64,000 bases of DNA from Cochleicola gelatinilyticus (GTDB taxonomy: Bacteria > Bacteroidota > Bacteroidia > Flavobacteriales > Flavobacteriaceae). The position numbers and the translations under genes were made by a program. This document shows positions 1-64,000 of this stretch, in pieces. Each line of letters opens with the position of its first letter. Positions within the stretch are counted from its first letter, which is position 1. The notes below the pieces were generated by a model, which was not told the DNA's origin, made no database searches, and saw only the letters and a list, made by a program, of their open reading frames with translations. The DNA lies in the NCBI RefSeq assembly GCF_001637325.1, contig NZ_LRXL01000053.1, forward strand, positions 124,001-188,000. Direction: 5' to 3'.

Positions 1-1
1 A

Positions 2-829
2 GCCCAAGATTATAAAAATTTCGAGTTTGAATTAATTCGTTATTTCTCTATGAGCTCACCTATTTCTTCTGAAGAATTCGAGAAAATGGATACTCAGAAA
101 ATCGCAGGTGTGGTATATAAAGCTGCATATCAGCACTATCAAGATAAGATGACTCGCAATGCAGAGATGGCATTTCCTGTTATCGAAAATGTATACGAGA
201 CTCAGAAAGAAAAGTACAAGCGAATTCTAGTTCCTTTTACCGACGGTGTAAAAACACTAAATGTGGCAACCGATCTTGAAAAAGCTTACGAAACCAAAGG
301 GAAGCAGTTAATTCAAGATTTCGAAAAAAACATTACGTTAGCAATCATTGATGATGCGTGGAAAACACACCTTCGTAAAATGGATGAGTTAAAACAATCG
401 GTTCAGCTTGCGGTTCACGAACAAAAAGATCCGTTGCTTATTTACAAGTTTGAAGCTTTCGAATTGTTTAAAGCCATGATCGAAAAGGTAAATAAAGATG
501 TGATCTCCTTCCTGTTTAAAGGAGAGCTCCCACAGGAGAATCAGCAGCAAATTCAAGAAGCGCGTGAAGTTCGTAACAAAGAGAAACTTAACGAACAAAA
601 GGAAGAAATTCCTAATATGGATGAACGTGCTGCGCAATCTAGAGCCGCAGGAAATACACAATCTCAACGACAACAAGTAACAGAGACGATTGTTCGCGAA
701 CAACCTAAAATTGGACGTAACGACAGAGTTACTATTAAAAATGTTATGAGCGGTGAGAGTAAAGAAGTTAAATACAAACAGGCAATCCCTTTACTTCAAA
801 AAGGAGAATGGGTGCTAGTTAATGAATAA
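2..829 (+). CDS. secA: SecA preprotein translocase ATPase, C-terminal part (partial)
   Basis: The frame is open from the left edge, so most of the gene lies outside the window; the Met at base 50 is internal. What is visible is the helical scaffold/wing region and the tail of SecA, the ATPase that pushes preproteins through SecYEG at the inner membrane. The scaffold helix with DDAWKTHLRKMDELKQSV and the following AFELFKAMIEKVN segment are characteristic. The tail ends in GEWVLVNE and lacks the cysteine-rich zinc/SecB-binding motif of proteobacterial SecA, which is usual for Bacteroidota. A terminator follows directly. Confidence 0.95.
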   Translation, partial: AQDYKNFEFELIRYFSMSSPISSEEFEKMDTQKIAGVVYKAAYQHYQDKMTRNAEMAFPVIENVYETQKEKYKRILVPFTDGVKTLNVATDLEKAYETKGKQLIQDFEKNITLAIIDDAWKTHLRKMDELKQSVQLAVHEQKDPLLIYKFEAFELFKAMIEKVNKDVISFLFKGELPQENQQQIQEAREVRNKEKLNEQKEEIPNMDERAAQSRAAGNTQSQRQQVTETIVREQPKIGRNDRVTIKNVMSGESKEVKYKQAIPLLQKGEWVLVNE

Positions 830-850
830 AATCAAATCAAATAACCCGCA

Positions 851-881
851 TCCCGAAGCATTTTGTTTCGGGATTTTTTTT
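851..881 (+). terminator. Rho-independent terminator of secA
   Basis: Seven-base-pair stem TCCCGAA/TTCGGGA (851-857 with 867-873), nine-base loop, then a run of eight T. It lies 21 bases after the secA stop codon. Confidence 0.9.
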
Positions 882-918
882 GGTATCTTATAAAGAATTT
901 TACAAACTAGAAGTAAAC

Positions 919-1395
919 ATGAAACACATCAAGATAGAATTTAAATGGGCGATTATTTTTACCATTGCCATGTTGTTATGGATGCTCTTTGAAAAAACTT
1001 TAGGATGGCACGATGAAAAAATTGCCGACCATTATTGGTTAACACTCCTCTTCTTCCCTATTGGGATATTCATGACAGTTCTTGTGATGCGTGAAAAGAG
1101 AAGAAGAATGTACCGCGGAAAATTAACTTGGATGCAAGGATTTTTAACAGGACTCAAAATGTCGGTCTTTGTCGCATTATTATCACCATTGGCGCAATAC
1201 ATCACACATAATTACATCACCCCCGAATACTTTAATAACGTAATCGATTATTCTGTCACAAACGATTTAATGACCATGAAAAAAGCTAATGAAGTATTCA
1301 ACTTTAACAGCTATATGCTTCAGTCGTTTTTCGGTGCCTTGATAGGCGGAATAATAACTTCAGCTATTGTAGCTATATTTATGAGAAGAAAGTAA
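919..1395 (+). CDS. DUF4199 family membrane protein
   Basis: A 158-residue integral membrane protein with about four hydrophobic segments (roughly residues 8-28, 35-57, 75-98 and 130-154) and a basic loop REKRRRMYRGKLTW after the second. The layout and the GKLTWMQGFLTGLKMS segment match the DUF4199 family, common and uncharacterised in Bacteroidota. The longer reading frame begins at a TTG (880) inside the T-run of the secA terminator, so I place the start at ATG 919 (MKHIKIEF). Function unknown; it looks monocistronic. Confidence 0.8.
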   Translation: MKHIKIEFKWAIIFTIAMLLWMLFEKTLGWHDEKIADHYWLTLLFFPIGIFMTVLVMREKRRRMYRGKLTWMQGFLTGLKMSVFVALLSPLAQYITHNYITPEYFNNVIDYSVTNDLMTMKKANEVFNFNSYMLQSFFGALIGGIITSAIVAIFMRRK

Positions 1396-1536
1396 CACGT
1401 TATTTAAATTCCGTAGGAAATTATTGTAAGAATATCTAGTTCATTTCTTTACATTCGGTATTTAAATAAATTTTCATGTCCCTCTCGTAATTTTACCGTT
1501 AACCGTTCATTAACCGAAGTGAACCCTCTATTTCTA

Positions 1537-1544
1537 TACATTTG
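1537..1544 (+). promoter_or_regulatory. Promoter -7 box candidate
   Basis: TACATTTG matches the Bacteroidota -7 consensus TAnnTTTG and lies 38 bases before the start of the large T9SS gene. I do not see a clear TTG element at the expected upstream spacing. Confidence 0.4.
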
Positions 1545-1582
1545 ATTTTTAAAGTTAGTAATTAACATAAAATCAAAGTAAT

Positions 1583-4500
1583 ATGAAATCAATTTTTACT
1601 ACAATGCTGTTTTTTTGCTGTGTATCTTTTGCCATAGCTCAAGACTGTGAAACTGCTGCTACACTACCCTATTATGAGGATTTTAATACGGGTACTCCAC
1701 AATGTTGGAGTTATGAAAACACCGATGCTACAGCGCCAGTTTGGGCATATACTAGCGGGGTAGACATTACAGGCGACGGTAATAATGACCCTATCTTAGT
1801 ATTATTCCCTCCCAACGTATCGGCTCAAGAAAAAGACGATTGGGCTTTTTCTAAGAAAATTGAACTCACAGCAGGCACTTCCTATACGATAGAGGCAGTT
1901 TATAATTCCTTAAACTTAGGTAATGCAACTGCTTCCGAAAATTTCGAGTTGGCAATTTTGAACGATCAAAGTTCTACAGCCTCATTTCTAGAAGTGCTTG
2001 GAACTTATAATAACATTTTACAACAAGGAGATTTTCCTGGTTCTAACGACGGAAATGACGTGAAGTCACAAGCATATATTGCTTCTGAAACATTTACTCC
2101 TTCCACATCTGGAGAATATTATATTGGTATTCATGCCTTGGGATCGAATGGCACAGAAGGTGGAGGATTCTTACTTTTTAGTACAGGAATCGAAGAAATT
2201 ATTGCCGACTGTTCCGCTGCTACAGTTCCTTATTTAGAAGATTTTAGTAATGGAGATCCCGAATGCTGGACCATCGAAAACACCGATGAAATTCTTCCAG
2301 AGTGGACTTATAATGATGGAATAGACTTCGATACCGATGGCACCAACGATCCGGTATATGTATCAATCGCAGTAGGAATACAATTTCCCGAAAAGGATGA
2401 TTGGATTTTTTCGCAGAAAATACAAATGGAAGCTGGAACCACCTATTACCTTTCCTCACACTATAACGCTGTAAATCTTGGAAACGGAACCTCTTTCGAA
2501 GATTTTGAACTCTGGGTCACTAACGAACCAAGCTCAACTGCCTCATTTTCTGAAATGTTAAACTCGTATGTTGGAGTCACCCAAGAAGGACAATTTCCGG
2601 GAACAGGAAATGGAAATGACATTAAAACTATGGCATATCTAGCAGAAGAAGGATTTACACCAACTATCTCGGGCGAATATCATGTGGCGATTCACTCCAC
2701 TGGATCTTCAGTTGCTGGTGGTGGATTTCTTATTTTCGATATGGCAGTTAATGAAATGCCCATTATAGATACCTGTGCCGATGCGGCTACAGCTCCTTAT
2801 TTTGAAGACTTTTCTGAAGGTTCTCCAGAATGCTGGACATACGAGAATACCGACGAAACAACACCCGAATGGTCTTATAATGCTACGGTAGATATAACTG
2901 GTAATGGGGAAAATGATCCAATTGTAGCCGTAATACCAAACAACATAAGCTTGGAGGAAAAAGACGATTGGGCATTTACCAAAAAAATTAGCATGACAGC
3001 AGGTATTGAATACCTCATCGAAACAGACTACAATGCACTAAATCTTGGAAACGCTACTGCTAATGAAAATTTTGAACTAGTCATCACCGATGCGCCCAGT
3101 TCAAATGCTGCTTATACGAATGTTCTAGCTACCTATAATAATATTCTTCAACAAGGAACTTTTCCTGGAAATAATGATGGTAACGACTTAAAATCAATGG
3201 CATATAGTGCTTCAGAAACATTTACGCCTACTACCACAGGAGACTATTATGTAGCTGTTCATACCACAGGAGCAAGCGGTACAGAAGCAGGAGGATTTCT
3301 ATTATTTAATATGGACGTAAAGATTAATGTTACGCCATCAGACGGAGAGCTTATTATATTACCTACTGGTGGTTTTGTAACATCAGTGAATTACAATGGA
3401 TCAGCTGCTGCGGGATATAGTGCCGAACACTTTCTTTGGAATGAAACAGAAGGATTCCAAATCATTGGAGGGGTTGTTCCAGCACCAGGAATTGGTGGTA
3501 AAACTGGTATTTCAGATGATGGGCTAACAATTGGTGCCAGTTCATTTAACTCCGATTCTGGATTAATAGAACTAAGTCGTTACGACGTGGCTACACAAAC
3601 TTGGACCCCGTTAGGAGGAATTGGCGGTGATGATGGACAGGAAGCTAGCTCTTCTCACGCCATTTCTGGTGATGCTACGACCATTGTTGGTTTAGGCTAC
3701 ACTGCTGGGGGAGGTCAAGGCAATGCTCATGCTATCTCTTGGACAGAAGCTACAGGTATGGTCGATCTAGGCTCTACCGTAGCGAACGCCTTTAGCAGAG
3801 CTAACGCTACCAATTTAGACGGGACAGTAATTGGCGGATGGCAAGATCAAGCGAGTGGTTTTAGACAAGGTGCAGTATGGATCAACGGAGTGCAAGAGCT
3901 CATTGAGTTTCCCAACGGAGACGGTGCTGGAGAAGTACAAACAATCTCCAACAACGGTGCTTGGGTAGGTGGTATTGGTAATTTTGCTAACAACTTCCAA
4001 GCATGGAGGTGGAATCAAGAAACTGGAATTGAAACTCTAGGCCCACCAACAACGGCTGGCTACAGAGGAGTAACAAGCGGATTAAATGAAGATGGGACAA
4101 TCGCTATTGGTTATTACAGACCTAACGGATTACCAGCTATTTTTGGAGAAGGTTTTATTTGGACCGAAGCGCAAGGTGTGATAGAATTAAACGAATACGC
4201 TGCATCTTTAGGTATCGATACACAAGGAGTTATTTTATCACTTCCATTAGATATTTCTGCCGATGGAAGTACGATTGTAGGGTCAGGAAGACAAGGAGAT
4301 GCAACTGTTGGTTTTGTACTTAAATTAGCTCCTACGATTCTTAATGTGGAAGATGTTGTTTCTACTACCGATTTTATTTATTACCCTAACCCGGTAGAAA
4401 ATATGCTCACCTTAAAGAGTTCTGAAGTTATTGAAAACGTCACCATTTTTAATATCTCAGGACAACAGATCATGCAGAAACAAATTAATGCTCTTTCGGG

Positions 4501-4594
4501 AACTATGAATTTAGAAGCATTATCGAGCGGAATTTACCTTGCACAAATTAAAGCTGCTAAAACAGCGAAAACTGTGAAGTTGATAAAAAAATAA
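1583..4594 (+). CDS. T9SS-sorted surface protein with three 188-residue repeats and HAF-like repeats
   Basis: A 1003-residue exported protein. Signal peptide at residues 1-20 (ends SFAIAQ). Three tandem domains start at Cys22, Cys210 and Cys398 with a period of exactly 188 residues; each opens with C...A(A/T)xPYxEDF...CW and carries EKDDWxFxxKI and GGGFLLF-like blocks, resembling extracellular beta-sandwich (cleaved-adhesin/MAM-like) modules. Residues ~590-915 hold glycine-rich HAF-family repeats (AISGDATTIVGLG, NLDGTVIGG, ISADGSTIVGSG). Residues ~930-1003 are a type A T9SS sorting domain (YYPNPVENMLTL ... LSSGIYLAQI ... KLIKK). Probably surface-attached or secreted by the Por system; an adhesive role is inference. 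Followed by a terminator. Confidence 0.88.
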   Translation: MKSIFTTMLFFCCVSFAIAQDCETAATLPYYEDFNTGTPQCWSYENTDATAPVWAYTSGVDITGDGNNDPILVLFPPNVSAQEKDDWAFSKKIELTAGTSYTIEAVYNSLNLGNATASENFELAILNDQSSTASFLEVLGTYNNILQQGDFPGSNDGNDVKSQAYIASETFTPSTSGEYYIGIHALGSNGTEGGGFLLFSTGIEEIIADCSAATVPYLEDFSNGDPECWTIENTDEILPEWTYNDGIDFDTDGTNDPVYVSIAVGIQFPEKDDWIFSQKIQMEAGTTYYLSSHYNAVNLGNGTSFEDFELWVTNEPSSTASFSEMLNSYVGVTQEGQFPGTGNGNDIKTMAYLAEEGFTPTISGEYHVAIHSTGSSVAGGGFLIFDMAVNEMPIIDTCADAATAPYFEDFSEGSPECWTYENTDETTPEWSYNATVDITGNGENDPIVAVIPNNISLEEKDDWAFTKKISMTAGIEYLIETDYNALNLGNATANENFELVITDAPSSNAAYTNVLATYNNILQQGTFPGNNDGNDLKSMAYSASETFTPTTTGDYYVAVHTTGASGTEAGGFLLFNMDVKINVTPSDGELIILPTGGFVTSVNYNGSAAAGYSAEHFLWNETEGFQIIGGVVPAPGIGGKTGISDDGLTIGASSFNSDSGLIELSRYDVATQTWTPLGGIGGDDGQEASSSHAISGDATTIVGLGYTAGGGQGNAHAISWTEATGMVDLGSTVANAFSRANATNLDGTVIGGWQDQASGFRQGAVWINGVQELIEFPNGDGAGEVQTISNNGAWVGGIGNFANNFQAWRWNQETGIETLGPPTTAGYRGVTSGLNEDGTIAIGYYRPNGLPAIFGEGFIWTEAQGVIELNEYAASLGIDTQGVILSLPLDISADGSTIVGSGRQGDATVGFVLKLAPTILNVEDVVSTTDFIYYPNPVENMLTLKSSEVIENVTIFNISGQQIMQKQINALSGTMNLEALSSGIYLAQIKAAKTAKTVKLIKK
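1646..3337 (+). repeat. Three tandem 564-bp coding repeats
   Basis: Units 1646-2209, 2210-2773 and 2774-3337 encode the three homologous 188-residue domains of the surface protein. The period is identical between units, but the DNA has drifted so that only short blocks remain identical, indicating an old duplication under protein-level selection rather than a recent array. Confidence 0.85.
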
Positions 4595-4619
4595 GGGATC
4601 TTTAAATTAGTTAGTTTTT

Positions 4620-4654
4620 AAACCTTCGGAACAGTCGTTTCGGAGGTTTTTTTT
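4620..4654 (+). terminator. Rho-independent terminator
   Basis: Stem AAACCT/AGGTTT extended by a G-U-containing inner helix (TCGGAA with TTTCGG), followed by eight T, 25 bases after the stop of the T9SS gene. Confidence 0.8.
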
Positions 4655-4683
4655 GAAACAGAAATAATCTAAGTGAAATCTTT

Positions 4684-6093
4684 CTATTGAAGCTTCACAT
4701 TGCTGTAGTTAGCTGTTATTTTAAATAACTGATTTGGATTTTTAGCTTTATTAAAACCAGTAACCAACACACGATCATATTGTTTTTGTTGATCTAATTG
4801 AAGCGATTTAGGATATCTCAAACCAGACTTCTTCCCATCGAATGTAAATGAAAAAGCAGTGTTTGGAACGTGAATCACTGCATCTGTATTTTCCAAACGA
4901 ATGTCTATTCTCTCAAAGTTATTCGAGACAGATCCAATTTCCAGAGCTCCAAAAGAGCCTTCCAATAGCGCATCTTTGCTAATAGCACCCAATTTTACAT
5001 TGCTCGAATTAGCTTTTAGATTAATACTTTCTGCATTTGCAATCGTACAATCCTCTACAAATTTTACAAATAAAGTTCCATAGTTCCAGTTATTCACGAT
5101 TACCGGGGCATAAGCAGCATTGATGAGGGTTTGAGCCCCATCAATACTGTTTGCTGTAAAAGGTGAATAATTAAGATTTGCTCTCACATTGCTGGCATCT
5201 GCCATTTTAATTTCGCCATGTCGCACATTAATTTCGGTCTTTGCATTCTTAGGCATTCGAATAATTAAAGTTCGCTTTGCTTTCTTCTCCTTCAGTCGTG
5301 AATTGTGTTCAGATTTATAGATAATTGTTTTTCCACCGTTGGGACTCGTAATTACTTTTTTTGAATACTCACCGCCGTCTTCTCCAAATGCCTGTTCCAT
5401 TTGTTGACCAAAATTTTCACCCCAAGCTTCCATTTTCTGTTCAAAATCTTTTCCAAATTGTTCTCCCCAGGCTTCCATTCTCTTTTCAAACTCTGGTCCA
5501 AAATTTTCTTCAAATTGTTTTCCAAATTGTTCACCCCAAGCTTCCATATCACGTTCAAAATCCTTTCCAAAGTTCTTCTCCATTTGCTTCTCGAACTTCT
5601 TCATATATCCTTTCTCATCTTTTTGATACTCCTCATAGTCAAATTGAATATTTCCTACACCATGAATAAGCTTTTCGGGCAGCTTTACATTTTTAAAACT
5701 TCGCTGCATTGGTCCCAACAATTCTTCCATTAAAGGTCCCATAAAGTCCATATTCGGGATCATTTCCATCGCAATAGGTCTACCACCATAGCGATTGTCT
5801 GAGTTCGAGGACACCACTACACGTTTGCTATTCCCCATAATATTAAAATCCCAAGCGTCGAAAATTTCTTTCTTTTCTTCTTCGGAAAGGTTATCACCTT
5901 CGATTCTCGCTTCTACCTCAACTTTGTTTTTATTCCACGTTTCGAATACGATCTGCGTATACGATGTATTTACATCGACCACAACATCGTCGCTCACCGT
6001 AAAGGTCTCTTTGTAATCTGATTGTGCAGACAACGACCCCACACCAATCGCAAGGGCGATGATGCTATGTTTCAATTGTTTCAAATTGCTCAT
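4684..6093 (-). CDS. Exported repeat protein of the sigma/anti-sigma operon
   Basis: A 469-residue protein with a likely signal peptide (residues 1-24, ...LSAQSD). A middle region (about 160-237) is rich in Glu, Lys, Phe and Met and contains 15-residue units of the type xFExxMEAWGEQFGK at 178-192, 201-215 and 216-230, likely an amphipathic helix. The C-terminal half (about 265-469) looks like a repetitive beta structure of the adhesin-like DUF4097 kind (INVRHGEIKMADA, LNYSPFTANSI, LKANSSNVKLGAI). The gene overlaps the anti-sigma-like gene by 29 bases, so the two are probably translationally coupled. Role unknown; an envelope-stress target or sensor is inference. Confidence 0.65.
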   Translation of the reverse strand: MSNLKQLKHSIIALAIGVGSLSAQSDYKETFTVSDDVVVDVNTSYTQIVFETWNKNKVEVEARIEGDNLSEEEKKEIFDAWDFNIMGNSKRVVVSSNSDNRYGGRPIAMEMIPNMDFMGPLMEELLGPMQRSFKNVKLPEKLIHGVGNIQFDYEEYQKDEKGYMKKFEKQMEKNFGKDFERDMEAWGEQFGKQFEENFGPEFEKRMEAWGEQFGKDFEQKMEAWGENFGQQMEQAFGEDGGEYSKKVITSPNGGKTIIYKSEHNSRLKEKKAKRTLIIRMPKNAKTEINVRHGEIKMADASNVRANLNYSPFTANSIDGAQTLINAAYAPVIVNNWNYGTLFVKFVEDCTIANAESINLKANSSNVKLGAISKDALLEGSFGALEIGSVSNNFERIDIRLENTDAVIHVPNTAFSFTFDGKKSGLRYPKSLQLDQQKQYDRVLVTGFNKAKNPNQLFKITANYSNVKLQ

Positions 6094-6679
6094 TGTTTTG
6101 ATTTTTAAGTTCTTTTAATTTGTTTTTCAGTTTGAACAGCAATTCCAAACGTAATTTCAAATTATCTATCAATGCGGTGATGGTTGCTTCTGAAGGACCT
6201 ACTTCTGTAAGTTCTGTATTTAATGCTTCGTATTCGGCATCTAACTCTGCCAGTTGTTTCATATATCCATCGATAATATCTTTGGTATCATCGGTAATTT
6301 TTAAGGAAGCTAACTGAAGGTTGATCCCTGTCATGTAATAATCTTCCACCTTTTTAAGGTCGGGAGAAATATCGGCCAGCGTCATGTTCTTTTTACTAGT
6401 TTTTTCTGAAGCTGTTTCTGCTACAGCCGGTGTTTCATTAATAGAGTCGCCAGATAAAGAATACCATCCAAAGGCAGCTACAGCAATAAATACCACCGCT
6501 ACGGCTGCAATCTTCATCCATAACAACAAAGGATTTTCTTTCGATGTGTGTGAAAGTGTATTTACCTTTTCTGAAGGAAATGCCTTTTCGAGCCTTGCTT
6601 CAAATCGGGCTTCATGACCTTCCGACAGACGGGAAGTTTCTTCCTTCTGCTCCAGCATTTTTCTAATATCCTGTGCCAT
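6065..6679 (-). CDS. Membrane anti-sigma factor-like protein
   Basis: A 204-residue protein with one membrane segment (about residues 52-72, WMKIAAVAVVFIAVAAFGWY). The N-terminal ~50 residues (LEQKEETSRLSEGHEARFEARL) would face the cytoplasm and could hold the sigma factor; the C-terminal region (about 95-204) is predicted coiled coil (LAELDAEYEALNTELTEVG, LFKLKNKLKELKNQNNEQ). It overlaps the upstream sigma gene by 17 bases and the downstream exported-protein gene by 29, typical of a sigma/anti-sigma cassette. The assignment rests mainly on this context; I see no classical zinc anti-sigma HxxxCxxC motif. Confidence 0.65.
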   Translation of the reverse strand: MAQDIRKMLEQKEETSRLSEGHEARFEARLEKAFPSEKVNTLSHTSKENPLLLWMKIAAVAVVFIAVAAFGWYSLSGDSINETPAVAETASEKTSKKNMTLADISPDLKKVEDYYMTGINLQLASLKITDDTKDIIDGYMKQLAELDAEYEALNTELTEVGPSEATITALIDNLKLRLELLFKLKNKLKELKNQNNEQFETIET

Positions 6680-7211
6680 ATTGCAAGTGTTTTAAATGTT
6701 CTTTTAATTGTGCTTTCCCACGATGTAAATTAGTTCGCGATGCGCTTTCAGAAATATCTAATATTCCTGAAATTTCTTGATGATCATATCCTTCTATTAA
6801 AAAAAGCGTAACCACCATTCTGTAATTGTAAGGCAGTTTTTCGACCGCCTCTGTAATGGCATCCATCGTTGTATCGTCTGAAACCGTCCACCCTTCACTA
6901 TCATCTTCTACAATATGAAACACCTCTTCATTAATAGGTTGGGTTTCTGCTTTCTTCGCCTTGATCATATCAAGACAGGTATTAATCACGATTCGTTTTA
7001 GCCAGGCTCCAAAGGTGACGTCCCCTTTGAACTGACTTAATTTTTGAAACGCTTTTATAAACGCTTCCTGCATCGCATCTTCAGCGGCTGCAGTGTCTCT
7101 CATGTATCGGTTGGCAATAATAAACATCCCGTCACAATACTTTTTATAAAGCGTCATTTGGGCAGTGCGGTTACGCTGTCTACATTGTTCAACAAGTAAT
7201 GAATCTGACAA
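6663..7211 (-). CDS. ECF-type RNA polymerase sigma factor
   Basis: A 182-residue sigma-70 family protein of the extracytoplasmic-function type. Region 2 covers about residues 10-80 (YCDGMFIIANRYMRDTAAAEDAMQEAFIKAF...FGAWLKRIVINTCLD is the usual pattern) and region 4 about residues 115-170 (LPYNYRMVVTLFLIEGYDHQ, then the EISGILDISESASRTNLHRG helix-turn-helix). It directs RNA polymerase to target promoters, presumably its own operon and envelope genes. The start is uncertain: the only start codon in the open frame before the conserved region is TTG at 7211, and the frame stays open upstream for about eleven more codons without an ATG. Confidence 0.9.
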   Translation of the reverse strand: MSDSLLVEQCRQRNRTAQMTLYKKYCDGMFIIANRYMRDTAAAEDAMQEAFIKAFQKLSQFKGDVTFGAWLKRIVINTCLDMIKAKKAETQPINEEVFHIVEDDSEGWTVSDDTTMDAITEAVEKLPYNYRMVVTLFLIEGYDHQEISGILDISESASRTNLHRGKAQLKEHLKHLQYGTGY

Positions 7212-7510
7212 ACTTGATGGTTTTTTTGGTTGCTGTTCGTTTTAAAGACGACAATTAATTCAAAGTGTTTCAAAATTCAGTAAAAAAATTAAAACATAGA
7301 TAAGTTAATCAATTAGAAATCGATCATTATAGGGTAGTACTAGATTAATACTGCTAAAATTTTAATTTTAAAATAGCGTACAAATGGTGGAATAAGTTGC
7401 ACTATGATGAATAAGGTTTAAATATGTTGAGCTAAATCCAGATTACTGTATAGTGTTATTAGATATAAATAGCTTTACATTTTATCGTATATAGCGTATA
7501 ACCACAATAT
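7212..7510. other. AT-rich intergenic region upstream of the sigma operon
   Basis: About 300 bases between the sigma factor start and the ohr terminator. No open reading frame with coding character, no RNA gene and no exact TAnnTTTG box oriented to the sigma gene. An autoregulatory ECF promoter would be expected here but I cannot identify one. Confidence 0.5.
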
Positions 7511-7542
7511 AAAAAAAGCCTTCTCATAGTTGAAAAGGCTTT
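7511..7542 (-). terminator. Rho-independent terminator of ohr
   Basis: Eight-base-pair stem AAAGCCTT/AAGGCTTT (7515-7522 with 7535-7542), read on the minus strand into a T-run (complement of the A-run at 7511-7517), 25 bases downstream of the ohr stop. Confidence 0.85.
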
Positions 7543-7566
7543 CATTACTTTTAAATTTAATTTTGA

Positions 7567-7998
7567 CTATTCGTCTAATAACAAATTAAGTGTTACGGTA
7601 ATATTATCGCGAGTTGCTTTAGAAAATGGACACGCCTCGTGCGCCTCATTTACCAACATTTCACCAGTTTCTAGATCAACACCTGGTATAAAACAGTCTA
7701 AGGTCGCTTCTAGCATAAATCCGCCTTCTTCATCTTTACCAAAACCGATGGTTGCAGAAATACTAATAGCATCATCATCGATATCTATTTTTTTTGATTT
7801 TGCTACAGATTGTACCGCACCACCAAAACATGCAGCATAGGCAGATCCAAATAATTGCTCAGGATTTGCTCCATCCCCACCGTCTCCACCCATACCTTTA
7901 GGTACAGAAAGATTAAAATCGATTGGTCCATCTTCACTTTTTACATGTCCTGATCTTCCGCCAACTGCTGTAGAAGTTGCTTCATATAATGTTTTCAT
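7567..7998 (-). CDS. ohr: Organic hydroperoxide resistance protein (OsmC/Ohr family)
   Basis: A 143-residue cytoplasmic thiol peroxidase that reduces organic and lipid hydroperoxides using lipoylated proteins as electron donors. The two catalytic cysteines are visible in YAACFGGAVQ and HEACPFSKATRDN, and the N-terminal TLYEATSTAVGGRSGHV and NPEQLFGSAYAACF blocks are Ohr signatures. Length is normal for the family. It stands alone with its own terminator and is divergent from meaB; no OhrR-type repressor gene is adjacent. Confidence 0.93.
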   Translation of the reverse strand: MKTLYEATSTAVGGRSGHVKSEDGPIDFNLSVPKGMGGDGGDGANPEQLFGSAYAACFGGAVQSVAKSKKIDIDDDAISISATIGFGKDEEGGFMLEATLDCFIPGVDLETGEMLVNEAHEACPFSKATRDNITVTLNLLLDE

Positions 7999-8090
7999 TG
8001 TTTTCTTTTTTATAATTTTACATTCTCAATATACCCCCGAAAATTGGGGTTTTAAAACCAAAATTCATAAAATTGTCATAAATTCACTTC

Positions 8091-9176
8091 ATGGCTAAAA
8101 AGACCAAACACCATAGCGCATTAGCCGAGAAAGATGGAATCACGCCTCCTGAATCACTCAGTACAACTGCAGCAGAAAAACTTAAGAAGGTTCGAAAATC
8201 GCCACCTACAACACAGCAACTTATAAAAGGAATTTTAAAGGGTGACAAAACCGCTTTAAGTCGAGCAATTACTAGTATAGAAAGCACAGCTATAAAACAC
8301 AGACAGCAAGCAAAAGATATTATTGATGCTTGTCTGCCACATGCTAATCAATCTATTCGCATTGGGATTACTGGTGTCCCAGGTGTTGGCAAAAGCACGT
8401 TTATCGAACAATTTGGAACGCTATTGGTTAGTAAAGGTCATAAAGTGGCGGTATTGGCTGTGGACCCAAGTAGTTCAATTAGCAAAGGCAGTATTCTAGG
8501 GGATAAGACACGAATGGAAGACCTTGTAAAAGCTCCCAATGCTTTTATTCGTCCATCGGCTAGTGGAGACTCCTTGGGTGGTGTGGCTCGTAAGACACGC
8601 GAAACCATTGTATTGTGCGAAGCAGCAGGATACGATCACATCATTATAGAAACCGTAGGTGTAGGGCAAAGTGAAACCGCGGTACATTCGATGACCGATT
8701 TCTTTTTATTGTTAAAACTCGCGGGAGCTGGTGATGAACTTCAAGGAATTAAACGAGGTATCATGGAAATGGCAGATACCATTGTTATTAATAAGGCCGA
8801 TGGTGAGAATGTAAAAGCAGCGAAACTTGCAAAAACCGAATTTAACCGTGCGCTTCATTTGTACCCTCCAAAAGATAATGGCTGGATTCCAAAAACATTG
8901 ACGTGCAGTGCACTCACCAATGAAGGTATAGATACGGTATTAGAGGTGATTTCTAAGAATATTTCTGAAGCAAAAACATCGGGATATTTTTCAGAAAAAA
9001 GAAACCAACAAAATAAGTTCTGGTTGCTTCAAACAATAGAGAGTCGTTTAAAAAGTGATTTTTTTGAAAAGGAATGGGTAAAAAGCGCCTTGCAAGAGCA
9101 ACTTAAAAAAATAGAACAACACGAAACAACTCCTTTTGAAGCAGCAGAATTCCTCCTTCAAAACACCGCTACATAA
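8091..9176 (+). CDS. meaB: Methylmalonyl-CoA mutase-associated GTPase MeaB
   Basis: A 361-residue G3E-type P-loop GTPase that loads and protects the B12 cofactor of acyl-CoA mutases. Visible: Walker [10 protein letters not shown] (residues 95-103), the [19 protein letters not shown] switch region, ETVGVGQSE, and NKADG as the guanine-specificity motif. The first ~45 residues are a Lys-rich extension. No mutase genes adjoin it; the mutase encoded at 48.6-52 kb carries its own fused GTPase domain, so this protein presumably serves another mutase elsewhere in the genome. Its 3' end overlaps the convergent epimerase gene by eight bases. Confidence 0.92.
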
Positions 9177-10110
9177 AGGAGTCTTTATACCACTTAACTT
9201 GTTGCTGCAATCCCTCCTCAAGAGTTGTTTGAGGATTGTAATCTAATAATTCTCTTGCCTTATCGATATTTGCTTTTGTTCTCGACTGGTCGCCAGCTCG
9301 CGGTGGTTGTATTTCTTTTTTTATATGAGTCTCTAAAATTCCCTCAACAGTAGCAATTCCTTTCGCAGTAGTGCTCTCTTTTTCTGTTCCTAGGTTAAAT
9401 ATTTCGCCGTTACAAACATCCTCTTTCCCTATAACGCTCACCATCCCATCGATAATATCTCCAACATAAGTAAAGCTTCGAAGGTGTTTTTCACTCCCTT
9501 CAAATAAAGGAAAATGTGTGTTGTTTAACGCACAATCTATTAAACGTGTATATAATTTATCTGGGCGTTCACGTGGTCCATATACAGAAAAGAGTCGCAA
9601 TGACGTACCCTTCAATTTATTTTCACGAACTTTTGCTAACACTAATTGTTCGGCAGCCAATTTTGTAACTCCATACCAAGACGCGGGTTTAGGAGGCGTC
9701 GTTTCAGAATATGTAGCTTCTAATCCATAAATGGAAGAAGTGGCAATATTTACAAAATAAGGTTGCTTTTCGAAACTTTCTACAAATTCGATGAGTCTCT
9801 GGGTTCCGAGGAAATTATTACTAAAATAATTATCGAATGTAGAAGCGTCCGATATTCCAGGATGAGCTGCCAAATGAAATACAAAATCTAGGTGGCTCGG
9901 CATATGCTCCGCTAACTCATACGAATTGATATCAAGATCGATGATAGAAATCCCCTTATCTTTTAAGACACGAGCATTGCGATTCTTTAAATCAATATCG
10001 TAATAAGGGGAATAATTATCCACTCCTATTACTTCGTGTCCCATAGCATGTAAGCGTTCCGACAGGTGGGATCCTATGAAACCGGCGGCGCCTGTAACTA
10101 ATATTTTCAT
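9169..10110 (-). CDS. NAD-dependent sugar-nucleotide epimerase/dehydratase
   Basis: A 313-residue extended short-chain dehydrogenase. The Rossmann glycine motif GAAGFIGSH is at residues 7-15, the NAD-contacting HLAAHPGI at about 83-90, and the catalytic Ser/Tyr-Lys set (ATSSIYG, YGVTK) in the middle. Closest in pattern to UDP-glucose/UDP-glucuronate 4-epimerases, but the substrate cannot be read from the sequence. It lies divergently beside the glycosyltransferase cluster at 10.3-13.3 kb, so a role in making its sugar donor is plausible. A CAAATGTA (TACATTTG on the minus strand) -7 box lies at 10169-10176. Confidence 0.85.
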
Positions 10111-10246
10111 TGCAGCTACCTGATCGTGTCAGATATTTATTTTCAGATTCATTCTTATTTTGAAGCTTCAAATGTACGTAAATTGAATTGTTGCAGAATG
10201 GTTTCAGAAAAACTTCTTAAAAAACGAAACAACAGTTCGTGTAAGA

Positions 10247-10281
10247 TTGCATCTCTCTTCAGAATAAAAAAATTACTTTTG
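10247..10281 (+). promoter_or_regulatory. Promoter candidate for the glycosyltransferase cluster
   Basis: TACTTTTG (10274-10281) matches TAnnTTTG; a TTG lies at 10247-10249, 24 bases upstream, slightly longer than usual spacing. The first gene starts 20 bases downstream. Confidence 0.5.
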
Positions 10282-10301
10282 CACCCATAATCAGCACCTT
10301 T

Positions 10302-11012
10302 ATGTACGAGTTTACCATTATTGTTCCTGTCTATAATGAAGAAGAAAATCTGGAACGTGTCGAGACCGAATTACTTGCGTATACAAAAATTGCTCTTCGG
10401 AAGACTGCAATCCTTTTTGTAAATGATGGTTCGAAAGATAACAGTCAATCCCTTATTGAAGCCATTTGCCAACGAAATGATGCTTTCAATTACATCAACT
10501 TTAAAGAAAATCGTGGGTTAAGCGCTGCAATCAAAGCCGGATTCGACACAATTGAAACCGAATTAACTGGCTACATAGACAGCGATTTACAAACCGCTCC
10601 CGAAGATTTTAATTTGCTTTTAAAAGAAATTGGTCCATACGATCTTGTTACAGGGGTTCGGGCAAACCGAAAAGATTCGTTTGTAAAAAACATGTCTTCT
10701 ACAATTGCCAATGGGATTCGACGCGCATTTACACATGATGGAATGGACGATACTGGCTGTCCTCTCAAGGTGATTAAAACTGAGTATGCTAAGAAAATCC
10801 CCATGTTTAAAGGATTGCATCGGTTTTTACCTGCCATGATCTTATTGCAAAATGGTAAAGTGCTACAAGTTCCTGTTCAACATTTTCCAAGGGTTGCAGG
10901 AACGGCGAAATTCGGAGTATGGAATCGCTTATTGGGGCCGCTTATGGACTGCTTCGCCTACCTTTGGATGAAGAAAAAATACATCAACTACGAGATCGCG
11001 ACGAAAGGATGA
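10302..11012 (+). CDS. Family 2 glycosyltransferase (ArnC/DPM1-like)
   Basis: A 236-residue GT2 enzyme without C-terminal membrane segments. It opens with FTIIVPVYNEEENLERVE, has VNDGSKDNS as nucleotide-binding segment and YIDSDLQTAPED as the DxD-type metal/nucleotide-sugar site. Enzymes of this type transfer a sugar to a polyprenyl phosphate at the cytoplasmic face of the membrane. First gene of a three-gene coupled cluster: the next gene starts at the ATGA overlapping this stop codon. The lipid-linked product is probably used by the GT39 protein two genes downstream (inference). Confidence 0.88.
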   Translation: MYEFTIIVPVYNEEENLERVETELLAYTKIALRKTAILFVNDGSKDNSQSLIEAICQRNDAFNYINFKENRGLSAAIKAGFDTIETELTGYIDSDLQTAPEDFNLLLKEIGPYDLVTGVRANRKDSFVKNMSSTIANGIRRAFTHDGMDDTGCPLKVIKTEYAKKIPMFKGLHRFLPAMILLQNGKVLQVPVQHFPRVAGTAKFGVWNRLLGPLMDCFAYLWMKKKYINYEIATKG

Positions 11013-11641
11013 ACGACTGGATGATCTACGGCATTGGCTTTCTAGCGCAATTGCTTTTCTCAGGAAGGCTGATCGTGCAGTGGATTCTATCTGAAAAAAG
11101 CAAACGAGTTGTTACTCCTTCTCTCTTTTGGAAACTCAGTCTGTTCGCATCATTTTTATTATTTGTATACGGGTATTTGCGGGATGATTTTGCGATTATG
11201 CTCGGGCAGGCACTTACCTATTACATCTACATTCGAAATTTACAATTACAAGGTGAATGGAAAAAATCACCCAAATTATTACAAGGTTTTTTACTTCTAT
11301 TCCCCGTATTAATCGTTGTGTACGCATATAATAATGGCGAATACGATCTTGCAACGTTATTTAATACCGAAGCGATCCCTGTCTGGCTTATTTCACTTGG
11401 CATTGTGTCACAACTATTGTTCACCTTTAGGTTTATTTATCAATGGATGTATTCTGAAAAGGCAAAATCCTCAGAACTTCCTGTCGGATTCTGGCGCATG
11501 AGTGTGCTTGGTGCCTCTTTAATTTTAACCTATGCCATCTTTCGGAAAGATCCCGTATTATTCGTAGGTCATATAGCTGGATTGGTTATTTATGTAAGAA
11601 ACATTCTTATCTGGAAAAAACAACTGGCATCTCATGAGTAA
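11009..11641 (+). CDS. Lipid-A-disaccharide synthase N-terminal domain (LAB_N) membrane protein, duplicated
   Basis: A 210-residue membrane protein made of two copies of the LAB_N domain. Copy 1 (residues ~8-80) has GFLAQLLFSGRLIVQWI, a charged SEKS turn, FWKLSLFASFLLFVYG and YYIYIRNLQL; copy 2 (~130-203) repeats this as GIVSQLLFTFRFIYQWM, SEKAK, FWRMSVLGASLILTYA and LVIYVRNIL. Start chosen at ATG 11009 because it overlaps the upstream stop in an ATGA; the longer frame would intrude 90 bases into the glycosyltransferase. LAB_N proteins accompany lipid A or undecaprenyl-sugar glycosylation genes; exact activity unknown. Confidence 0.85.
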   Translation: MNDWMIYGIGFLAQLLFSGRLIVQWILSEKSKRVVTPSLFWKLSLFASFLLFVYGYLRDDFAIMLGQALTYYIYIRNLQLQGEWKKSPKLLQGFLLLFPVLIVVYAYNNGEYDLATLFNTEAIPVWLISLGIVSQLLFTFRFIYQWMYSEKAKSSELPVGFWRMSVLGASLILTYAIFRKDPVLFVGHIAGLVIYVRNILIWKKQLASHE

Positions 11642-13259
11642 GAACAACTACATCTTTTGGATAGTACTAACCTGCTTGGTTATTTTCTTTGTCAATCTGG
11701 ACGCTTTGTACGTAAATATCATGGAAGCACGAAACTTTAGTACTGCCCGTGAAATGCTTAACGACGGCAATTGGCTACTTACGACGCTTAATGGAGAACC
11801 ACGGTATCAAAAACCTCCATTACCTACTTGGCTTACCGCTTTATCGGGAGCGCTTTTCGGACTTAAAAGTCTTACCGCACTTCGTCTTCCAGCAGCACTT
11901 GTTACGGTTTTATTGGTGATATACACCTACTTTCTTTCAGAAAAAGTAACAGGCAATAAACGATACGCTTTTATAAGTTCTTTAATTCTGTCGACCTCTT
12001 TTTACATTATTTTTTCCGGAAGAAACGGACAATGGGATATATTCACCCATGGCTTTATGATGGTAGCGATCTATTCGCTGTATCGATTTTTTACGCAAGA
12101 AAAACACCTGTATCAACATGTTTTAATTGCCGCCTTCTTTTTTGGATGTTCGTTTATGAGCAAAGGTCCTGTTTCACTATATGCCCTACTTCTTCCCTTT
12201 CTAATAGCTTTTGGAATTGTCTATAGATACAAGAACTTAAGACCCCGCATTCTGCCATTAGTGGTGTTTTTGGTTGTCGGACTGGCACTTTCGGGATGGT
12301 GGCATTATTACACCTATCTACACGATACGGCAGCCGTTACAGAAATCACTGAAAAAGAAACCAGCAATTGGACTGGCTATAATGTACGTCCCTTTTATTA
12401 CTACTGGAGTTTCTTTACACAAAGTGGCGTATGGACCATCGTTGCCTTTATTGGGCTATTGTACCCCTATCTAAAAGACCGTGTTTTTAATAAAAAAGCC
12501 TATTTATTTACATTTTTATGGACAGTTCTTTCCGTAGTATTACTATCGATCATTCCTGAAAAAAAATCACGATATCTGTTGCCAGTATTAATTCCATTGG
12601 CGTTAAATAGTGGATTTTATATTGAATATTTATTCCGAAGATTTTCTGAATTAAAAGACAAAAGGGAGACGTTTCCTGTATATTTTAATTTTACTCTTAT
12701 TGCCAGTATAGGAATCTTTTTTCCAATTGGCGGATATTTTTTTCTGAAGGATTCTCTTGCCGGAAAATGGATCTGGTTTATTTTACTTTCAATAGCTTTA
12801 GTAAGTATTAGTTTTTTATTACTTCGGAATCTGTATCGGAAAAACTTTCCTCCGGTTTTTTATTTAACGATTGCTTTTATTGCTTCGGTAATTTGCTTCG
12901 GAATGCCTATGGCAAAATCACTTACGGTAAATCCAGATTACAAATCGTATTCAGAATTAGCAAAATGGGAGCAGCAAGCAAAACTGAAGGTGTATGAGTT
13001 TAGTTATTTCACACCAGAATTAATTTGGGATTATGGTGATACTATCGAAATTCTTTCAGATGGAAACGAAACCACAATTCCTTCAGAGAAAAGTTTCGGA
13101 GTACTGGTAGATGCTGAAAACAAGGAGCGATTTCAGAAAACATTTAAAAACTTTTCCGTAGAAAAAATAGAACGCTACGATATGAACCCGAAAGGAAAAG
13201 ACGACCGTTCTCATAAAACACGACTGTATCGGGATTTATATGTAGTTACGAGGCGTTAA
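11634..13259 (+). CDS. Family 39 membrane glycosyltransferase (ArnT/PMT-like)
   Basis: A 541-residue polytopic protein. The N-terminal periplasmic loop (about residues 25-65) has the family pattern: acidic VNIMEAREF-like segment (here MEARNFSTA), GNWLLTTLNGEPRYQKPPL and then a helix. About 11-12 hydrophobic segments follow, then a soluble C-terminal tail (about 430-541). Such enzymes move a sugar from a polyprenyl-phosphate donor to lipid A or another acceptor in the periplasm. It overlaps the LAB_N gene by eight bases, so the three genes appear translationally coupled. Acceptor and sugar unknown. Confidence 0.85.
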   Translation: MSKNNYIFWIVLTCLVIFFVNLDALYVNIMEARNFSTAREMLNDGNWLLTTLNGEPRYQKPPLPTWLTALSGALFGLKSLTALRLPAALVTVLLVIYTYFLSEKVTGNKRYAFISSLILSTSFYIIFSGRNGQWDIFTHGFMMVAIYSLYRFFTQEKHLYQHVLIAAFFFGCSFMSKGPVSLYALLLPFLIAFGIVYRYKNLRPRILPLVVFLVVGLALSGWWHYYTYLHDTAAVTEITEKETSNWTGYNVRPFYYYWSFFTQSGVWTIVAFIGLLYPYLKDRVFNKKAYLFTFLWTVLSVVLLSIIPEKKSRYLLPVLIPLALNSGFYIEYLFRRFSELKDKRETFPVYFNFTLIASIGIFFPIGGYFFLKDSLAGKWIWFILLSIALVSISFLLLRNLYRKNFPPVFYLTIAFIASVICFGMPMAKSLTVNPDYKSYSELAKWEQQAKLKVYEFSYFTPELIWDYGDTIEILSDGNETTIPSEKSFGVLVDAENKERFQKTFKNFSVEKIERYDMNPKGKDDRSHKTRLYRDLYVVTRR

Positions 13260-13406
13260 GCAGTAGATTTTATATGAACCTATTCTTGTAAGTTGTGAAA
13301 AGAAAGTAAAAACAAATACTTCAACAAGAATTGTGTGAGTACATCATGTAAAATCATCTTTCAACACACTAACAACCCTCTCTATTATCAACTATAAAAT
13401 CCGAAG

Positions 13407-13991
13407 TCAGGCTGATTCTGTCGAAGCCCCAAGCCACTTTAATCGAGCCCATCGCTGTAAAAGATAAGCACCCCGCCCAATTAGAGCACCAAAAAACATT
13501 CCCGTAATAATATCCAACGGATAGTGTACTCCCAGATAAATTCGGCTATATGCCGTCATGACTGCCCAAATAAGCAATAAAAAAGGAAGGTAATAATAAT
13601 GTTTTTTTAATAACAAGCCGAGAAAAACTGCTGCTGCCATTGAACTAGCTGCATGGGCAGAAAAATACCCAAACCTACCACATCCATCTGCCACAAATCG
13701 CATCGAAGGTTTTAAGGCGGCAACTTGGCATGGTCTCGGCCGTTTAATTCCGTATTTAAAAAGATTTGCTAATTGATCGGTAGCCGTGATCATAAGGGCA
13801 GCAGTTACTACAATTATAAGCGTGGCTTTCCAACCAAAGTTTCTATAAATAAGATACAACAAGATGGCATACAACGGAATAGACGACCATTTTTCGGTCA
13901 CAAAAAGCCAGAAACTGTCCCAAGAGGCAGTTCCTAATCCGTTGAGAAATTGAAATAACTCTGTATCATATTTCAGTAGTTCTTCAATCAT
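13407..13991 (-). CDS. PAP2-family membrane phosphatase
   Basis: A 194-residue membrane phosphatase. The three PAP2 motifs are visible: KYGIKRPRP (motif 1), SAHAASSMA (motif 2, in place of the commoner PSGH) and YSRIYLGVHYPLDI (motif 3, with catalytic His). About five or six membrane helices. Family members dephosphorylate undecaprenyl pyrophosphate, phosphatidylglycerol phosphate or lipid A. It overlaps the 76-residue upstream gene by eight bases, so the pair is cotranscribed. Confidence 0.88.
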   Translation of the reverse strand: MIEELLKYDTELFQFLNGLGTASWDSFWLFVTEKWSSIPLYAILLYLIYRNFGWKATLIIVVTAALMITATDQLANLFKYGIKRPRPCQVAALKPSMRFVADGCGRFGYFSAHAASSMAAAVFLGLLLKKHYYYLPFLLLIWAVMTAYSRIYLGVHYPLDIITGMFFGALIGRGAYLLQRWARLKWLGASTESA

Positions 13992-14214
13992 CTTCGTAAC
14001 GTGCTATTTCCCGATCGTAAAAGGCTGTGGCTTCGTTGATATAATTTTCTGTTTCAGCCTCAAGTTCTTTCTGATCGTGTTGATCGAACTCTTCTAGCCA
14101 TTCCACCTCATCGTTTTCTAGGTTGATGATAAAACGAGGAAACTCTGTATGAACAATAAAGATCGCCGTTGGGAAATCACTATTATCACCTAAAAGATAT
14201 TTTGGAAAATCCAT
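13984..14214 (-). CDS. Small acidic conserved protein
   Basis: A 76-residue soluble, strongly acidic protein (VEWLEEFDQHDQKELEAETE). I recognise no domain. It has good coding character and overlaps the start of the PAP2 phosphatase gene by eight bases, so translational coupling is likely. Function unknown. Confidence 0.65.
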   Translation of the reverse strand: MDFPKYLLGDNSDFPTAIFIVHTEFPRFIINLENDEVEWLEEFDQHDQKELEAETENYINEATAFYDREIARYEDD

Positions 14215-14261
14215 GTAGTTGTATCTAGTTTTAAAATTAAAAAGCTGTTACTTACTTTAAT

Positions 14262-15641
14262 TTAGTTATTTGTTTGACCAATCAATTTCTTGGAAAGATA
14301 GTTAAATCTTATAAAAAGGAGTACTGCCGAAGCGGTCAATCCAGCAAGAAGTCCGATCCAAATTCCAGCACTCGTATAATTAGTGTGCATGCTCAAATAA
14401 TAGGAAATTGGAAATCCGATCAACCAATATGCGATAAATGTTATAATTGTTGGAATTTTCACATCCTGCATGCCTCGAAGTGCTCCCAACACTACCACCT
14501 GAAGAGTATCTGATATCTGAAAAACTGCAGCAATTAATAATAATTTTGCCGCGATAGAAACCACTTCAAAATTATCTTGAAACTCTAAGGCATTATCGTA
14601 ATCCAAATATAATTTTGGAAGCATTTGATTAAAAAGTAAAAAGAAAATAGCAAAAACAACGGCCAGTATAGTTGACAGTAAAAATATTGAGAATGCAATT
14701 CGTCGTAATTCAATAAATCGTTTTAGACCTTTCTGATTTCCAACCCGAATCATTGCTGCTACACTAAAGCCCATCGCCACCATGAATGTCATTGAAGATA
14801 GGTTTAACGCAATTTGATTGGCTGCTTGTGGATTCTTACCCAATATTCCCGACAACCAAATAGCCGAAGTAAAAATAGCGACTTCAAAAAACATTTGCAT
14901 CGCAGAAGGAAACCCAAGATTCATTAACTTTTTAAGCATCGATTTAGTAAGATCGAAGAACTTAATATGAAGCACAAAGGGTCTTGATTTATGATGTTGA
15001 GATAACATATACCACAAATAAGCTACCATAATTACACGCGAGGCTAATGTCCCTATAGCAGCTCCCACGAGTCCTAATTCGGGAGCACCAAATTTTCCGA
15101 AGATAAACATATAATTAAGCACCACATTCACCACATTGGCGGCGATTGTTGCATACATGGGATACCGTGTCATCGACAAACCGTCACTAAATTGCTTAAA
15201 CGCTTGAAAAATAATAAGCGGAAGCAACGAAATTGTTACCAAGTTAAGATATGGCATCGCAAGATCGACCACCTCGGGCGGCTGGCTCATGTGATACATC
15301 AAGGGTTTCGCCACAAATACAATAAACACCAATAAAATTCCTAAAACAGTACAAAGAAAAAGTCCGTGTTTAAAGGCAGATTTACCCGAGTCAAAATTTT
15401 GTTCTCCGTCTGCCTCTGCTACTAATGGGGTAATCGCGGTTGAAAATCCAATCCCGATCGACATGGCAATAAACATGAAGCTATTTCCTAGAGATACCGC
15501 AGCAAGTTCTGCTGTTCCTAATTGCCCCACCATAATATTATCGACCAAAGCAACTAACGTATGACCTAACATCCCTAATATTACAGGAGTTGCCAACGAT
15601 AGGTTGTACTTAAATTCTTTAGTGTAGGCGGATAAATTCAA
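14262..15641 (-). CDS. MATE-family multidrug/Na+ antiporter
   Basis: A 459-residue polytopic protein with about twelve membrane segments in two homologous halves. The N-terminal half has LATPVILGMLGHTLVALVDN and MVGQLGTAELAAVSLGNS, typical of the NorM/DinF-like MATE fold; the second half starts near LMNLGFPSAMQMFFE. MATE proteins export cationic drugs or metabolites using Na+ or H+ gradients. Substrate not determinable. A TATCTTTG -7 box (minus strand) lies at 15658-15665. Confidence 0.92.
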   Translation of the reverse strand: MNLSAYTKEFKYNLSLATPVILGMLGHTLVALVDNIMVGQLGTAELAAVSLGNSFMFIAMSIGIGFSTAITPLVAEADGEQNFDSGKSAFKHGLFLCTVLGILLVFIVFVAKPLMYHMSQPPEVVDLAMPYLNLVTISLLPLIIFQAFKQFSDGLSMTRYPMYATIAANVVNVVLNYMFIFGKFGAPELGLVGAAIGTLASRVIMVAYLWYMLSQHHKSRPFVLHIKFFDLTKSMLKKLMNLGFPSAMQMFFEVAIFTSAIWLSGILGKNPQAANQIALNLSSMTFMVAMGFSVAAMIRVGNQKGLKRFIELRRIAFSIFLLSTILAVVFAIFFLLFNQMLPKLYLDYDNALEFQDNFEVVSIAAKLLLIAAVFQISDTLQVVVLGALRGMQDVKIPTIITFIAYWLIGFPISYYLSMHTNYTSAGIWIGLLAGLTASAVLLFIRFNYLSKKLIGQTNN

Positions 15642-15708
15642 AAAAACTAATTTTGGGCAAAGATAGGTCTGTCCTTTTTAATTTATCTTCGTATTCAAAT
15701 AAAATATT

Positions 15709-17544
15709 TTGCCACGTCCACAATTAAAATCCATTACCGAATCTGATAAAACAAGTGTAAAAGATTCGTTTAAAGCACTTCGTTCGATCCCCCGTTTTTT
15801 TAAAGAAATTTGGAGGGCAAGTCCGAAATTATTTTTAGCCAATACGCTTTGCCGCTTATTAAATGCCTTTACACCTGTAATTATTCTTTGGGTGGGAAAA
15901 CTTATTATCGATGAGATATTGCTTCAGATCTCTCTAGAAGACCAGGATTTTTCACTATTATGGACCTATGTTCTCATCGAATTTGGCATGGCTGTACTCT
16001 CGGATGTATTGGGAAGAATCATCAATCTAACCGATGGCCTGCTTGGGGATCTGTACTCGAATGCATCTTCAGAAAAAATTATTCGTAAAACCAACGAGTT
16101 GACCATGTCTCAGTTAGAGGATCCCGAATTCTACGACAAACTGGAACGAGCGCGTACCCAAACCAGCAGCCGAGTAAATTTAATGAGTAATGCCCTTACC
16201 CAAGCCGAAACAATTATTTCGATGGTTTCGTTAATTGTAGGACTTATCTATTTTGAACCCATCTTAATCGTCATTCTTATCTTTAGTATTATTCCCTCCT
16301 TTATTAATGAAATTAAATTTAGTTCGCACCGCTATTCTTTGGCACGAAGCTGGACGAGCGAACGACGGGAACTGGACTATCTCCGCTACATTGGAGCGAA
16401 CAACCAGACTGCGAAGGAAATCAAGTTGTTTGGACTTACCGATTTTATTGCGAAACGATTCGGGAAACTATCGGAAGACTATTACCACCTAAACAAAAAA
16501 CTCTCGGTACGACAATCCATCTATGGTTCCCTGTTTAATATTCTAGGGACAATTTCATATTATGGCGCTTATGTATTTATAATTTATAGAGTGCTAACGG
16601 GTGTAATTAGCGTAGGGGAACTTACCTTCTTATCAGGATCTTTCAACCGTCTTCGGAATAATCTTCAAGGCTTTTTTACCCGATTTACCCGTATTTCTGA
16701 AAGTGCCCTATACCTACAGGATTATTTCGATTTTATAGACATCGCTGTTTCTGAAGCAAAGTCAGAATACACACCCATACCCGAAAAGATTCAAGTAGGT
16801 TTCGAATTTGTAAATGTACATTTCGCCTATCCAGGAAGCGAAGAAACCGTTTTAAAAGGAATCGATTTTAAACTGAAAGCGGGAGAAAAAATGGCATTTG
16901 TAGGTCAGAACGGCGCTGGAAAAACAACTTTAATAAAACTTATTCTAAGATTTTACGAACCTACCGAAGGAACTATCTTGCTCGATGGAATTAACATTAC
17001 CGATTTCGACGTAGAAGCTTATCGACAACGATTTGGCGTGATCTTTCAAGACTTTTTTAAATACGAATTCAGCCTTCGCGAGAATATTGCAGTAGGGAAT
17101 ATCGCTGAAGTACAAAACGACGAAATGATTACGTATGCCGCATCTAAAAGTCTTGCCGACGAAGTAATTAATATCATGCAGGACGGAATTGAACAACAAT
17201 TGGGAAGACGTTTTGCAAAAGGACAAGAGTTAAGTGGTGGACAATGGCAGAAGGTAGCTCTTGCTAGGGCCTATATGAAAGATGCTGACATTATGATACT
17301 CGACGAACCTACCTCAGCATTAGATGCTCAAGCAGAATACGATGTTTTTGAACGTTTTATAGGCTTAACCGATCAAAAGACCAGCATTATAATTTCACAC
17401 CGCTTTAGTACCGTACGTATGGCAGACCGAATTCTCGTCTTAGAGCATGGTAAAGTACTCGAACTTGGAACACACGAACAACTAATGGAAACCCCTAAGC
17501 TCTATGCAAAATTATTTGAATTGCAAGCCGCCGGATATCAATAG
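15709..17544 (+). CDS. ABC exporter, fused membrane and ATPase domains
   Basis: A 611-residue half-transporter with an N-terminal six-helix membrane domain (about 30-320) and a C-terminal ATPase (about 355-605). ATPase motifs: Walker A GQNGAGKTT, signature LSGGQWQKVALARA, Walker B IMILDEPTSALD and switch His in IISHRFST. The start is TTG at 15709: the frame is closed by TAA nine bases upstream and no ATG precedes the conserved region. Exporters of this kind move lipids, peptides or drugs; substrate unknown. It is divergent from the MATE gene. Confidence 0.9.
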   Translation: MPRPQLKSITESDKTSVKDSFKALRSIPRFFKEIWRASPKLFLANTLCRLLNAFTPVIILWVGKLIIDEILLQISLEDQDFSLLWTYVLIEFGMAVLSDVLGRIINLTDGLLGDLYSNASSEKIIRKTNELTMSQLEDPEFYDKLERARTQTSSRVNLMSNALTQAETIISMVSLIVGLIYFEPILIVILIFSIIPSFINEIKFSSHRYSLARSWTSERRELDYLRYIGANNQTAKEIKLFGLTDFIAKRFGKLSEDYYHLNKKLSVRQSIYGSLFNILGTISYYGAYVFIIYRVLTGVISVGELTFLSGSFNRLRNNLQGFFTRFTRISESALYLQDYFDFIDIAVSEAKSEYTPIPEKIQVGFEFVNVHFAYPGSEETVLKGIDFKLKAGEKMAFVGQNGAGKTTLIKLILRFYEPTEGTILLDGINITDFDVEAYRQRFGVIFQDFFKYEFSLRENIAVGNIAEVQNDEMITYAASKSLADEVINIMQDGIEQQLGRRFAKGQELSGGQWQKVALARAYMKDADIMILDEPTSALDAQAEYDVFERFIGLTDQKTSIIISHRFSTVRMADRILVLEHGKVLELGTHEQLMETPKLYAKLFELQAAGYQ

Positions 17545-17646
17545 ATTTATTTAATTTTATAAAATACGCTGCCTGTATTTAATTATTGTTAACATAGAAC
17601 ACAGATGCTTTCAACACAAATTATTTTTAACTATTAAACATACCGT

Positions 17647-18102
17647 ATGCAATCGAAAGCGACCACTCCAGAACAGTATATTAAAGAACTTCCGGAAGAC
17701 CGAAAAGAAGTAATTACCAAACTCCGAAAACAACTGCTTGATAATTTACCGAAAGGCTTCGAAGAACAAATGTGTTATGGCATGCTTGGATATGTGGTTC
17801 CTCATTCTTTATATCCCGATGGATATCATTGTGATCCAGAGCAAGCACTCCCGTTTATAAACTTGGCTTCACAGAAAAATCATGTTGCCGTGTACCATTC
17901 CGGTATATATAGTGACCCCGATTTAATGCAATGGTTTGTGAATGAATACCCAAAATATGTAAAGACCAAACTCGATATGGGAAAAAGCTGTATTCGTTTT
18001 AAAAACATGAAAAATATTCCTTTTGAACTCATTGGTGAATTAGCCGCTAAAATGACTCCAAAAGAATGGATTGATCGCTACGAGGCGGTAGTAAAAAGAT
18101 AA
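17647..18102 (+). CDS. DUF1801 domain protein
   Basis: A 151-residue soluble protein of the DUF1801 (YdhG-like) family: TTPEQYIKELPEDRKEVI at the start, FEEQMCYGMLGYVVP in the middle and a KSCIRFKNM...IPFELIGELA end. The fold is related to frataxin-like/iron-binding YdhG proteins, but no enzymatic activity is established. Monocistronic in appearance. Confidence 0.85.
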   Translation: MQSKATTPEQYIKELPEDRKEVITKLRKQLLDNLPKGFEEQMCYGMLGYVVPHSLYPDGYHCDPEQALPFINLASQKNHVAVYHSGIYSDPDLMQWFVNEYPKYVKTKLDMGKSCIRFKNMKNIPFELIGELAAKMTPKEWIDRYEAVVKR

Positions 18103-18152
18103 GATATTTCTTAATTTTCACGCTTAAATAAAGTCCTATCACTACTCCTAAT

Positions 18153-18968
18153 GTGCTTACACATTTTTTAGCTATTCCCGAATTAGATCTTACTTCGGAA
18201 GGATTTCGGTATGCTACATTTTACACTTCTGAAAAAACTATTGCTTCGGAAGGTTTTGAATTCCCACGGAAGCGAATGGTAGGTAAACAAGCCGAATATT
18301 GTTTCGAGCACTATCTGAAACATCATCCTAGCTATGAATTGTTGGCTGCCAATATTCAAATTCAAGGGGCTACTGAAACCATTGGCGAACTAGATTATAT
18401 TATTAAAAATCGAATTTCAGATAAGCTCATACACATAGAACTTGCTTGCAAATTTTATTTGTTCGACCCTAATTTAAATACCGCTAATACAGCTTCAGAA
18501 GTGGGAAAAACAGCTTCTTGGATTGGTCCCAATAGAAAAGACACACTTTCAGAAAAGCTTAGCAAACTTTCAGAAAAACAATTTCCGCTTCTTTATAAAG
18601 CCGAAACACTTTCTGTTTTAGAAAAAATGGGGGTTTCCACTCAAAGTATGGATCAACAAGTTTGTTTAAAGGCAATGTTATTTTTTCCGAAGCAATTTAA
18701 TGCACAAGACCTTCTAAAGGAATACCAACAAAATATTGAAGGGTATTATATTTCTTTTACTGAATTTTTAAAGGAAATTAATAATGAAGCAACCTATGCC
18801 ATTCCCGATAAAAAAGAGTGGCTTCTACCTGTTGAAGAATTAGAAAAATGGCATTTCTTTTCAGAAATAAGTACGTGGGTCGAGGTGCAACTCAACAAAA
18901 AAAAATCACCGCTTCTTTATAAAAAAAGCGGTGAACATATTGAGAAATTCTTTGTGGTTTGGTGGTAG
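18153..18968 (+). CDS. DUF1853 family protein (PD-(D/E)XK-like)
   Basis: A 271-residue protein matching DUF1853: GKQAEYCFEHYL, IGELDYI, HIELACKFYL and WIGPNRKDTLSEKL are the conserved blocks. The E...ELD...ELACK arrangement resembles a PD-(D/E)XK nuclease-like core, which is the basis for a possible nucleic-acid role (inference). The start is GTG at 18153; the in-frame stop lies 24 bases further upstream and no ATG is available. Its 3' end contains a hairpin (18906-18934) that looks like the terminator of the opposing operon. Confidence 0.8.
   Translation: MLTHFLAIPELDLTSEGFRYATFYTSEKTIASEGFEFPRKRMVGKQAEYCFEHYLKHHPSYELLAANIQIQGATETIGELDYIIKNRISDKLIHIELACKFYLFDPNLNTANTASEVGKTASWIGPNRKDTLSEKLSKLSEKQFPLLYKAETLSVLEKMGVSTQSMDQQVCLKAMLFFPKQFNAQDLLKEYQQNIEGYYISFTEFLKEINNEATYAIPDKKEWLLPVEELEKWHFFSEISTWVEVQLNKKKSPLLYKKSGEHIEKFFVVWW
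18897..18934 (-). terminator. Terminator of the minus-strand operon, inside the DUF1853 gene
   Basis: Perfect nine-base-pair stem TCACCGCTT/AAGCGGTGA (18906-18914 with 18926-18934). Read on the minus strand it is followed by nine T (complement of the A-run 18897-18905). It lies 41 bases downstream of the M28 peptidase stop but within the last 25 codons of the convergent DUF1853 gene. Confidence 0.8.
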
Positions 18969-18974
18969 GTAACG

Positions 18975-20402
18975 TTAGTTTTTTACAGGATCTAACGATG
19001 TTTTAGTACCGTATTTATCGAAAAGATATACGAGACTTGCCATAGTGGCTGCCCCTAGTTCCAATTCACGTTTGTTTACTGCATCGAAGGTATCGCTTGC
19101 CGCATGATGATAATCGAAATAGCGTTGCGAGTCGGGACGAAGCCCTGCGAGAACGATATTATCATCTTTTAAGGGTCCAATATCTGCACCACTTCCTCCC
19201 ATTTCAAAATAATGTATGAGGTATGGTTTAAAAAGAGCTTTCCAGCTTAGTACTTGTTTAAAATTTGCTTCGTTGGTATCGAAAGAAAAACCACGTGGTG
19301 TAAATCCGCCGCTATCGCTTTCGAGTGCAAAAACATGTTGTTCGTTTTTTAGTTTGGCTTGTTCTGCGTATTCGGTTCCGCCACGTAATCCGTTCTCTTC
19401 ATTCATAAAAAGTACTACACGGATGCTGTGTTTGGGTTTGTAATTAGTTAATTTAAGTAAGCGCAAAACTTCCATGGATTGAACGCAACCTGCACCATCA
19501 TCGTGAGAACCGTCACCTAAGTCCCACGAATCCAGATGTCCACCAACCACCATATATTTATTGGGATATTGTGAACCAGTGATTTCTGCTATAACATTGT
19601 GCGATTGTACATCGGGATACACTTTACAACTTTGCTTAAAATAAAACTGTAGATCGGGTTGAATTTTTAAGGTGCTACTTAAATAATCGGCACCATTGGT
19701 GCTTATAGCACAAGCCGGAATACGGTCTTTTATTGGCGTGTCTCCATAGGTCATCGAACCGGTGTGCGGAAAATCATCATTTTTTAAATTCATGGAACGA
19801 ACAATAACCCCAACTGCACCAAATTTTGCAGCTTCCATGGCACCAGCATATCGTTGGTCTACACAGCCACCATACGCTTCGAAGGTGTGTATTAGATTCG
19901 CTTTCATGGGGCGGTTATAAAATACTATTTTACCTTCGATCTGATCGCGTCCATATCGTTCTAAATCTTCGATACCTTGTACTTCGATCACTTCGGCTTT
20001 TAATCCGATCTCACTTGTCGCTACCGAACCTCCCAATGCACAAATATCGGTAGTAACGGTTTCTTCTCCTTCTCCAGATTCTATAAATGCATATTCTTTA
20101 AAACCCCGTGTCCACTTTGGCACCATGACAGGTTGTAGCCACACTTTGTCGAATCCTAATTTTTCTAATTCTTCTTTCGTAAATCGAACTGCTTGTTCTG
20201 CTTCAACCGAGCCCGACAATCTTCCTCCAATTTTATTAGAAAGCGTATCTAACCAGTCGTAACTATTACCATTGAGCAACGCCATATCGTATAAATTACG
20301 AAGCATTAAGGAGTCTTCGGTATTTACTTTTTGAGCTATGGAAAGGTTACAAATACTAATAAATAGAATTCCGAAGCATGCCTTTTTAAAATTAATCTTC
20401 AT
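18975..20402 (-). CDS. M28-family metallopeptidase, exported
   Basis: About 475 residues from ATG 20402 (MKINFKK), which gives a clean signal peptide ending SIAQ; the longer frame would run further into ppk2. The zinc-peptidase core is visible: GGHLDSWDLGDGSHDDGAG (His and Asp ligands), MNEENGLRGG (catalytic Glu and ligand) and HHAASDTFDAV (last His ligand). A protease-associated insert lies at about 140-270. Family members are amino- or carboxypeptidases acting in the periplasm or outside. Last gene of a tight operon; its start overlaps ppk2 by 11 bases. Confidence 0.9.
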   Translation of the reverse strand: MKINFKKACFGILFISICNLSIAQKVNTEDSLMLRNLYDMALLNGNSYDWLDTLSNKIGGRLSGSVEAEQAVRFTKEELEKLGFDKVWLQPVMVPKWTRGFKEYAFIESGEGEETVTTDICALGGSVATSEIGLKAEVIEVQGIEDLERYGRDQIEGKIVFYNRPMKANLIHTFEAYGGCVDQRYAGAMEAAKFGAVGVIVRSMNLKNDDFPHTGSMTYGDTPIKDRIPACAISTNGADYLSSTLKIQPDLQFYFKQSCKVYPDVQSHNVIAEITGSQYPNKYMVVGGHLDSWDLGDGSHDDGAGCVQSMEVLRLLKLTNYKPKHSIRVVLFMNEENGLRGGTEYAEQAKLKNEQHVFALESDSGGFTPRGFSFDTNEANFKQVLSWKALFKPYLIHYFEMGGSGADIGPLKDDNIVLAGLRPDSQRYFDYHHAASDTFDAVNKRELELGAATMASLVYLFDKYGTKTSLDPVKN

Positions 20403-21273
20403 TGTTAAGTCGTTCTTTAAATTCTTCAATTCTAGCCCGTATTTTTGCATCTAATTCGGGTTCTTTAATGTCTTTGTATTGTTGCATTTCTTTTAGAAGA
20501 ATGGTTGCAACTAAAAGTCGTGCAGTAGGTTTATCATCTGCAGGAATTGTATACCAAGGCGCATGGGGTTTTGAAGTTCGGTTAATTGCTTCTTCGTAAC
20601 AACGCATGTAATCGGACCATAATTCACGTTCATCGAGATCGCCTGGTGAAAACTTCCAATTTTTAGATCGTTTATTTAAACGGCGTAACTGCCTATGCTT
20701 TTGTGATTCTTTAGAAAGATTTAGAAAAAATTTAAAAATAATTGTTCCATTCTCTGCTAAGGTTTTTTCGAAATTATTGATCTGCTCAAAACGTTTGTCC
20801 CAAAAAGAATCGTCTACATCTGCAACAGTATTCACATTGGGTAAATTCTCTCCTAAAATATATTCGGGGTGAACTCGTGTGACCAAAACATTTTCATAAT
20901 GAGTTCGGTTAAAAACACCAAATTTTCCACGAGCAGGAAGCGCAACGTAGTGACGCCACAGGTAATCGTGTTTTTTTTCGTTTTCGGTCGGGACTTTAAA
21001 ACTATGAACCACTACACCACGTGCATTAAAATCTTTAAAAACCTCTCGAATCAAGCTGTCTTTTCCAGCAGCATCCATCCCTTGAAAGCAAACCAGCACT
21101 GCATATTTACCATGTGCATACAGCGTATCCTGTAATTCTCCCAACGCTTCGCGGGTGTCCTCTAACGTCTTTTCAATTTTCTTTTTTGAAGCATCAAGAT
21201 CCACAAAGGTTTTTCTGTCTTCGATCTTTATTGCTTCGGAAACTTTATAATCTTCGATCTTGATCTCTTTCAT
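20392..21273 (-). CDS. ppk2: Polyphosphate kinase 2 family phosphotransferase
   Basis: A 293-residue P-loop kinase that transfers phosphate between polyphosphate and nucleotides. Walker A GMDAAGKDS at residues 65-73, lid-region RGVVVHSFKVP, and the Walker B-adjacent FNRTHYENVLVTRVHPE. The single-domain size and the IREVFKDFNARG block fit the short PPK2 forms that phosphorylate AMP or ADP; the exact class cannot be fixed by eye. It starts six bases after the sigma-54-type regulator gene ends. Confidence 0.9.
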   Translation of the reverse strand: MKEIKIEDYKVSEAIKIEDRKTFVDLDASKKKIEKTLEDTREALGELQDTLYAHGKYAVLVCFQGMDAAGKDSLIREVFKDFNARGVVVHSFKVPTENEKKHDYLWRHYVALPARGKFGVFNRTHYENVLVTRVHPEYILGENLPNVNTVADVDDSFWDKRFEQINNFEKTLAENGTIIFKFFLNLSKESQKHRQLRRLNKRSKNWKFSPGDLDERELWSDYMRCYEEAINRTSKPHAPWYTIPADDKPTARLLVATILLKEMQQYKDIKEPELDAKIRARIEEFKERLNNED

Positions 21274-21279
21274 AATTGC

Positions 21280-22443
21280 TTATTTACTTGCGAATAATTT
21301 TACATCTTCTTCGTTTACTTCTGCGGCTCCAAGAATGATGAGACGTTCCACGACATTTCTTAATTCACGTATGTTTCCTGTCCAATCGTATTCTTGAAGT
21401 AATTTTACTGCTTTATCTGAAAATTTCTTTTGCGCCGTACCGTGCTCTGAAGCAATTTTCTTGGTAAAATACTCTATAAGCAAAGGAATGTCATCGCGGC
21501 GATCGTTTAATGGTGGAACTTTTATTAAAATCACTGCCAAACGATGGTATAAATCTTCTCTAAAATTTCCTTCGGAAATCTCTTTTCGAAGATCTTTATT
21601 TGTGGCTGCAACAATACGTACATCTACTTTAATGTCTTTGTCACTTCCTACTCGCTGAACTTTATTTTCCTGTAAAGCACGTAATACTTTTGCTTGCGCT
21701 GAAAGACTCATGTCCCCTACTTCATCAAGAAATATAGTACCTCCATTTGCTGCTTCAAATTTCCCAGCACGGTCTTTATTAGCAGAAGTAAAGGCACCTT
21801 TTACGTGTCCGAATAGCTCACTCTCGATTAATTCACTAGGAATGGCTGCACAATTCACCTCGATCATAGGTCCTTTAGAACGATCACTTTTCTGGTGAAT
21901 CCAATGTGCTACTAGTTCTTTTCCTGTTCCGTTGGGTCCAGTAATAAACACACGAGCTTCGGTGGCGGCTACTTTCTCGATCATCTCTTTGATCTGAATG
22001 ATCTCGGGAGATTCACCGATCATTTCGTAATTCTTACTAACTTTTTTCTTAAGACGATTATTTTCAACTACTAACTCCTTGCGATCTAGTGCAATTCTTA
22101 CCGTATTTAATAAACGATTAAGGTCGGGTGGTTTCGAAATATAGTCGAACGCTCCTAAGCGCATGGTATTTACAGCGGTATCTAGATCTCCGTGTCCAGA
22201 GATCATTACCATTGGCGTTTCTGGTTTTATTTTCTTTACGGCTTCTAAAACCTCAACCCCGTCCATTTTGGGCATTTTAATATCACATAATACAAGGTCG
22301 AAATCTTCTTTCTTAATGCGTTCAATTCCCGCGAGTCCGTCTTCTGCTTCAAATACTTCGTATGCTTTATTTTCTTCCGAAAGAATCTTTACCAATACAC
22401 GACGTATTGCTGCTTCATCTTCGATTATTAATATTTTCGCCAT
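21280..22443 (-). CDS. Sigma-54-type response regulator without DNA-binding domain
   Basis: A 387-residue NtrC-family protein. Receiver domain 1-120 with phosphoacceptor Asp54 (VLCDIKMPKMDG) and Lys104 (YISKP); AAA+ domain ~140-380 with Walker A GPNGTGKE (169-176), Walker B GGTIFLDE (234-241) and arginine-finger region REDLYHRL. Two oddities: the sigma-54-contact loop reads GAFTSA (216-221) rather than GAFTGA, and the protein ends right after the AAA+ C-subdomain (NIRELRNVVERLIIL), with no Fis helix-turn-helix. No sensor kinase gene is adjacent. It lies one base after the outer-membrane protein gene. Confidence 0.9.
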   Translation of the reverse strand: MAKILIIEDEAAIRRVLVKILSEENKAYEVFEAEDGLAGIERIKKEDFDLVLCDIKMPKMDGVEVLEAVKKIKPETPMVMISGHGDLDTAVNTMRLGAFDYISKPPDLNRLLNTVRIALDRKELVVENNRLKKKVSKNYEMIGESPEIIQIKEMIEKVAATEARVFITGPNGTGKELVAHWIHQKSDRSKGPMIEVNCAAIPSELIESELFGHVKGAFTSANKDRAGKFEAANGGTIFLDEVGDMSLSAQAKVLRALQENKVQRVGSDKDIKVDVRIVAATNKDLRKEISEGNFREDLYHRLAVILIKVPPLNDRRDDIPLLIEYFTKKIASEHGTAQKKFSDKAVKLLQEYDWTGNIRELRNVVERLIILGAAEVNEEDVKLFASK

Positions 22444-22444
22444 G

Positions 22445-23329
22445 TTATATTTTAACTTTTATTCCAGTTCTTCCGTAGAAATTATTTTGATCGTTTATGG
22501 TATATACATCATCTCCGTTCCCGTCACGAAGTCGAATGTCGTTGACGATGGTGTGTCCAAAATACACATAAAATAAGAGGTGGTCTACAAATTCATATTC
22601 ATATCCAAGTCCTGAAAGTACCGTAGTCATGGAGATATTCTCTCCTATACCCTGGGGAGCAACATTTACGTTATTTCGAATATTTGCGAAAAATCCGTCG
22701 AGAGTAACAAAAGCCTGCAACGCACTTTTTTCATTGAGCTTGTATTTAATATTCGATTTAGGGATTCCTGCAGAAAACGACCAGTCTGGATGAAATTCCC
22801 GGTAATAATTTATAATTGGTAATGGAAAAGGACGTCCTGCTGTAGTTGAATAGGCAAGACCTAAAATAAGACGCCAAGGTTTCATACTCGGATTTTTCTC
22901 ATCAGGCCCTGTTTTATCTTTTATGAAATAAACTGCACCTTCATAAATATAATCATCGCTGGAGGCATCTCCTTCAAAATCGGACGCAATTTTCAGCCCT
23001 ACTTTTGCCGCATAGCGCCAATCATTTTTCATTTTATTGGTATATCCTAAGGAAGGAGTAAAAGATTGAAAACGTTCGTTATCGGTTGGAAAAGGAAGTT
23101 CATCTCTTAACTTAAGGTTGATATTTCTGTATTCAAAACCAGGAATAAGGTAACCGTCTTCAGACAGCTTAATTGGCACATTAACAAACGTTCTAAATCG
23201 AGCGAACGAATTTTCAGATTGATCCTGTGGAAAATAGGTGTATTCAATTCGTGCTAAATCGGTAGTTTGTGCGCAAACAACACCAGACATGGTAAGAAGT
23301 ACACTAAGTACTACTATGTATTTTTTCAT
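22445..23329 (-). CDS. Predicted outer-membrane beta-barrel protein (DUF6268-like)
   Basis: A 294-residue protein with a signal peptide (cleavage near VVCAQ) and alternating aromatic beta strands throughout (FARFRTFVNVPIKL, YLIPGFEYRNINLKL, YEYEFVDHLLFYVYFGHTIV), ending in a strand typical of barrels. It resembles the DUF6268 outer-membrane family of Bacteroidota. Function unknown; it sits inside the mscS-regulator-ppk2 operon with gaps of 12 and 1 bases. Confidence 0.7.
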   Translation of the reverse strand: MKKYIVVLSVLLTMSGVVCAQTTDLARIEYTYFPQDQSENSFARFRTFVNVPIKLSEDGYLIPGFEYRNINLKLRDELPFPTDNERFQSFTPSLGYTNKMKNDWRYAAKVGLKIASDFEGDASSDDYIYEGAVYFIKDKTGPDEKNPSMKPWRLILGLAYSTTAGRPFPLPIINYYREFHPDWSFSAGIPKSNIKYKLNEKSALQAFVTLDGFFANIRNNVNVAPQGIGENISMTTVLSGLGYEYEFVDHLLFYVYFGHTIVNDIRLRDGNGDDVYTINDQNNFYGRTGIKVKI

Positions 23330-23341
23330 ATATAATTTTTA

Positions 23342-24265
23342 TTAATCCTCTCCCATTGAAGGAGATTCTTCTTTAGGCAATTTGTTAGTAAATAAATGAA
23401 CATCCCGCTGTGGAAATGGAATACTAATTCCATTTTCACGAAACAACTCGTCGATTCTAAATCGTACCGCACTCTTTATTCGAGGTTCAGAAAAACTGTC
23501 GCTTATAAAAAACAATACACTGAACACCAAAGCTGAGTCACCAAAATCTTCAAATAACACAAAGGGTTTCGGGCTTTTTAAAATTCCCTTTTGTTCTTCA
23601 ATACTTTGTAACAGTAATCGTTCCACTTTTCGAGTATCGCTTCCGTAAGCTACACCAACTCTCACATATTCTCGCGTAGTTCGGTGGTTTTGGGTATAAT
23701 TATAAATCGATTCTGTAATGAACTTATGATTCGGAATAATAATTATCTTATCATCTCGTGTAATGGCTCGCGTAGTACGCAACTTAATATCGATGATACG
23801 CCCTACTTTATTGTCCACTTCGATAATATCACCAACTAAAAGCGACTTGTCTAATATAATAAATATCCCAGCAATTACGTCTTGAAATAATTCTTGAAGT
23901 GCTAATCCAAGTCCTACTAAAAGTGCCGCGGATGCGGCTAAAAATGGGGTTACATCAATCCCTACCGTACTTAAAACAGCAAAGACCACTACAATATAGG
24001 TAATATACTTTATGAACTTAAAGACACTGATAAATTTAGATTTATCACTCGTGTCCATTTTTCGAGTAAACAGCACCCGAATCCATTTTAGAATAAAGCT
24101 CGCAATTAAAAATGAAATAACTACAAGCAGTAATAATCCGATAGTTATTTGAATTTCATTCTCACCGTTACCAAAAGTAAATCCAAGGTCGAGAAAGTCT
24201 TTTATAGCTCCCCAAATATCATCTTTTACGACCTCTTCAATTTTATCTATTCCCTTTTCTTGCAC
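23342..24265 (-). CDS. Small-conductance mechanosensitive channel (MscS family)
   Basis: A 307-residue channel. Three N-terminal membrane helices (about 37-65, 85-105, 108-135), the last being the pore helix, run into the hallmark GLGLALQELFQDVIAGIFI segment and a beta domain (LVGDIIEVDNKVGRIIDIKLR). It releases osmolytes under membrane tension. Coupled to its neighbours by gaps of 3 and 12 bases. Confidence 0.92.
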   Translation of the reverse strand: MQEKGIDKIEEVVKDDIWGAIKDFLDLGFTFGNGENEIQITIGLLLLVVISFLIASFILKWIRVLFTRKMDTSDKSKFISVFKFIKYITYIVVVFAVLSTVGIDVTPFLAASAALLVGLGLALQELFQDVIAGIFIILDKSLLVGDIIEVDNKVGRIIDIKLRTTRAITRDDKIIIIPNHKFITESIYNYTQNHRTTREYVRVGVAYGSDTRKVERLLLQSIEEQKGILKSPKPFVLFEDFGDSALVFSVLFFISDSFSEPRIKSAVRFRIDELFRENGISIPFPQRDVHLFTNKLPKEESPSMGED

Positions 24266-24268
24266 GTA

Positions 24269-25579
24269 TTAATATTTAAGCCACTTAGCAATTTCTTTAT
24301 AGCTCGCCTTTTTCCCATACATTAAAATCCCTACTCGATAAATTTTTGAAGCGAACCAAACTGTTCCTATAAATGTAGCAAATAAAATAACTACTGACAG
24401 AATTTGTTGCCACATAGGAACCCCAAAAGGAATACGCATCAACATAACTACAGGCGAGGTAAATGGAATATACGAAAATACTTGCGAAACAGTTCCGTGC
24501 GGATTATCGATCACCGTAAAGAACCCCACATACACTGCCAAAATAAGAGGCAATAATATTGGCATCATAAACTGTTGTGTATCGGTTTCGCTATCTACAG
24601 CAGCTCCAATGGCAGCGTACAAAGAGGCGTATAATAAATACCCTCCTATAAAGAATAGAATAAACATAATAATTAAATTACCTATAGGTAAATTATTAAT
24701 TTCCATAAAAACCTCTTGCACCATAGAATCTACTCCAGCACCCGTGGTTTGTTGTATCATTTCTTCTTGCGGAGTTTGTGTTGCAGAAACATCAATTCCT
24801 AAAATTGCAGGTACCACGGTCATTAAAACTCCTATTAAAACCGTCCACATTAAAAACTGAGTGATTCCTGCTAAGGTAGTACCAAATATTTTTCCGAGTA
24901 ATAGTTTAATAGGTTTTACCGAAGAAATAATTACCTCGACAATGCGGCTCGTTTTTTCTTCTATAACACTACGCATGATCATATTACCATAGATAATTAT
25001 AAACATAAATAATAGGTACCCAGCCATTCCACCAAAAATCAACTTTAATCCCGAACCGAGTTTCGAAGTTTCCTGCCCTTGATAGGTTTCCAAATTTGTA
25101 GTCACACGAATTCGTAATTCTTTAATTTGTTCTGCATTAATCCCAAACTCTTTTAATTTTAAGCTGTTTACCTTTTCTTCGATAGTATCTTCAATATCAT
25201 CCATTGTATTTAAAGAAGGGGAATCTTCGGAAAAAAAGGAAATTGAATTCGACAGGTCTTCAATGTTTTGTGTCTTCGGAATATACAACAACCCGTAATC
25301 TGAAGCTTTTTCTGAAGCTGTTTTTGCTTCGGAAACTGGAATCCCAGAAACATATTTGTAGGTTAAATTATCGGTATCTTGAAACTGATTAGCGAAAAGT
25401 CCACTTTCATCAAGAACTGAAATTACTTTTATATCTTCATTATTTAAACTAGACAGGTATGCTACTAATGTAAAAATTCCCACAAAAATTATGGGTGTTA
25501 GAAAGGTCATAATTATAAAAGACTTATTTCTAACTTTATTTAAATACTCACGTTTTGTGATGAGAGAAAGATGATTCAT
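24269..25579 (-). CDS. ABC transporter permease (NatB-like)
   Basis: A 436-residue ABC-2 type permease with one N-terminal helix, a large extracytoplasmic domain (about 45-180) and five C-terminal helices (LLFMFIIIYGNMIMRSVIEEKTSRIVE is the family pattern). It partners the ATPase encoded five bases upstream; the pair resembles NatAB Na+/drug exporters. Confidence 0.88.
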   Translation of the reverse strand: MNHLSLITKREYLNKVRNKSFIIMTFLTPIIFVGIFTLVAYLSSLNNEDIKVISVLDESGLFANQFQDTDNLTYKYVSGIPVSEAKTASEKASDYGLLYIPKTQNIEDLSNSISFFSEDSPSLNTMDDIEDTIEEKVNSLKLKEFGINAEQIKELRIRVTTNLETYQGQETSKLGSGLKLIFGGMAGYLLFMFIIIYGNMIMRSVIEEKTSRIVEVIISSVKPIKLLLGKIFGTTLAGITQFLMWTVLIGVLMTVVPAILGIDVSATQTPQEEMIQQTTGAGVDSMVQEVFMEINNLPIGNLIIMFILFFIGGYLLYASLYAAIGAAVDSETDTQQFMMPILLPLILAVYVGFFTVIDNPHGTVSQVFSYIPFTSPVVMLMRIPFGVPMWQQILSVVILFATFIGTVWFASKIYRVGILMYGKKASYKEIAKWLKY

Positions 25580-25584
25580 GTCGC

Positions 25585-26511
25585 TTAGTTTTTATTTACC
25601 GTTTCAATAAAAATATCGTTTGCAGAAGGAATAACCTCTACGAAACGATTAAGTTGCCCTCTAGAAGTTAAGTAACTAACCAGATCGTTTGCTGAGGCAC
25701 CTTCAGAAATTTTTATCTTATACTGTAACTCATCGTTAATACTTTTAAAAGTGGCAGGGGTAAGTTCGAACCGTTCTTTTAATTCGGCAGTTACCGCTTC
25801 TTTATTAGGGGTAATTAAGCCTACTTCAAAAGTATTCGATTGGTATGCTCTTTTAATGTCGATCAATTTTCCATCCAATACCTTATTCGATTTGTGTATT
25901 AATGCTATATGGTCGCACATTTCCTCTACAGACTCCATGCGATGGGTTGAAAATATTATCGTCGCACCATCATCTCGAAGTTTAAGAATTTCATCTTTTA
26001 TTAAATTTGCATTAATAGGGTCGAAACCACTAAAAGGCTCATCGAAAATTAAAAGCTTAGGTTCGTGCAAAACAGTAACTACAAATTGGATTTTCTGAGC
26101 CATCCCTTTAGAAAGCTCTTGAATTTTTTTATCCCACCAATCACCAATTTCTAAACGGTCAAACCAGTATTTTAATCGTGATTTAGCCTCCTGTTTAGAC
26201 AACCCTTTTAGTTGTGCCAAATACAAAGCCTGTTCTCCTACTTTCATAGATTTGTACAAACCACGCTCTTCTGGAAGATATCCTATATCGCGAATATGAG
26301 CTGGCTTCAAGGGCTCTCCATCTAAAATAACTGTTCCCGAATCGGGCATTGTGATCTGATTAATGATTCTAATAAAGGTTGTCTTACCAGCGCCATTAGG
26401 ACCTAAGAGACCAAAAACACTTCCTTTAGGAACTTCTATAGATACATCGTTAAGTGCTTTAAATTCACCATACGATTTTGAAACATTATTAGCTACTAAG
26501 AGATTTTCCAT
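25585..26511 (-). CDS. ABC transporter ATP-binding protein (NatA-like)
   Basis: About 308 residues. Walker A GLLGPNGAGKTT, signature ELSKGMAQKIQ, Walker B LLIFDEPFSGFD and switch His FSTHRMES. The C-terminal ~85 residues form the extra domain seen in NatA-type ATPases. The start is placed at ATG 26511 (MENLLVANN) rather than the TTG six bases before it. First gene of a seven-gene minus-strand run; a TATATTTG -7 box lies at 26530-26537. Confidence 0.9.
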   Translation of the reverse strand: MENLLVANNVSKSYGEFKALNDVSIEVPKGSVFGLLGPNGAGKTTFIRIINQITMPDSGTVILDGEPLKPAHIRDIGYLPEERGLYKSMKVGEQALYLAQLKGLSKQEAKSRLKYWFDRLEIGDWWDKKIQELSKGMAQKIQFVVTVLHEPKLLIFDEPFSGFDPINANLIKDEILKLRDDGATIIFSTHRMESVEEMCDHIALIHKSNKVLDGKLIDIKRAYQSNTFEVGLITPNKEAVTAELKERFELTPATFKSINDELQYKIKISEGASANDLVSYLTSRGQLNRFVEVIPSANDIFIETVNKN

Positions 26512-26529
26512 AGACAAAATTTAAGTGTG

Positions 26530-26537
26530 CAAATATA
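26530..26537 (-). promoter_or_regulatory. Promoter -7 box candidate of the natAB-mscS-ppk2 operon
   Basis: CAAATATA on the plus strand, i.e. TATATTTG on the minus strand, 18 bases before the ATG of the ABC ATPase gene. No clear TTG element at 17-23 bases spacing. Confidence 0.4.
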
Positions 26538-26760
26538 TCGATTTGACAGTGAAGCTACAGCGATATACTAGGTAATTTATAGGATTAGTAGTAAAAGAAA
26601 ATTGTTTGTTACAAAGGGGTTTCTTAAAGAAGCTATTTTAGTTCCCCTAATTAATTAAAATACAGCCGAAATTCTTAAAACGCTTTTAATAATAGAAAAT
26701 CGTTTTAAAGAAACAAAGTGCAACTACATTATAATTAGCAATATGAAGCAAATCAATATA
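26538..26760. other. AT-rich intergenic region between the ABC operon and the dnaJ terminator
   Basis: No supported gene. Only a 13-codon ORF (from 26742) that runs into the dnaJ terminator stem, which I do not call. No RNA gene or repeat recognised. Confidence 0.5.
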
Positions 26761-26798
26761 AAAAACAAAACCCACCCTAAATAAAAATTGAGGGTGGG
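26761..26798 (-). terminator. Rho-independent terminator of grpE-dnaJ
   Basis: Eight-base-pair stem CCCACCCT/AGGGTGGG (26771-26778 with 26791-26798); on the minus strand the stem is followed by TTTTGTTTTT. It lies about 90 bases after the dnaJ stop and separates dnaJ from the ABC operon. Confidence 0.85.
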
Positions 26799-26888
26799 AA
26801 AAAAATTGCTATGAAAAAGAAAAATTATCGCATTTTTAAATTAGCGATATCCAAATATATATAAATTTATTTTAAAATTAACACTTAT

Positions 26889-27992
26889 TTAAGAAAACAT
26901 ATCTTTTACCTTTTCAAAGAAAGATTTGTCTTCTTTTTCAGGATTAGGTCTAAAATGATCATCGTTGCTCATTTTCTCGAAAAACTCTTTTTGTTCTTTC
27001 GATAGGTTTTTAGGAGTCCATACGTTTACATGAACTAGTAAGTCTCCAGTTCCATATCCATTAATACTTGGAATACCCTTTTTTCGCAGTCTTAAAATTT
27101 TTCCACTCTGGGTACCATTGTCGATTTTAATTCGAACTTTTCCAGTAACCGTGTCAATTTCTTTTGATGTACCTAAGGCAGCTTCAGAAAAACTTACATA
27201 CAAATCATAGTGTAAATTATCTCCTTCTCTTTGAAGTGTGTCGTGTTGTTCTTCTTCAATAGCCACTAAAAGATCTCCTGCAATTCCATTACCAGGAGCA
27301 TCGTTTCCTTTACCTGTAACTTTCAATTGCATTCCATCAACTACCCCTGGTGGAATCTTTATAGAAACAGTTTCTTCAGTAGAAAGCATTCCGTTTGCAT
27401 CTGCATTGGCAGGCTTCTTATCTATAATCTGTCCGCTCCCACCACAGGTACTACATGTTGCGGAAGTTTGCATGCGTCCTAAAATTGTATTTTGGATACG
27501 GGTAACTTGACCTTGACCATTACAAGTTCCACAAGTTTGATAAGTGGTACCTTGTGCTACTTTTTTACGTTTTACTTTAATCTTCTTTTCAACTCCATTA
27601 GCGATCTCTTCTAAAGTAAGTTTTACACGAATACGTAAATTACTTCCTTTTACGGTGCGTCTTCCACCACCGAAACCGCCGCCGCCGCCGAAACCACCAA
27701 ATATGTCTCCAAACTGGCTGAAAATATCATCCATATTCATGCCGCCACCGCCGCCAAAGCCGCCACCATTTTCGAATGCTTTATGACCATATTGGTCGTA
27801 ACGTGCTTTTTTGTTGGGGTCGCTTAATACTTCGTAAGCTTCAGCTGCTTTCTTAAAACGCTCTTCTGCTCCTGTATCGCCCGGATTTTTATCAGGATGA
27901 TACTCAATCGCTTTTTTACGATAGGCTTTTTTTATTTCTGCTGGTGAGGCACCTTTAGAGATGCCTAATATTTCGTAAAAATCTTCTTTCAT
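26889..27992 (-). CDS. dnaJ: Chaperone DnaJ with reduced zinc-finger region
   Basis: A 367-residue Hsp40. J domain at 1-70 with HPD at residues 32-34; a Gly/Phe-rich linker (about 75-115); then only two of the usual four CxxCxGxG motifs: CGTCNGQG (154-161) and CSTCGGSG (180-187). By order these correspond to motifs II and III, which make zinc centre II; motifs I and IV (centre I) are absent. Substrate-binding C-terminal domains follow (IPPGVVDGMQLKVTGKGND...). It stimulates DnaK ATPase and delivers clients. Downstream of grpE by 59 bases. Confidence 0.94.
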   Translation of the reverse strand: MKEDFYEILGISKGASPAEIKKAYRKKAIEYHPDKNPGDTGAEERFKKAAEAYEVLSDPNKKARYDQYGHKAFENGGGFGGGGGMNMDDIFSQFGDIFGGFGGGGGFGGGRRTVKGSNLRIRVKLTLEEIANGVEKKIKVKRKKVAQGTTYQTCGTCNGQGQVTRIQNTILGRMQTSATCSTCGGSGQIIDKKPANADANGMLSTEETVSIKIPPGVVDGMQLKVTGKGNDAPGNGIAGDLLVAIEEEQHDTLQREGDNLHYDLYVSFSEAALGTSKEIDTVTGKVRIKIDNGTQSGKILRLRKKGIPSINGYGTGDLLVHVNVWTPKNLSKEQKEFFEKMSNDDHFRPNPEKEDKSFFEKVKDMFS

Positions 27993-28051
27993 ACACTATA
28001 TATATCCCGTAGGTACGGGTTCTTTTAGTATCCGATAATTCGGATGCATTT

Positions 28052-28609
28052 TTATTGTCCTATTACTACTTTTGGAAACCGGATAATTTTATCTCCTAAT
28101 GTATAGCCTTTTTCAACTACATCGATAATCTTACCTTTTAAATCTTCTGAAGGAGCTGGAATCTGAGTGACTGCTTCATGTACATCGGCATTAAACGTAT
28201 CTCCTTGTTGCGTTCCAATAGGGACTAACCCCTTAGATCGGAGTGTCTCACGAAGTTTATTACTTATTAACTCCACTCCTTTATAAAGATCGTCATCACC
28301 AGATTTATCGATTTCATTTAAGGCACGATCAAAATCGTCCATTACAGGTAATAAGGCAGTGATCACCTCTTGGCCTGCTGTTTTAAATAATTCGATACGT
28401 TCCCTTCCTGTTCTTTTCTTATAATTTTCAAATTCTGCGAACAGCCGAAGGTATCGGTCTTTTTCTATCTGATTTTCTTCCTTTAAAACTTCTAAAGGAT
28501 CTTTTTCGTTTTCCGAATCCTCTGTAGATCCGTTTTCGGGAGTAAGCACTTCCTCTTCGTCGTGTACTTCTTTGCTGGTTTTATCTTTCTTGCTCATAAA
28601 TGAGTACAT
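28052..28609 (-). CDS. grpE: Nucleotide exchange factor GrpE
   Basis: A 185-residue cofactor that releases ADP from DnaK. An acidic, low-complexity N-terminus (EEVLTPENGSTEDSENEKD), a long helix (LKEENQIEKDRYLRLFAEFE with NYKKRTGRERIELFKTA) and the beta wing (VEKGYTLGDKIIRFPKVVIG) are diagnostic. The start is either ATG 28609 or ATG 28597 (MSKKDKTSKE); neither has a clear ribosome-binding site and the second fits the family better. Confidence 0.93.
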   Translation of the reverse strand: MYSFMSKKDKTSKEVHDEEEVLTPENGSTEDSENEKDPLEVLKEENQIEKDRYLRLFAEFENYKKRTGRERIELFKTAGQEVITALLPVMDDFDRALNEIDKSGDDDLYKGVELISNKLRETLRSKGLVPIGTQQGDTFNADVHEAVTQIPAPSEDLKGKIIDVVEKGYTLGDKIIRFPKVVIGQ

Positions 28610-28632
28610 TTTTATATTTTTTCTGAAGGGTG

Positions 28633-28664
28633 CAAAAGTACTGCCATTTCTTTAAAGATGTCAA
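28633..28664 (-). promoter_or_regulatory. Promoter of grpE-dnaJ
   Basis: On the minus strand a TTG (28664-28662) is followed after 21 bases by TACTTTTG (28640-28633), a full match to the Bacteroidota -33/-7 promoter consensus at permitted spacing. The start codon lies 24 or 36 bases downstream of the box. Confidence 0.7.
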
Positions 28665-28719
28665 AATGTCACAGCATATTTTTAATATTTTCTTATGATA
28701 ATCTTATTTAAGATATAAA

Positions 28720-28727
28720 TACTTTTG
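28720..28727 (+). promoter_or_regulatory. Promoter -7 box candidate of the yceI gene
   Basis: TACTTTTG matches TAnnTTTG, 26 bases before the ATG of the YceI lipoprotein gene. Confidence 0.45.
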
Positions 28728-28753
28728 CCGATTAATCTTATATAACAATAACC

Positions 28754-29419
28754 ATGAAAAAAACAATATTAAATAGCGTCCTAATCGCCGTATTAGCAGT
28801 AGGAGCAGTTTCCTGCAAAGATGCTAAAAATGGAACAGACACAAAAGAAGCTCAAGAAGTAGCAGAAGCTACAGAAATGTCTGTAGAATATACAGTGGAT
28901 ACTGCTGCATCTAAAGTACAATGGGAAGGATCTAAACCTGCTGGTACTCATAACGGAACGGTTAACGTAAGTTCAGGTACTGTATCAACAAATGACGGTG
29001 TTATTGAAGCAGGTAATTTTGTAATCGACATGTCAAGTATTACTGTTGAAGACTTAGAAGGTGAAGGAAAAGAAAGTTTAGAAGCACATTTAAAAGGAAC
29101 TGTTGATGAAAAGAAAGAAGATTTCTTTAATATTAATCAATATCCAACAGCTTCATTCGAATTAACTGGAGTATCTAATAAAGAAGGAAAAACAATGGTA
29201 GATGGAAATCTTACTATTAAAGACAAAACTAATAACATTAGTTTTCCTGCAACTGTTGCTATGAATGGAGATTCGATGACACTTACTAGTGAGCCTTTCG
29301 TAATAGACAGAACAGAATGGGGTGTGAATTTCATGTCTAAGTCTGTTTTCGACGACCTTAAAGATAAATTTATTAGTGACGACATCACACTTACAGTACG
29401 TTTGGTAGCTACAAAATAA
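28754..29419 (+). CDS. YceI-family lipoprotein
   Basis: A 221-residue lipoprotein with lipobox VGAVSCK (Cys21). The YceI lipocalin-like barrel covers about residues 45-220: YTVDTAASKVQWEGSKPAGT, the HLKGTVDEKKEDFFNINQYP block and FVIDRTEWGVNF are characteristic. Family members bind isoprenoid lipids in the periplasm; here it is anchored to a membrane. Monocistronic with its own terminator. Confidence 0.92.
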   Translation: MKKTILNSVLIAVLAVGAVSCKDAKNGTDTKEAQEVAEATEMSVEYTVDTAASKVQWEGSKPAGTHNGTVNVSSGTVSTNDGVIEAGNFVIDMSSITVEDLEGEGKESLEAHLKGTVDEKKEDFFNINQYPTASFELTGVSNKEGKTMVDGNLTIKDKTNNISFPATVAMNGDSMTLTSEPFVIDRTEWGVNFMSKSVFDDLKDKFISDDITLTVRLVATK

Positions 29420-29442
29420 GCTTACCTTTATTCTTTATATAC

Positions 29443-29473
29443 AAAGCGGTTCTCTAACAGAGCCGCTTTTTTT
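29443..29473 (+). terminator. Rho-independent terminator of yceI
   Basis: Stem AAAGCGG/CCGCTTT (29443-29449 with 29462-29468) with an inner CTCT/AGAG pairing, then a T-run. 23 bases after the stop codon. Confidence 0.85.
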
Positions 29474-29474
29474 A

Positions 29475-30377
29475 TTAAAGCAAATCTTCTAAAGCATTTT
29501 CGATATTATAATACTGAAAGGTATACCCCTGTTTTTCTAATTTCTTTGAAGTTACTAACTGCCCCTCCAGCACTAATACTGCCATTTCTCCCAAAATTAA
29601 TTTTAAAATAAAGCCAGGCACATCTGGCAACCAAAGTGTTTTATCAAGATAATACGCAATCTTCTTTGTCATTTTTTTATTTGTAACTGGGTTGGGTGCT
29701 ACAGCATTGTAGGTTCCCTCCCATTCGTTCATTAAGATCTGTAGATAAATACAGGCGATATCTTGAAGATGAATCCATGACAACCATTGCTTACCACTAC
29801 CTAGCGGAGCTCCAAAACCAGCCTCAACTGGCTGTTTTAGTTTGGGTAATGCACCTTCATTTTTTGAAAGAACAACCCCTGTTCGCACTTTAGAAACATC
29901 AATTCCCAAATTCTTAAATTGATCGGCTGCTGCTTCCCATGCTATTACCACTTCAGCAAGAAAAGTGTTATCAACATCTGTATCCTCTTCAGAATATAAT
30001 CTTGTTTTTGAATTGGGATAGATGCTAATTCCGCTTGCCGAAATAAACTGCTTAACGGTATGGTCTCTATTCTTTAAAGTGTTAAAAATCAAGTTAGCAG
30101 TTTGGGTTCTACTCTCTAAAATTACCTTTTTATATGCCTTGGTCCAACGTTTCGAAATACTTGCTCCTACTAGATTAATAATTGCCTCTACACCATCGAA
30201 AGCTTTTTCATCAATTTCTCCATTCGTCGGATTCCAATAAAAACCTTTATAATTAGAATCGTTTTTTATTTTATCCTTTGAAGTGGTTAAATAATGAACA
30301 TCTATCTTCTCCTCATGACATAATCCTACCAGTGTTTTACCAATTAAACCAGTCGCTCCCGTTATTAATACCTTCAT
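29475..30377 (-). CDS. TIGR01777-family oxidoreductase (SDR)
   Basis: A 300-residue extended short-chain dehydrogenase. NAD(P)-binding motif GATGLIGKT at residues 7-15, then GVEAIINLVGASISKRWTKAYK and SRTQTANLI, diagnostic of the YfcH/SulA-like TIGR01777 family. The C-terminal ~50 residues (LPDVPGFILKLILGEMAVLVLEG) are the family's DUF1731 tail. Substrate unknown; it shares the yceI terminator region convergently. Confidence 0.88.
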   Translation of the reverse strand: MKVLITGATGLIGKTLVGLCHEEKIDVHYLTTSKDKIKNDSNYKGFYWNPTNGEIDEKAFDGVEAIINLVGASISKRWTKAYKKVILESRTQTANLIFNTLKNRDHTVKQFISASGISIYPNSKTRLYSEEDTDVDNTFLAEVVIAWEAAADQFKNLGIDVSKVRTGVVLSKNEGALPKLKQPVEAGFGAPLGSGKQWLSWIHLQDIACIYLQILMNEWEGTYNAVAPNPVTNKKMTKKIAYYLDKTLWLPDVPGFILKLILGEMAVLVLEGQLVTSKKLEKQGYTFQYYNIENALEDLL

Positions 30378-30558
30378 TCTTTTTTTTATTTAAGATACCC
30401 CATATGAGGTAATCCCACAACCCCTTTAACGCAACATTAGTAGTTAAATAAAGTAGAAGCATACGTTAATAAAAGCGTTAAAAGTGACGTTCAAAATGAG
30501 CCATGAAGAAAAATGAAAGTAAAAATAAGTTTGCGAAATGAATGCTTCTAATTGAAGA

Positions 30559-31227
30559 TCAATATTTTGTCGCTCTCAACATTTCCCTTTTGCCTGAAGG
30601 ACCGGGCAGTCGCTCTACAACAAATCCAACGGCTTGCATGGCACGACGTACACTTCCTTTTGCGGCATACGTGACTAACACTCCACTAGATTTTAAGGCA
30701 GCAAACATTAAAGAAAAAATCTCTTCGGTCCATAATTCAGGTTGAACCCGTGCTCCAAATGCATCAAAATAAATAAGATGGTAGGCTTCAATTTCTGTAA
30801 TTTCTGAAAAGAATTTCTGTTGTTTGATTAGTGTAAAAAGGGATGTTATTTCTGAAGGTGTTTCCCAAGAACATTCATGAAGTTTTAAAAAGGTTTCTTC
30901 GGAAGCGTGTAGTAATTCAGCATAATTTAATTGCGTTACTTCTGAAGGTGTAACAGGAAACGCTTCAACACCCGTATACTTAATCTGAAGATTTTTCTTC
31001 TCGGCTTCAATGCAAGTTAAAAAAGCATTAAGACCTGTACCAAATCCAATCTCTAAAATTGAAAAATCCATCACTTTATTTTCGGCAATAAAGTGATGGA
31101 TTCCTGTTTCAATAAAAACGTGATTTGCTTCAGCAATGGCACCATGTTTCGAATGGTATTGCTCGTTCCAATCGGGAAGATGAATTGTTAACGAGCCATC
31201 TTCCGTAGTAAAAAATTCACGTTTCAA
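30559..31227 (-). CDS. mnmD: tRNA 5-methylaminomethyl-2-thiouridine methyltransferase MnmD
   Basis: A 222-residue SAM-dependent enzyme catalysing the last methylation of mnm5s2U at the tRNA wobble position. Recognised by LEIGFGTGLNAFL (SAM motif), YFDAFGARVQPELWTEEIF and the ending VVERLPGPSGKREMLRA. It is the stand-alone form without the FAD oxidoreductase domain of enterobacterial MnmC. Cotranscribed with the DUF4920 lipoprotein gene, seven bases upstream. Confidence 0.93.
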   Translation of the reverse strand: MKREFFTTEDGSLTIHLPDWNEQYHSKHGAIAEANHVFIETGIHHFIAENKVMDFSILEIGFGTGLNAFLTCIEAEKKNLQIKYTGVEAFPVTPSEVTQLNYAELLHASEETFLKLHECSWETPSEITSLFTLIKQQKFFSEITEIEAYHLIYFDAFGARVQPELWTEEIFSLMFAALKSSGVLVTYAAKGSVRRAMQAVGFVVERLPGPSGKREMLRATKY

Positions 31228-31234
31228 AAGAATG

Positions 31235-31765
31235 CTATTGTTTCTCTTGTGTTTGCTCTTCTTTCAGAGGGATAAGTACTCCATTTGAAAGCACCGAATA
31301 CGTGCGTTTTGGCTCTGTAATCGCAGCAATTTCTTCTTGAGATTTCCCTGCATCTTCTGCATAGTGACGCTGATCATCTACGCTCACTTCAGCAACAAAC
31401 GCTTTTCCCGAAACAATAACTTCTTCTCCAGCAAGATCTTTTGGCATGAAAAAACCATAGTCTTTAAACTTTACGCTAGCTTCTTCTTCACCAAGATCCA
31501 TCGTCATCCAGCAGCCTTTGTTCTGGCAAACTTCTTTCACTTCCGAAGTAAACTTTACATCGATGGTATCGCCCGCTTTAAGAGTTTTGTACTTCTCTAA
31601 TAACTGTGCTTCGGTAAGCACATTATTTTTATTAATTTTTTCTCCGATCGACGTATACGCCATCTCTGTTTCGGTAGTTTCGACTTCCGAATTATTCTTC
31701 TTTTCTTGATTGTTACAACTTGCCATTAATACTGTGATAGCAAGCAGATAAAGTAATCTTCTCAT
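31235..31765 (-). CDS. DUF4920 domain lipoprotein
   Basis: A 176-residue lipoprotein with lipobox VLMASCN (Cys17). The core (about 40-160) matches DUF4920: GDTIDVKFTSEVKEVCQNKG, CWMTMDLGEEEASVKFKDYG, FFMPKDLAGEEVIVSGKAFV. The two conserved Cys in CQNKGCW could form a metal or redox site (inference). First gene of a pair with mnmD. Confidence 0.85.
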   Translation of the reverse strand: MRRLLYLLAITVLMASCNNQEKKNNSEVETTETEMAYTSIGEKINKNNVLTEAQLLEKYKTLKAGDTIDVKFTSEVKEVCQNKGCWMTMDLGEEEASVKFKDYGFFMPKDLAGEEVIVSGKAFVAEVSVDDQRHYAEDAGKSQEEIAAITEPKRTYSVLSNGVLIPLKEEQTQEKQ

Positions 31766-31890
31766 AATAAGGGTTTCTGAAAATTTTTAGCTAATAATAT
31801 ACTGCAATTTTATGATTTTTTTAGATTTTTTAAGGACTTATTTTTAAGTATTTTTACAGTTCAACTAACTTTCAGAATATATAAATTTTC

Positions 31891-32961
31891 ATGAGTATAT
31901 CTACAAAACACAACGTAACAGTTGAAAAAGTTTCAAAATCGAGGATTGACGAAATCGATTTCGATAATTTGGTTTTCGGAACCACTTTCTCTGATCACAT
32001 GTTTGAATGTGATTATAAGGACGGAAGCTGGCAAAATCCTACAATTCGACCTTACGGCCCGTTAACGATATCTCCTGCCGCAAAAGTATTTCATTACGGA
32101 CAAGCGGTGTTTGAAGGAATGAAAGCATTTAAAGATGATAACGGAAATGCATTTTTATTCCGCCCAAAAGATAATTTTAAGCGGATTAATATTTCTGCAA
32201 AGAGAATGGCAATTCCTGAATTTCCAGAAGAGATATTTTTTGAAGCCATGCATCGTTTAATGGAATTAGACAAGGCTTGGATTAGACCTGGATTTGGAAA
32301 TTCTTTATACATTCGACCATTTGCCATCGCTACTCAAGCTGGAGTTTCTGCCGCACCTTCAGACCAATATAAATTTATGATATTACTCTCTCCTGCTCAA
32401 GCTTATTATACAGGAGATGTGCGTGTTGTATTTGCCGAAAAATTTAGTCGATCTGCTAATGGTGGTGTAGGATATGCAAAAGCAGCAGGTAATTATGGTG
32501 CGCAATTTTACCCTACCAATCTTGCTCGAGAAAAAGGATTTCAGCAAATTATTTGGACCGATGCTAATACGCATGAATATCTCGAAGAAGCTGGTACTAT
32601 GAATATTTTCTTTAGAGTTAATGACACTCTGATTACTGCTCCCACTGGCGACAGAATTTTGGATGGGATCACTCGAAAGAGTGTTTTAAAAATAGCGGAA
32701 CATATGGGCATTACATGTGATGTGCGCCCTGTTTCTGTAAAAGAAATTGTTGCTGCTGTTAAAGATGGTAGTTTAAAAGAAATTTTTGGTTCGGGTACGG
32801 CGGCAATTATTAGTCCGATAAGTGCTTTTGGCTACCAAGAAGAAGTTTATGAACTTCCAAAATCGAATACACGATATTCAGATAGGTTTAAGCAAGCTCT
32901 GATGGAAATTCAATATAATAAGGGAGAAGATCCTTTCGATTGGAGATATCCTGTTGGATAA
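31891..32961 (+). CDS. ilvE: Branched-chain amino acid aminotransferase
   Basis: A 356-residue PLP enzyme catalysing the final step of Val, Leu and Ile synthesis and the first of their breakdown. FHYGQAVFEGMKAF, the PLP-lysine region VGYAKAAGNYGAQFYP, and EYLEEAGTMNIFF plus GSGTAAIISPI are diagnostic of the BCAT fold, eukaryote-like long form. Single gene with a terminator; breakdown of these amino acids yields acyl-CoA species handled by the mutase encoded at 48.6 kb. Confidence 0.95.
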   Translation: MSISTKHNVTVEKVSKSRIDEIDFDNLVFGTTFSDHMFECDYKDGSWQNPTIRPYGPLTISPAAKVFHYGQAVFEGMKAFKDDNGNAFLFRPKDNFKRINISAKRMAIPEFPEEIFFEAMHRLMELDKAWIRPGFGNSLYIRPFAIATQAGVSAAPSDQYKFMILLSPAQAYYTGDVRVVFAEKFSRSANGGVGYAKAAGNYGAQFYPTNLAREKGFQQIIWTDANTHEYLEEAGTMNIFFRVNDTLITAPTGDRILDGITRKSVLKIAEHMGITCDVRPVSVKEIVAAVKDGSLKEIFGSGTAAIISPISAFGYQEEVYELPKSNTRYSDRFKQALMEIQYNKGEDPFDWRYPVG

Positions 32962-32980
32962 TCTAAGATTTAATTATTAA

Positions 32981-33017
32981 AAACCCGGACTTCTACAACA
33001 TGTGAAGTCCGGGTTTT
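32981..33017. terminator. Bidirectional terminator between ilvE and the MazG-like gene
   Basis: Perfect 12-bp stem AAACCCGGACTT/AAGTCCGGGTTT (32981-32992 with 33005-33016), with A- and T-runs on both sides, between two convergent stop codons. Confidence 0.92.
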
Positions 33018-33021
33018 TAGT

Positions 33022-33408
33022 TTATTTTTCGAGTATTTCTTTAATATTAGGCTTAAAGTAAGTGGGGCCTTTTAGCACTTTACCATCTTCCCGATAAATT
33101 GGTTTTCCGTCGGCTCCTAATTTACTCATATTGCTACGTTGAATCTCATTAAATACTTCTTCAATTTTATCTTGCATTCCATGTTCTATAATGGTTCCAC
33201 AAAGAATATATAACATATCGCCTAAAGCATCTGCCACTTCTACTAAATCATTATTATTGGCTGCTTCTAAATATTCTTCATTTTCCTCACGCATTAATTC
33301 GTATCGCAGCAAGTTCTTCTTGATATCTAGATTGGCAGTTGGTGATTGTTTTATGCCTAATCCGAATGCAGTGTGAAATTCGTGTACTGCAGCTATTTTA
33401 TTTTTCAT
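33022..33408 (-). CDS. MazG-like nucleotide pyrophosphohydrolase
   Basis: A 128-residue all-helical protein with the MazG-type metal-binding pattern EENEEYLEA followed by EVADALGDMLYILCG (ExxE...ExxD). Such enzymes hydrolyse non-canonical NTPs to NMP and pyrophosphate. Substrate unknown. Preceded by an independent upstream region. Confidence 0.85.
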   Translation of the reverse strand: MKNKIAAVHEFHTAFGLGIKQSPTANLDIKKNLLRYELMREENEEYLEAANNNDLVEVADALGDMLYILCGTIIEHGMQDKIEEVFNEIQRSNMSKLGADGKPIYREDGKVLKGPTYFKPNIKEILEK

Positions 33409-33502
33409 AATAAATGTAATTAATGGAGAAGTAAACTTACACTCCTTTGGTTATTTTCAGAATAGTTTAATTCTTATTTTTGCGATATAAAACTACAAAT
33501 TT

Positions 33503-33691
33503 ATGTTCACTACGGGCCAATGGTATTTCGCTCTTTTTTTTGTAATCGCATTTATTGCAATTATGATTTTTAGCTATCGAAAAGACAAGAAATTACATAA
33601 AAAGCAATACAAAGGAAGCTTTTGGATCTTAATTGGATTTTTAGTTTTTGTAGGGCTATTGCTGCTTGCTAAGTATTTACTGAAACATTAG
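33503..33691 (+). CDS. Small two-helix membrane protein
   Basis: A 62-residue protein with two membrane segments (about 7-24 and 43-60) separated by a basic loop (YRKDKKLHKKQYKGS). No named domain, but it has the look of a conserved flavobacterial small membrane protein. A TATTTTTG -7 box lies at 33475-33482, 20 bases before the start, supporting expression. Function unknown. Confidence 0.7.
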   Translation: MFTTGQWYFALFFVIAFIAIMIFSYRKDKKLHKKQYKGSFWILIGFLVFVGLLLLAKYLLKH

Positions 33692-33693
33692 AA

Positions 33694-33726
33694 GAAAAAA
33701 ATGCTTCTCACAGAATGTAAGAAGCA
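33694..33726 (-). terminator. Terminator of the M49 peptidase gene
   Basis: Stem TGCTTCT/AGAAGCA (33702-33708 with 33720-33726); on the minus strand followed by a T-run (complement of A-run 33694-33701). It lies 30 bases after the peptidase stop; on the plus strand it may also weakly end the small membrane gene. Confidence 0.8.
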
Positions 33727-33755
33727 CTTTCCTAATTTAAAATTTAAATCGTATT

Positions 33756-35804
33756 TTAATTCTTCGCAGGTAAATTGCTGTATTCTTTTGAGTACATCAT
33801 CATTTGTGCTTCGAACGTTTCAGGTTGTTGTACTTCGAAACTTTCAATTTCACCCTCATCATTCATAGATGGAACGATCATCGGATTTACAAAACCACTG
33901 TACGGAGGCGAGGTAAATTGCTTATTACGTTCAAGAACTTCTCGGTGAATATCTTGATCTACTTTAACACCGTATCCTTCCACAAGAGCTTCTACTGCTG
34001 CATAATCTCCTTCAGATTTAATACGCTGTGTTTCTTTTAATAATTGCCCAAATATATCGTGCAATTTTTCATAATCGTTAATATTAAAATACGTTTTCCC
34101 ATCTCGAGTTACTTTTTCAATCACGTTATCTTTAGCTCCTTTCTCGAATGCCCAAGCTGATACCCATTGGCGGTTACGCATGTGTGCTTCTTCAACATCA
34201 TCTCCTTGCTTTAAGCGAATTAATTGCGTCATAAGTCCATTACGAATATAGCCATCGTACGCAGCCATACCAACCTTTTTCCAATCGTCTACAAGGCCTA
34301 ATTCTTGTAATTTCGGATTGTATAAATAATACAAACCAACAAGATCTGCACGTCCTTCTTCGAGGGTTGACGCATAGTTTTTCAAGGTTTCTTTGGTCTC
34401 TCCAACTCCAGGATTTAATTGTCCTGATGCATGACCAATTACTTCATGTAATGCGGTGTGAAGTTTATCTCCTACTTGTCCGTATTCTTCTTCTAATGCT
34501 AGTTCTTCATCATCATGCACAAATTCTTTTAGTCTTCCTGTGCTACCCGCATTGTTATATGCGTTAATAATATTTCCAAGAGATACCGATTTGCTTCCTA
34601 CAGCTGCACGAATCCAGTTTGCATTTGGTAGATTTACTCCAATGGGTGTACTTGGCGAAGCATCTCCTGCTTCTCCAGCAACATTCACTACTTTATAAGT
34701 AACACCAACCACATTTTTCTTTTTATGCTCATCCATTAAAGGTGAATTATCTTCAAACCATTGTGCATTTTCAGATAATACTGCCATTTTTTCAGACATA
34801 TCGAAATCTTTAATCTGAACAATCGTTTCGTACGATCCTCTGTATCCGAGGGGATCGTTATATACTTCAATAAAACTATTTATGTAATCGATGTTTCCTT
34901 CCGTAGCAGCCGTCCAAGCTACATTATAATCATCCCAAGTTTGAAGGTCTCCTGTTTTATAATATTGGATTAATAAACCTAAGGCATCTCCTTGTGCTTT
35001 ATTTTCGGCAACTCCTTGTGCTTTTTCAAGCCATTCAACAATCTTGTCGATAGCGGCTCCATATAATCCCCCAGATTTATAAACCTGCTCTTTTAAAACT
35101 CCATTCTCTTTTACCAATTTTGAGTTTAACCCAAAAGAAAGAGGTTTGTCTGCATTCGGTGATTTTTTAGCAGCGTAGAACTTTTCTACATCTGCATTCG
35201 TAACATTTGGCCCATAAAAATTCACTGCGGAAAGACCAACATTATCTACACCCTTACCTTGATTCACTTTCTTAGCATCCTTATCATTAAAAAGTACTTC
35301 GAAAGCTTCTCCTTCTAATTGAGTGTTAGTAGCTGCTAGAACTTCTTTTAAGTATTCTGAAGAAAAAGCTGGCTTCATTTTATCGTTCGAATAATGATGG
35401 TGTATTCCATTTGCGAACCAAATTCGTCTTAAGTAATTTTCAAAGTTCTTCCAGTCTTCTGAAGTTTTATCACCATCGTAATTGGTATACACATTTTCTA
35501 AAGCGGCACGAATTGTTAGGTTATGACGGTAATTCTGGTCCCAAATTATATCCCGTCCTTCTAAACCAGCTTGTGTAAGATAATAGACTAGTTTTTTTTC
35601 TTTTAAAGTAAGATCCTCCCAACTCGGAATTTGATATCTTAAAATTTTAATGTCTTCAAATTGCGTTAAATTGTAATCGAAGGAATCGCTTTCAACTTTC
35701 TCCGTTTTTGCAACGTCTTCATTAGCAGGTTTCTTTTTATCTTCATTGCAAGAAAAGAAAACTACAGAACTCATAGCCAATGCTACGTAAAATAGATGCT
35801 TCAT
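33756..35804 (-). CDS. Dipeptidyl-peptidase III-like M49 metallopeptidase, lipoprotein
   Basis: A 682-residue zinc peptidase of the M49 family, about the length of the Bacteroides DPP III enzymes. The zinc motif HEVIGH is at residues 453-458 (family HExxGH) and the third ligand region EEGRADL at 482-488, with the right spacing. The N-terminus MKHLFYVAL...VVFFSCNE has a lipobox (Cys19), so it is predicted to be membrane-anchored outside the cytoplasm, unlike cytosolic eukaryotic DPP III. It would remove dipeptides from peptide N-termini. TACATTTG -7 box at 35828-35835. Confidence 0.9.
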   Translation of the reverse strand: MKHLFYVALAMSSVVFFSCNEDKKKPANEDVAKTEKVESDSFDYNLTQFEDIKILRYQIPSWEDLTLKEKKLVYYLTQAGLEGRDIIWDQNYRHNLTIRAALENVYTNYDGDKTSEDWKNFENYLRRIWFANGIHHHYSNDKMKPAFSSEYLKEVLAATNTQLEGEAFEVLFNDKDAKKVNQGKGVDNVGLSAVNFYGPNVTNADVEKFYAAKKSPNADKPLSFGLNSKLVKENGVLKEQVYKSGGLYGAAIDKIVEWLEKAQGVAENKAQGDALGLLIQYYKTGDLQTWDDYNVAWTAATEGNIDYINSFIEVYNDPLGYRGSYETIVQIKDFDMSEKMAVLSENAQWFEDNSPLMDEHKKKNVVGVTYKVVNVAGEAGDASPSTPIGVNLPNANWIRAAVGSKSVSLGNIINAYNNAGSTGRLKEFVHDDEELALEEEYGQVGDKLHTALHEVIGHASGQLNPGVGETKETLKNYASTLEEGRADLVGLYYLYNPKLQELGLVDDWKKVGMAAYDGYIRNGLMTQLIRLKQGDDVEEAHMRNRQWVSAWAFEKGAKDNVIEKVTRDGKTYFNINDYEKLHDIFGQLLKETQRIKSEGDYAAVEALVEGYGVKVDQDIHREVLERNKQFTSPPYSGFVNPMIVPSMNDEGEIESFEVQQPETFEAQMMMYSKEYSNLPAKN

Positions 35805-35827
35805 TTTATTGATTGTTTTGTTTCCAG

Positions 35828-35854
35828 CAAATGTAATAAAATATTGAATGCCAA
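35828..35854 (-). promoter_or_regulatory. Promoter candidate of the M49 peptidase gene
   Basis: On the minus strand TTG (35854-35852), 16 bases, then TACATTTG (35835-35828): matches the Bacteroidota consensus with spacing one base short. 24 bases before the ATG. Confidence 0.55.
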
Positions 35855-35949
35855 AGCCACTACCATTGGAAAGGAATACCGTAGAAAAAGGTACATCTAC
35901 TCATTCTAAAATTATGTATATTTAGCACCACAATAAATCATCACTCTCT

Positions 35950-37011
35950 ATGAAAATAATAAAATACTTATTCTTTCTAATTCTAATTGTAATTATTGGA
36001 GGAGCCATCTATTTTGCTACAAAAGATGGTAGTTTCAATATTACTGAAAGCAAAGTAGTTAATGCTCCAGCCGAAGTTATCTATAATAAAGTTAAAGATT
36101 TTAAAAGCTGGCAGGAATGGGGACCATGGATGGAGGAAGATGCAGACATCGAAGTTACGTATGCTGAAAAAACGGAAGGTGAAGGCGCGTCTTATTCATG
36201 GACAAGCAACAAAATGGGTGACGGTTCCATGAAAACAGTAAAGGTGATTCCAAATAAAGAGATCGACCAAGTTATTACTTTTAACACTCCCGTAGGAGAT
36301 AGTGATAGTGAAGTTACATGGCGTTTTGAGCCTACAGAAGTTCCTGGCCAAACGAAAGTAAGTTGGGGAATGAAAGGTGAACAGTCACTTATGGAAAAAG
36401 TTTTTATGGCATTTCAAGATGAAGATATGGAAACCGGTATTCGCCAGATGTATGAGAAAGGTTTAAATAATCTCGATAGTGTAGTCATGACCGAAATGAA
36501 AAAATTTGAAATCAGTGTCGATGGCATTACGCAATATAGTGGTGGATTCTATATGTACAATACCTCTGCTGCAAGGCAAAGTGATATTGGCACTAAAATG
36601 CCGCCAATGATGGGGCAAGTGATGGGCTTTATGCAACAAAACAACATTCCGATGTCGGGCAAGCCGTTTACAATTTATAACTCGGTAGATCAAACAAACG
36701 GAACTGTAATTTTTTCTACAGCTGTTCCTGTGAAAGACCGCGTAATTACTCCACAAGGAAGCCCTGTTTTATCAGGATATATGGAGGAAGGTGTAGCCTT
36801 AAAAACAACTCTTAAAGGAAATTACGACAATATACCTGCTGCCTACACAAAGGCTCAGGAATACGCAATAGCAAACAACCTTCAGATAGACCCAAATACA
36901 CCTATGTTCGAAGTGTATGTAACAAATCCAGATGAAGTAGCTAATCCTGCGGATTACATTACCGAAATTTATATGCCAGTAATTTCGCCAGTAAACGAAC
37001 AGGAACTATAA
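35950..37011 (+). CDS. SRPBCC / GyrI-like two-domain membrane-anchored protein
   Basis: A 353-residue protein with an N-terminal membrane helix (residues 4-24), an SRPBCC (polyketide cyclase-like) domain at about 30-175 (ITESKVVNAPAEVIYNKVKDF, SWQEWGPWMEED) and a GyrI-like small-molecule-binding domain at about 195-350 (ending VYVTNPDEVANPADYITEIYMPV). The combination suggests binding of a hydrophobic small ligand at the envelope. It ends one base before the fluC start, so the two are cotranscribed. Confidence 0.82.
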   Translation: MKIIKYLFFLILIVIIGGAIYFATKDGSFNITESKVVNAPAEVIYNKVKDFKSWQEWGPWMEEDADIEVTYAEKTEGEGASYSWTSNKMGDGSMKTVKVIPNKEIDQVITFNTPVGDSDSEVTWRFEPTEVPGQTKVSWGMKGEQSLMEKVFMAFQDEDMETGIRQMYEKGLNNLDSVVMTEMKKFEISVDGITQYSGGFYMYNTSAARQSDIGTKMPPMMGQVMGFMQQNNIPMSGKPFTIYNSVDQTNGTVIFSTAVPVKDRVITPQGSPVLSGYMEEGVALKTTLKGNYDNIPAAYTKAQEYAIANNLQIDPNTPMFEVYVTNPDEVANPADYITEIYMPVISPVNEQEL

Positions 37012-37012
37012 A

Positions 37013-37384
37013 ATGAAACAAGCACTGTTGGTTTTTATTGGAGGAGGACTCGGCAGTACCTTACGGTATTGGGTGGGTACTTTTTTAAATAGCTCCAAAA
37101 CAGGAATTCCCTACGGAACGTTTGCCGCAAATATTATAGGTAGCCTTATTATTGGAATGGTACTTGGCTTTGCCTTAAAAAATAATTCTATTTCAGATAA
37201 TGTAGTTCTATTTTTAGCTACTGGATTTTGTGGCGGTTTCACTACTTTTTCTGCCTTCGCATACGAAAATCATGTTTTTCTAAAGTCGGGTGATTTTTTT
37301 ACGTTCGCACTTTATACTATTGGAAGTTTCGTTTTAGGATTTGCAGCTGTATTTTTAGGTATTTGGCTTATTCGCTATTTTTAA
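37013..37384 (+). CDS. crcB: Fluoride channel FluC/CrcB
   Basis: A 123-residue four-helix membrane protein that forms dual-topology fluoride-exporting dimers. GGGLGSTLRYWVG, the TFAANIIGSLIIG motif (Asn in helix 2) and GFCGGFTTFSAFAYE (Phe box and Na+ site) are diagnostic. No fluoride riboswitch is visible upstream; expression likely comes from the SRPBCC gene. Its stop overlaps the convergent DUF1684 stop by four bases. Confidence 0.93.
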   Translation: MKQALLVFIGGGLGSTLRYWVGTFLNSSKTGIPYGTFAANIIGSLIIGMVLGFALKNNSISDNVVLFLATGFCGGFTTFSAFAYENHVFLKSGDFFTFALYTIGSFVLGFAAVFLGIWLIRYF

Positions 37385-37983
37385 TGGTCGCCAAAATCTT
37401 TTACACCCGCTTCAATACGTATTAATAAATCATTCTCTTTTGGTGGAATAGGACAAGAATACACTTTATTGTAAGCACAATACGGATTATACGCTTTGTT
37501 AAAATCCAACACAATTGTGTCACCTTTAGGAATTCTTGCGTCTAGAAATCGCCCGCCGCCGTAAGATCCATCGCCACTAGTAAGATCTGTAAAAGGAAGA
37601 AAAAGATAATCTTCGTAACCAGGTTCATCATAAGGCGTGGTACTTTGGTACAGGTTGAGTTGTAGTTCTTTCTCATCAATCAGGAAATGTGCTTCTCCGT
37701 ATTTCACGTATTCCGGAAGCCGTTCTGTGGTAGTTGGCATGAGAAAAGGTTCTTCATTGGGAGTTCGAACAAACTGCGCATTGACACGAAATTTTAAGTT
37801 AATAGGGTAAAACTGTAGTTCATCAAAAATAGCGAAATCTTCTTCTGTTAAAACAGTAGTTTCAGCAGTGGCAAACTTTTTATTTTCTGCAGCTTGATAG
37901 GCTTCAATCGTTGAAATAAGCGAATCCTGAGCATGAAGTTGAAGACTCGTTATAATGCAAACTACTAATACCACAAATTTCAT
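37381..37983 (-). CDS. DUF1684 exported protein
   Basis: A 200-residue protein with signal peptide (residues 1-18, SLQLHAQ). The DUF1684 core ends in YNPYCAYNKVYSCPIPPKEN, with LDFNKAYNPYCAY as the family hallmark, and FLPFTDLTSGDGSYGGGRFLD before it. Uncharacterised family, common in Bacteroidota. Confidence 0.87.
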   Translation of the reverse strand: MKFVVLVVCIITSLQLHAQDSLISTIEAYQAAENKKFATAETTVLTEEDFAIFDELQFYPINLKFRVNAQFVRTPNEEPFLMPTTTERLPEYVKYGEAHFLIDEKELQLNLYQSTTPYDEPGYEDYLFLPFTDLTSGDGSYGGGRFLDARIPKGDTIVLDFNKAYNPYCAYNKVYSCPIPPKENDLLIRIEAGVKDFGDH

Positions 37984-38016
37984 ATAAAAGTCATTTTCAG
38001 TAAAAATAAGAAAGAT

Positions 38017-38046
38017 TTTGACAGCATACTTTAATTTCTATTTTTG
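38017..38046 (+). promoter_or_regulatory. Promoter of the first unknown paralog
   Basis: TTTG (38017-38020), 18 bases, then TATTTTTG (38039-38046): a full consensus Bacteroidota promoter, 15 bases before the ATG at 38062. Confidence 0.7.
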
Positions 38047-38061
38047 TGAAAAATACGTTCT

Positions 38062-38700
38062 ATGCCTGTTAATCTTCATTCCTTTGCCTTTCTTTTACTC
38101 CTATCTACAACCGTTTCGCACCTTAGTGCACAACACATCGATATTGACAAAGAGGCACTTTCGTTTCTTGCTTCCGAAGAAAATATCGCTATTACATTTA
38201 CGTACAATGAACTTTTATTTAATGCCGACGATACTCCAGAAGAAATTTATTTAAAGGAGGCGGAGCTTAAATACAAAGAACGACAAGGAGCAGTAGAGGC
38301 CGCAAATTGGCTGCAAAATTACACTACATCTAAAAATAAAATGTGGCCCGAAATGTTCCTCGAAACCTTAAACGAAAAAGTGGCTACGTATGAGAATGGA
38401 CCTGTATTTAATCGCACCGATTCGAATGCAAGGTATACAATGAACGTAAATACCACATGGATGTATTTCGGGTATGATGCATCCATAATTAAAGGACCTT
38501 CTAAAGTAAGTATGGACCTAACTTTTTTTGAGACAGCAACTCCTTCCAATATCATTTTTAAAACGACCATTCGTAGAGCTATGGGAAAAAATAACAGCTC
38601 AGACCACCCTGATGGTTGGGCTCATTTTAAAAGAGCAGGCAAAGCATATGTAAAAGCTGCTTATAAATTATCGCAAGCACTAAAAAGAGTAGTCGACTAG
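38062..38700 (+). CDS. Exported protein of unknown function, paralog A
   Basis: A 212-residue protein with signal peptide (to about residue 24, HLSAQH). It shares with the next gene the pattern IxxDKxALxxLxSEExxxxxFxYNEL, PEExYLKE, a central TxWMxFGxD and the ending L(A/S)xxLKRxV(D/K). Paralogy is clear; I recognise no known family with confidence. A strong consensus promoter lies directly upstream. Likely periplasmic or surface protein. Confidence 0.75.
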   Translation: MPVNLHSFAFLLLLSTTVSHLSAQHIDIDKEALSFLASEENIAITFTYNELLFNADDTPEEIYLKEAELKYKERQGAVEAANWLQNYTTSKNKMWPEMFLETLNEKVATYENGPVFNRTDSNARYTMNVNTTWMYFGYDASIIKGPSKVSMDLTFFETATPSNIIFKTTIRRAMGKNNSSDHPDGWAHFKRAGKAYVKAAYKLSQALKRVVD

Positions 38701-38812
38701 GTATCAAAACAGTATATAGTTATATTTACAAAAACCTTACACGTTAAAATAACGAAAATTACGTTGGGTTTCTCTATTTAATATTACTCACATTTTCATA
38801 TTCAGCAGCAAT

Positions 38813-39457
38813 ATGCGCTTACCAAAACCAATACTCCCCTTTATTTTTATATTTTTTAGCATCTCTATTTCGAAAGGCCAAACCATTCGACTAGACAAAA
38901 CTGCGCTTGCTGGATTGGTTTCCGAAGAGACCGTGAATGTTATTTTCGCTTATAACGAACTTACATTCGATGTGACTTATATTCCTGAAGAAGAATACCT
39001 CAAAGAAATCCACGAGAAAATTGCGCGACGTAGTAACCCAAAAGCTGCCTACGACTGGCAACGAGATTTTAAAAAAGGAAAAGAAGAGGACTTTCCAAAA
39101 GCATTTGTAGCCATTTTAAATGAAGAATTAAAAGACCATGACAAGGTTCCAACCTTTATTTTGGGAGCAACCAACTCCAACTATACACTTGTGGTTCATA
39201 CCCACTGGATGAATTTTGGTTGGGATATTGGTGCTGTAAAACAACCTACAAAAGCACGTATGACCCTTTATTTTTATAGAACAAACGATCCTGTGAATTT
39301 TATTTCAAAAACTGAAATCCGCAATGCAGAAGGTTTAGTGAGTGACAGTCGCTATGGAAACGGTCTAGGCCCCCTTCCCTCCTTAGCGAGTTTACAACAT
39401 GTATATGAACGAGTGGCACCAAATCTTGCTAAAGGACTTAAACGAATTGTAAAATAA
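38813..39457 (+). CDS. Exported protein of unknown function, paralog B
   Basis: A 214-residue paralog of the preceding gene: signal peptide (to about residue 22, SKGQT), IRLDKTALAGLVSEETVNVI, FAYNELTFDV, PEEEYLKE, THWMNFGWDIGA and a final LAKGLKRIVK. The pair arose by tandem duplication long ago, with roughly a third of positions shared by eye. 112 bases separate the genes, so each could have its own promoter. Function unknown. Confidence 0.75.
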   Translation: MRLPKPILPFIFIFFSISISKGQTIRLDKTALAGLVSEETVNVIFAYNELTFDVTYIPEEEYLKEIHEKIARRSNPKAAYDWQRDFKKGKEEDFPKAFVAILNEELKDHDKVPTFILGATNSNYTLVVHTHWMNFGWDIGAVKQPTKARMTLYFYRTNDPVNFISKTEIRNAEGLVSDSRYGNGLGPLPSLASLQHVYERVAPNLAKGLKRIVK

Positions 39458-39507
39458 AATTCGTTATCTATTTTTGACCGTCAATAATTACCAAAGAAAA
39501 AAAGTAC

Positions 39508-39515
39508 TACATTTG
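39508..39515 (+). promoter_or_regulatory. Promoter -7 box of the leader/MFS transcript
   Basis: TACATTTG matches TAnnTTTG exactly and places the transcript start about 15 bases before the leader ORF start at 39536. The nearest TTG upstream (39474) is too far at 31 bases. Confidence 0.5.
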
Positions 39516-39535
39516 ATTTTTCAATTACACTTACA

Positions 39536-39607
39536 ATGAAAAGAATAACATATATCGTGTGTACCACAAAGGTTTCTAAAAAGAAACAAAGGCGACGTAT
39601 GTTATGA
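39536..39607 (+). CDS. 23-residue leader peptide upstream of the MFS gene
   Basis: ATG 39536 to TGA 39607. The peptide starts MKRITYIVCTTKV and ends in a basic tract KKKQRRRML. It lies just downstream of a -7 box, has no paralog in the window, and is followed by a perfect terminator hairpin in front of an MFS transporter gene. Together these features match translation-attenuation leaders of antibiotic-resistance genes, where a drug-stalled ribosome remodels the RNA. The peptide product itself is probably not functional outside this role. Inducer unknown. Confidence 0.6.
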   Translation: MKRITYIVCTTKVSKKKQRRRML

Positions 39608-39664
39608 CTATATAAGAATAAATAAATTCAATTTCTAAACGTCTCGCCTAATCGCGAGACGTTT
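39545..39664 (+). promoter_or_regulatory. Putative attenuator with competing RNA stems
   Basis: Four segments: 1, ATAACATA (39545-39552); 2, GGCGACGTATGTTAT (39591-39605); 3, AAACGTCTCGC plus C (39637-39648); 4, GCGAGACGTTT (39654-39664). 1 pairs with the end of 2 (8 bp); 3 pairs with 4 (11 bp, the terminator). The start of 2, GGCGA..CGT, can instead pair with ACG..TCGCC in 3 with a two-base bulge, which would block the terminator. A ribosome stalled early in the leader would cover 1 and favour the 2:3 pairing, i.e. readthrough into the MFS gene. Confidence 0.55.
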
Positions 39665-39673
39665 TATTTTTAT
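39637..39673 (+). terminator. Terminator hairpin between the leader ORF and the MFS gene
   Basis: Perfect 11-bp stem AAACGTCTCGC/GCGAGACGTTT (39637-39647 with 39654-39664), six-base loop, then TATTTTTAT. It ends only 10 bases before the MFS start codon, so it must be bypassed for the transporter to be made from the upstream promoter. Confidence 0.85.
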
Positions 39674-39683
39674 ACCAACCGCC

Positions 39684-40907
39684 ATGAAAAAAATGTATAT
39701 CAATTATCTGAATAATTTCCGAGGACTCTCGCGAGAGATCTGGTTGTTATCCCTAGTTACATTTATAAACCGCGCAGGAGCGATGGTTATACCATTCTTG
39801 TCGCTATATCTGGTAAATTCTAAAGGCTTTACATTGCCACAAGTGGGAATAATTATGACGTGTTTTGGGGTCGGTTCTTTAGTTGGAACTTGGATAGGAG
39901 GACGATTAACAGATCGTATTGGTTTTTACAAAGTAATTGTAGCCAGTCTATTTTTAGGTGGAGTAGGATTTGTTTTTCTTCAATACCTAAATAGCTTTTA
40001 CGCACTCTGTACTGGTATATTTCTATTAATTCTTATCGCAGACGCGTATCGACCTGCCATTTTTGTAGCAAGTGAAACTTATAGCAAACCCGAAAACGTC
40101 ACACGAAGCATTACGCTAATACGCCTTGCCATAAATCTTGGATTTTCTATTGGTCCATTAATTGGTGGACTCATTATCGCAAACATAGATTATAGTTCAC
40201 TTTTTTGGATCGACGGACTTACATGTATTGTAGCTTCACTTTCATTATTTATTTTATTAAAACCTAAAAAAGTAGCCAAAGATGCACCGAAAACGATACT
40301 TGTGAAAGAAGGAGTACCTCCCCATTTAAATGGATTTTTCCTCTTATTCTTTGTAATTATGATTGCAAACGGGGTTATGTTCGTCCAATATTTTAGTGTC
40401 GTTCCCTTATATTATGAAAAAGCACATTTCCTTTCGGAAGACCTTATTGGATGGCTTTTATTTTTAAACGGATCCATGATTGTACTTTTCGAAATGCCCC
40501 TTGTGAGTTGGTTAGAAAGAAAAAAAGTTTCAAAAACGATGGCGACCTTTTGGGGGGTAATTCTATTGGCAGCAAGTTTTATGGTCTTAAATCTAACTTC
40601 ATGGAGCGGGATTCTAATAATAGGAATGCTTCTCATGACGCTAGGTGAAATGATTGGTTCTCCTTTTTCAAACGCGTTAGCACTCGAAATGGCACCAAAA
40701 GGACGAAAAGGAAGCTATATGGGCTTATACAGCATGAGCTTTTCTTTTTCCCACATTTTCGGTCATAACGGAGGAATGAACTTAGTAGATTCGCTAGGAT
40801 ACGACACCACTTGGACCATAGCGGCCGTGTTTCTTGGAATTGTAGGAATTGCTACCTTGTGGTTGTATTATTTATTAAAGAAATCACCCCGTTTTATCAC
40901 AACATAA
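39684..40907 (+). CDS. MFS efflux transporter
   Basis: A 407-residue major-facilitator protein with about twelve helices. The loop 2-3 motif A is GTWIGGRLTDRIGFYK and the N-half has FGVGSLVGTW. It resembles drug/metabolite efflux MFS proteins of 12-helix type. Substrate unknown, but the attenuator-like leader upstream suggests induction by a translation-blocking drug (inference). The lipoprotein gene downstream starts two bases after its stop. Confidence 0.88.
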   Translation: MKKMYINYLNNFRGLSREIWLLSLVTFINRAGAMVIPFLSLYLVNSKGFTLPQVGIIMTCFGVGSLVGTWIGGRLTDRIGFYKVIVASLFLGGVGFVFLQYLNSFYALCTGIFLLILIADAYRPAIFVASETYSKPENVTRSITLIRLAINLGFSIGPLIGGLIIANIDYSSLFWIDGLTCIVASLSLFILLKPKKVAKDAPKTILVKEGVPPHLNGFFLLFFVIMIANGVMFVQYFSVVPLYYEKAHFLSEDLIGWLLFLNGSMIVLFEMPLVSWLERKKVSKTMATFWGVILLAASFMVLNLTSWSGILIIGMLLMTLGEMIGSPFSNALALEMAPKGRKGSYMGLYSMSFSFSHIFGHNGGMNLVDSLGYDTTWTIAAVFLGIVGIATLWLYYLLKKSPRFITT

Positions 40908-40909
40908 AC

Positions 40910-41686
40910 ATGAAAAGATACATACTAATTATATGGGTTTGCTTCGGAATCTCCTCTTGTGGGAACTCTTCTGAAAAAAGAACATCTGTTTCTTCGGAAA
41001 ACACGATTCCTGTTTCAGAAAACCGTAATACTTCTGAAGCATTTCAACTGAAACTGAACCCAAAGAATTACAATGTAGGAATTTTAATTATGGATGGTGT
41101 ATACAATACAGAACTTACAGCACCGTATGATATTTTTCAACATACAGTTTTCCGTAAAAACATTAAGGCAATGAATGTTTTTACAATAGCGAAAACGAAT
41201 GACCCTATAACAACCTTCGAAGGTATACGCTTGCTGCCAGACCTTAATTATTTAAAAGATTCAATTCCCAAGATCGACATCTTTGTTATTCCTAGTGCAG
41301 AACACCACATGAATACCGATCTAGAAGATGATGTAATGCTTCAATTTGTAAGAACCGTCTCGGAAAAGGCTCAACTAGTCACTTCCCACTGTGACGGATC
41401 ATTTGTATTAGCCAAAGCTGGACTTTTAGACAATAAAGTTTCAACAACTTTTCCTAGTGATGTAAATGCTATGAAAAGCATGTTTCCCGAATTAGACATT
41501 CGCAACGAAGTTCTTTTCGTGCATGACGGAAAGTTTATCACTTCTGCAGGAGGTGCAAAAAGTTTTGAAGCAGCACTTTATGTATGTGAAATATTATATG
41601 GTAAAAAAATAGCCCAATCTTTGGCAGACGGGCTTGTAATAAATTGGGACCTTAAAAAGGTTCCACATCTTATTGTTGATCGTTAA
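40910..41686 (+). CDS. DJ-1/PfpI-family lipoprotein
   Basis: About 258 residues from ATG 40910 (MKRYILIIW); the longer frame would overlap the MFS gene by about 100 bases. Lipobox GISSCGN (Cys17). The DJ-1/PfpI glutaminase-like domain covers ~55-250: NVGILIMDGVYNTELTAPYDIF, IDIFVIPSAEH, and the nucleophile elbow TSHCDGSFVLAKAG. Cytosolic relatives are AraC-type or amidase proteins; an anchored extracytoplasmic form is less usual. Cotranscribed with the MFS gene. Confidence 0.85.
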   Translation: MKRYILIIWVCFGISSCGNSSEKRTSVSSENTIPVSENRNTSEAFQLKLNPKNYNVGILIMDGVYNTELTAPYDIFQHTVFRKNIKAMNVFTIAKTNDPITTFEGIRLLPDLNYLKDSIPKIDIFVIPSAEHHMNTDLEDDVMLQFVRTVSEKAQLVTSHCDGSFVLAKAGLLDNKVSTTFPSDVNAMKSMFPELDIRNEVLFVHDGKFITSAGGAKSFEAALYVCEILYGKKIAQSLADGLVINWDLKKVPHLIVDR

Positions 41687-41888
41687 CTTTTACCTTTTTA
41701 GCTTTTTTACGTAATCTATATTGTCTTCGTGACAATAAAACTGCATCTAGACAAGAAACCATTAATGCAATACCAGAAAGAAGGCATATAAATCTAACAA
41801 AACTTTCGCCAGGAAATCGCAATCCTGTGAAACCTAATAATGCTGTAATAAGTGTTATAATTAAAAAATGTGAAGTAAATTTTTTCAT
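41670..41888 (-). CDS. Small membrane protein
   Basis: A 72-residue protein with two hydrophobic segments (about 7-24 and 32-52) and a very basic tail (LSRRQYRLRKKAKKVKV). It overlaps the end of the DJ-1 gene convergently by 17 bases. No known domain; coding status is moderately supported by composition and an upstream gap. Confidence 0.5.
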   Translation of the reverse strand: MKKFTSHFLIITLITALLGFTGLRFPGESFVRFICLLSGIALMVSCLDAVLLSRRQYRLRKKAKKVKVNDQQ

Positions 41889-41978
41889 GGTATTTTATTT
41901 TACTTAAAGATACTTTAATTACAACCCCCATTATATTAAAGAAAACCTAATTGGTTTTTTTTTAACGCACTTAAAAAA

Positions 41979-42422
41979 CTAGCTAAGACGTTTAATATCA
42001 TTATACTTTACCACGTGTGACAGTACGATCTGCGTTTTTGTTTCGCCATATACAATAAGCTGATCTATAAATTGTTCAAGATGTGTTTGATTCTTTAAAA
42101 CAACCTCCATAACAATATTTTCGTTTCCAGTGATTCGATAACAATTTAATACCTCATCGTACGTTTTAACTTTTTCTAAAAAGGGTTTCAATTTTCCCAT
42201 AAAAGCTCTTAGTGTAATTATTGCTTTTAACTGATACCCCAGATCTAAAGGAGAAACCATTGTCTTGTATTCTTTTATAATACCGGCGTCTTCCATCTTT
42301 TTTATTCGTTCTGAAACTGCTGGGGAGGTAATGCCTACCTTACGTCCAATAGCTGCATTAGATTGGCGAGCATTGTCTTGTAAACACTTCAAAATCTTCC
42401 AGTTAAGTGAGTCAATATTCAT
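41979..42422 (-). CDS. Lrp/AsnC-family transcriptional regulator
   Basis: A 147-residue regulator: N-terminal helix-turn-helix (LNWKILKCLQDNARQSNAAI, GRKVGITSPAVSERIKKMED) and C-terminal RAM/AsnC effector domain (KAIITLRAFMG..., YRITGNENIVMEVV). Such proteins sense amino acids. It is divergent from the 131-residue gene and may regulate it or the nearby AGCS symporter (inference). Confidence 0.93.
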   Translation of the reverse strand: MNIDSLNWKILKCLQDNARQSNAAIGRKVGITSPAVSERIKKMEDAGIIKEYKTMVSPLDLGYQLKAIITLRAFMGKLKPFLEKVKTYDEVLNCYRITGNENIVMEVVLKNQTHLEQFIDQLIVYGETKTQIVLSHVVKYNDIKRLS

Positions 42423-42552
42423 ATCTAAAGTAAATTTAAAATATAACTTAATTTTTAAAGCAAATTTAACGATTTACTTTAAATACAATATACAAATCTA
42501 CCTTCATCTTATTAAATTTGAGGGAAATATTAAACCCCATTATAGGTCTACT

Positions 42553-42948
42553 ATGGCTTTAAATTCTTCATATTCATCTACCCAATCGCCTATCTATCAA
42601 AAGGCGCAAGAGATTTTTTCTCTTTCACGAAATATCTCAGAATATGTGTTGCAAGATCTAAGTAACTTAAATCAAGATGGCAGTGAAGATCTTCATGTTT
42701 ATTTCTCTGGAGATATCGTTCAACAATCGGTTTCGTTAGCACCTGAAATTCTTAAAGCAGAACAAAAGTTATTCTCTGAAGATAAATACAAACATGTTGC
42801 TTCAGTCACCAGACTTACCAACTTATTGTACAAGAATTGTGAGCGTCTAGAAAGAGCTAATACCAATGGCAAAGATTTTCTTCCTATTCTTCGAAAAGAA
42901 TTAAAAAAGTTTAGAAAGTTACAACGTAACTGGATGCTTACATTATAG
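42553..42948 (+). CDS. Conserved hypothetical helical protein
   Basis: A 131-residue, mostly helical soluble protein from ATG 42553 (MALNSSYSSTQ); the longer frame starts inside the divergent lrp gene. Content: QKAQEIFSLSRNISEYVLQD, YFSGDIVQQSVSLAPEILKA, and a basic C-terminus (LRKELKKFRKLQRNWML). A TAAATTTG -7 box lies at 42513-42520. No known domain. Divergent from lrp across 130 bases. Confidence 0.7.
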   Translation: MALNSSYSSTQSPIYQKAQEIFSLSRNISEYVLQDLSNLNQDGSEDLHVYFSGDIVQQSVSLAPEILKAEQKLFSEDKYKHVASVTRLTNLLYKNCERLERANTNGKDFLPILRKELKKFRKLQRNWMLTL

Positions 42949-42992
42949 AGTTTCAGTAAGAGCATATTTTTTCAGAATTAAAATTTTCTAAA

Positions 42993-44534
42993 TTACTTTT
43001 TTCGAATTAATTTTCGATATCGCTTTAATTCAGTAGCCACTTTCGGACTTAAAATAAAGAGTCCTATCATATTTGGAACAAGCATAGCAAAGATCATTGC
43101 GTCACTAAAATCTGTTACAGCTCCTAGGGTTGCAGCTGCTCCAATTACGGTAAAACAGCAAAATAAAACCTTATAAATATATTCTGTTCTACGTCCCCTT
43201 CCGAAGAGATACGACCAGGCTTGAAATCCGTAGTAGGACCATGAGATCATGGATGAAAAAGCAAAGAGGATTACTGCCAAAGTTAATAAATATGGAAACC
43301 AAGAAATTCCGCTTTCGAGCGCACTAGCCGTTAATAACACTCCCTGTTCATCGTTCATCACCATTCCTGGACTAATAACTCCGGTGATAATTAACACCAA
43401 GGCCGTCATGGTACAAACGACTACAGTATCTATAAAGGGTTCGAGTAAAGCGACCAAGCCTTCACTGGCGGGATATTGAGTTTTTACGGCACTATGCGCT
43501 ATGGAGGCACTTCCAATTCCAGCCTCATTACTGAAAGCTGCTCGTTTAAACCCCTGTATTAAAACCCCTACAAATCCACCAATCACTCCTTCTGGGTGAA
43601 AAGCGCCATCCCAAATGGATTGAAAAGCGGCAGGTATTTCCTGATAGTTCATTCCTAAAATTGTTAGCACTGCGAGAATATAGATTACAACCATAAATGG
43701 AACGATCTTGTCGGTGACATTGGCGATTTTTTTAATACCACCAATAATTACTACTCCAACGAGAATTGCCATTATTAATCCAAAAATCCATCCTCTTCCG
43801 TAAATAAAACTTTCGGTGCCACCCGTTACATGTTCGAATAATTTAAAGGCTTGATTAACTTGAAACATATTTCCTCCTCCAAACGAACCGCCAATGCACA
43901 TAATGGCGAAAATCACCGCAAGAATTTTTCCTAATGTGCCAAGCCCTTTTTCTTTCAAGCCTTTTTTTAGGTAATACATTGGTCCACCAAATACCGTCCC
44001 TTCTGCATTTACTTCTCGGTATTTCACCCCTAGCGTACATTCTACAAATTTTGAAGACATCCCCAACAAACCAATGAGGATCATCCAAAGTGTGGCTCCG
44101 GGACCACCAATACCTAAAGCTATGGCGACCCCAGCAATATTCCCTAAGCCTACAGTTGCAGAAATTGCGGCCGTTAATGCTTGAAAATGGCTCACTTCCC
44201 CCTCTCCTTCTACACGAATGGTATCTGGGTTATCGCCATCTACCGTTGATACACTTTCAGAAACCGCAACATATCCAGGATTTTCAAGTTCGTCGTAGGT
44301 ACCACGAACCACTCGAATGGCCGTAAAAAAATCGGTGAAATTGACAAATTTAAAATAGAGCGTAAAATAGCCGGCACCCAAAATAAGCACTATAAGTACC
44401 CAGGGGATTCCGACAGTTTCAGTAATAGGTATTTCAGCAAAGATTGCGTCAATAAACCAAGAAGTGGCTTCGCTAAATTGGTTATTAATACGTTCGTCTA
44501 AAGTTAAAGGCGCAGTTTGTAGTGGTGTAAGCAT
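42993..44534 (-). CDS. Alanine/glycine:cation symporter (AGCS family)
   Basis: A 513-residue polytopic protein of the AGCS/AlsT family: [14 protein letters not shown] near the N-terminus, the [20 protein letters not shown] cation-site region, [12 protein letters not shown], and the [20 protein letters not shown] hallmark. It imports alanine or glycine with Na+ or H+. An acidic insert (about residues 95-115) is present between helices 2 and 3. Terminator not evident. Confidence 0.94.
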
Positions 44535-44632
44535 GGCATATTAATTTTGAAGCAAGATGTTTCAAAATCGGTTGTGCGAAAAGGTTACGCACTGCTGAAA
44601 AATAGTTCTAGAAATGGTTAACCATACTGTTA

Positions 44633-45748
44633 TTACTGCTTAGGTATCGTGGCATATTGCAATAAGTCATGCTCTTTTGCAAAAGCAATTAGTTGCTCTT
44701 TTCCACCGGCACCACTAATGTTTAGCATCTTTTTGATTTGGTGAATGTGTGTTTGAAATCCGTCGAGACTAATGTGCATGGCTTCTGCAATTTCAGGATA
44801 CGAAGCAGTACTTCCTAAAAAAGCTAGATTTGCCAATACTTCTTTTTGTCTGTCTGAGAGCACTACTTTCGAAGCTTCCTGAAGCTGCTTCAGTGATACT
44901 TTCATAGAACGTATGGTGTCTAAATGACTTTCATTCGCAACTTCAAAATGTTCGAGTTTTGATCTTAAAGATGCGTTTTCAGAAGCAAGTGTTTGTGCCA
45001 GACTTTGTTGTTGTTCTTTTTCAGAAAGAAATTTCCAACTGTATAATAGTATCGAAAACAAGAGGATAAATAAAAATTTAAAAGAAATGGCCGTAATACT
45101 TCCGGCAACAGACCAAAATTGTTGATCGATTACTTGAACTACCCTGTCCTGAGGAATGATTCTATGTGTGACAGCAATTAGTATGAGTAAGAATAATGTA
45201 ATAGTCGGCAAATACATAAACCGCATGTTTCTTGAAGTAAAAGCCTTATTTAATTCATACAATAAAGAGATGGCAACTACCACCGAAATTGGAATATCGA
45301 TCAACCAGATAAAATTATTACTAATAGCAGCATTATTGTAAGAAGTCGCTATAAATACAAAGGCGATCATTCCTAAGATGCTACAAAACACACCGATAAA
45401 TTCTTTGGTACTAAAACGTTGAATAATTCGAACTACGATTCCTCTTTTTTTAGAATGCTCGATAGAGGGAAGCGAGAGTAAAATAAAAAGAGAGTTTGCT
45501 AATGATATAAATACCCCTATATAAATTAAGAATCGATTTGAGGGTGTCCAGTTTAATATTCCAATACACAACAAGTTAATTAATGCACCGAAACCCCAGA
45601 CAAAAATTGCGAGTCCGAACCATTTAATTCCCTGTATCGCTGTTTCATTCGTGCCGCGAAGTCGTTCTTTAATAAAAATACGTTGAATTACCACTGCAGA
45701 AATTAAGCAGACAATGGCAGTCACAGTAAATTCAATAGTAGCGAGCAC
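44633..45748 (-). CDS. Membrane-bound LuxR-type transcriptional regulator
   Basis: A 371-residue protein with about eight membrane helices in the first ~245 residues, a coiled-coil linker (about 245-290: EKEQQQSLAQTLASENASL) and a C-terminal LuxR/GerE-like helix-turn-helix (about 295-360: LSDRQKEVLANLAFLGS, ASYPEIAEAMHISLDGFQTHIHQIKKML). It could sense a membrane signal and act directly on DNA. The start is GTG at 45748; a 15-bp hairpin lies only 14 bases upstream. Target genes unknown; a T9SS protein gene precedes it on the same strand. Confidence 0.78.
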   Translation of the reverse strand: MLATIEFTVTAIVCLISAVVIQRIFIKERLRGTNETAIQGIKWFGLAIFVWGFGALINLLCIGILNWTPSNRFLIYIGVFISLANSLFILLSLPSIEHSKKRGIVVRIIQRFSTKEFIGVFCSILGMIAFVFIATSYNNAAISNNFIWLIDIPISVVVAISLLYELNKAFTSRNMRFMYLPTITLFLLILIAVTHRIIPQDRVVQVIDQQFWSVAGSITAISFKFLFILLFSILLYSWKFLSEKEQQQSLAQTLASENASLRSKLEHFEVANESHLDTIRSMKVSLKQLQEASKVVLSDRQKEVLANLAFLGSTASYPEIAEAMHISLDGFQTHIHQIKKMLNISGAGGKEQLIAFAKEHDLLQYATIPKQ

Positions 45749-45760
45749 TTTTTCGGTATT

Positions 45761-45804
45761 AAAAACTATTGGTATTTCTTCAGAAGAAAAAATACCAATA
45801 GTTT
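45761..45804 (-). terminator. Long hairpin between the T9SS gene and the membrane regulator
   Basis: Perfect 15-bp inverted repeat AAACTATTGGTATTT/AAATACCAATAGTTT (45763-45777 with 45790-45804), followed on the minus strand by TT and then AATACCG. It lies 10 bases after the T9SS gene stop and 14 bases before the GTG of the next gene, so it is either a terminator or part of that gene's leader. Confidence 0.75.
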
Positions 45805-45814
45805 AAAGTTTATA

Positions 45815-47392
45815 TTAATTCTTTACAAATCGCAGGGTTTGTGAAGCTTCATTATTATTAATCTGGAGGTTATAAATTCCAGATGGCAACGTAGAAACAT
45901 CTACAAAATTTTGCGTTGTATTTTTACTGTAAACAACTTGTCCAATCATATTTACAATGCGTATTTCGCTTTTTCCTGAAACTCCTTTAATATGAAGAAG
46001 GTTTTCTGTTGGATTAGGATACATGCTAAAAACTGAAGCATTATCTATATCTGCAACATTAAGAATATTAGGATTATAGGCTGAAACTAAAAATTCCCCA
46101 AAGGCATTATTTCCAAATTCCCAGACACGTACTAAAAGAGTTGTATTTGCTAGCGAGGTATCATTAATAGAAATTAGTGAAAAATTTCCGTCATCGCTAT
46201 CGTCATCATCACATTCAATTTGAGTTAAGGTACCGCATTCCCCAGAATACACAGCCATAGCCGAATCTGATAGCGAACTTCCATCTACTGAATTTGTTTC
46301 GATTGTTACAATTCCGTCTGCCGGAACGGTTACACTAAACCATACATCTCCACCCATATAGTTACCATTACCTCCTGCAACATCACAATTGGTTGGATCA
46401 GCTTCCATAGAATCTGTTGCACTTTGGTTTGTAGCTGTTATTGGATTTGTATTAAAATCTTCACCCACCACTAAACCAGTTGGTGTTATACAGTTATCAT
46501 TTTCTGGAATACATATAAACGAAACACTTCTAACTTGAGTACAGTCGGGGTCGTCCCCTGTTAGGGTATACGTAATAATAGTTCCTGAAACATAGGGCCC
46601 AAAACCAAAAGATCCTATTTCGGTTACAGTTTGTGGAACACTACCTTGATCGTCTGTAATTACAATCGCTGGTGCACTACCCAACGTATTAATATTTACA
46701 GCTACATTAAACTCACCATCTTCGCCAATGCAACCTTCGGTAACGACTAAATCGAATGTAGGAGGAGTACAATTAAGCGGTTCTCTTACCTGAAATTCAT
46801 CGATAAAGAAATCGTAATCCTCAGGGTCGTTTGTAGTTCCTTCTGAAGCCCAAAATGCAAAAATGGCATTTCCAGTATATTCAGATAGATCGATACGCTC
46901 TTCTTGACCTGCATTTGAAGGTGTATTTGAAGTATTGTAAGTGGTTAATGCATTCCATGTTACTCCATCATCTTCAGAAATTAATACCTGCACCTCATCA
47001 TCACTTCCCATATTTGAAGGATTGGAATTACCAAATCCAGTAACGGCGACATTGTAGACCAGTTCATAATCGCTTCCCGAAAGATCGAATGCAGGACTTA
47101 TAAGCCAGTCTGCGGTCGTATTAAAAAACAAGTTAATTCGTGCTGAGTTGTCCATATCACCAGAAGCAACTGTATCGTTTAAGTAATCATCTTCTGCCCA
47201 GAGACCTCCGCCGAGTTCCATCGGGCCAGTTTCGGGTGTTCCCGCTGTAGCTTCACTCCAACAATCGGGAGGGACAATCCCAGCGTTAAAGGTTTCAATA
47301 TAATTTGGAATAATTACATCGCATTGCGCTTGTAATTGTGAGAAAGCAACTAGAAATAAAGTAGTGTAAAGTAGTGTAATTTTTTTCATCAA
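45815..47392 (-). CDS. T9SS-sorted secreted protein
   Basis: A 525-residue exported protein. Signal peptide ends near LQAQCD. An N-terminal cleaved-adhesin/choice-of-anchor-like domain (about 28-200: YIETFNAGIVPPDCWSEAT, WLISPAFDLSGSDYELVYNV, YDFFIDEFQVRE), a Cys-containing beta region (about 205-300), a second beta-sandwich (about 300-440: NCDVAGGNGNYMGGDVWFSV) and a type A T9SS sorting domain (about 452-525: FSMYPNPTENLLHIK ... LPSGIYNLQI). Surface-anchored or released; ligand unknown. TATTTTTG -7 box at 47413-47420. Confidence 0.87.
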   Translation of the reverse strand: MMKKITLLYTTLFLVAFSQLQAQCDVIIPNYIETFNAGIVPPDCWSEATAGTPETGPMELGGGLWAEDDYLNDTVASGDMDNSARINLFFNTTADWLISPAFDLSGSDYELVYNVAVTGFGNSNPSNMGSDDEVQVLISEDDGVTWNALTTYNTSNTPSNAGQEERIDLSEYTGNAIFAFWASEGTTNDPEDYDFFIDEFQVREPLNCTPPTFDLVVTEGCIGEDGEFNVAVNINTLGSAPAIVITDDQGSVPQTVTEIGSFGFGPYVSGTIITYTLTGDDPDCTQVRSVSFICIPENDNCITPTGLVVGEDFNTNPITATNQSATDSMEADPTNCDVAGGNGNYMGGDVWFSVTVPADGIVTIETNSVDGSSLSDSAMAVYSGECGTLTQIECDDDDSDDGNFSLISINDTSLANTTLLVRVWEFGNNAFGEFLVSAYNPNILNVADIDNASVFSMYPNPTENLLHIKGVSGKSEIRIVNMIGQVVYSKNTTQNFVDVSTLPSGIYNLQINNNEASQTLRFVKN

Positions 47393-47467
47393 TATTTTTT
47401 TAGTTTATCTCTCAAAAATACTCAATTTTAGAAGGAATATTTTGATATCTAAACTAAATAAAAGATG

Positions 47468-47926
47468 CTATCGATATAATCTCGCATCTATATCTAAAGA
47501 TTGAGGAAAACTAACATTACATTTCGAAAGGTCTGCATGCAAAGGATTGATGAGAATATTTTTTTCTGAAGGCAATACTGCTGAAGGAACCGCTAATGCT
47601 AAATTTTCATTATTTTTTAGCCAACCAGACCCATAATCTTGTGTTATTAATGCGGGAGGATTCATACGCCATTCTGGAGTTTTTAGATCAAAATTTTTCA
47701 AAGACTGAAGATTTTTTTCAGGTAGTTCTAATGAAATAAATTGGTACATTTCAGTAAAATACTGATAGTCCATATGAACCAATAATTCTAAAACACAAAG
47801 TGAAAGATTTTCTGAGAAATAAAGCATACCATCTCCAGCTCTATTCCAACGCCCCCCATACATGCGAGCTCCTTCCCCACTTAGATCGGTAATGTACTTC
47901 TTTTTAGCTATTCTAAAAATTTTCAA
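47468..47926 (-). CDS. RES-domain toxin
   Basis: A 152-residue toxin of the RES family, NAD+-degrading enzymes related to ADP-ribosyltransferases. Conserved elements: FRIAKKKY with its Arg, GARMYGGRWNRAGDGMLYFS, LCVLELLVH with the active-site Glu, and the C-terminal Ser-containing NVSFPQSLDID. Length is typical. It follows the antitoxin gene by 12 bases. Expected to deplete cellular NAD+ when free of antitoxin. Confidence 0.9.
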   Translation of the reverse strand: MKIFRIAKKKYITDLSGEGARMYGGRWNRAGDGMLYFSENLSLCVLELLVHMDYQYFTEMYQFISLELPEKNLQSLKNFDLKTPEWRMNPPALITQDYGSGWLKNNENLALAVPSAVLPSEKNILINPLHADLSKCNVSFPQSLDIDARLYR

Positions 47927-47938
47927 TGAAAGAATTAT

Positions 47939-48430
47939 TTACGAATAAACACCATGCTCTATTCTGCCTAAAATATCTTTGACTAATTTTGTGCCAAAGC
48001 TAGTATCTAAATAGTCTAAAGGTTTGCTATAATTTAATGCACGTACATCGGAGTGGAGCCATTTAGTGAAGTTTTCTAGGGTACCCAAAACTTCTATTCC
48101 TCGAGAGATTACTTCGGCAATTTCAAGAATTTGTTCTGTGCTGTACACATTAAGAAGCTCATCGTCTCCTTTTCGCTGAATGGTACGATGGGATACATGA
48201 AGTAAACTGCTCATTTTTTCCATGGAAATTCCTAAAATAAGGCTTACTGTTATAACAACAGATTTAGGCAACCCTCTTCTGGTAATATCGATAAGATCGA
48301 TATCGCTATTCACTACCTGCCCGACTTGCATACTTCCTCCTAAAACACTAATAATTCTATCGTATTTATTTTGAATGCGGTAAAACACTTCAGGCTCTTG
48401 AACCAAATTAATAACTTTAGGATGCTTCAT
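47939..48430 (-). CDS. Xre/MbcA/ParS-type antitoxin
   Basis: About 163 residues from ATG 48430. An Xre-like helical N-terminal part (about 40-100: LPKSVVITVSLILGISMEKM, SSLLHVSHRTIQRK) precedes a DUF2384 toxin-binding C-terminus (about 115-160: LENFTKWLHSDVRALNY, SKPLDYLDTSFGTKLVKDIL). The alternative GTG at 48448 overlaps a perfect -7 box and is unlikely to be transcribed. It neutralises RES and probably represses its own operon through the palindrome at 48435-48469. Confidence 0.9.
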   Translation of the reverse strand: MKHPKVINLVQEPEVFYRIQNKYDRIISVLGGSMQVGQVVNSDIDLIDITRRGLPKSVVITVSLILGISMEKMSSLLHVSHRTIQRKGDDELLNVYSTEQILEIAEVISRGIEVLGTLENFTKWLHSDVRALNYSKPLDYLDTSFGTKLVKDILGRIEHGVYS

Positions 48431-48434
48431 GGTT

Positions 48435-48469
48435 ACGACATTTGACACAAATATACGTAATAATGTCGT
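48435..48469 (-). promoter_or_regulatory. Promoter and palindromic operator candidate of the Xre-RES operon
   Basis: Inverted repeat ACGACATT (48435-48442) / AATGTCGT (48462-48469) with a 19-base spacer. The spacer holds CAAATATA (48448-48455), i.e. a TATATTTG -7 box on the minus strand, 18 bases before the antitoxin ATG. Binding of a dimeric antitoxin to the arms would cover the promoter. Confidence 0.6.
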
Positions 48470-48546
48470 TATTTTAAATGGTTTATTCTAAATAATTTCA
48501 TTAGAATACATTTATTGTTTAAAACCATCATTATTTAAAAATAGAT

Positions 48547-48579
48547 ACGCCCCAAAAAGAGATTTCCTTTTCGAGGCGT
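48547..48579 (-). terminator. Possible terminator of the mutase gene
   Basis: Interrupted stem: ACGCC/GGCGT (48547-48551 with 48575-48579) and inner AAAAG/CTTTT. On the minus strand it is followed by ATCTATTTTTAAAT. It lies 35 bases after the mutase stop. Confidence 0.5.
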
Positions 48580-48613
48580 TTAATAATAGCCTAAATTATA
48601 AAATTAATTTGTA

Positions 48614-51600
48614 TTACATATTTCTTCGGTACTGTCCGCCAACTTCAAATAAAGCTTCGGTAATTTGACCTAAAGAACAAACTTTCGTTGCTTCCATTAG
48701 CTCTTCAAATATATTTTCATTTTGTATTGCTGCCTGTTGAATACGCTTTAATGCATTTTCGGCTTTGCTTTCGAATGAGGTGTGTAAATTTTGAAGCGTT
48801 TCAATTTGATATAGTTTTTCTTCTTCAGTAGCACGAATAACTTCAGCAGGTTGCACTGTAGGAGAACCTGTACTACTTAAAAAAGTGTTTACTCCGATAA
48901 TTGGAAATTCACCAGTATGTTTCAACGTTTCGTAGTATAAACTCTCTTCTTGTATCTTACTTCTTTGATACATGGTTTCCATAGCACCTAAAACGCCTCC
49001 TCTTTCTGTTAATCTGTCGAACTCTTGAAGCACTGCATCTTCTACCAAATCGGTTAATTCTTCGATAATAAAAGATCCTTGTATTGGGTTTTCGTTTTTA
49101 GCAAGCCCTAATTCTTTATTGATAATTAACTGAATAGCCATGGCACGTCGCACACTTTCTTCAGTAGGAGTGGTAATGGCCTCATCGTAGGCATTGGTAT
49201 GTAGTGAATTACAATTATCATAAATAGCATATAATGCCTGCAATGTTGTTCTAATATCATTAAAATCAATTTCCTGAGCGTGTAAAGAGCGCCCCGAAGT
49301 TTGAATATGATATTTGAGCATTTGCGCTCGTGCATTAGCACCATATTTATTTTTTAATGCTTTTGCCCATATTTTTCTAGCCACACGTCCAATAACGGCA
49401 TATTCTGGATCGATCCCGTTACTGAAGAAAAATGATAGATTAGGACCAAATTTATTAATATCCATTCCTCTCGACAGATAGTACTCTACATACGTGAAAC
49501 CATTAGCCAATGTAAAGGCAAGTTGCGTAATTGGGTTAGCTCCAGCTTCAGCAATGTGGTATCCACTAATAGAAACTGAATAGAAATTACGCACTTTTTT
49601 TTCAATAAAATATTCCTGTACATCACCCATTAGGCGCAAGGCAAATTCGGTGGAAAAAATACAGGTGTTTTGTGCTTGATCTTCTTTTAAAATATCGGCT
49701 TGAACGGTACCACGAACTTGCTGTAGTGTTTCGTATTTAATCTTATTATACACATCTTCTGGAAGAACCAAATCACCGGTTACACCTAATAACATTAATC
49801 CTAATGCATTATTGGTTTCGGGCAAAGTACCTTGATATTTTGGCCGTTCAATCCCTTTCTCTTTATATAGAGCTGCAATCTTTTTCTCTGTTTCCTTTTC
49901 GAGTCCGTTCTCTTTAATATACTTCTCACAATTCTGATCGATTGCTGCGTTCATAAAGAAACCAAGCAACATAGGTGCTGGACCATTAATCGTCATACTC
50001 ACCGAAGTCATGGGATGACTTAAATCGAAACCAGAATATAATTTCTTTGCATCATCCAAGCAACAGATAGATACTCCAGCGTTTCCAATTTTACCATAAA
50101 TATCGGGACGATGGTCAGGATCGTTTCCGTAGAGGGTTACGCTATCGAATGCTGTTGATAATCGTTTTGCAGGCAATCCCATACTTACATAGTGAAAACG
50201 GCGATTTGTTCTTTCGGGGCCACCTTCTCCGGCAAACATTCTTGCAGGATCTTCACCTGTTCTTTTAAAAGGGTATAATCCAGATGTGTACGGAAACTCT
50301 CCAGGTACATTCTCTTGAAGCACCCATTTTAAAATGTCTCCCCAAGCGGTATATTTTGGTAAGGCTACCTTGGGAATCTGTGTATGCGATAATGATTCGG
50401 TATGGGTATCGATTTTAATTTCTTTTTCACGAACTTTAAAACTATATACTGGGTTTTTGTATCTATTTACTTTTTCATCCCATCCAGTGATCACTTCCCA
50501 ATTATAAGGATCTAAGTTTAATTTAACTCTATCGAATTCTGCCAATAAAAGTTTTACTAATTCTTTATTTGAGGGGTTTTCTATAGATGCTGAATCAATC
50601 CCAGCTTTATCAAGTTTTGGAACTGTTTCAGAAACGGACTCAATTGTTTTATATATTCCGAAGAGTTTTTGAGCCACTTCTCCTTGTTCTGAAGCAGTTT
50701 TATCGTACGCTCTATTATTTTCACTAATTTCAGAAAGATACCGCGTACGTGCAGGAGGAATTACGAATATTTTTTCAGACATTTCATCTGAAATTTCAAA
50801 GCTACTTTTAAGATCAGTCTTTGTTTTGGACATTAATTCATCCATGATCGCTTTGTATAATTTGTTCATACCTGGATCATTGAATTGAGATGCAATGGTT
50901 CCATATACAGGAAGGTCTTCTTGAGGGGTATCCCATAATTGGTGGTTTCGCATAAATTGCTTTTTCACATCGCGAAGTGCATCAAGAGATCCTCGTTTAT
51001 CGAATTTATTGATTGCCACTAAGTCGGCAAAATCGAGCATGTCAATTTTTTCGAGCTGAGTCGCAGCTCCAAATTCTGGTGTCATTACATAGAGTGCAAC
51101 ATCACTGTGATCCATAATTTCGGTATCACTTTGTCCAATTCCTGAAGTTTCTAAAATTATAAGATCGTATTCGGCGGCTTTTAAAACTTCAATGGCTTCA
51201 GACACATATTTAGACAAAGCAAGATTGCTTTGTCTCGTTGCCAAACTTCGCATATAAACTCTAGGAGAGTTAATGGCATTCATTCTAATACGATCTCCCA
51301 ATAATGCTCCACCCGTTTTTCTTTTAGAAGGATCTACAGATATTAGACCAATAGTTTTTTCTGGAAAGTCTATTAAAAAACGACGTACTAATTCGTCCAC
51401 TAACGATGATTTTCCTGAACCCCCAGTACCTGTAATACCTAGTACTGGAGTTAAAATTGTTTTATTTTTTAAATGAATTTTATTTAGCGCATCCTTTGCT
51501 ACTTCTGGAAAATTTTCTGCGGCAGAGATGACACGAGCAATGGCTCCAGGCACTTGATCTGCTAGATGATCTATCTCCCCATTTAGCTTGTCTCCTATCG

Positions 51601-52036
51601 GAAAATCCGATTTTTCAACAAGGTCATTGATCATGCCTTGTAATCCCATTTCACGTCCGTCATCGGGGGCATAAATACGAGTTATCCCATAATCCATCAA
51701 CTCCTTTATTTCAGATGGCAGGATAACCCCGCCGCCACCGCCAAAAATTTTAATATGTTCTGCTCCTTTTTCTTTTAAAAGGTCGTACATATATTTAAAA
51801 TATTCGTTATGTCCTCCTTGATATGAGGTAAGTGCAATGGCATTCGCATCTTCTTGAATTGCAGTATTTACAACTTCTTCTACACTTCTATCATGTCCAA
51901 GGTGGATTACTTCAACCCCTGTAGATTGAATGATCCTACGCATAATATTTATAGCCGCATCATGACCATCGAAGAGGGAGGCTGCTGTTACAATTCTAAC
52001 TTTATTTTTAGGAGTATAGGGTTTTTGGTTTTGCAT
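48614..52036 (-). CDS. icmF: Fused acyl-CoA mutase IcmF (isobutyryl-CoA mutase type)
   Basis: About 1140 residues from ATG 52036 (MQNQKPYT). Domains: B12-binding (1-145, cobalt-ligand His25 in [13 protein letters not shown] repeats near 95-105), MeaB-type GTPase (~195-440, P-loop GTGGSGKS at 203-210, [24 protein letters not shown]) and the mutase TIM barrel (~540-1040, with [18 protein letters not shown] around Phe590). This is the IcmF layout: mutase and G-protein chaperone in one chain, interconverting isobutyryl- and butyryl-CoA, or related branched acyl-CoAs, with adenosylcobalamin. TAAATTTG box at 52061-52068 supports the start. Confidence 0.92.
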
Positions 52037-52060
52037 AAGTGATTCCTTAATTTCAAGCTC

Positions 52061-52068
52061 CAAATTTA
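52061..52068 (-). promoter_or_regulatory. Promoter -7 box candidate of icmF
   Basis: CAAATTTA, i.e. TAAATTTG on the minus strand, 24 bases before ATG 52036. It excludes the longer reading frame start at 52081. Confidence 0.5.
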
Positions 52069-52188
52069 CGAAAAACCCCAATAAAACTACACCATATTAA
52101 GAACATTACAAATTTAAAATAAGAGGAAAGTTTACGATTTAGTAAAAAAAATTGTATTTTAGATTTTTAAATTTCTAAAAATAAAATT

Positions 52189-53130
52189 ATGAAAAAAGTT
52201 TACTTACTAGCTTTAGCAGCTGGATTATTTAGTATGAATATGGATGCTCAGATTATCGATGATAGTTTTGAGGACTATTCAATTGGACAAATGGGAGCGC
52301 AAAACACAGCAGTTTGGTCTGTTTGGTCTGGAACTCCTACAGGACCTTCGCCAGAAGATATTAGTGTTACCGATGAAGAGTCTCTTACTGGAGACCAATC
52401 TGGATTAATTGGAGCTGGAGCTCCTGAAACTGGAGGACCACAAGATGCGTTGCTTCTTTTAGGTAATTTAGACTCTGGAACTTATACTTTAGATTTTCAA
52501 TTATTAATTCCTGAAAGTAAAACTGCATATTTTAACATTCAAGGAACTACCGAGAATGGTGGAGCTAACGGTGGAACAGGTGTATTTAATTCTGGAAACA
52601 TAACATTTAACCTAGATGGTACTAACGCTGGAATCGTGGAAGATATTGAAGCTGATGGCACTGTAAACGGGACTTATACTTATCCAGAAGACGAATGGTT
52701 CCCTGTATCAATATTTTTTGATTTAGACGCAACTCCATCAACTTATGTACTTTCAGTGAATGGTCTTGAAGGACCAGTAGTTGCCTTCGGTGGTGACAAT
52801 GTTCTAGGTGGAATTGATTTTTTCGCTATCGATCCTAACAATGAATATTATGTGGATGATGTTCTTTTTGACGAAGGAACTTTAGGTACTAGTGATTTTT
52901 CTTCCGATGTATTTAGCGTATACCCAAATCCAGTTAAAAACAATTTACAAATTCGTTCTGCTGCACCAGTAGAATTAGTAACAGTATATGATGTTCTCGG
53001 AAAAGCTGTATTAAATGCAAAACCAGACGCAATCTCTCCGTCAATTGACATGAGTGGTCTTTCTTCTGGAGCTTATTTAGTAAAGGTTACTATTGGAGGT
53101 ACTTCTAAAACTATTAAAGTTATTAAATAA
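52189..53130 (+). CDS. T9SS-sorted secreted protein
   Basis: A 313-residue exported protein. Signal peptide ends near MDAQI. The body (about 22-235) is a beta-sandwich of concanavalin/LamG-like look (IIDDSFEDYSIGQMGAQN, ALLLLGNLDSGTYTLDFQL, IDPNNEYYVDDVLFDE). The T9SS sorting domain covers about 243-313 (FSVYPNPVKNNLQI ... LSSGAYLVKVTI ... KVIK). Function unknown. Followed by a strong terminator. Confidence 0.87.
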   Translation: MKKVYLLALAAGLFSMNMDAQIIDDSFEDYSIGQMGAQNTAVWSVWSGTPTGPSPEDISVTDEESLTGDQSGLIGAGAPETGGPQDALLLLGNLDSGTYTLDFQLLIPESKTAYFNIQGTTENGGANGGTGVFNSGNITFNLDGTNAGIVEDIEADGTVNGTYTYPEDEWFPVSIFFDLDATPSTYVLSVNGLEGPVVAFGGDNVLGGIDFFAIDPNNEYYVDDVLFDEGTLGTSDFSSDVFSVYPNPVKNNLQIRSAAPVELVTVYDVLGKAVLNAKPDAISPSIDMSGLSSGAYLVKVTIGGTSKTIKVIK

Positions 53131-53152
53131 GAATCACCTTATTTATTTCTTG

Positions 53153-53183
53153 AAAAGACCTTCCAAATGGAAGGTCTTTTTTT
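53153..53183 (+). terminator. Rho-independent terminator
   Basis: Perfect 12-bp stem AAAAGACCTTCC/GGAAGGTCTTTT (53153-53164 with 53169-53180) with an AAAT tetraloop and T-run, 22 bases after the T9SS gene stop. Confidence 0.93.
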
Positions 53184-53217
53184 ATCTTTGAAAGACTCAA
53201 TTTGTAATATATATCCT

Positions 53218-53928
53218 ATGAACTTAAAGCGAATCACTCTATTTATTTGTTGTATCACACTATTTTCATGTGCTGAACTTCAAAATGTGGTTAACAATCT
53301 TCCAACTCAAACTGGTGGATTAGACCCTACGACAATTGGCAACGGACTTAGACAGGCTCTAGATTTTGGAATTGACAAACAAGTTACTAGACTTACGCAA
53401 AAAGATGGATTCTACAAGAATAAATTAGTAAAAATCTTGCTTCCCCAAGAGCTACAAAAAGTTGATAAAACGTTGCGAGATATAGGACTAGGGTCTTTAG
53501 CAGACGAGGGTCTTAAAGTACTTAACAGAGCTGCCGAAGATGCCGTTAAAGAGGCAACCCCCATATTTGTTTCCGCCGTTAAAGAAATCACATTTAATGA
53601 CGCAAAAAACATTCTTTTGGGCCCAGATACTGCCGCTACCTCCTATTTAGAGGGGAGAACTAATACTCAACTGTATTCGAAATTTAGTCCGGTTATAAAA
53701 AATTCTTTTACAAAAGTTGGAGCCGATCAGATTTGGACTAATATTATTACCAAATACAACACTGTCCCTTTTGTAAATAAAGTGAATCCAGATCTTACAG
53801 ATTATGTAACTAATGAAGCCCTTAAAGGTGTTTATACAATGATCTCCGTTGAAGAAAAAAACATTAGAAATAAAGTATCTTCTAGAACCACCACTTTATT
53901 AAAACAGGTTTTTGCCCTTCAAGATTAA
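53218..53928 (+). CDS. DUF4197 lipoprotein
   Basis: About 236 residues from ATG 53218 (MNLKRITLF); the longer frame starts inside the preceding terminator. Lipobox TLFSCAE (Cys18). Helical DUF4197 body: GLRQALDFGIDKQVTRLTQK, KILLPQELQKVDKTL, AVKEITFNDAKNILLGPDTA, ATSYLEGRTNTQLYSKFSPV. Uncharacterised envelope protein family. Confidence 0.88.
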   Translation: MNLKRITLFICCITLFSCAELQNVVNNLPTQTGGLDPTTIGNGLRQALDFGIDKQVTRLTQKDGFYKNKLVKILLPQELQKVDKTLRDIGLGSLADEGLKVLNRAAEDAVKEATPIFVSAVKEITFNDAKNILLGPDTAATSYLEGRTNTQLYSKFSPVIKNSFTKVGADQIWTNIITKYNTVPFVNKVNPDLTDYVTNEALKGVYTMISVEEKNIRNKVSSRTTTLLKQVFALQD

Positions 53929-54045
53929 TTTTTTAACAAAATCTCTACTGCCTCCTACATAATTATGATAGTATTAACCTCCCTTTAGCACTTCACAAAA
54001 AAGAACTACCGTAAGTTTGTAAGAATCAAATTTATAAGGATTGTT

Positions 54046-54222
54046 ATGTGGTTTAAAAAGCGAACCCGCTTAGATATATTAAAAAAGAAGTATCAAGAAC
54101 TTATGCGTAAGTCGTATGAAGTTGCTTTAAACGATGAAGAGAAAAGCGACCGACTTAATAAACAAGCGCAAAAGATTTTTGATGAGATTAGATATATGAG
54201 TATGAAATATGCTGATAAGTAA
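54046..54222 (+). CDS. Small helical protein (Lacal_2735-like)
   Basis: A 58-residue basic, helical protein starting MWFKKRTRLDILKKKYQELM and ending MSMKYADK. Its pattern (short hydrophobic-basic start, DxLxxKYxxLxxxxYxxxxxDxxKSDxxxxxAxxIxxEI) fits a small conserved flavobacterial family known from Lacinutrix. Convergent with, and one base from, the BtuF-like gene end. Function unknown. Confidence 0.7.
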   Translation: MWFKKRTRLDILKKKYQELMRKSYEVALNDEEKSDRLNKQAQKIFDEIRYMSMKYADK

Positions 54223-54223
54223 G

Positions 54224-55000
54224 TCAGTGCAATGTTCTAAAATAATTAAAAGCTTTTTTTAAACGCGACCCATACCAGCTAAAATACTCTCCATCAACCA
54301 AAATTGTTTCAACACCTGTTTCTTCTTGAATTTCAATTAAATGCTTTTCTTTAAATGGAAAAGGTTCGGAAGATAACAATAGTAAAGACACCTTCTCTTT
54401 AAGCTCACTTAAATCGATTTCTGGATAACGAGATTTGGAATCGTCTAAAAAGTTTTCAAACTTATTTAATCGAAGTAATTCATTGATAAAAGTATCTTGT
54501 CCCGCGACCATATATGGATTTTTCCAAATTAAATAACCAACTTTTCGTGTTGGCTTGTTCTTCATGAAATTCGTAAAATCTTTCTTTTCTTTATCAATTT
54601 CTGAAATAAGATCCGCAGCTTTTTTTTCAACCTTAAGAATACTTCCTAATAATTTAATCATTTCGATACTTTCAGATATTGATGAAATATCACTAATCCA
54701 TACAGGAGCAATTTTTTCTAAATGAAACACCATCTCCTTGGTGTTTTCTTCTTTATTACAAATAATGAAATCTGGGTGTAGCGCTTTAATTTTTTCTAAA
54801 TTTACTTGCTTAGTACCCCCAACCACAGTCGCTTTTTTTCGAATATTCTTTGGATGCACACAAAATTTTGTAACTCCAACCAATTTATCTTCTAATCCAA
54901 GCTCTACAAGTAATTCGGTTTGTGATGGAACTAAAGAAATAATTCTCGAAGGAACACTAGTAATTATTACATCTCTTAGTAGCTGATCTTTAATTAGCAT
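54224..55000 (-). CDS. Helical-backbone metal/cobalamin receptor, BtuF-like, without signal peptide
   Basis: A 258-residue protein of the ABC substrate-binding (BtuF/FepB) fold: [51 protein letters not shown] and [12 protein letters not shown]. It has no signal peptide or lipobox, so it is probably cytoplasmic, unlike true periplasmic receptors. A B12- or iron-chelate-handling role is inference. It overlaps pyrF by 11 bases and so is translationally coupled to it. Confidence 0.82.
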
Positions 55001-55808
55001 TAAGAATTGCTTTCATTTGTAACTGTAATGTTTCAGCAGCAGCAGCAGCAGCTTGAGCAAAATCAGTCGTATTCGACGCATATATTATCCCGCGAGATGA
55101 GTTAATAAGCAAATCTACATTCGAGGTCATTCCATACCTACACACTTCTTCTAAACTACCTCCTTGCGCTCCAACGCCTGGCACCAGTAAAAAACTATTG
55201 GGAACGATGTTTCTAATTTCAGATAGAAACTCTGCTTTGGTAGCACCCACAACATACATTAAATTTTCACTATTTTCCCAAGACTTAGAAGTTTCGAGCA
55301 CTTTCTTATAAAGTTCCACACCTTCTATATTCTGCGTTTGAAAATCGAAAGCACCTTGGTTTGAGGTAAGCGCTAATAATATGGTGTGTTTCGATTTAAA
55401 CTCCAAAAAAGGCTCAACAGAATCTTTTCCCATATAGGGAGCGACAGTTACAGAATCGAATGCCATATCTTCGAAAAATGCTTTCGCATACATGCTTGAT
55501 GTATTACCAATATCACCGCGTTTTGCATCTGCAATAGTAAATAGTTCTGGGTATGCTTCATTAAGATACGATATAGTCTTCTGAAGCGATTTCCATCCCT
55601 TTATCCCATACGCTTCATAAAAAGCGGTGTTGGGTTTATAAGCAACTGCCAAGTGATGAGTAGCATCTATAATTGCTTTGTTAAATTCGAAAATAGGATC
55701 TTCTTGTTCTAGTAAATACTTCGGAATTTTATCCAAATCCACATCTAAACCAATGCATAAAAAAGATTTTTTTTTCTGAATTTCTGAACGCAGATTATCG
55801 GTGGTCAT
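54990..55808 (-). CDS. pyrF: Orotidine 5'-phosphate decarboxylase
   Basis: A 272-residue enzyme for the last step of UMP synthesis, of the longer subfamily-2 type. [13 protein letters not shown] at the start, the catalytic [34 protein letters not shown] and [11 protein letters not shown] are diagnostic. It lies 21 bases after prfA and overlaps the BtuF-like gene. Confidence 0.95.
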
Positions 55809-55829
55809 CGCAAAAAAAATTAAAAGTCT

Positions 55830-56906
55830 TTAAAAAGTTTCTCCGGTAGCTTTTAGCTTTTCGGTATTGCTCACTAACTGAAGCTCATCGATTATTTTTT
55901 GAATATCTCCGTCGATAATATTACTAAGATCATATAAAGTAAGATTTATTCTATGATCGGTAACCCTTCCCTGCGAATAATTATATGTTCTAATTTTTGC
56001 GCTACGGTCACCGCTGGTTACCATCGAGCCACGCTTTTCTGCATCTTCAGCTTGTTTTTTAGCCAATTCAAGATCGTACAATCTTGATCGTAACACCTTA
56101 AAAGCTTTCTCTTTGTTTTTATGTTGTGATTTTTGATCTTGACATTGCGCCACCAATCCTGTGGGCTCATGCGTTAAGCGCACAGCAGAATACGTGGTGT
56201 TTACAGACTGTCCTCCAGGACCAGATGAACAGAAATAATCAACACGCACATCTTTTGGATCTATTTCAACATCAAATTCTTCGGCTTCAGGAAACACCAT
56301 CACCGTTGCGGCACTGGTATGAACTCTCCCCTGCGTTTCGGTTTGTGGAACTCGTTGAACACGATGAACACCTGCTTCAAACTTTAAAATTCCATAAACA
56401 TCATCACCTTCAATTTCAAATTGTATTTCTTTAAAACCACCGCTTGTACCTTCACTAAAATCTACCACACTTGTTTTCCAACCTTTGCTCTCACAATATT
56501 TGGTATACATTCTAAATAGGTCGCCAGCAAAAATACTCGCTTCGTCCCCACCTGTTCCTGCGCGAATTTCCATCACGGCATTTTTAGTGTCTTCAGGGTC
56601 TTTTGGAATTAATAGAAATTTAATATCGTCTTCTAATTTAGGAATGTGCCCTTTGGCTTCTTCAAGCTGCATTTTGGCCATTTCAACCATTTCCTCATCA
56701 CTTCCGTCGGCAATAATCTCTTCCGCTTCATTAATGCGATCGGTAAATTTTAAATACTCTTCTCGCTTATCCATAAGCAAACGAAGATCTTTGTACTCTT
56801 TATTTAATTGAACGTAACGTTTCTGATCGGTAATAATATCTGGCTGAATAATGAGGTCACTTACCTCATCAAAGCGTTGTTTTACTATTTGAAGTTTTTC
56901 TAACAT
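55830..56906 (-). CDS. prfA: Peptide chain release factor 1
   Basis: A 358-residue class I release factor that hydrolyses peptidyl-tRNA at UAA and UAG. The GGQ motif is at residues 231-233 ([16 protein letters not shown]); the ribosome-contact block [20 protein letters not shown] precedes it. [15 protein letters not shown] in place of the proteobacterial GRGGQHVNTTDSAVR is the usual Bacteroidota form. TAAATTTG -7 box on the minus strand at 56944-56951. Confidence 0.96.
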
Positions 56907-57020
56907 AAAAATTGATTCATGCTTGTTTATCTACAGGCAACTGCAAATTTACAATAATTTAGTGAAATTAATTTTGCTGAAAACTGAAATGATTTCTGAA
57001 AAGTAACGACGTATTTAATC

Positions 57021-57545
57021 ATGAACACGTTACAAAAAATAGGTTTAGGGGGTGGGTGTCATTGGTGTACTGAAGCTGTTTTTCAGTTATTAAAAGGTGT
57101 CACTGCTGTTGCTCAGGGATATATTGCTTCAGATGGGGAGAATACTTCCTTTTCTGAAGCTGTTATTGTAACCTTTAATACGGAGGTTATCTCTTTACAT
57201 ACTTTACTTTCTGTTCATTTACAATCTCATAAATCTCGATCGAATCATTCTTTTCGTGAGAAATATCGAAGTGCTGTTTACTATTTTTCAGAAGAACAAA
57301 AACAACTATCTATCGAATATTTGCGAGAAGCTCAAGAAAAGCTTCAGTTGGAAAATGGGCAAAATAAAAACGCGTATATCACTAAGGTGCTTCCTTATAA
57401 AGGTTTTAGGGAGAGCAGGGAATCGCTTCAAAACTATTTCAGAAAAAACCCCGAAGCTCCATTTTGCCAACGTTATATTGTGCCAAAATTGGTCAAAATT
57501 CCTTCAGAAATAAAGAAAAATAACCATTCTATTCTTACAAAATAA
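57021..57545 (+). CDS. Divergent MsrA-family peptide methionine sulfoxide reductase
   Basis: A 174-residue MsrA-like protein. The catalytic Cys13 and Glu18 lie in GGGCHWCTEAVF, with His replacing the usual Phe of GCFWC. The family's QGxDxGxxYRS is replaced by NHSFREKYRS, and the AExYHQxY block by SLQNYFRKN, while the C-terminal FCQ and P are kept. It may reduce Met sulfoxide with altered specificity, or have another thiol function. Its end overlaps the convergent membrane-protein gene by 11 bases. TAATTTTG -7 box at 56969-56976. Confidence 0.75.
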   Translation: MNTLQKIGLGGGCHWCTEAVFQLLKGVTAVAQGYIASDGENTSFSEAVIVTFNTEVISLHTLLSVHLQSHKSRSNHSFREKYRSAVYYFSEEQKQLSIEYLREAQEKLQLENGQNKNAYITKVLPYKGFRESRESLQNYFRKNPEAPFCQRYIVPKLVKIPSEIKKNNHSILTK

Positions 57546-58266
57546 GTCCTTTTTCTTTCTCTTCATGCCCTTTCGCTATTTGAAAGTTTCGATTTAGCAT
57601 GTAATTGACCAGTAACACCAATGCAAGTATATATAGGGTTCGCTCTGGGAAATAAGTTATCTCTATATTAAAGAAATAGGCCGCCAAAGCGCAAAGATCT
57701 GCCAAAATAAAACACAGCACCATATATAAGAATATAAGTGGTGTTTTCCCCTCATAACGTTCATTATACATAAAGCCTACAAAACCTAAAACAATAATAA
57801 TTCCTCCTTGAATAAAGAATAAAATATATTGAAAACTGGTGTCAAGCCCTTCTTTAATTACGTCGGATAGATAATATACGTTAAATGCATTGAGGCCAAT
57901 TAGTGACAATGCAAGCAAAATAATGAGCGGAGTTGATCTGGAGAATTTCAGCTTTTTTATGTTTCCGTAAGAGAGCATGGTGTATGCAAAAATAGTAAGC
58001 AGAAAAGTAAATGTCTTATTAATTGGATCTTCGTATGCCAGCATTAGAATGTCGCGTAGAGTAAGACAAATAAAAGCTACAAAAAGATATCCTCGAACAT
58101 ACCCTTTATTTAAAATAAAAAATATAAACAAAAGTAGTGATGTGATAACTCTTACAAGACGATTGGTCTGAACATCAAAAGCATAAACCGTCGCAATATT
58201 TATAAGAATGAATATAACACAAAAGACTGTTAACTGAAGAAAAGGTCCAGGTAGTTTTGTCATCAT
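57535..58266 (-). CDS. Polytopic membrane protein of unknown function
   Basis: A 243-residue membrane protein with about seven or eight helices and short loops; the tail is charged (AKGHEEKEKGLIL). It resembles YhhN/TMEM86-like eight-helix proteins in layout, but I cannot confirm a family. It starts 47 bases after the purM stop on the same strand. Confidence 0.65.
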   Translation of the reverse strand: MMTKLPGPFLQLTVFCVIFILINIATVYAFDVQTNRLVRVITSLLLFIFFILNKGYVRGYLFVAFICLTLRDILMLAYEDPINKTFTFLLTIFAYTMLSYGNIKKLKFSRSTPLIILLALSLIGLNAFNVYYLSDVIKEGLDTSFQYILFFIQGGIIIVLGFVGFMYNERYEGKTPLIFLYMVLCFILADLCALAAYFFNIEITYFPERTLYILALVLLVNYMLNRNFQIAKGHEEKEKGLIL

Positions 58267-58313
58267 AAAAAATACAGATCTATCAATAAATGGGAAATAT
58301 AAGAAATTTCTTA

Positions 58314-59498
58314 CTAATCACCATATTTAAAAGTTCCGAATTCACTTTTAATTGTTAACTCTGTTTTTTCTGAAGCATTTACCTTCCCTATAACCTGTGC
58401 GTCTATATTAAAAGAATTTGCTATTGAGATAATAGTATCGGCAATTTCTGAAGGAACATATAACTCCATTCGATGTCCCATATTAAATACTTGATACATT
58501 TCTTTCCAATCTGTTTTACTCTCCTCTTGAATCATTTTGAACAGCGGCGGAATGGGAAATAAATTATCTTTTATAATATGTAAATTTTGAACAAAATGAA
58601 GGATTTTAGTTTGTGCTCCCCCACTACAATGGACCATTCCATGAATATTTTCCGGACCATATTGAGAAAGTATTTTTTTAATTACTGGCGCATAAGTTCT
58701 TGTTGGAGATAGCACCAGCTTCCCTGCATTTAAAGAGCTATTAGGTACAGTATCCTGCAATTTTTTAGATCCGGAGTAAACAAGTTCATTAGGAACAGCA
58801 TGATCATAACTTTCAGGGAATTTCGACGCTAATTCATGGGAAAAAACATCATGACGTGCAGAAGTAAGTCCGTTACTTCCCATTCCTCCATTGTATTCGT
58901 TTTCGTATGTTGCTTGTCCGAAAGAAGCAAAACCAACAATAACATCACCCTCACGGATATTGGCATTATTTATAACATCACGGCGTTTCATGCGGGCTGT
59001 TACTGTAGAATCTACAATAATAGTTCGAACTAAATCTCCTACATCTGCTGTTTCCCCTCCGGTGGAATGAATTTCGACACCAAATTCTTTGAGTTCGGCA
59101 ATTAAATCTTCAGAACCATTAATTATAGCTGAAATAACTTCTCCAGGAATTAGATTTTTATTCCTCCCAATGGTAGATGAAAGAAGAATTTTATCTACGG
59201 CTCCTACACAAAGAAGATCATCGATATTCATAATAAGTGCATCTTGAGCAATCCCTTTCCAAACGGATAGGTCTCCCGTTTCTTTCCAATACATGTAGGC
59301 GAGGGAAGACTTTGTACCGGCACCATCGGCATGCATTACCAAACAATATTCTGGATCTCCCGTTAAATAATCTGGGATAATCTTACAGAATGCCTGTGGA
59401 AACAACCCTTTATCTACATTTTTAATTGCGTTATGTACATCTTCTTTAGATGCTGAAACACCACGTTGTGCGTACCGTTTTGAAATTTCCTGACTCAT
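58314..59498 (-). CDS. purM: Phosphoribosylformylglycinamidine cyclo-ligase (AIR synthase), long Bacteroidota form
   Basis: A 394-residue PurM-superfamily enzyme making aminoimidazole ribonucleotide in purine synthesis. RYAQRGVSASKEDVHNAI, MHADGAGTKSSLAYMYW, IAQDALIMNIDDLLCVGA, STGGETADVGDLVRT and FNMGHRMELYVP are present. It is about 45 residues longer than enterobacterial PurM, as is usual in this phylum. TACTTTTG -7 box at 59518-59525 (minus strand). Confidence 0.92.
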   Translation of the reverse strand: MSQEISKRYAQRGVSASKEDVHNAIKNVDKGLFPQAFCKIIPDYLTGDPEYCLVMHADGAGTKSSLAYMYWKETGDLSVWKGIAQDALIMNIDDLLCVGAVDKILLSSTIGRNKNLIPGEVISAIINGSEDLIAELKEFGVEIHSTGGETADVGDLVRTIIVDSTVTARMKRRDVINNANIREGDVIVGFASFGQATYENEYNGGMGSNGLTSARHDVFSHELASKFPESYDHAVPNELVYSGSKKLQDTVPNSSLNAGKLVLSPTRTYAPVIKKILSQYGPENIHGMVHCSGGAQTKILHFVQNLHIIKDNLFPIPPLFKMIQEESKTDWKEMYQVFNMGHRMELYVPSEIADTIISIANSFNIDAQVIGKVNASEKTELTIKSEFGTFKYGD

Positions 59499-59517
59499 GA
59501 GATAATGCTTTCAACAG

Positions 59518-59525
59518 CAAAAGTA
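59518..59525 (-). promoter_or_regulatory. Promoter -7 box candidate of purM
   Basis: CAAAAGTA, i.e. TACTTTTG on the minus strand, 19 bases before the purM ATG and only seven bases after the curli operon terminator. Confidence 0.5.
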
Positions 59526-59531
59526 CACAAT

Positions 59532-59563
59532 AAAAAAACGTACCGAAAGTTCGGTACGTTTTT
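59532..59563 (-). terminator. Terminator of the curli operon
   Basis: Long perfect inverted repeat AAAAACGTACCGA with TCGGTACGTTTTT (59534-59546 with 59551-59563); on the minus strand it ends in a seven-T run. It lies 22 bases after the stop of the last gene of the csg operon. Confidence 0.92.
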
Positions 59564-59585
59564 AAAAGTGTTTTTTAATCCTTAT

Positions 59586-61112
59586 TTACTCTTCCCAGTC
59601 GGGCATAGAGGCATTTGTAAAAAGGATTTTAGTAGGCTCTGTTCCATTTTGTGTAGTTCTGTATATAGTTTTAGGAGCACCTGCATTGTTCCCAGATCTC
59701 GTGAAAATATAAGAACCGTCTGTAGGTGAAAATCGAGGTCCCAAATCATTCTCACCAAATTGCACTCCTGTTAAAATTTCAGATTCTGAATCACTCATAA
59801 TTGGATGAAAATAAAGCCTGCCCTCTAAAATTCTATAGGTTTGATCATCTTCAAATTCAGATTCGTCTCTTGAATAAACTACGGCAGTTCCTTGGGCGTT
59901 AACATCAATTCCTTTTACAGCTCCATTTACTTCATCGTAATCTAACAGAACAGCTTCCTCTTGCAAGGTCACAATATTTAGCACATATAGTCTTACATCA
60001 TATCCACTCTCATTGTTAGTTTTAATTAATAGCAAATTATTATTATTTTCAAATTCTTGAATCTCGGAAATGAATGAGCCATCAGGAGTAGAATATCTTA
60101 ATAAAGTATTACCCCCATTAGGTGAAACACTATATAATTTATCAAAATTTGGATAATATAAAATACTCCCATTTCTACCCCAACTAAAATTTATTTCATC
60201 TTGTCTAAACCCGGCTACAGGTACTGTATTTGTCACCTGATTTACATCGCTTCCATCTTCATCCATTGTAAACAATTGCAAATTTCCACCAACGGTCCTA
60301 AAAAAAGCAATTTTATTTATGGCAATATTTCGTCTTGGCATAAAACTATTGGCATTTTCACTTGTAAGTTGCAATACATTCACATCCACATCTTCGTTAT
60401 TATCTTCTTCACTTTCATTTCCTGAAAAAATAACATTATTCCCGTTTATTTGTTTCACAAAAAGAAACGGATTATCGGGCGAGTCTAGAGTACTGAACTC
60501 GCTAATTGGAGAGCTTACAGGATCGTTAACCTCATCACTTACCATGATCTGCCAAAAATAATTGGTTCCTAGTTGTAACCCGCTAACCGTTTGAACGGTA
60601 TCTTCAATGTTCTCGAAAATACGAATCTCATCGGTGGTTCCATTTCGTAGTTCTAATGTATAGAGAAGGTCATCGTTATTAGAATCGGTGGCATTCCATG
60701 CGAAGTCAATTTCAAGAGGAAGCCCAGTTGCTTCATCTTCTGGAAAAATAAGCTCTGGAACCGAAGGTGGGGTATTATTGGAAACTGAAGTAGTTAATTC
60801 GAAAGCAACATTAGACGTATTGTTTAATGTAACTGTTACAGATTCGAAAGCGGTAACAAATCCATCAAATTCAGCTTGGACAGAATAATCGTCAACGGTC
60901 ACATTTTCAAGAATAAATTCACCATCACTATCTGTAAATACTGTACTAGTAGCAGGACTTGTTGAGATTTTCGCATTTTCAACAGGATCACCCGTAATTT
61001 CTTCTATAACAGTTCCTGTAATAGTTCCCGTTCCAAGGACCTCAACACCATCTTCACTACAGCTCGAAAAAATGACTGTTATAAGTAACAAATAAAGTTT
61101 AATATGTTTCAT
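59586..61112 (-). CDS. Lipoprotein with carboxypeptidase-regulatory, Fn3-like and propeller-like domains
   Basis: A 508-residue lipoprotein (lipobox VIFSSCSE, Cys18). Residues ~29-110 form a CarboxypepD_reg-like beta domain (GTITGTVIEEITGDPVENAK, VDDYSVQAEFDGFVTAFESV); ~115-205 an Fn3-like domain (PELIFPEDEATGLPLEIDFA, LQLGTNYFWQIMVSDE); ~210-505 a TolB/WD40-like propeller (LFTMDEDGSDVNQVTN, RFSPTDGSYIFTRSG). It starts three bases after csgG and is the last gene before the terminator. Not part of classical curli operons; a role at the cell surface with the curli fibre or secretion pore is inference. Confidence 0.8.
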   Translation of the reverse strand: MKHIKLYLLLITVIFSSCSEDGVEVLGTGTITGTVIEEITGDPVENAKISTSPATSTVFTDSDGEFILENVTVDDYSVQAEFDGFVTAFESVTVTLNNTSNVAFELTTSVSNNTPPSVPELIFPEDEATGLPLEIDFAWNATDSNNDDLLYTLELRNGTTDEIRIFENIEDTVQTVSGLQLGTNYFWQIMVSDEVNDPVSSPISEFSTLDSPDNPFLFVKQINGNNVIFSGNESEEDNNEDVDVNVLQLTSENANSFMPRRNIAINKIAFFRTVGGNLQLFTMDEDGSDVNQVTNTVPVAGFRQDEINFSWGRNGSILYYPNFDKLYSVSPNGGNTLLRYSTPDGSFISEIQEFENNNNLLLIKTNNESGYDVRLYVLNIVTLQEEAVLLDYDEVNGAVKGIDVNAQGTAVVYSRDESEFEDDQTYRILEGRLYFHPIMSDSESEILTGVQFGENDLGPRFSPTDGSYIFTRSGNNAGAPKTIYRTTQNGTEPTKILFTNASMPDWEE

Positions 61113-61115
61113 AAG

Positions 61116-62516
61116 TTAATTAAGTTTTTTAGTAACACTTTTTTTCGACAGGTTAAAGTAGTAGTTAAAACCAGCTCCAAAATTAAAATAAAAATCGTCC
61201 CTTCTCCCCGCAACTAGTCGATCCAATTCGTCGTTAAAATCGATGTTATGTTCTGCGAAAATTTTTAAACCGATTCTCGGGGAAAGAAAATATTCTACAC
61301 CACCTCCGTATTGAGCTTTAAAAAAGGTAGCATTAGTGTTCTTATTTGAAATCCCTTGAATAAGCCCTCCACCCGCATATAAATAAGGAGATATATCATC
61401 ATTAGGTAATATGTCCAGTTGTAAATTAAATTCTATACTACCGTAAGTATCGCTGGTTTTAGTAATAGCACCATAATCTAATTGAAAAACATTTGCGGAA
61501 ACCCCTGCCCTAAAATAAGGGGACAATCTTTTTTGATACCCTAATCCTGCAAATACTTCAAATTCATTAGTATTATAATCACCATCTAAGATACCAAGTC
61601 CTCCAGTAAAACTAAGGTTATCCGAGTATTCTCTTTCAACAAAAAGACGATCGTAAAGACGTGTTGATTCTTCAATCTGTTTCTCTTCCTCATAGGTTGC
61701 AACTAATTTATCGTTTACTGCTTTCCCTCCTTGCGCTCCCCAAAATTGATCTTTCACCCCTTCTACAATTAGATCATGAACTGCCTTTTCAATAGCATCT
61801 TTCACTGCAAGTTGTACTGGTTCATTTTGAGTAATTCCCGTTTCAGCCTCAAACAATCGCTGGAATTTTACAAATCTGAAAAAACTGGCATCTAAAGCTT
61901 GTGATAAAATTGTTTTTGAAACATATATTGTTTTCAAGATTTCACCATTATTGGTTGATACCGCCCGAAGGTATACTGTTATTCGATCTTGACGATACTG
62001 TGCTGATCCTCCTAATCCAAAATATCGTGCACCTAAGCCACCCGTTACAATATTTGTATCATAGGATACAACTCCACCTTCTAATAATAATCCTGCGTAT
62101 AACAGGGGTGGTAAAGGAGGTTCGTTAGGATTAAGATTTTTAATATACTCTTTCTTAGTATTTCGAATGATATTTCGTTCTGTTGTAAGATTTGTGAGGT
62201 TTTCTCTTTCAATAGGTATGAACCAGCCCGAATCTTCAAGGGCTTTAATTAATATTGTGGTTCCCCCTTGTGTAATTGCTGTACTAAATGTACTTCCGTT
62301 TTCAACTGGTTTATACTGTCCAGTTTGATCACTAAAATTATAAACAGCTACCTCTACAGGATTAGCTGCTTCTGGTAAATCTAAAAGATTTTGGGTGGAA
62401 GATGAAAATTCACCCGTTCTAGATTTCTTTTGTAACATTGGCTGATTGAAGTAGGCCCCACATGAATTAAGTAAAAAGAGGGAAGCCACCAGTGCTAGCT
62501 TGTAAAATATATTCAT
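61116..62516 (-). CDS. csgG: Curli secretion pore CsgG with C-terminal barrel-like extension
   Basis: A 466-residue lipoprotein (lipobox FLLNSCGAY, Cys19). The CsgG domain is at about 40-275: AVYNFSDQTGQYKP, LIKALEDSGWFIPIERENLTN, LLEGGVVSYDTNIVTGGLGA, YLRAVSTNNGEILKTIYVSK and the terminal helix. Residues ~290-460 add an outer-membrane beta-barrel-like domain (SDNLSFTGGLGILDGDYN, YLYAGGGLIQGIS, GVEYFLSPRIGLKIFAEHNI) absent from enterobacterial CsgG but frequent in Bacteroidota. It forms the nonameric channel that exports curlin subunits. Follows csgF by nine bases. Confidence 0.92.
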   Translation of the reverse strand: MNIFYKLALVASLFLLNSCGAYFNQPMLQKKSRTGEFSSSTQNLLDLPEAANPVEVAVYNFSDQTGQYKPVENGSTFSTAITQGGTTILIKALEDSGWFIPIERENLTNLTTERNIIRNTKKEYIKNLNPNEPPLPPLLYAGLLLEGGVVSYDTNIVTGGLGARYFGLGGSAQYRQDRITVYLRAVSTNNGEILKTIYVSKTILSQALDASFFRFVKFQRLFEAETGITQNEPVQLAVKDAIEKAVHDLIVEGVKDQFWGAQGGKAVNDKLVATYEEEKQIEESTRLYDRLFVEREYSDNLSFTGGLGILDGDYNTNEFEVFAGLGYQKRLSPYFRAGVSANVFQLDYGAITKTSDTYGSIEFNLQLDILPNDDISPYLYAGGGLIQGISNKNTNATFFKAQYGGGVEYFLSPRIGLKIFAEHNIDFNDELDRLVAGRRDDFYFNFGAGFNYYFNLSKKSVTKKLN

Positions 62517-62525
62517 ATAAAATTT

Positions 62526-62930
62526 TTAATTTGGGACGACTACTTGTGTGGTTTCGCCAGTTAAAATATCGAGGATGTTTATCACTAAGCCTTCGCCAGA
62601 TTCAAATACTTCTACTGCCAAATTACCAAAACTAAACGTTCCAGGCTCGTCGAAATTTCCAATTCCTTCAATTTGCTGTTGTAATAAATTTCTAGAAATT
62701 TGAGAAAGGATTTGAGCATTTAAAGTTTCTCCAAATCGCTCAAGATCGGTTTGTTCTTCGTTCGGGTTACGACGTGCAGTTAACCCATTCTGAGCTGTTG
62801 CTGATGATTGCAGCCATTGGTAATTAAATGTATCACCTCCAAAAGCGGGATTTTTCGCTTGATACGAAAATTGCTGTGCGAAACAAACGCCACAAAACAT
62901 TAATATAAATAAAGTTAATATAGCTCTCAT
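62526..62930 (-). CDS. csgF: Curli assembly factor CsgF
   Basis: About 134 residues from ATG 62930 (MRAILTLF); the longer frame overlaps csgE by more than 100 bases. Signal peptide ends at CFAQQ, and the mature N-terminus FSYQAKNPAFGGDTFNYQWLQSSA-type segment is the CsgF hallmark that inserts into the CsgG pore. The C-terminal part has GTFSFGNLAVEVFE and ETTQVVVPN. It starts two bases before the csgE gene ends its reading, i.e. the genes are one base apart. Confidence 0.92.
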   Translation of the reverse strand: MRAILTLFILMFCGVCFAQQFSYQAKNPAFGGDTFNYQWLQSSATAQNGLTARRNPNEEQTDLERFGETLNAQILSQISRNLLQQQIEGIGNFDEPGTFSFGNLAVEVFESGEGLVINILDILTGETTQVVVPN

Positions 62931-62931
62931 A

Positions 62932-63690
62932 TTAATAATGTATAAAATTACTTTCCTGATTTTGAAGTGCTTGTAAGTAGCGTATACAACGATATAATGC
63001 TTTGTCTGCCATATCTTCAAGAAATTTCTTTTTAGGTTGTGCAAAAAACTGCCAAACTAGTCTCTCTTCAACCTTTACAGAAATTCTTGTAGATCTTCCA
63101 CGACCAGGAACCTCTTCAATAATAATATTTTTATTGGATTTAACCTGTTTATTTAAGTGATTTAAAGAAAAGATTCTAAAAAAATCTCTTCCTGCCTTTG
63201 TAATAGTATTTTCTATTAAATACCCCTCTGCAATAAATCCATCTTCGGGCGCAGCTTGATCTAAAGAAACTCGCTTTGGAGCTTCATCTGTGATTTCTTT
63301 AAGTTCAGTTTTTCCTCCTTCACCTAAAACAATCCTATCTTGACCAATCGGATTCTTATCTTTATCGTATAACAATAATACAAGAATAATTCTTTCATCT
63401 ACACTATTACCGACAGTAACTGTAGAAAGTAATTTTTTTTCGTTTGCTTTAATATAGAACCGCTCTTCTTGATTTGTCTTTACAATGCTATCATTTTCAT
63501 TTTTCCTAAACATCATAAAATCATACTGAAGATTATAATCTGAAGGCGTAGTATTTTCTGCAGTTGCCGTAAAAGACAAAAACTCGCTATTCTTTTCAAT
63601 TTTAATTTTAGCTATAATCTCAACATTATAAAATTGAGCATAACTTTGTGAAACCAATAATAAAATTAAAATAAATAAAATCCTTTTCAT
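62932..63690 (-). CDS. csgE: CsgE-family curli chaperone with N-terminal extra domain
   Basis: A 252-residue exported protein (signal peptide to about residue 19, SQSYAQ). Residues ~148-240 match CsgE: EGYLIENTITKAGRDFFRIF, STRISVKVEERLVWQFFAQP, KKKFLEDMADKAL. CsgE caps the CsgG channel and delivers curlin. Residues ~20-125 are an added beta-rich domain (VEIIAKIKIEKNSEFLSF, YNLQYDFMMFRKN, RFYIKANEKKLLSTVTVG) whose pattern recalls CsgH-type curli inhibitors; that similarity is inference. Typical enterobacterial CsgE is about half this length. Confidence 0.88.
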   Translation of the reverse strand: MKRILFILILLLVSQSYAQFYNVEIIAKIKIEKNSEFLSFTATAENTTPSDYNLQYDFMMFRKNENDSIVKTNQEERFYIKANEKKLLSTVTVGNSVDERIILVLLLYDKDKNPIGQDRIVLGEGGKTELKEITDEAPKRVSLDQAAPEDGFIAEGYLIENTITKAGRDFFRIFSLNHLNKQVKSNKNIIIEEVPGRGRSTRISVKVEERLVWQFFAQPKKKFLEDMADKALYRCIRYLQALQNQESNFIHY

Positions 63691-63725
63691 GAACTGTTAA
63701 TTAAACTTCAGATTCATTAAGAGGC

Positions 63726-64000
63726 TTAATTAATGCTTCTTATAATGAGATTAGGCGTTCCTTCACTCTGTCGAAACTTAATCGATTTAGTAAGATTGTT
63801 TGCGCCTTCTCGTTGAAAGCTTAAATTATCTCCATCTTGAACAAGATCTAAAGTGACATCCTGACTTCGATTATTGATAAAGTCTGTAAATGTGTTGGAG
63901 TTACCGTTCTGAATTAAATTAGCTACTACCGTATTCGCTACATACGTCATCGATGCCGTATTAAAATCTCCTTCTTGAGTAACATTTATCTCACTGGCAT
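63726..64000 (-). CDS. Curlin-repeat subunit (CsgA/CsgB-like), C-terminal part (partial)
   Basis: The frame is open through the right edge; the Met at 63950 is internal. The visible ~91 residues contain curlin-type repeats: INVTQEGDFNTA, NLIQNGNSNTFTDF, LDLVQDGDNLSFQREGANN, then a non-repeat end TPNLIIRSIN. The Q-x-G-x-x-N spacing at about 20-22 residue intervals is the amyloid strand-loop-strand unit. Position 35 bases upstream of csgE indicates it is the fibre subunit or nucleator exported by this operon. Which of CsgA or CsgB it is cannot be decided here. Confidence 0.85.
   Translation of the reverse strand, partial: ASEINVTQEGDFNTASMTYVANTVVANLIQNGNSNTFTDFINNRSQDVTLDLVQDGDNLSFQREGANNLTKSIKFRQSEGTPNLIIRSIN

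Follow-up and report, generated by a model that had tools for sequence, protein, structure and literature searches.

Upstream of an MFS transporter gene of Cochleicola gelatinilyticus, a promoter box, a very short ORF and a terminator follow one another, which raises the question of what decides whether transcription reaches the transporter gene. The locus was analysed within a stretch of 64,000 nt of contig NZ_LRXL01000053.1, hereafter called the window, and compared with related genomes. With good confidence, the arrangement is read here as a ribosome-mediated transcription attenuator, in which a translation inhibitor would stall the ribosome on the leader and so free transcription of the MFS gene.

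Organization of the locus

The features of the locus are listed in Table 1. The TAnnTTTG box and the 23-codon ORF were both present where the original prediction had placed them, and the two mutually exclusive pairings, including the bulge in 2:3, were exact as it had described them. The terminator had been described as ending 10 bases before the MFS start; its 11-bp stem held, but the stem ends 19 nt before the ATG (39684) and only the U-rich tail comes within about 10 nt. Transcription is predicted to start a few nucleotides 3' of the promoter box, just past 39515, and no -33 TTG box was seen by eye at the usual spacing upstream of TACATTTG. The leader ORF is not preceded by a Shine-Dalgarno-like sequence; Bacteroidota ribosomes largely ignore such sequences.

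Table 1. Features of the leader region and of the genes that follow it, in window coordinates.
Feature	Position	Strand	Remarks
-7 promoter box, Bacteroidota type TAnnTTTG, TACATTTG	39508..39515	+	from the sequence
Leader ORF, 23 codons, MKRITYIVCTTKVSKKKQRRRML	39536..39607	+	stop TGA at 39605-39607
Segment 1, ATAACATA, codons 4-6	39545..39552	+	5' arm of the 1:2 anti-antiterminator hairpin
Candidate stall core, codons 12-14 (K-V-S)	39569..39577	+	position matches the conserved core of relatives
Small hairpin GTTTCT-aaaa-AGAAAC	39572..39587	+	tentative predicted fold, nested between segments 1 and 2
Segment 2	39590..39605	+	AGGCGACGT (39590-39598) binds segment 3; 39598-39605 binds segment 1
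Segment 3 (5' arm of terminator)	39637..39649	+	39639-39649 also pairs with segment 2
Intrinsic terminator	39637..39674	+	11-bp stem 39637-39664 and U-rich tail; segment 4 is 39654-39664
MFS transporter gene, 407 aa	39684..40907	+	12-TM-type, drug-exporter-like; PF07690, 183.9 bits
DJ-1/PfpI-domain gene	40910..41686	+	2 nt past the MFS stop

Segment 1 is the exact complement of TATGTTAT (39598-39605) over 8 bp. The 2:3 pairing joins GGCGA/CGT (39591-39598) with ACG/TCGCC (39639-39648) around a 2-nt bulge and is lengthened by an extra A-U pair between 39590 and 39649. The fold predicted for the stretch 39588-39652 is this 2:3 hairpin. The terminator hairpin measures 28 nt with a loop of 6 nt and is the strongest terminator-like site within a 10-kb stretch. 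The region 39508-39690 folds at -38.7 kcal/mol (z = -4.8), and none of 200 shuffles was equally stable.

A same-strand gene (38813-39457) ends shortly 5' of the attenuator, and no Pfam or NCBIfam match was obtained for its product. This gene and its neighbour 38062-38700 are alike in length, starts and ends (ALKRVVD and GLKRIVK) and look like tandem paralogues. The same order of parts recurs at only one other place in the window, at 48697 on the - strand: a TAnnTTTG box comes first, then an ORF of 27 codons and then a strong hairpin followed by a run rich in T. The spacing there differs, and this arrangement may be due to chance.

Genes probably under control of the leader

The MFS product was assigned to MFS_1, and it scored far under the cut-off of every named NCBIfam exporter; MdtH and Cmx/CmrA came nearest. 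Its nearest solved structures are 3wdo (E 3e-10), which we take to be E. coli YajR, and NorA. The protein likely exports a drug. The DJ-1/PfpI-domain gene is probably part of the MFS transcript, as suggested by the 2-nt spacing, and its product has an apparent lipoprotein-type start.

Conservation across genomes

The MFS protein was matched in 177 of 251 Flavobacteriaceae genomes, the weakest matches being ordinary MFS paralogues. Up to 450 nt upstream of 110 MFS homologues from this family (46-78% identical) were parsed for promoter box, ORF and terminator, and the complete anatomy was found 5' of 100 of them and in none of 220 dinucleotide shuffles, so the anatomy exceeds what chance would give. 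An additional set of named genomes, among them Aequorivita, Altibacter, Zunongwangia, Ulvibacter, Winogradskyella and Kordia, has the same anatomy. The spacing of the parts is strikingly constant over the 100 relatives: in 91 of them a TAnnTTTG-type box ends 17-22 nt 5' of the leader ATG; in the 100 loci the distance from leader stop to terminator is 19-33 nt, and the leader ORF of the family has 18-28 codons and ends inside segment 2 throughout. Conservation of the ORF and of stem complementarity in relatives, on which the original prediction had staked itself beforehand, was thus borne out, with covarying helices.

Outside the family, two further families of Bacteroidota (L151 and L153) have the same design before MFS homologues that are about 50% identical, and in both the terminator arm matches the leader end. 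In addition, a 48% identical MFS gene on plasmid pAT3 of Aureibacter tunicatorum (L178), which belongs to another order, has a leader-like ORF and a terminator upstream, and this plasmid copy possibly carries the attenuator design.

The attenuator was absent from the MFS homologues L157, L158, L161, L162, L228, L229, L049, L066, L092, L097 and L105. Four of them from one large genus (L157, L158, L161, L162) have a TAnnTTTG-like box directly 5' of the gene and no leader, and the leader is likewise absent in Flavobacterium beibuense and F. rakeshii (L228, L229). In several attenuator-free homologues the promoter box abuts the gene as if leader and terminator had been deleted, which makes them natural candidates for constitutive expression. 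In Aequorivita capsosiphonis (L206) the region before the MFS gene has no leader, and a palindrome found there, CCTGCCTGCCGGCAGGCAGG, looks like an inserted repeat.

A covariance model (R1), trained on 49 sequences with the window left out, was run on 298 genomes of the order. It matched the window at E 2e-5 as the top match in its own genome, and all matches stronger than the window, together with the weaker L130, precede the same MFS gene. Further copies were sought with model R2 within the own genome and with R1 across the 298 genomes, and the additional matches were all weak; several of these hit both strands at one place, as expected of a plain hairpin, and the MFS gene was absent from the weaker loci that were fetched, L130 aside. 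The element thus accompanies this pump and not resistance genes generally.

Pairing and covariation of the three helices

In the 100 loci, the cognate 2:3 duplex had a mean energy of -12.6 kcal/mol versus -9.5 for mismatched species pairs, and the cognate 1:2 duplex -11.2 versus -9.6 kcal/mol; for either helix the cognate energies were reached in 0 of 10000 permutations. In the 49-sequence alignment, the terminator (3:4) had 98% of its cells paired and showed 22 double changes, the share of paired cells was 88% for 2:3 and 78% for 1:2, and sliding the partner by one column lowered the paired cells to 57% or less for all three. Thus 1:2, 2:3 and 3:4 all covary in relatives. In close relatives the terminator arm reads CCCGC, CCGGC, CCCGAT, CCGGT or TCGCC, and segment 2 mostly has the matching complement. 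Column-wise counts of 2:3 pairs in the alignment of close relatives (A1) were dropped since gaps shift the columns, and the energies of cognate and non-cognate pairs were used instead. On these comparative data, the attenuator, its conservation, its three helices and their mutual exclusion, and its tie to the MFS family are regarded as established.

For the small nested hairpin, the corresponding region in relatives had a mean z of -0.60 against shuffles, compared with +0.40 for codons 2-11, which hints weakly at a fold. A second antiterminator helix, lying further in, also seems to be present in most relatives; it is weak in the window. Its 3' strand imitates segment 1 (ACAATAT; in close relatives TCAATA with TATTGA). 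In the larger alignment (A2), an ATATTGT block at the leader end and a TACAATAT block some 20 nt upstream of the terminator were seen by eye and left uncounted.

The leader ORF and its peptide core

In A2, all 54 gap runs within the ORF were multiples of three, versus 85 of the 296 runs in the spacer that follows, and in A1 the same held for 8 of 11 ORF gap runs, where runs were tallied per sequence and are not independent events. Pairwise comparison of 16 distinct Aequorivita-type leaders gave 47 synonymous-only versus 306 changing differences before the core and 38 versus 204 after it, so that both flanks vary freely, whereas the core Q-V-I-S had 114 synonymous-only versus 15 changing differences. 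Reading frame and codon pattern mark the leader ORF as a conserved coding sequence.

The synonymous changes in Q-V-I-S are mostly in the Ser and Gln codons, while the Val13 and Ile14 codons are nearly invariant. Since these two codons hardly vary and fall within the predicted small hairpin, part of their conservation may reflect constraint on the RNA. The core of the larger group of leaders is K-Q-x-T-S, with synonymous variation in the conserved codons, and the counterpart in the window is K12-V13-S14; the core is not a single invariant motif across all groups. Among 138 distinct leaders, of which related ones are not independent, [V/T/I]-[S/T] occurs in residues 12-15 in 61% versus 13% after shuffling.

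The basic pattern +x+, at which macrolides are known to stall ribosomes, was found in residues 2-14 of 17% of leaders versus 30% after shuffling, and it is thus depleted before codon 15. In the window the basic tract KKKQRRR starts at codon 15.

Simulated stalling and proposed mechanism

The mechanism would run as follows. Transcription would begin just past the promoter box, and a ribosome would translate the 23-codon leader. Running unhindered, this ribosome would cover segment 2; once it is gone, or if it is absent, segment 1 would hold segment 2. In either state segment 3 would pair with segment 4, and RNA polymerase would stop near 39670. An inhibitor would stall the ribosome at about codons 12-14 (K-V-S, the counterpart of Q-V-I-S and Q-x-T-S), where it would cover or melt both the nested hairpin and segment 1 while its front edge halted a little before segment 2. 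The freed segment 2 could then pair with segment 3, the terminator would not form and the MFS gene, probably with the DJ-1/PfpI gene, would be transcribed. We infer the drug-induced stalling, the stall site, the inhibitor as trigger and the export of this inhibitor by the MFS protein.

The stalled state was simulated by placing a ribosome at every codon of 100 leaders and folding the remaining transcript up to the terminator 5' arm. With P-site codons 2-13 the antiterminator had a mean probability of 0.7-0.8 in silico, and from P-site codon 16 onwards 0.2 or less. In these simulations most leaders had codon 13-15 as the last permissive one, the window leader had codon 13-14, and 99 of the 100 leaders were switchable. 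Because the last permissive codons coincide with the conserved core, the core is predicted to lie at the stall site that frees segment 2. The preference of the original prediction for an early stall is thereby sharpened, in the model, to codons of about 12-14, with a conserved peptide core at the last permissive position. Its expectation that segment 2 would be masked by a ribosome halted on the basic tract also agrees with the model, where P-site codons 16-23 abolish the antiterminator. The macrolide +x+ pattern was rejected as the stall signal, as it is depleted in the usable region and, in the model, a ribosome stalled on the window tract from codon 15 masks segment 2.

A ribosome stalled at codons 12-14 leaves part of segment 1 uncovered. 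In the window RNA, as long as no ribosome is present and segment 4 has yet to be made, 2:3 (0.82) prevails over 1:2 (0.12) at equilibrium, and in the free half transcript the mean for 2:3 across leaders is 0.63. Because 2:3 is favoured in the free window RNA, 1:2 must either exert its effect through kinetics or be less important than the scheme implies, and default termination would come about either by kinetics, with 1:2 and the nested hairpin forming first, or by a ribosome entering segment 2. The same pairing preference speaks for a mechanism in which termination simply depends on translation: the running ribosome, which always masks segment 2 as the ORF always ends inside it, would cause termination, 1:2 would be secondary and an untranslated or slowly translated leader (drug, starvation, cold) would give read-through with no specific arrest peptide. 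This mechanism is rather unlikely, since the 1:2 pairing is conserved and covaries, and a general sensor needs no peptide core with synonymous variation.

Drug-type attenuation is favoured here by analogy, because the known systems of the same design respond to ribosome-targeting drugs (PMC4191407; PMC10314930). It is tentatively suggested, as a possibility well short of the attenuator reading itself, that the Q-V-[I/V/T]-[S/T] and Q-x-T-S leaders form a new class of drug-dependent arrest peptide on Bacteroidota chromosomes, inherited with one MFS family over many genera and sensing an environmental inhibitor, not a clinical drug.

Other explanations of the leader

An attenuator of the trp/his/phe type, in which a charged tRNA is sensed by the leader and its amino acid is carried out of or into the cell by the MFS protein, would follow an identical three-hairpin logic, and leader attenuation of amino-acid operons has been reported in a flavobacterium (PMC9723704). 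In codons 7-15, however, the share of the 138 distinct leaders that contain any given residue twice is at most 35% (Thr being the highest), and the likely transcript (MFS, DJ-1/PfpI) holds no biosynthetic gene. With no consistently repeated residue and no matching pathway gene, this explanation was rejected as very improbable.

Alternative helices are by themselves no proof of control by a ribosome, and a riboswitch or protein-bound leader, in which another ligand selects the helices and the small ORF has no role of its own, would also contain them. This is more improbable still, given that the ORF retains its frame, start, stop position and peptide core; moreover, Rfam gave no family at gathering score in the window and one chance snoRNA match only, and no aptamer-like invariant unpaired core was seen. 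Least probable of all is a mere terminator of the gene 38813-39457, which does end just upstream on the same strand, with a chance ORF and an MFS promoter behind the terminator, because the element remains linked to the MFS gene, and the box, the ORF and the covarying helices recur in 100 of 110 genomes.

Significance and comparison with known systems

The ribosome-mediated attenuator would be a chromosomal, vertically kept antibiotic-sensing element in Bacteroidota, a phylum with few such systems described, and would draw attention to an intrinsic efflux gene, the activity of which goes unseen unless its inducer is present. More than 100 natural variants make the arrest motif and the inducing drug directly testable, and the element could be used as a biosensor and expression tool in Bacteroidota.

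ErmCL and ErmAL1 have short hydrophobic beta-branched stall cores (FVI-S and AVV), stall at codons 8-9 and control methylase translation. The QVIS, SVV and CVV of close relatives recall these cores, and by analogy the likeness, which the K-Q-x-T-S group does not share, offers a lead, no more, towards macrolides. Phenicols and oxazolidinones prefer Ala, Ser or Thr before the P-site residue, and the T-S doublet of the K-Q-x-T-S group would suit either class. The tetQ leader of the Bacteroides element CTnDOT exerts translational control over a ribosome-protection gene on a mobile element; it is also a leader-peptide system for a resistance gene in Bacteroidota, but unlike the present element it has no transcription terminator switch.

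In the literature covered, which included few subscription papers, no report of the present element and none of such a design in Flavobacteriaceae was found, and the transcriptome paper on F. psychrophilum mentions leader attenuation for amino-acid operons only (PMC9723704). Leader-controlled terminators before exporters are known; in that literature no description seems to exist of the present family of leaders, of the peptide core or of how widely the leaders are conserved among genera.

A close parallel in design is the bmrB leader, which controls the multidrug ABC transporter bmrCD of Bacillus subtilis and on which 50S inhibitors (lincomycin, erythromycin, chloramphenicol) induce read-through; a start-codon mutant of bmrB was reported to be off and uninducible (PMC4191407). 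Both share a small ORF, an anti-antiterminator, an antiterminator and a terminator before an exporter gene. The bmrB system, however, has a 53-codon ORF with the terminator within it, serves an ABC transporter and belongs to Firmicutes (PMC4191407), whereas the present leaders have 18-28 codons, end in segment 2, lack a Shine-Dalgarno-like sequence, occur in many genera and precede an MFS gene.

Transcription attenuation by a leader peptide is also used by mefAL-mefA and msrDL-msrD, which reside on mobile elements; MefA is an MFS exporter, MefAL (MTASMRLR) has the macrolide +x+ motif, and MsrDL (MYLIFM) is stalled at termination (PMC10314930). The present element shares the leader-peptide attenuation with both and the MFS exporter with mefA; unlike MefAL, its leaders have +x+ depleted before codon 15, and unlike both systems it is inherited with one chromosomal MFS family.
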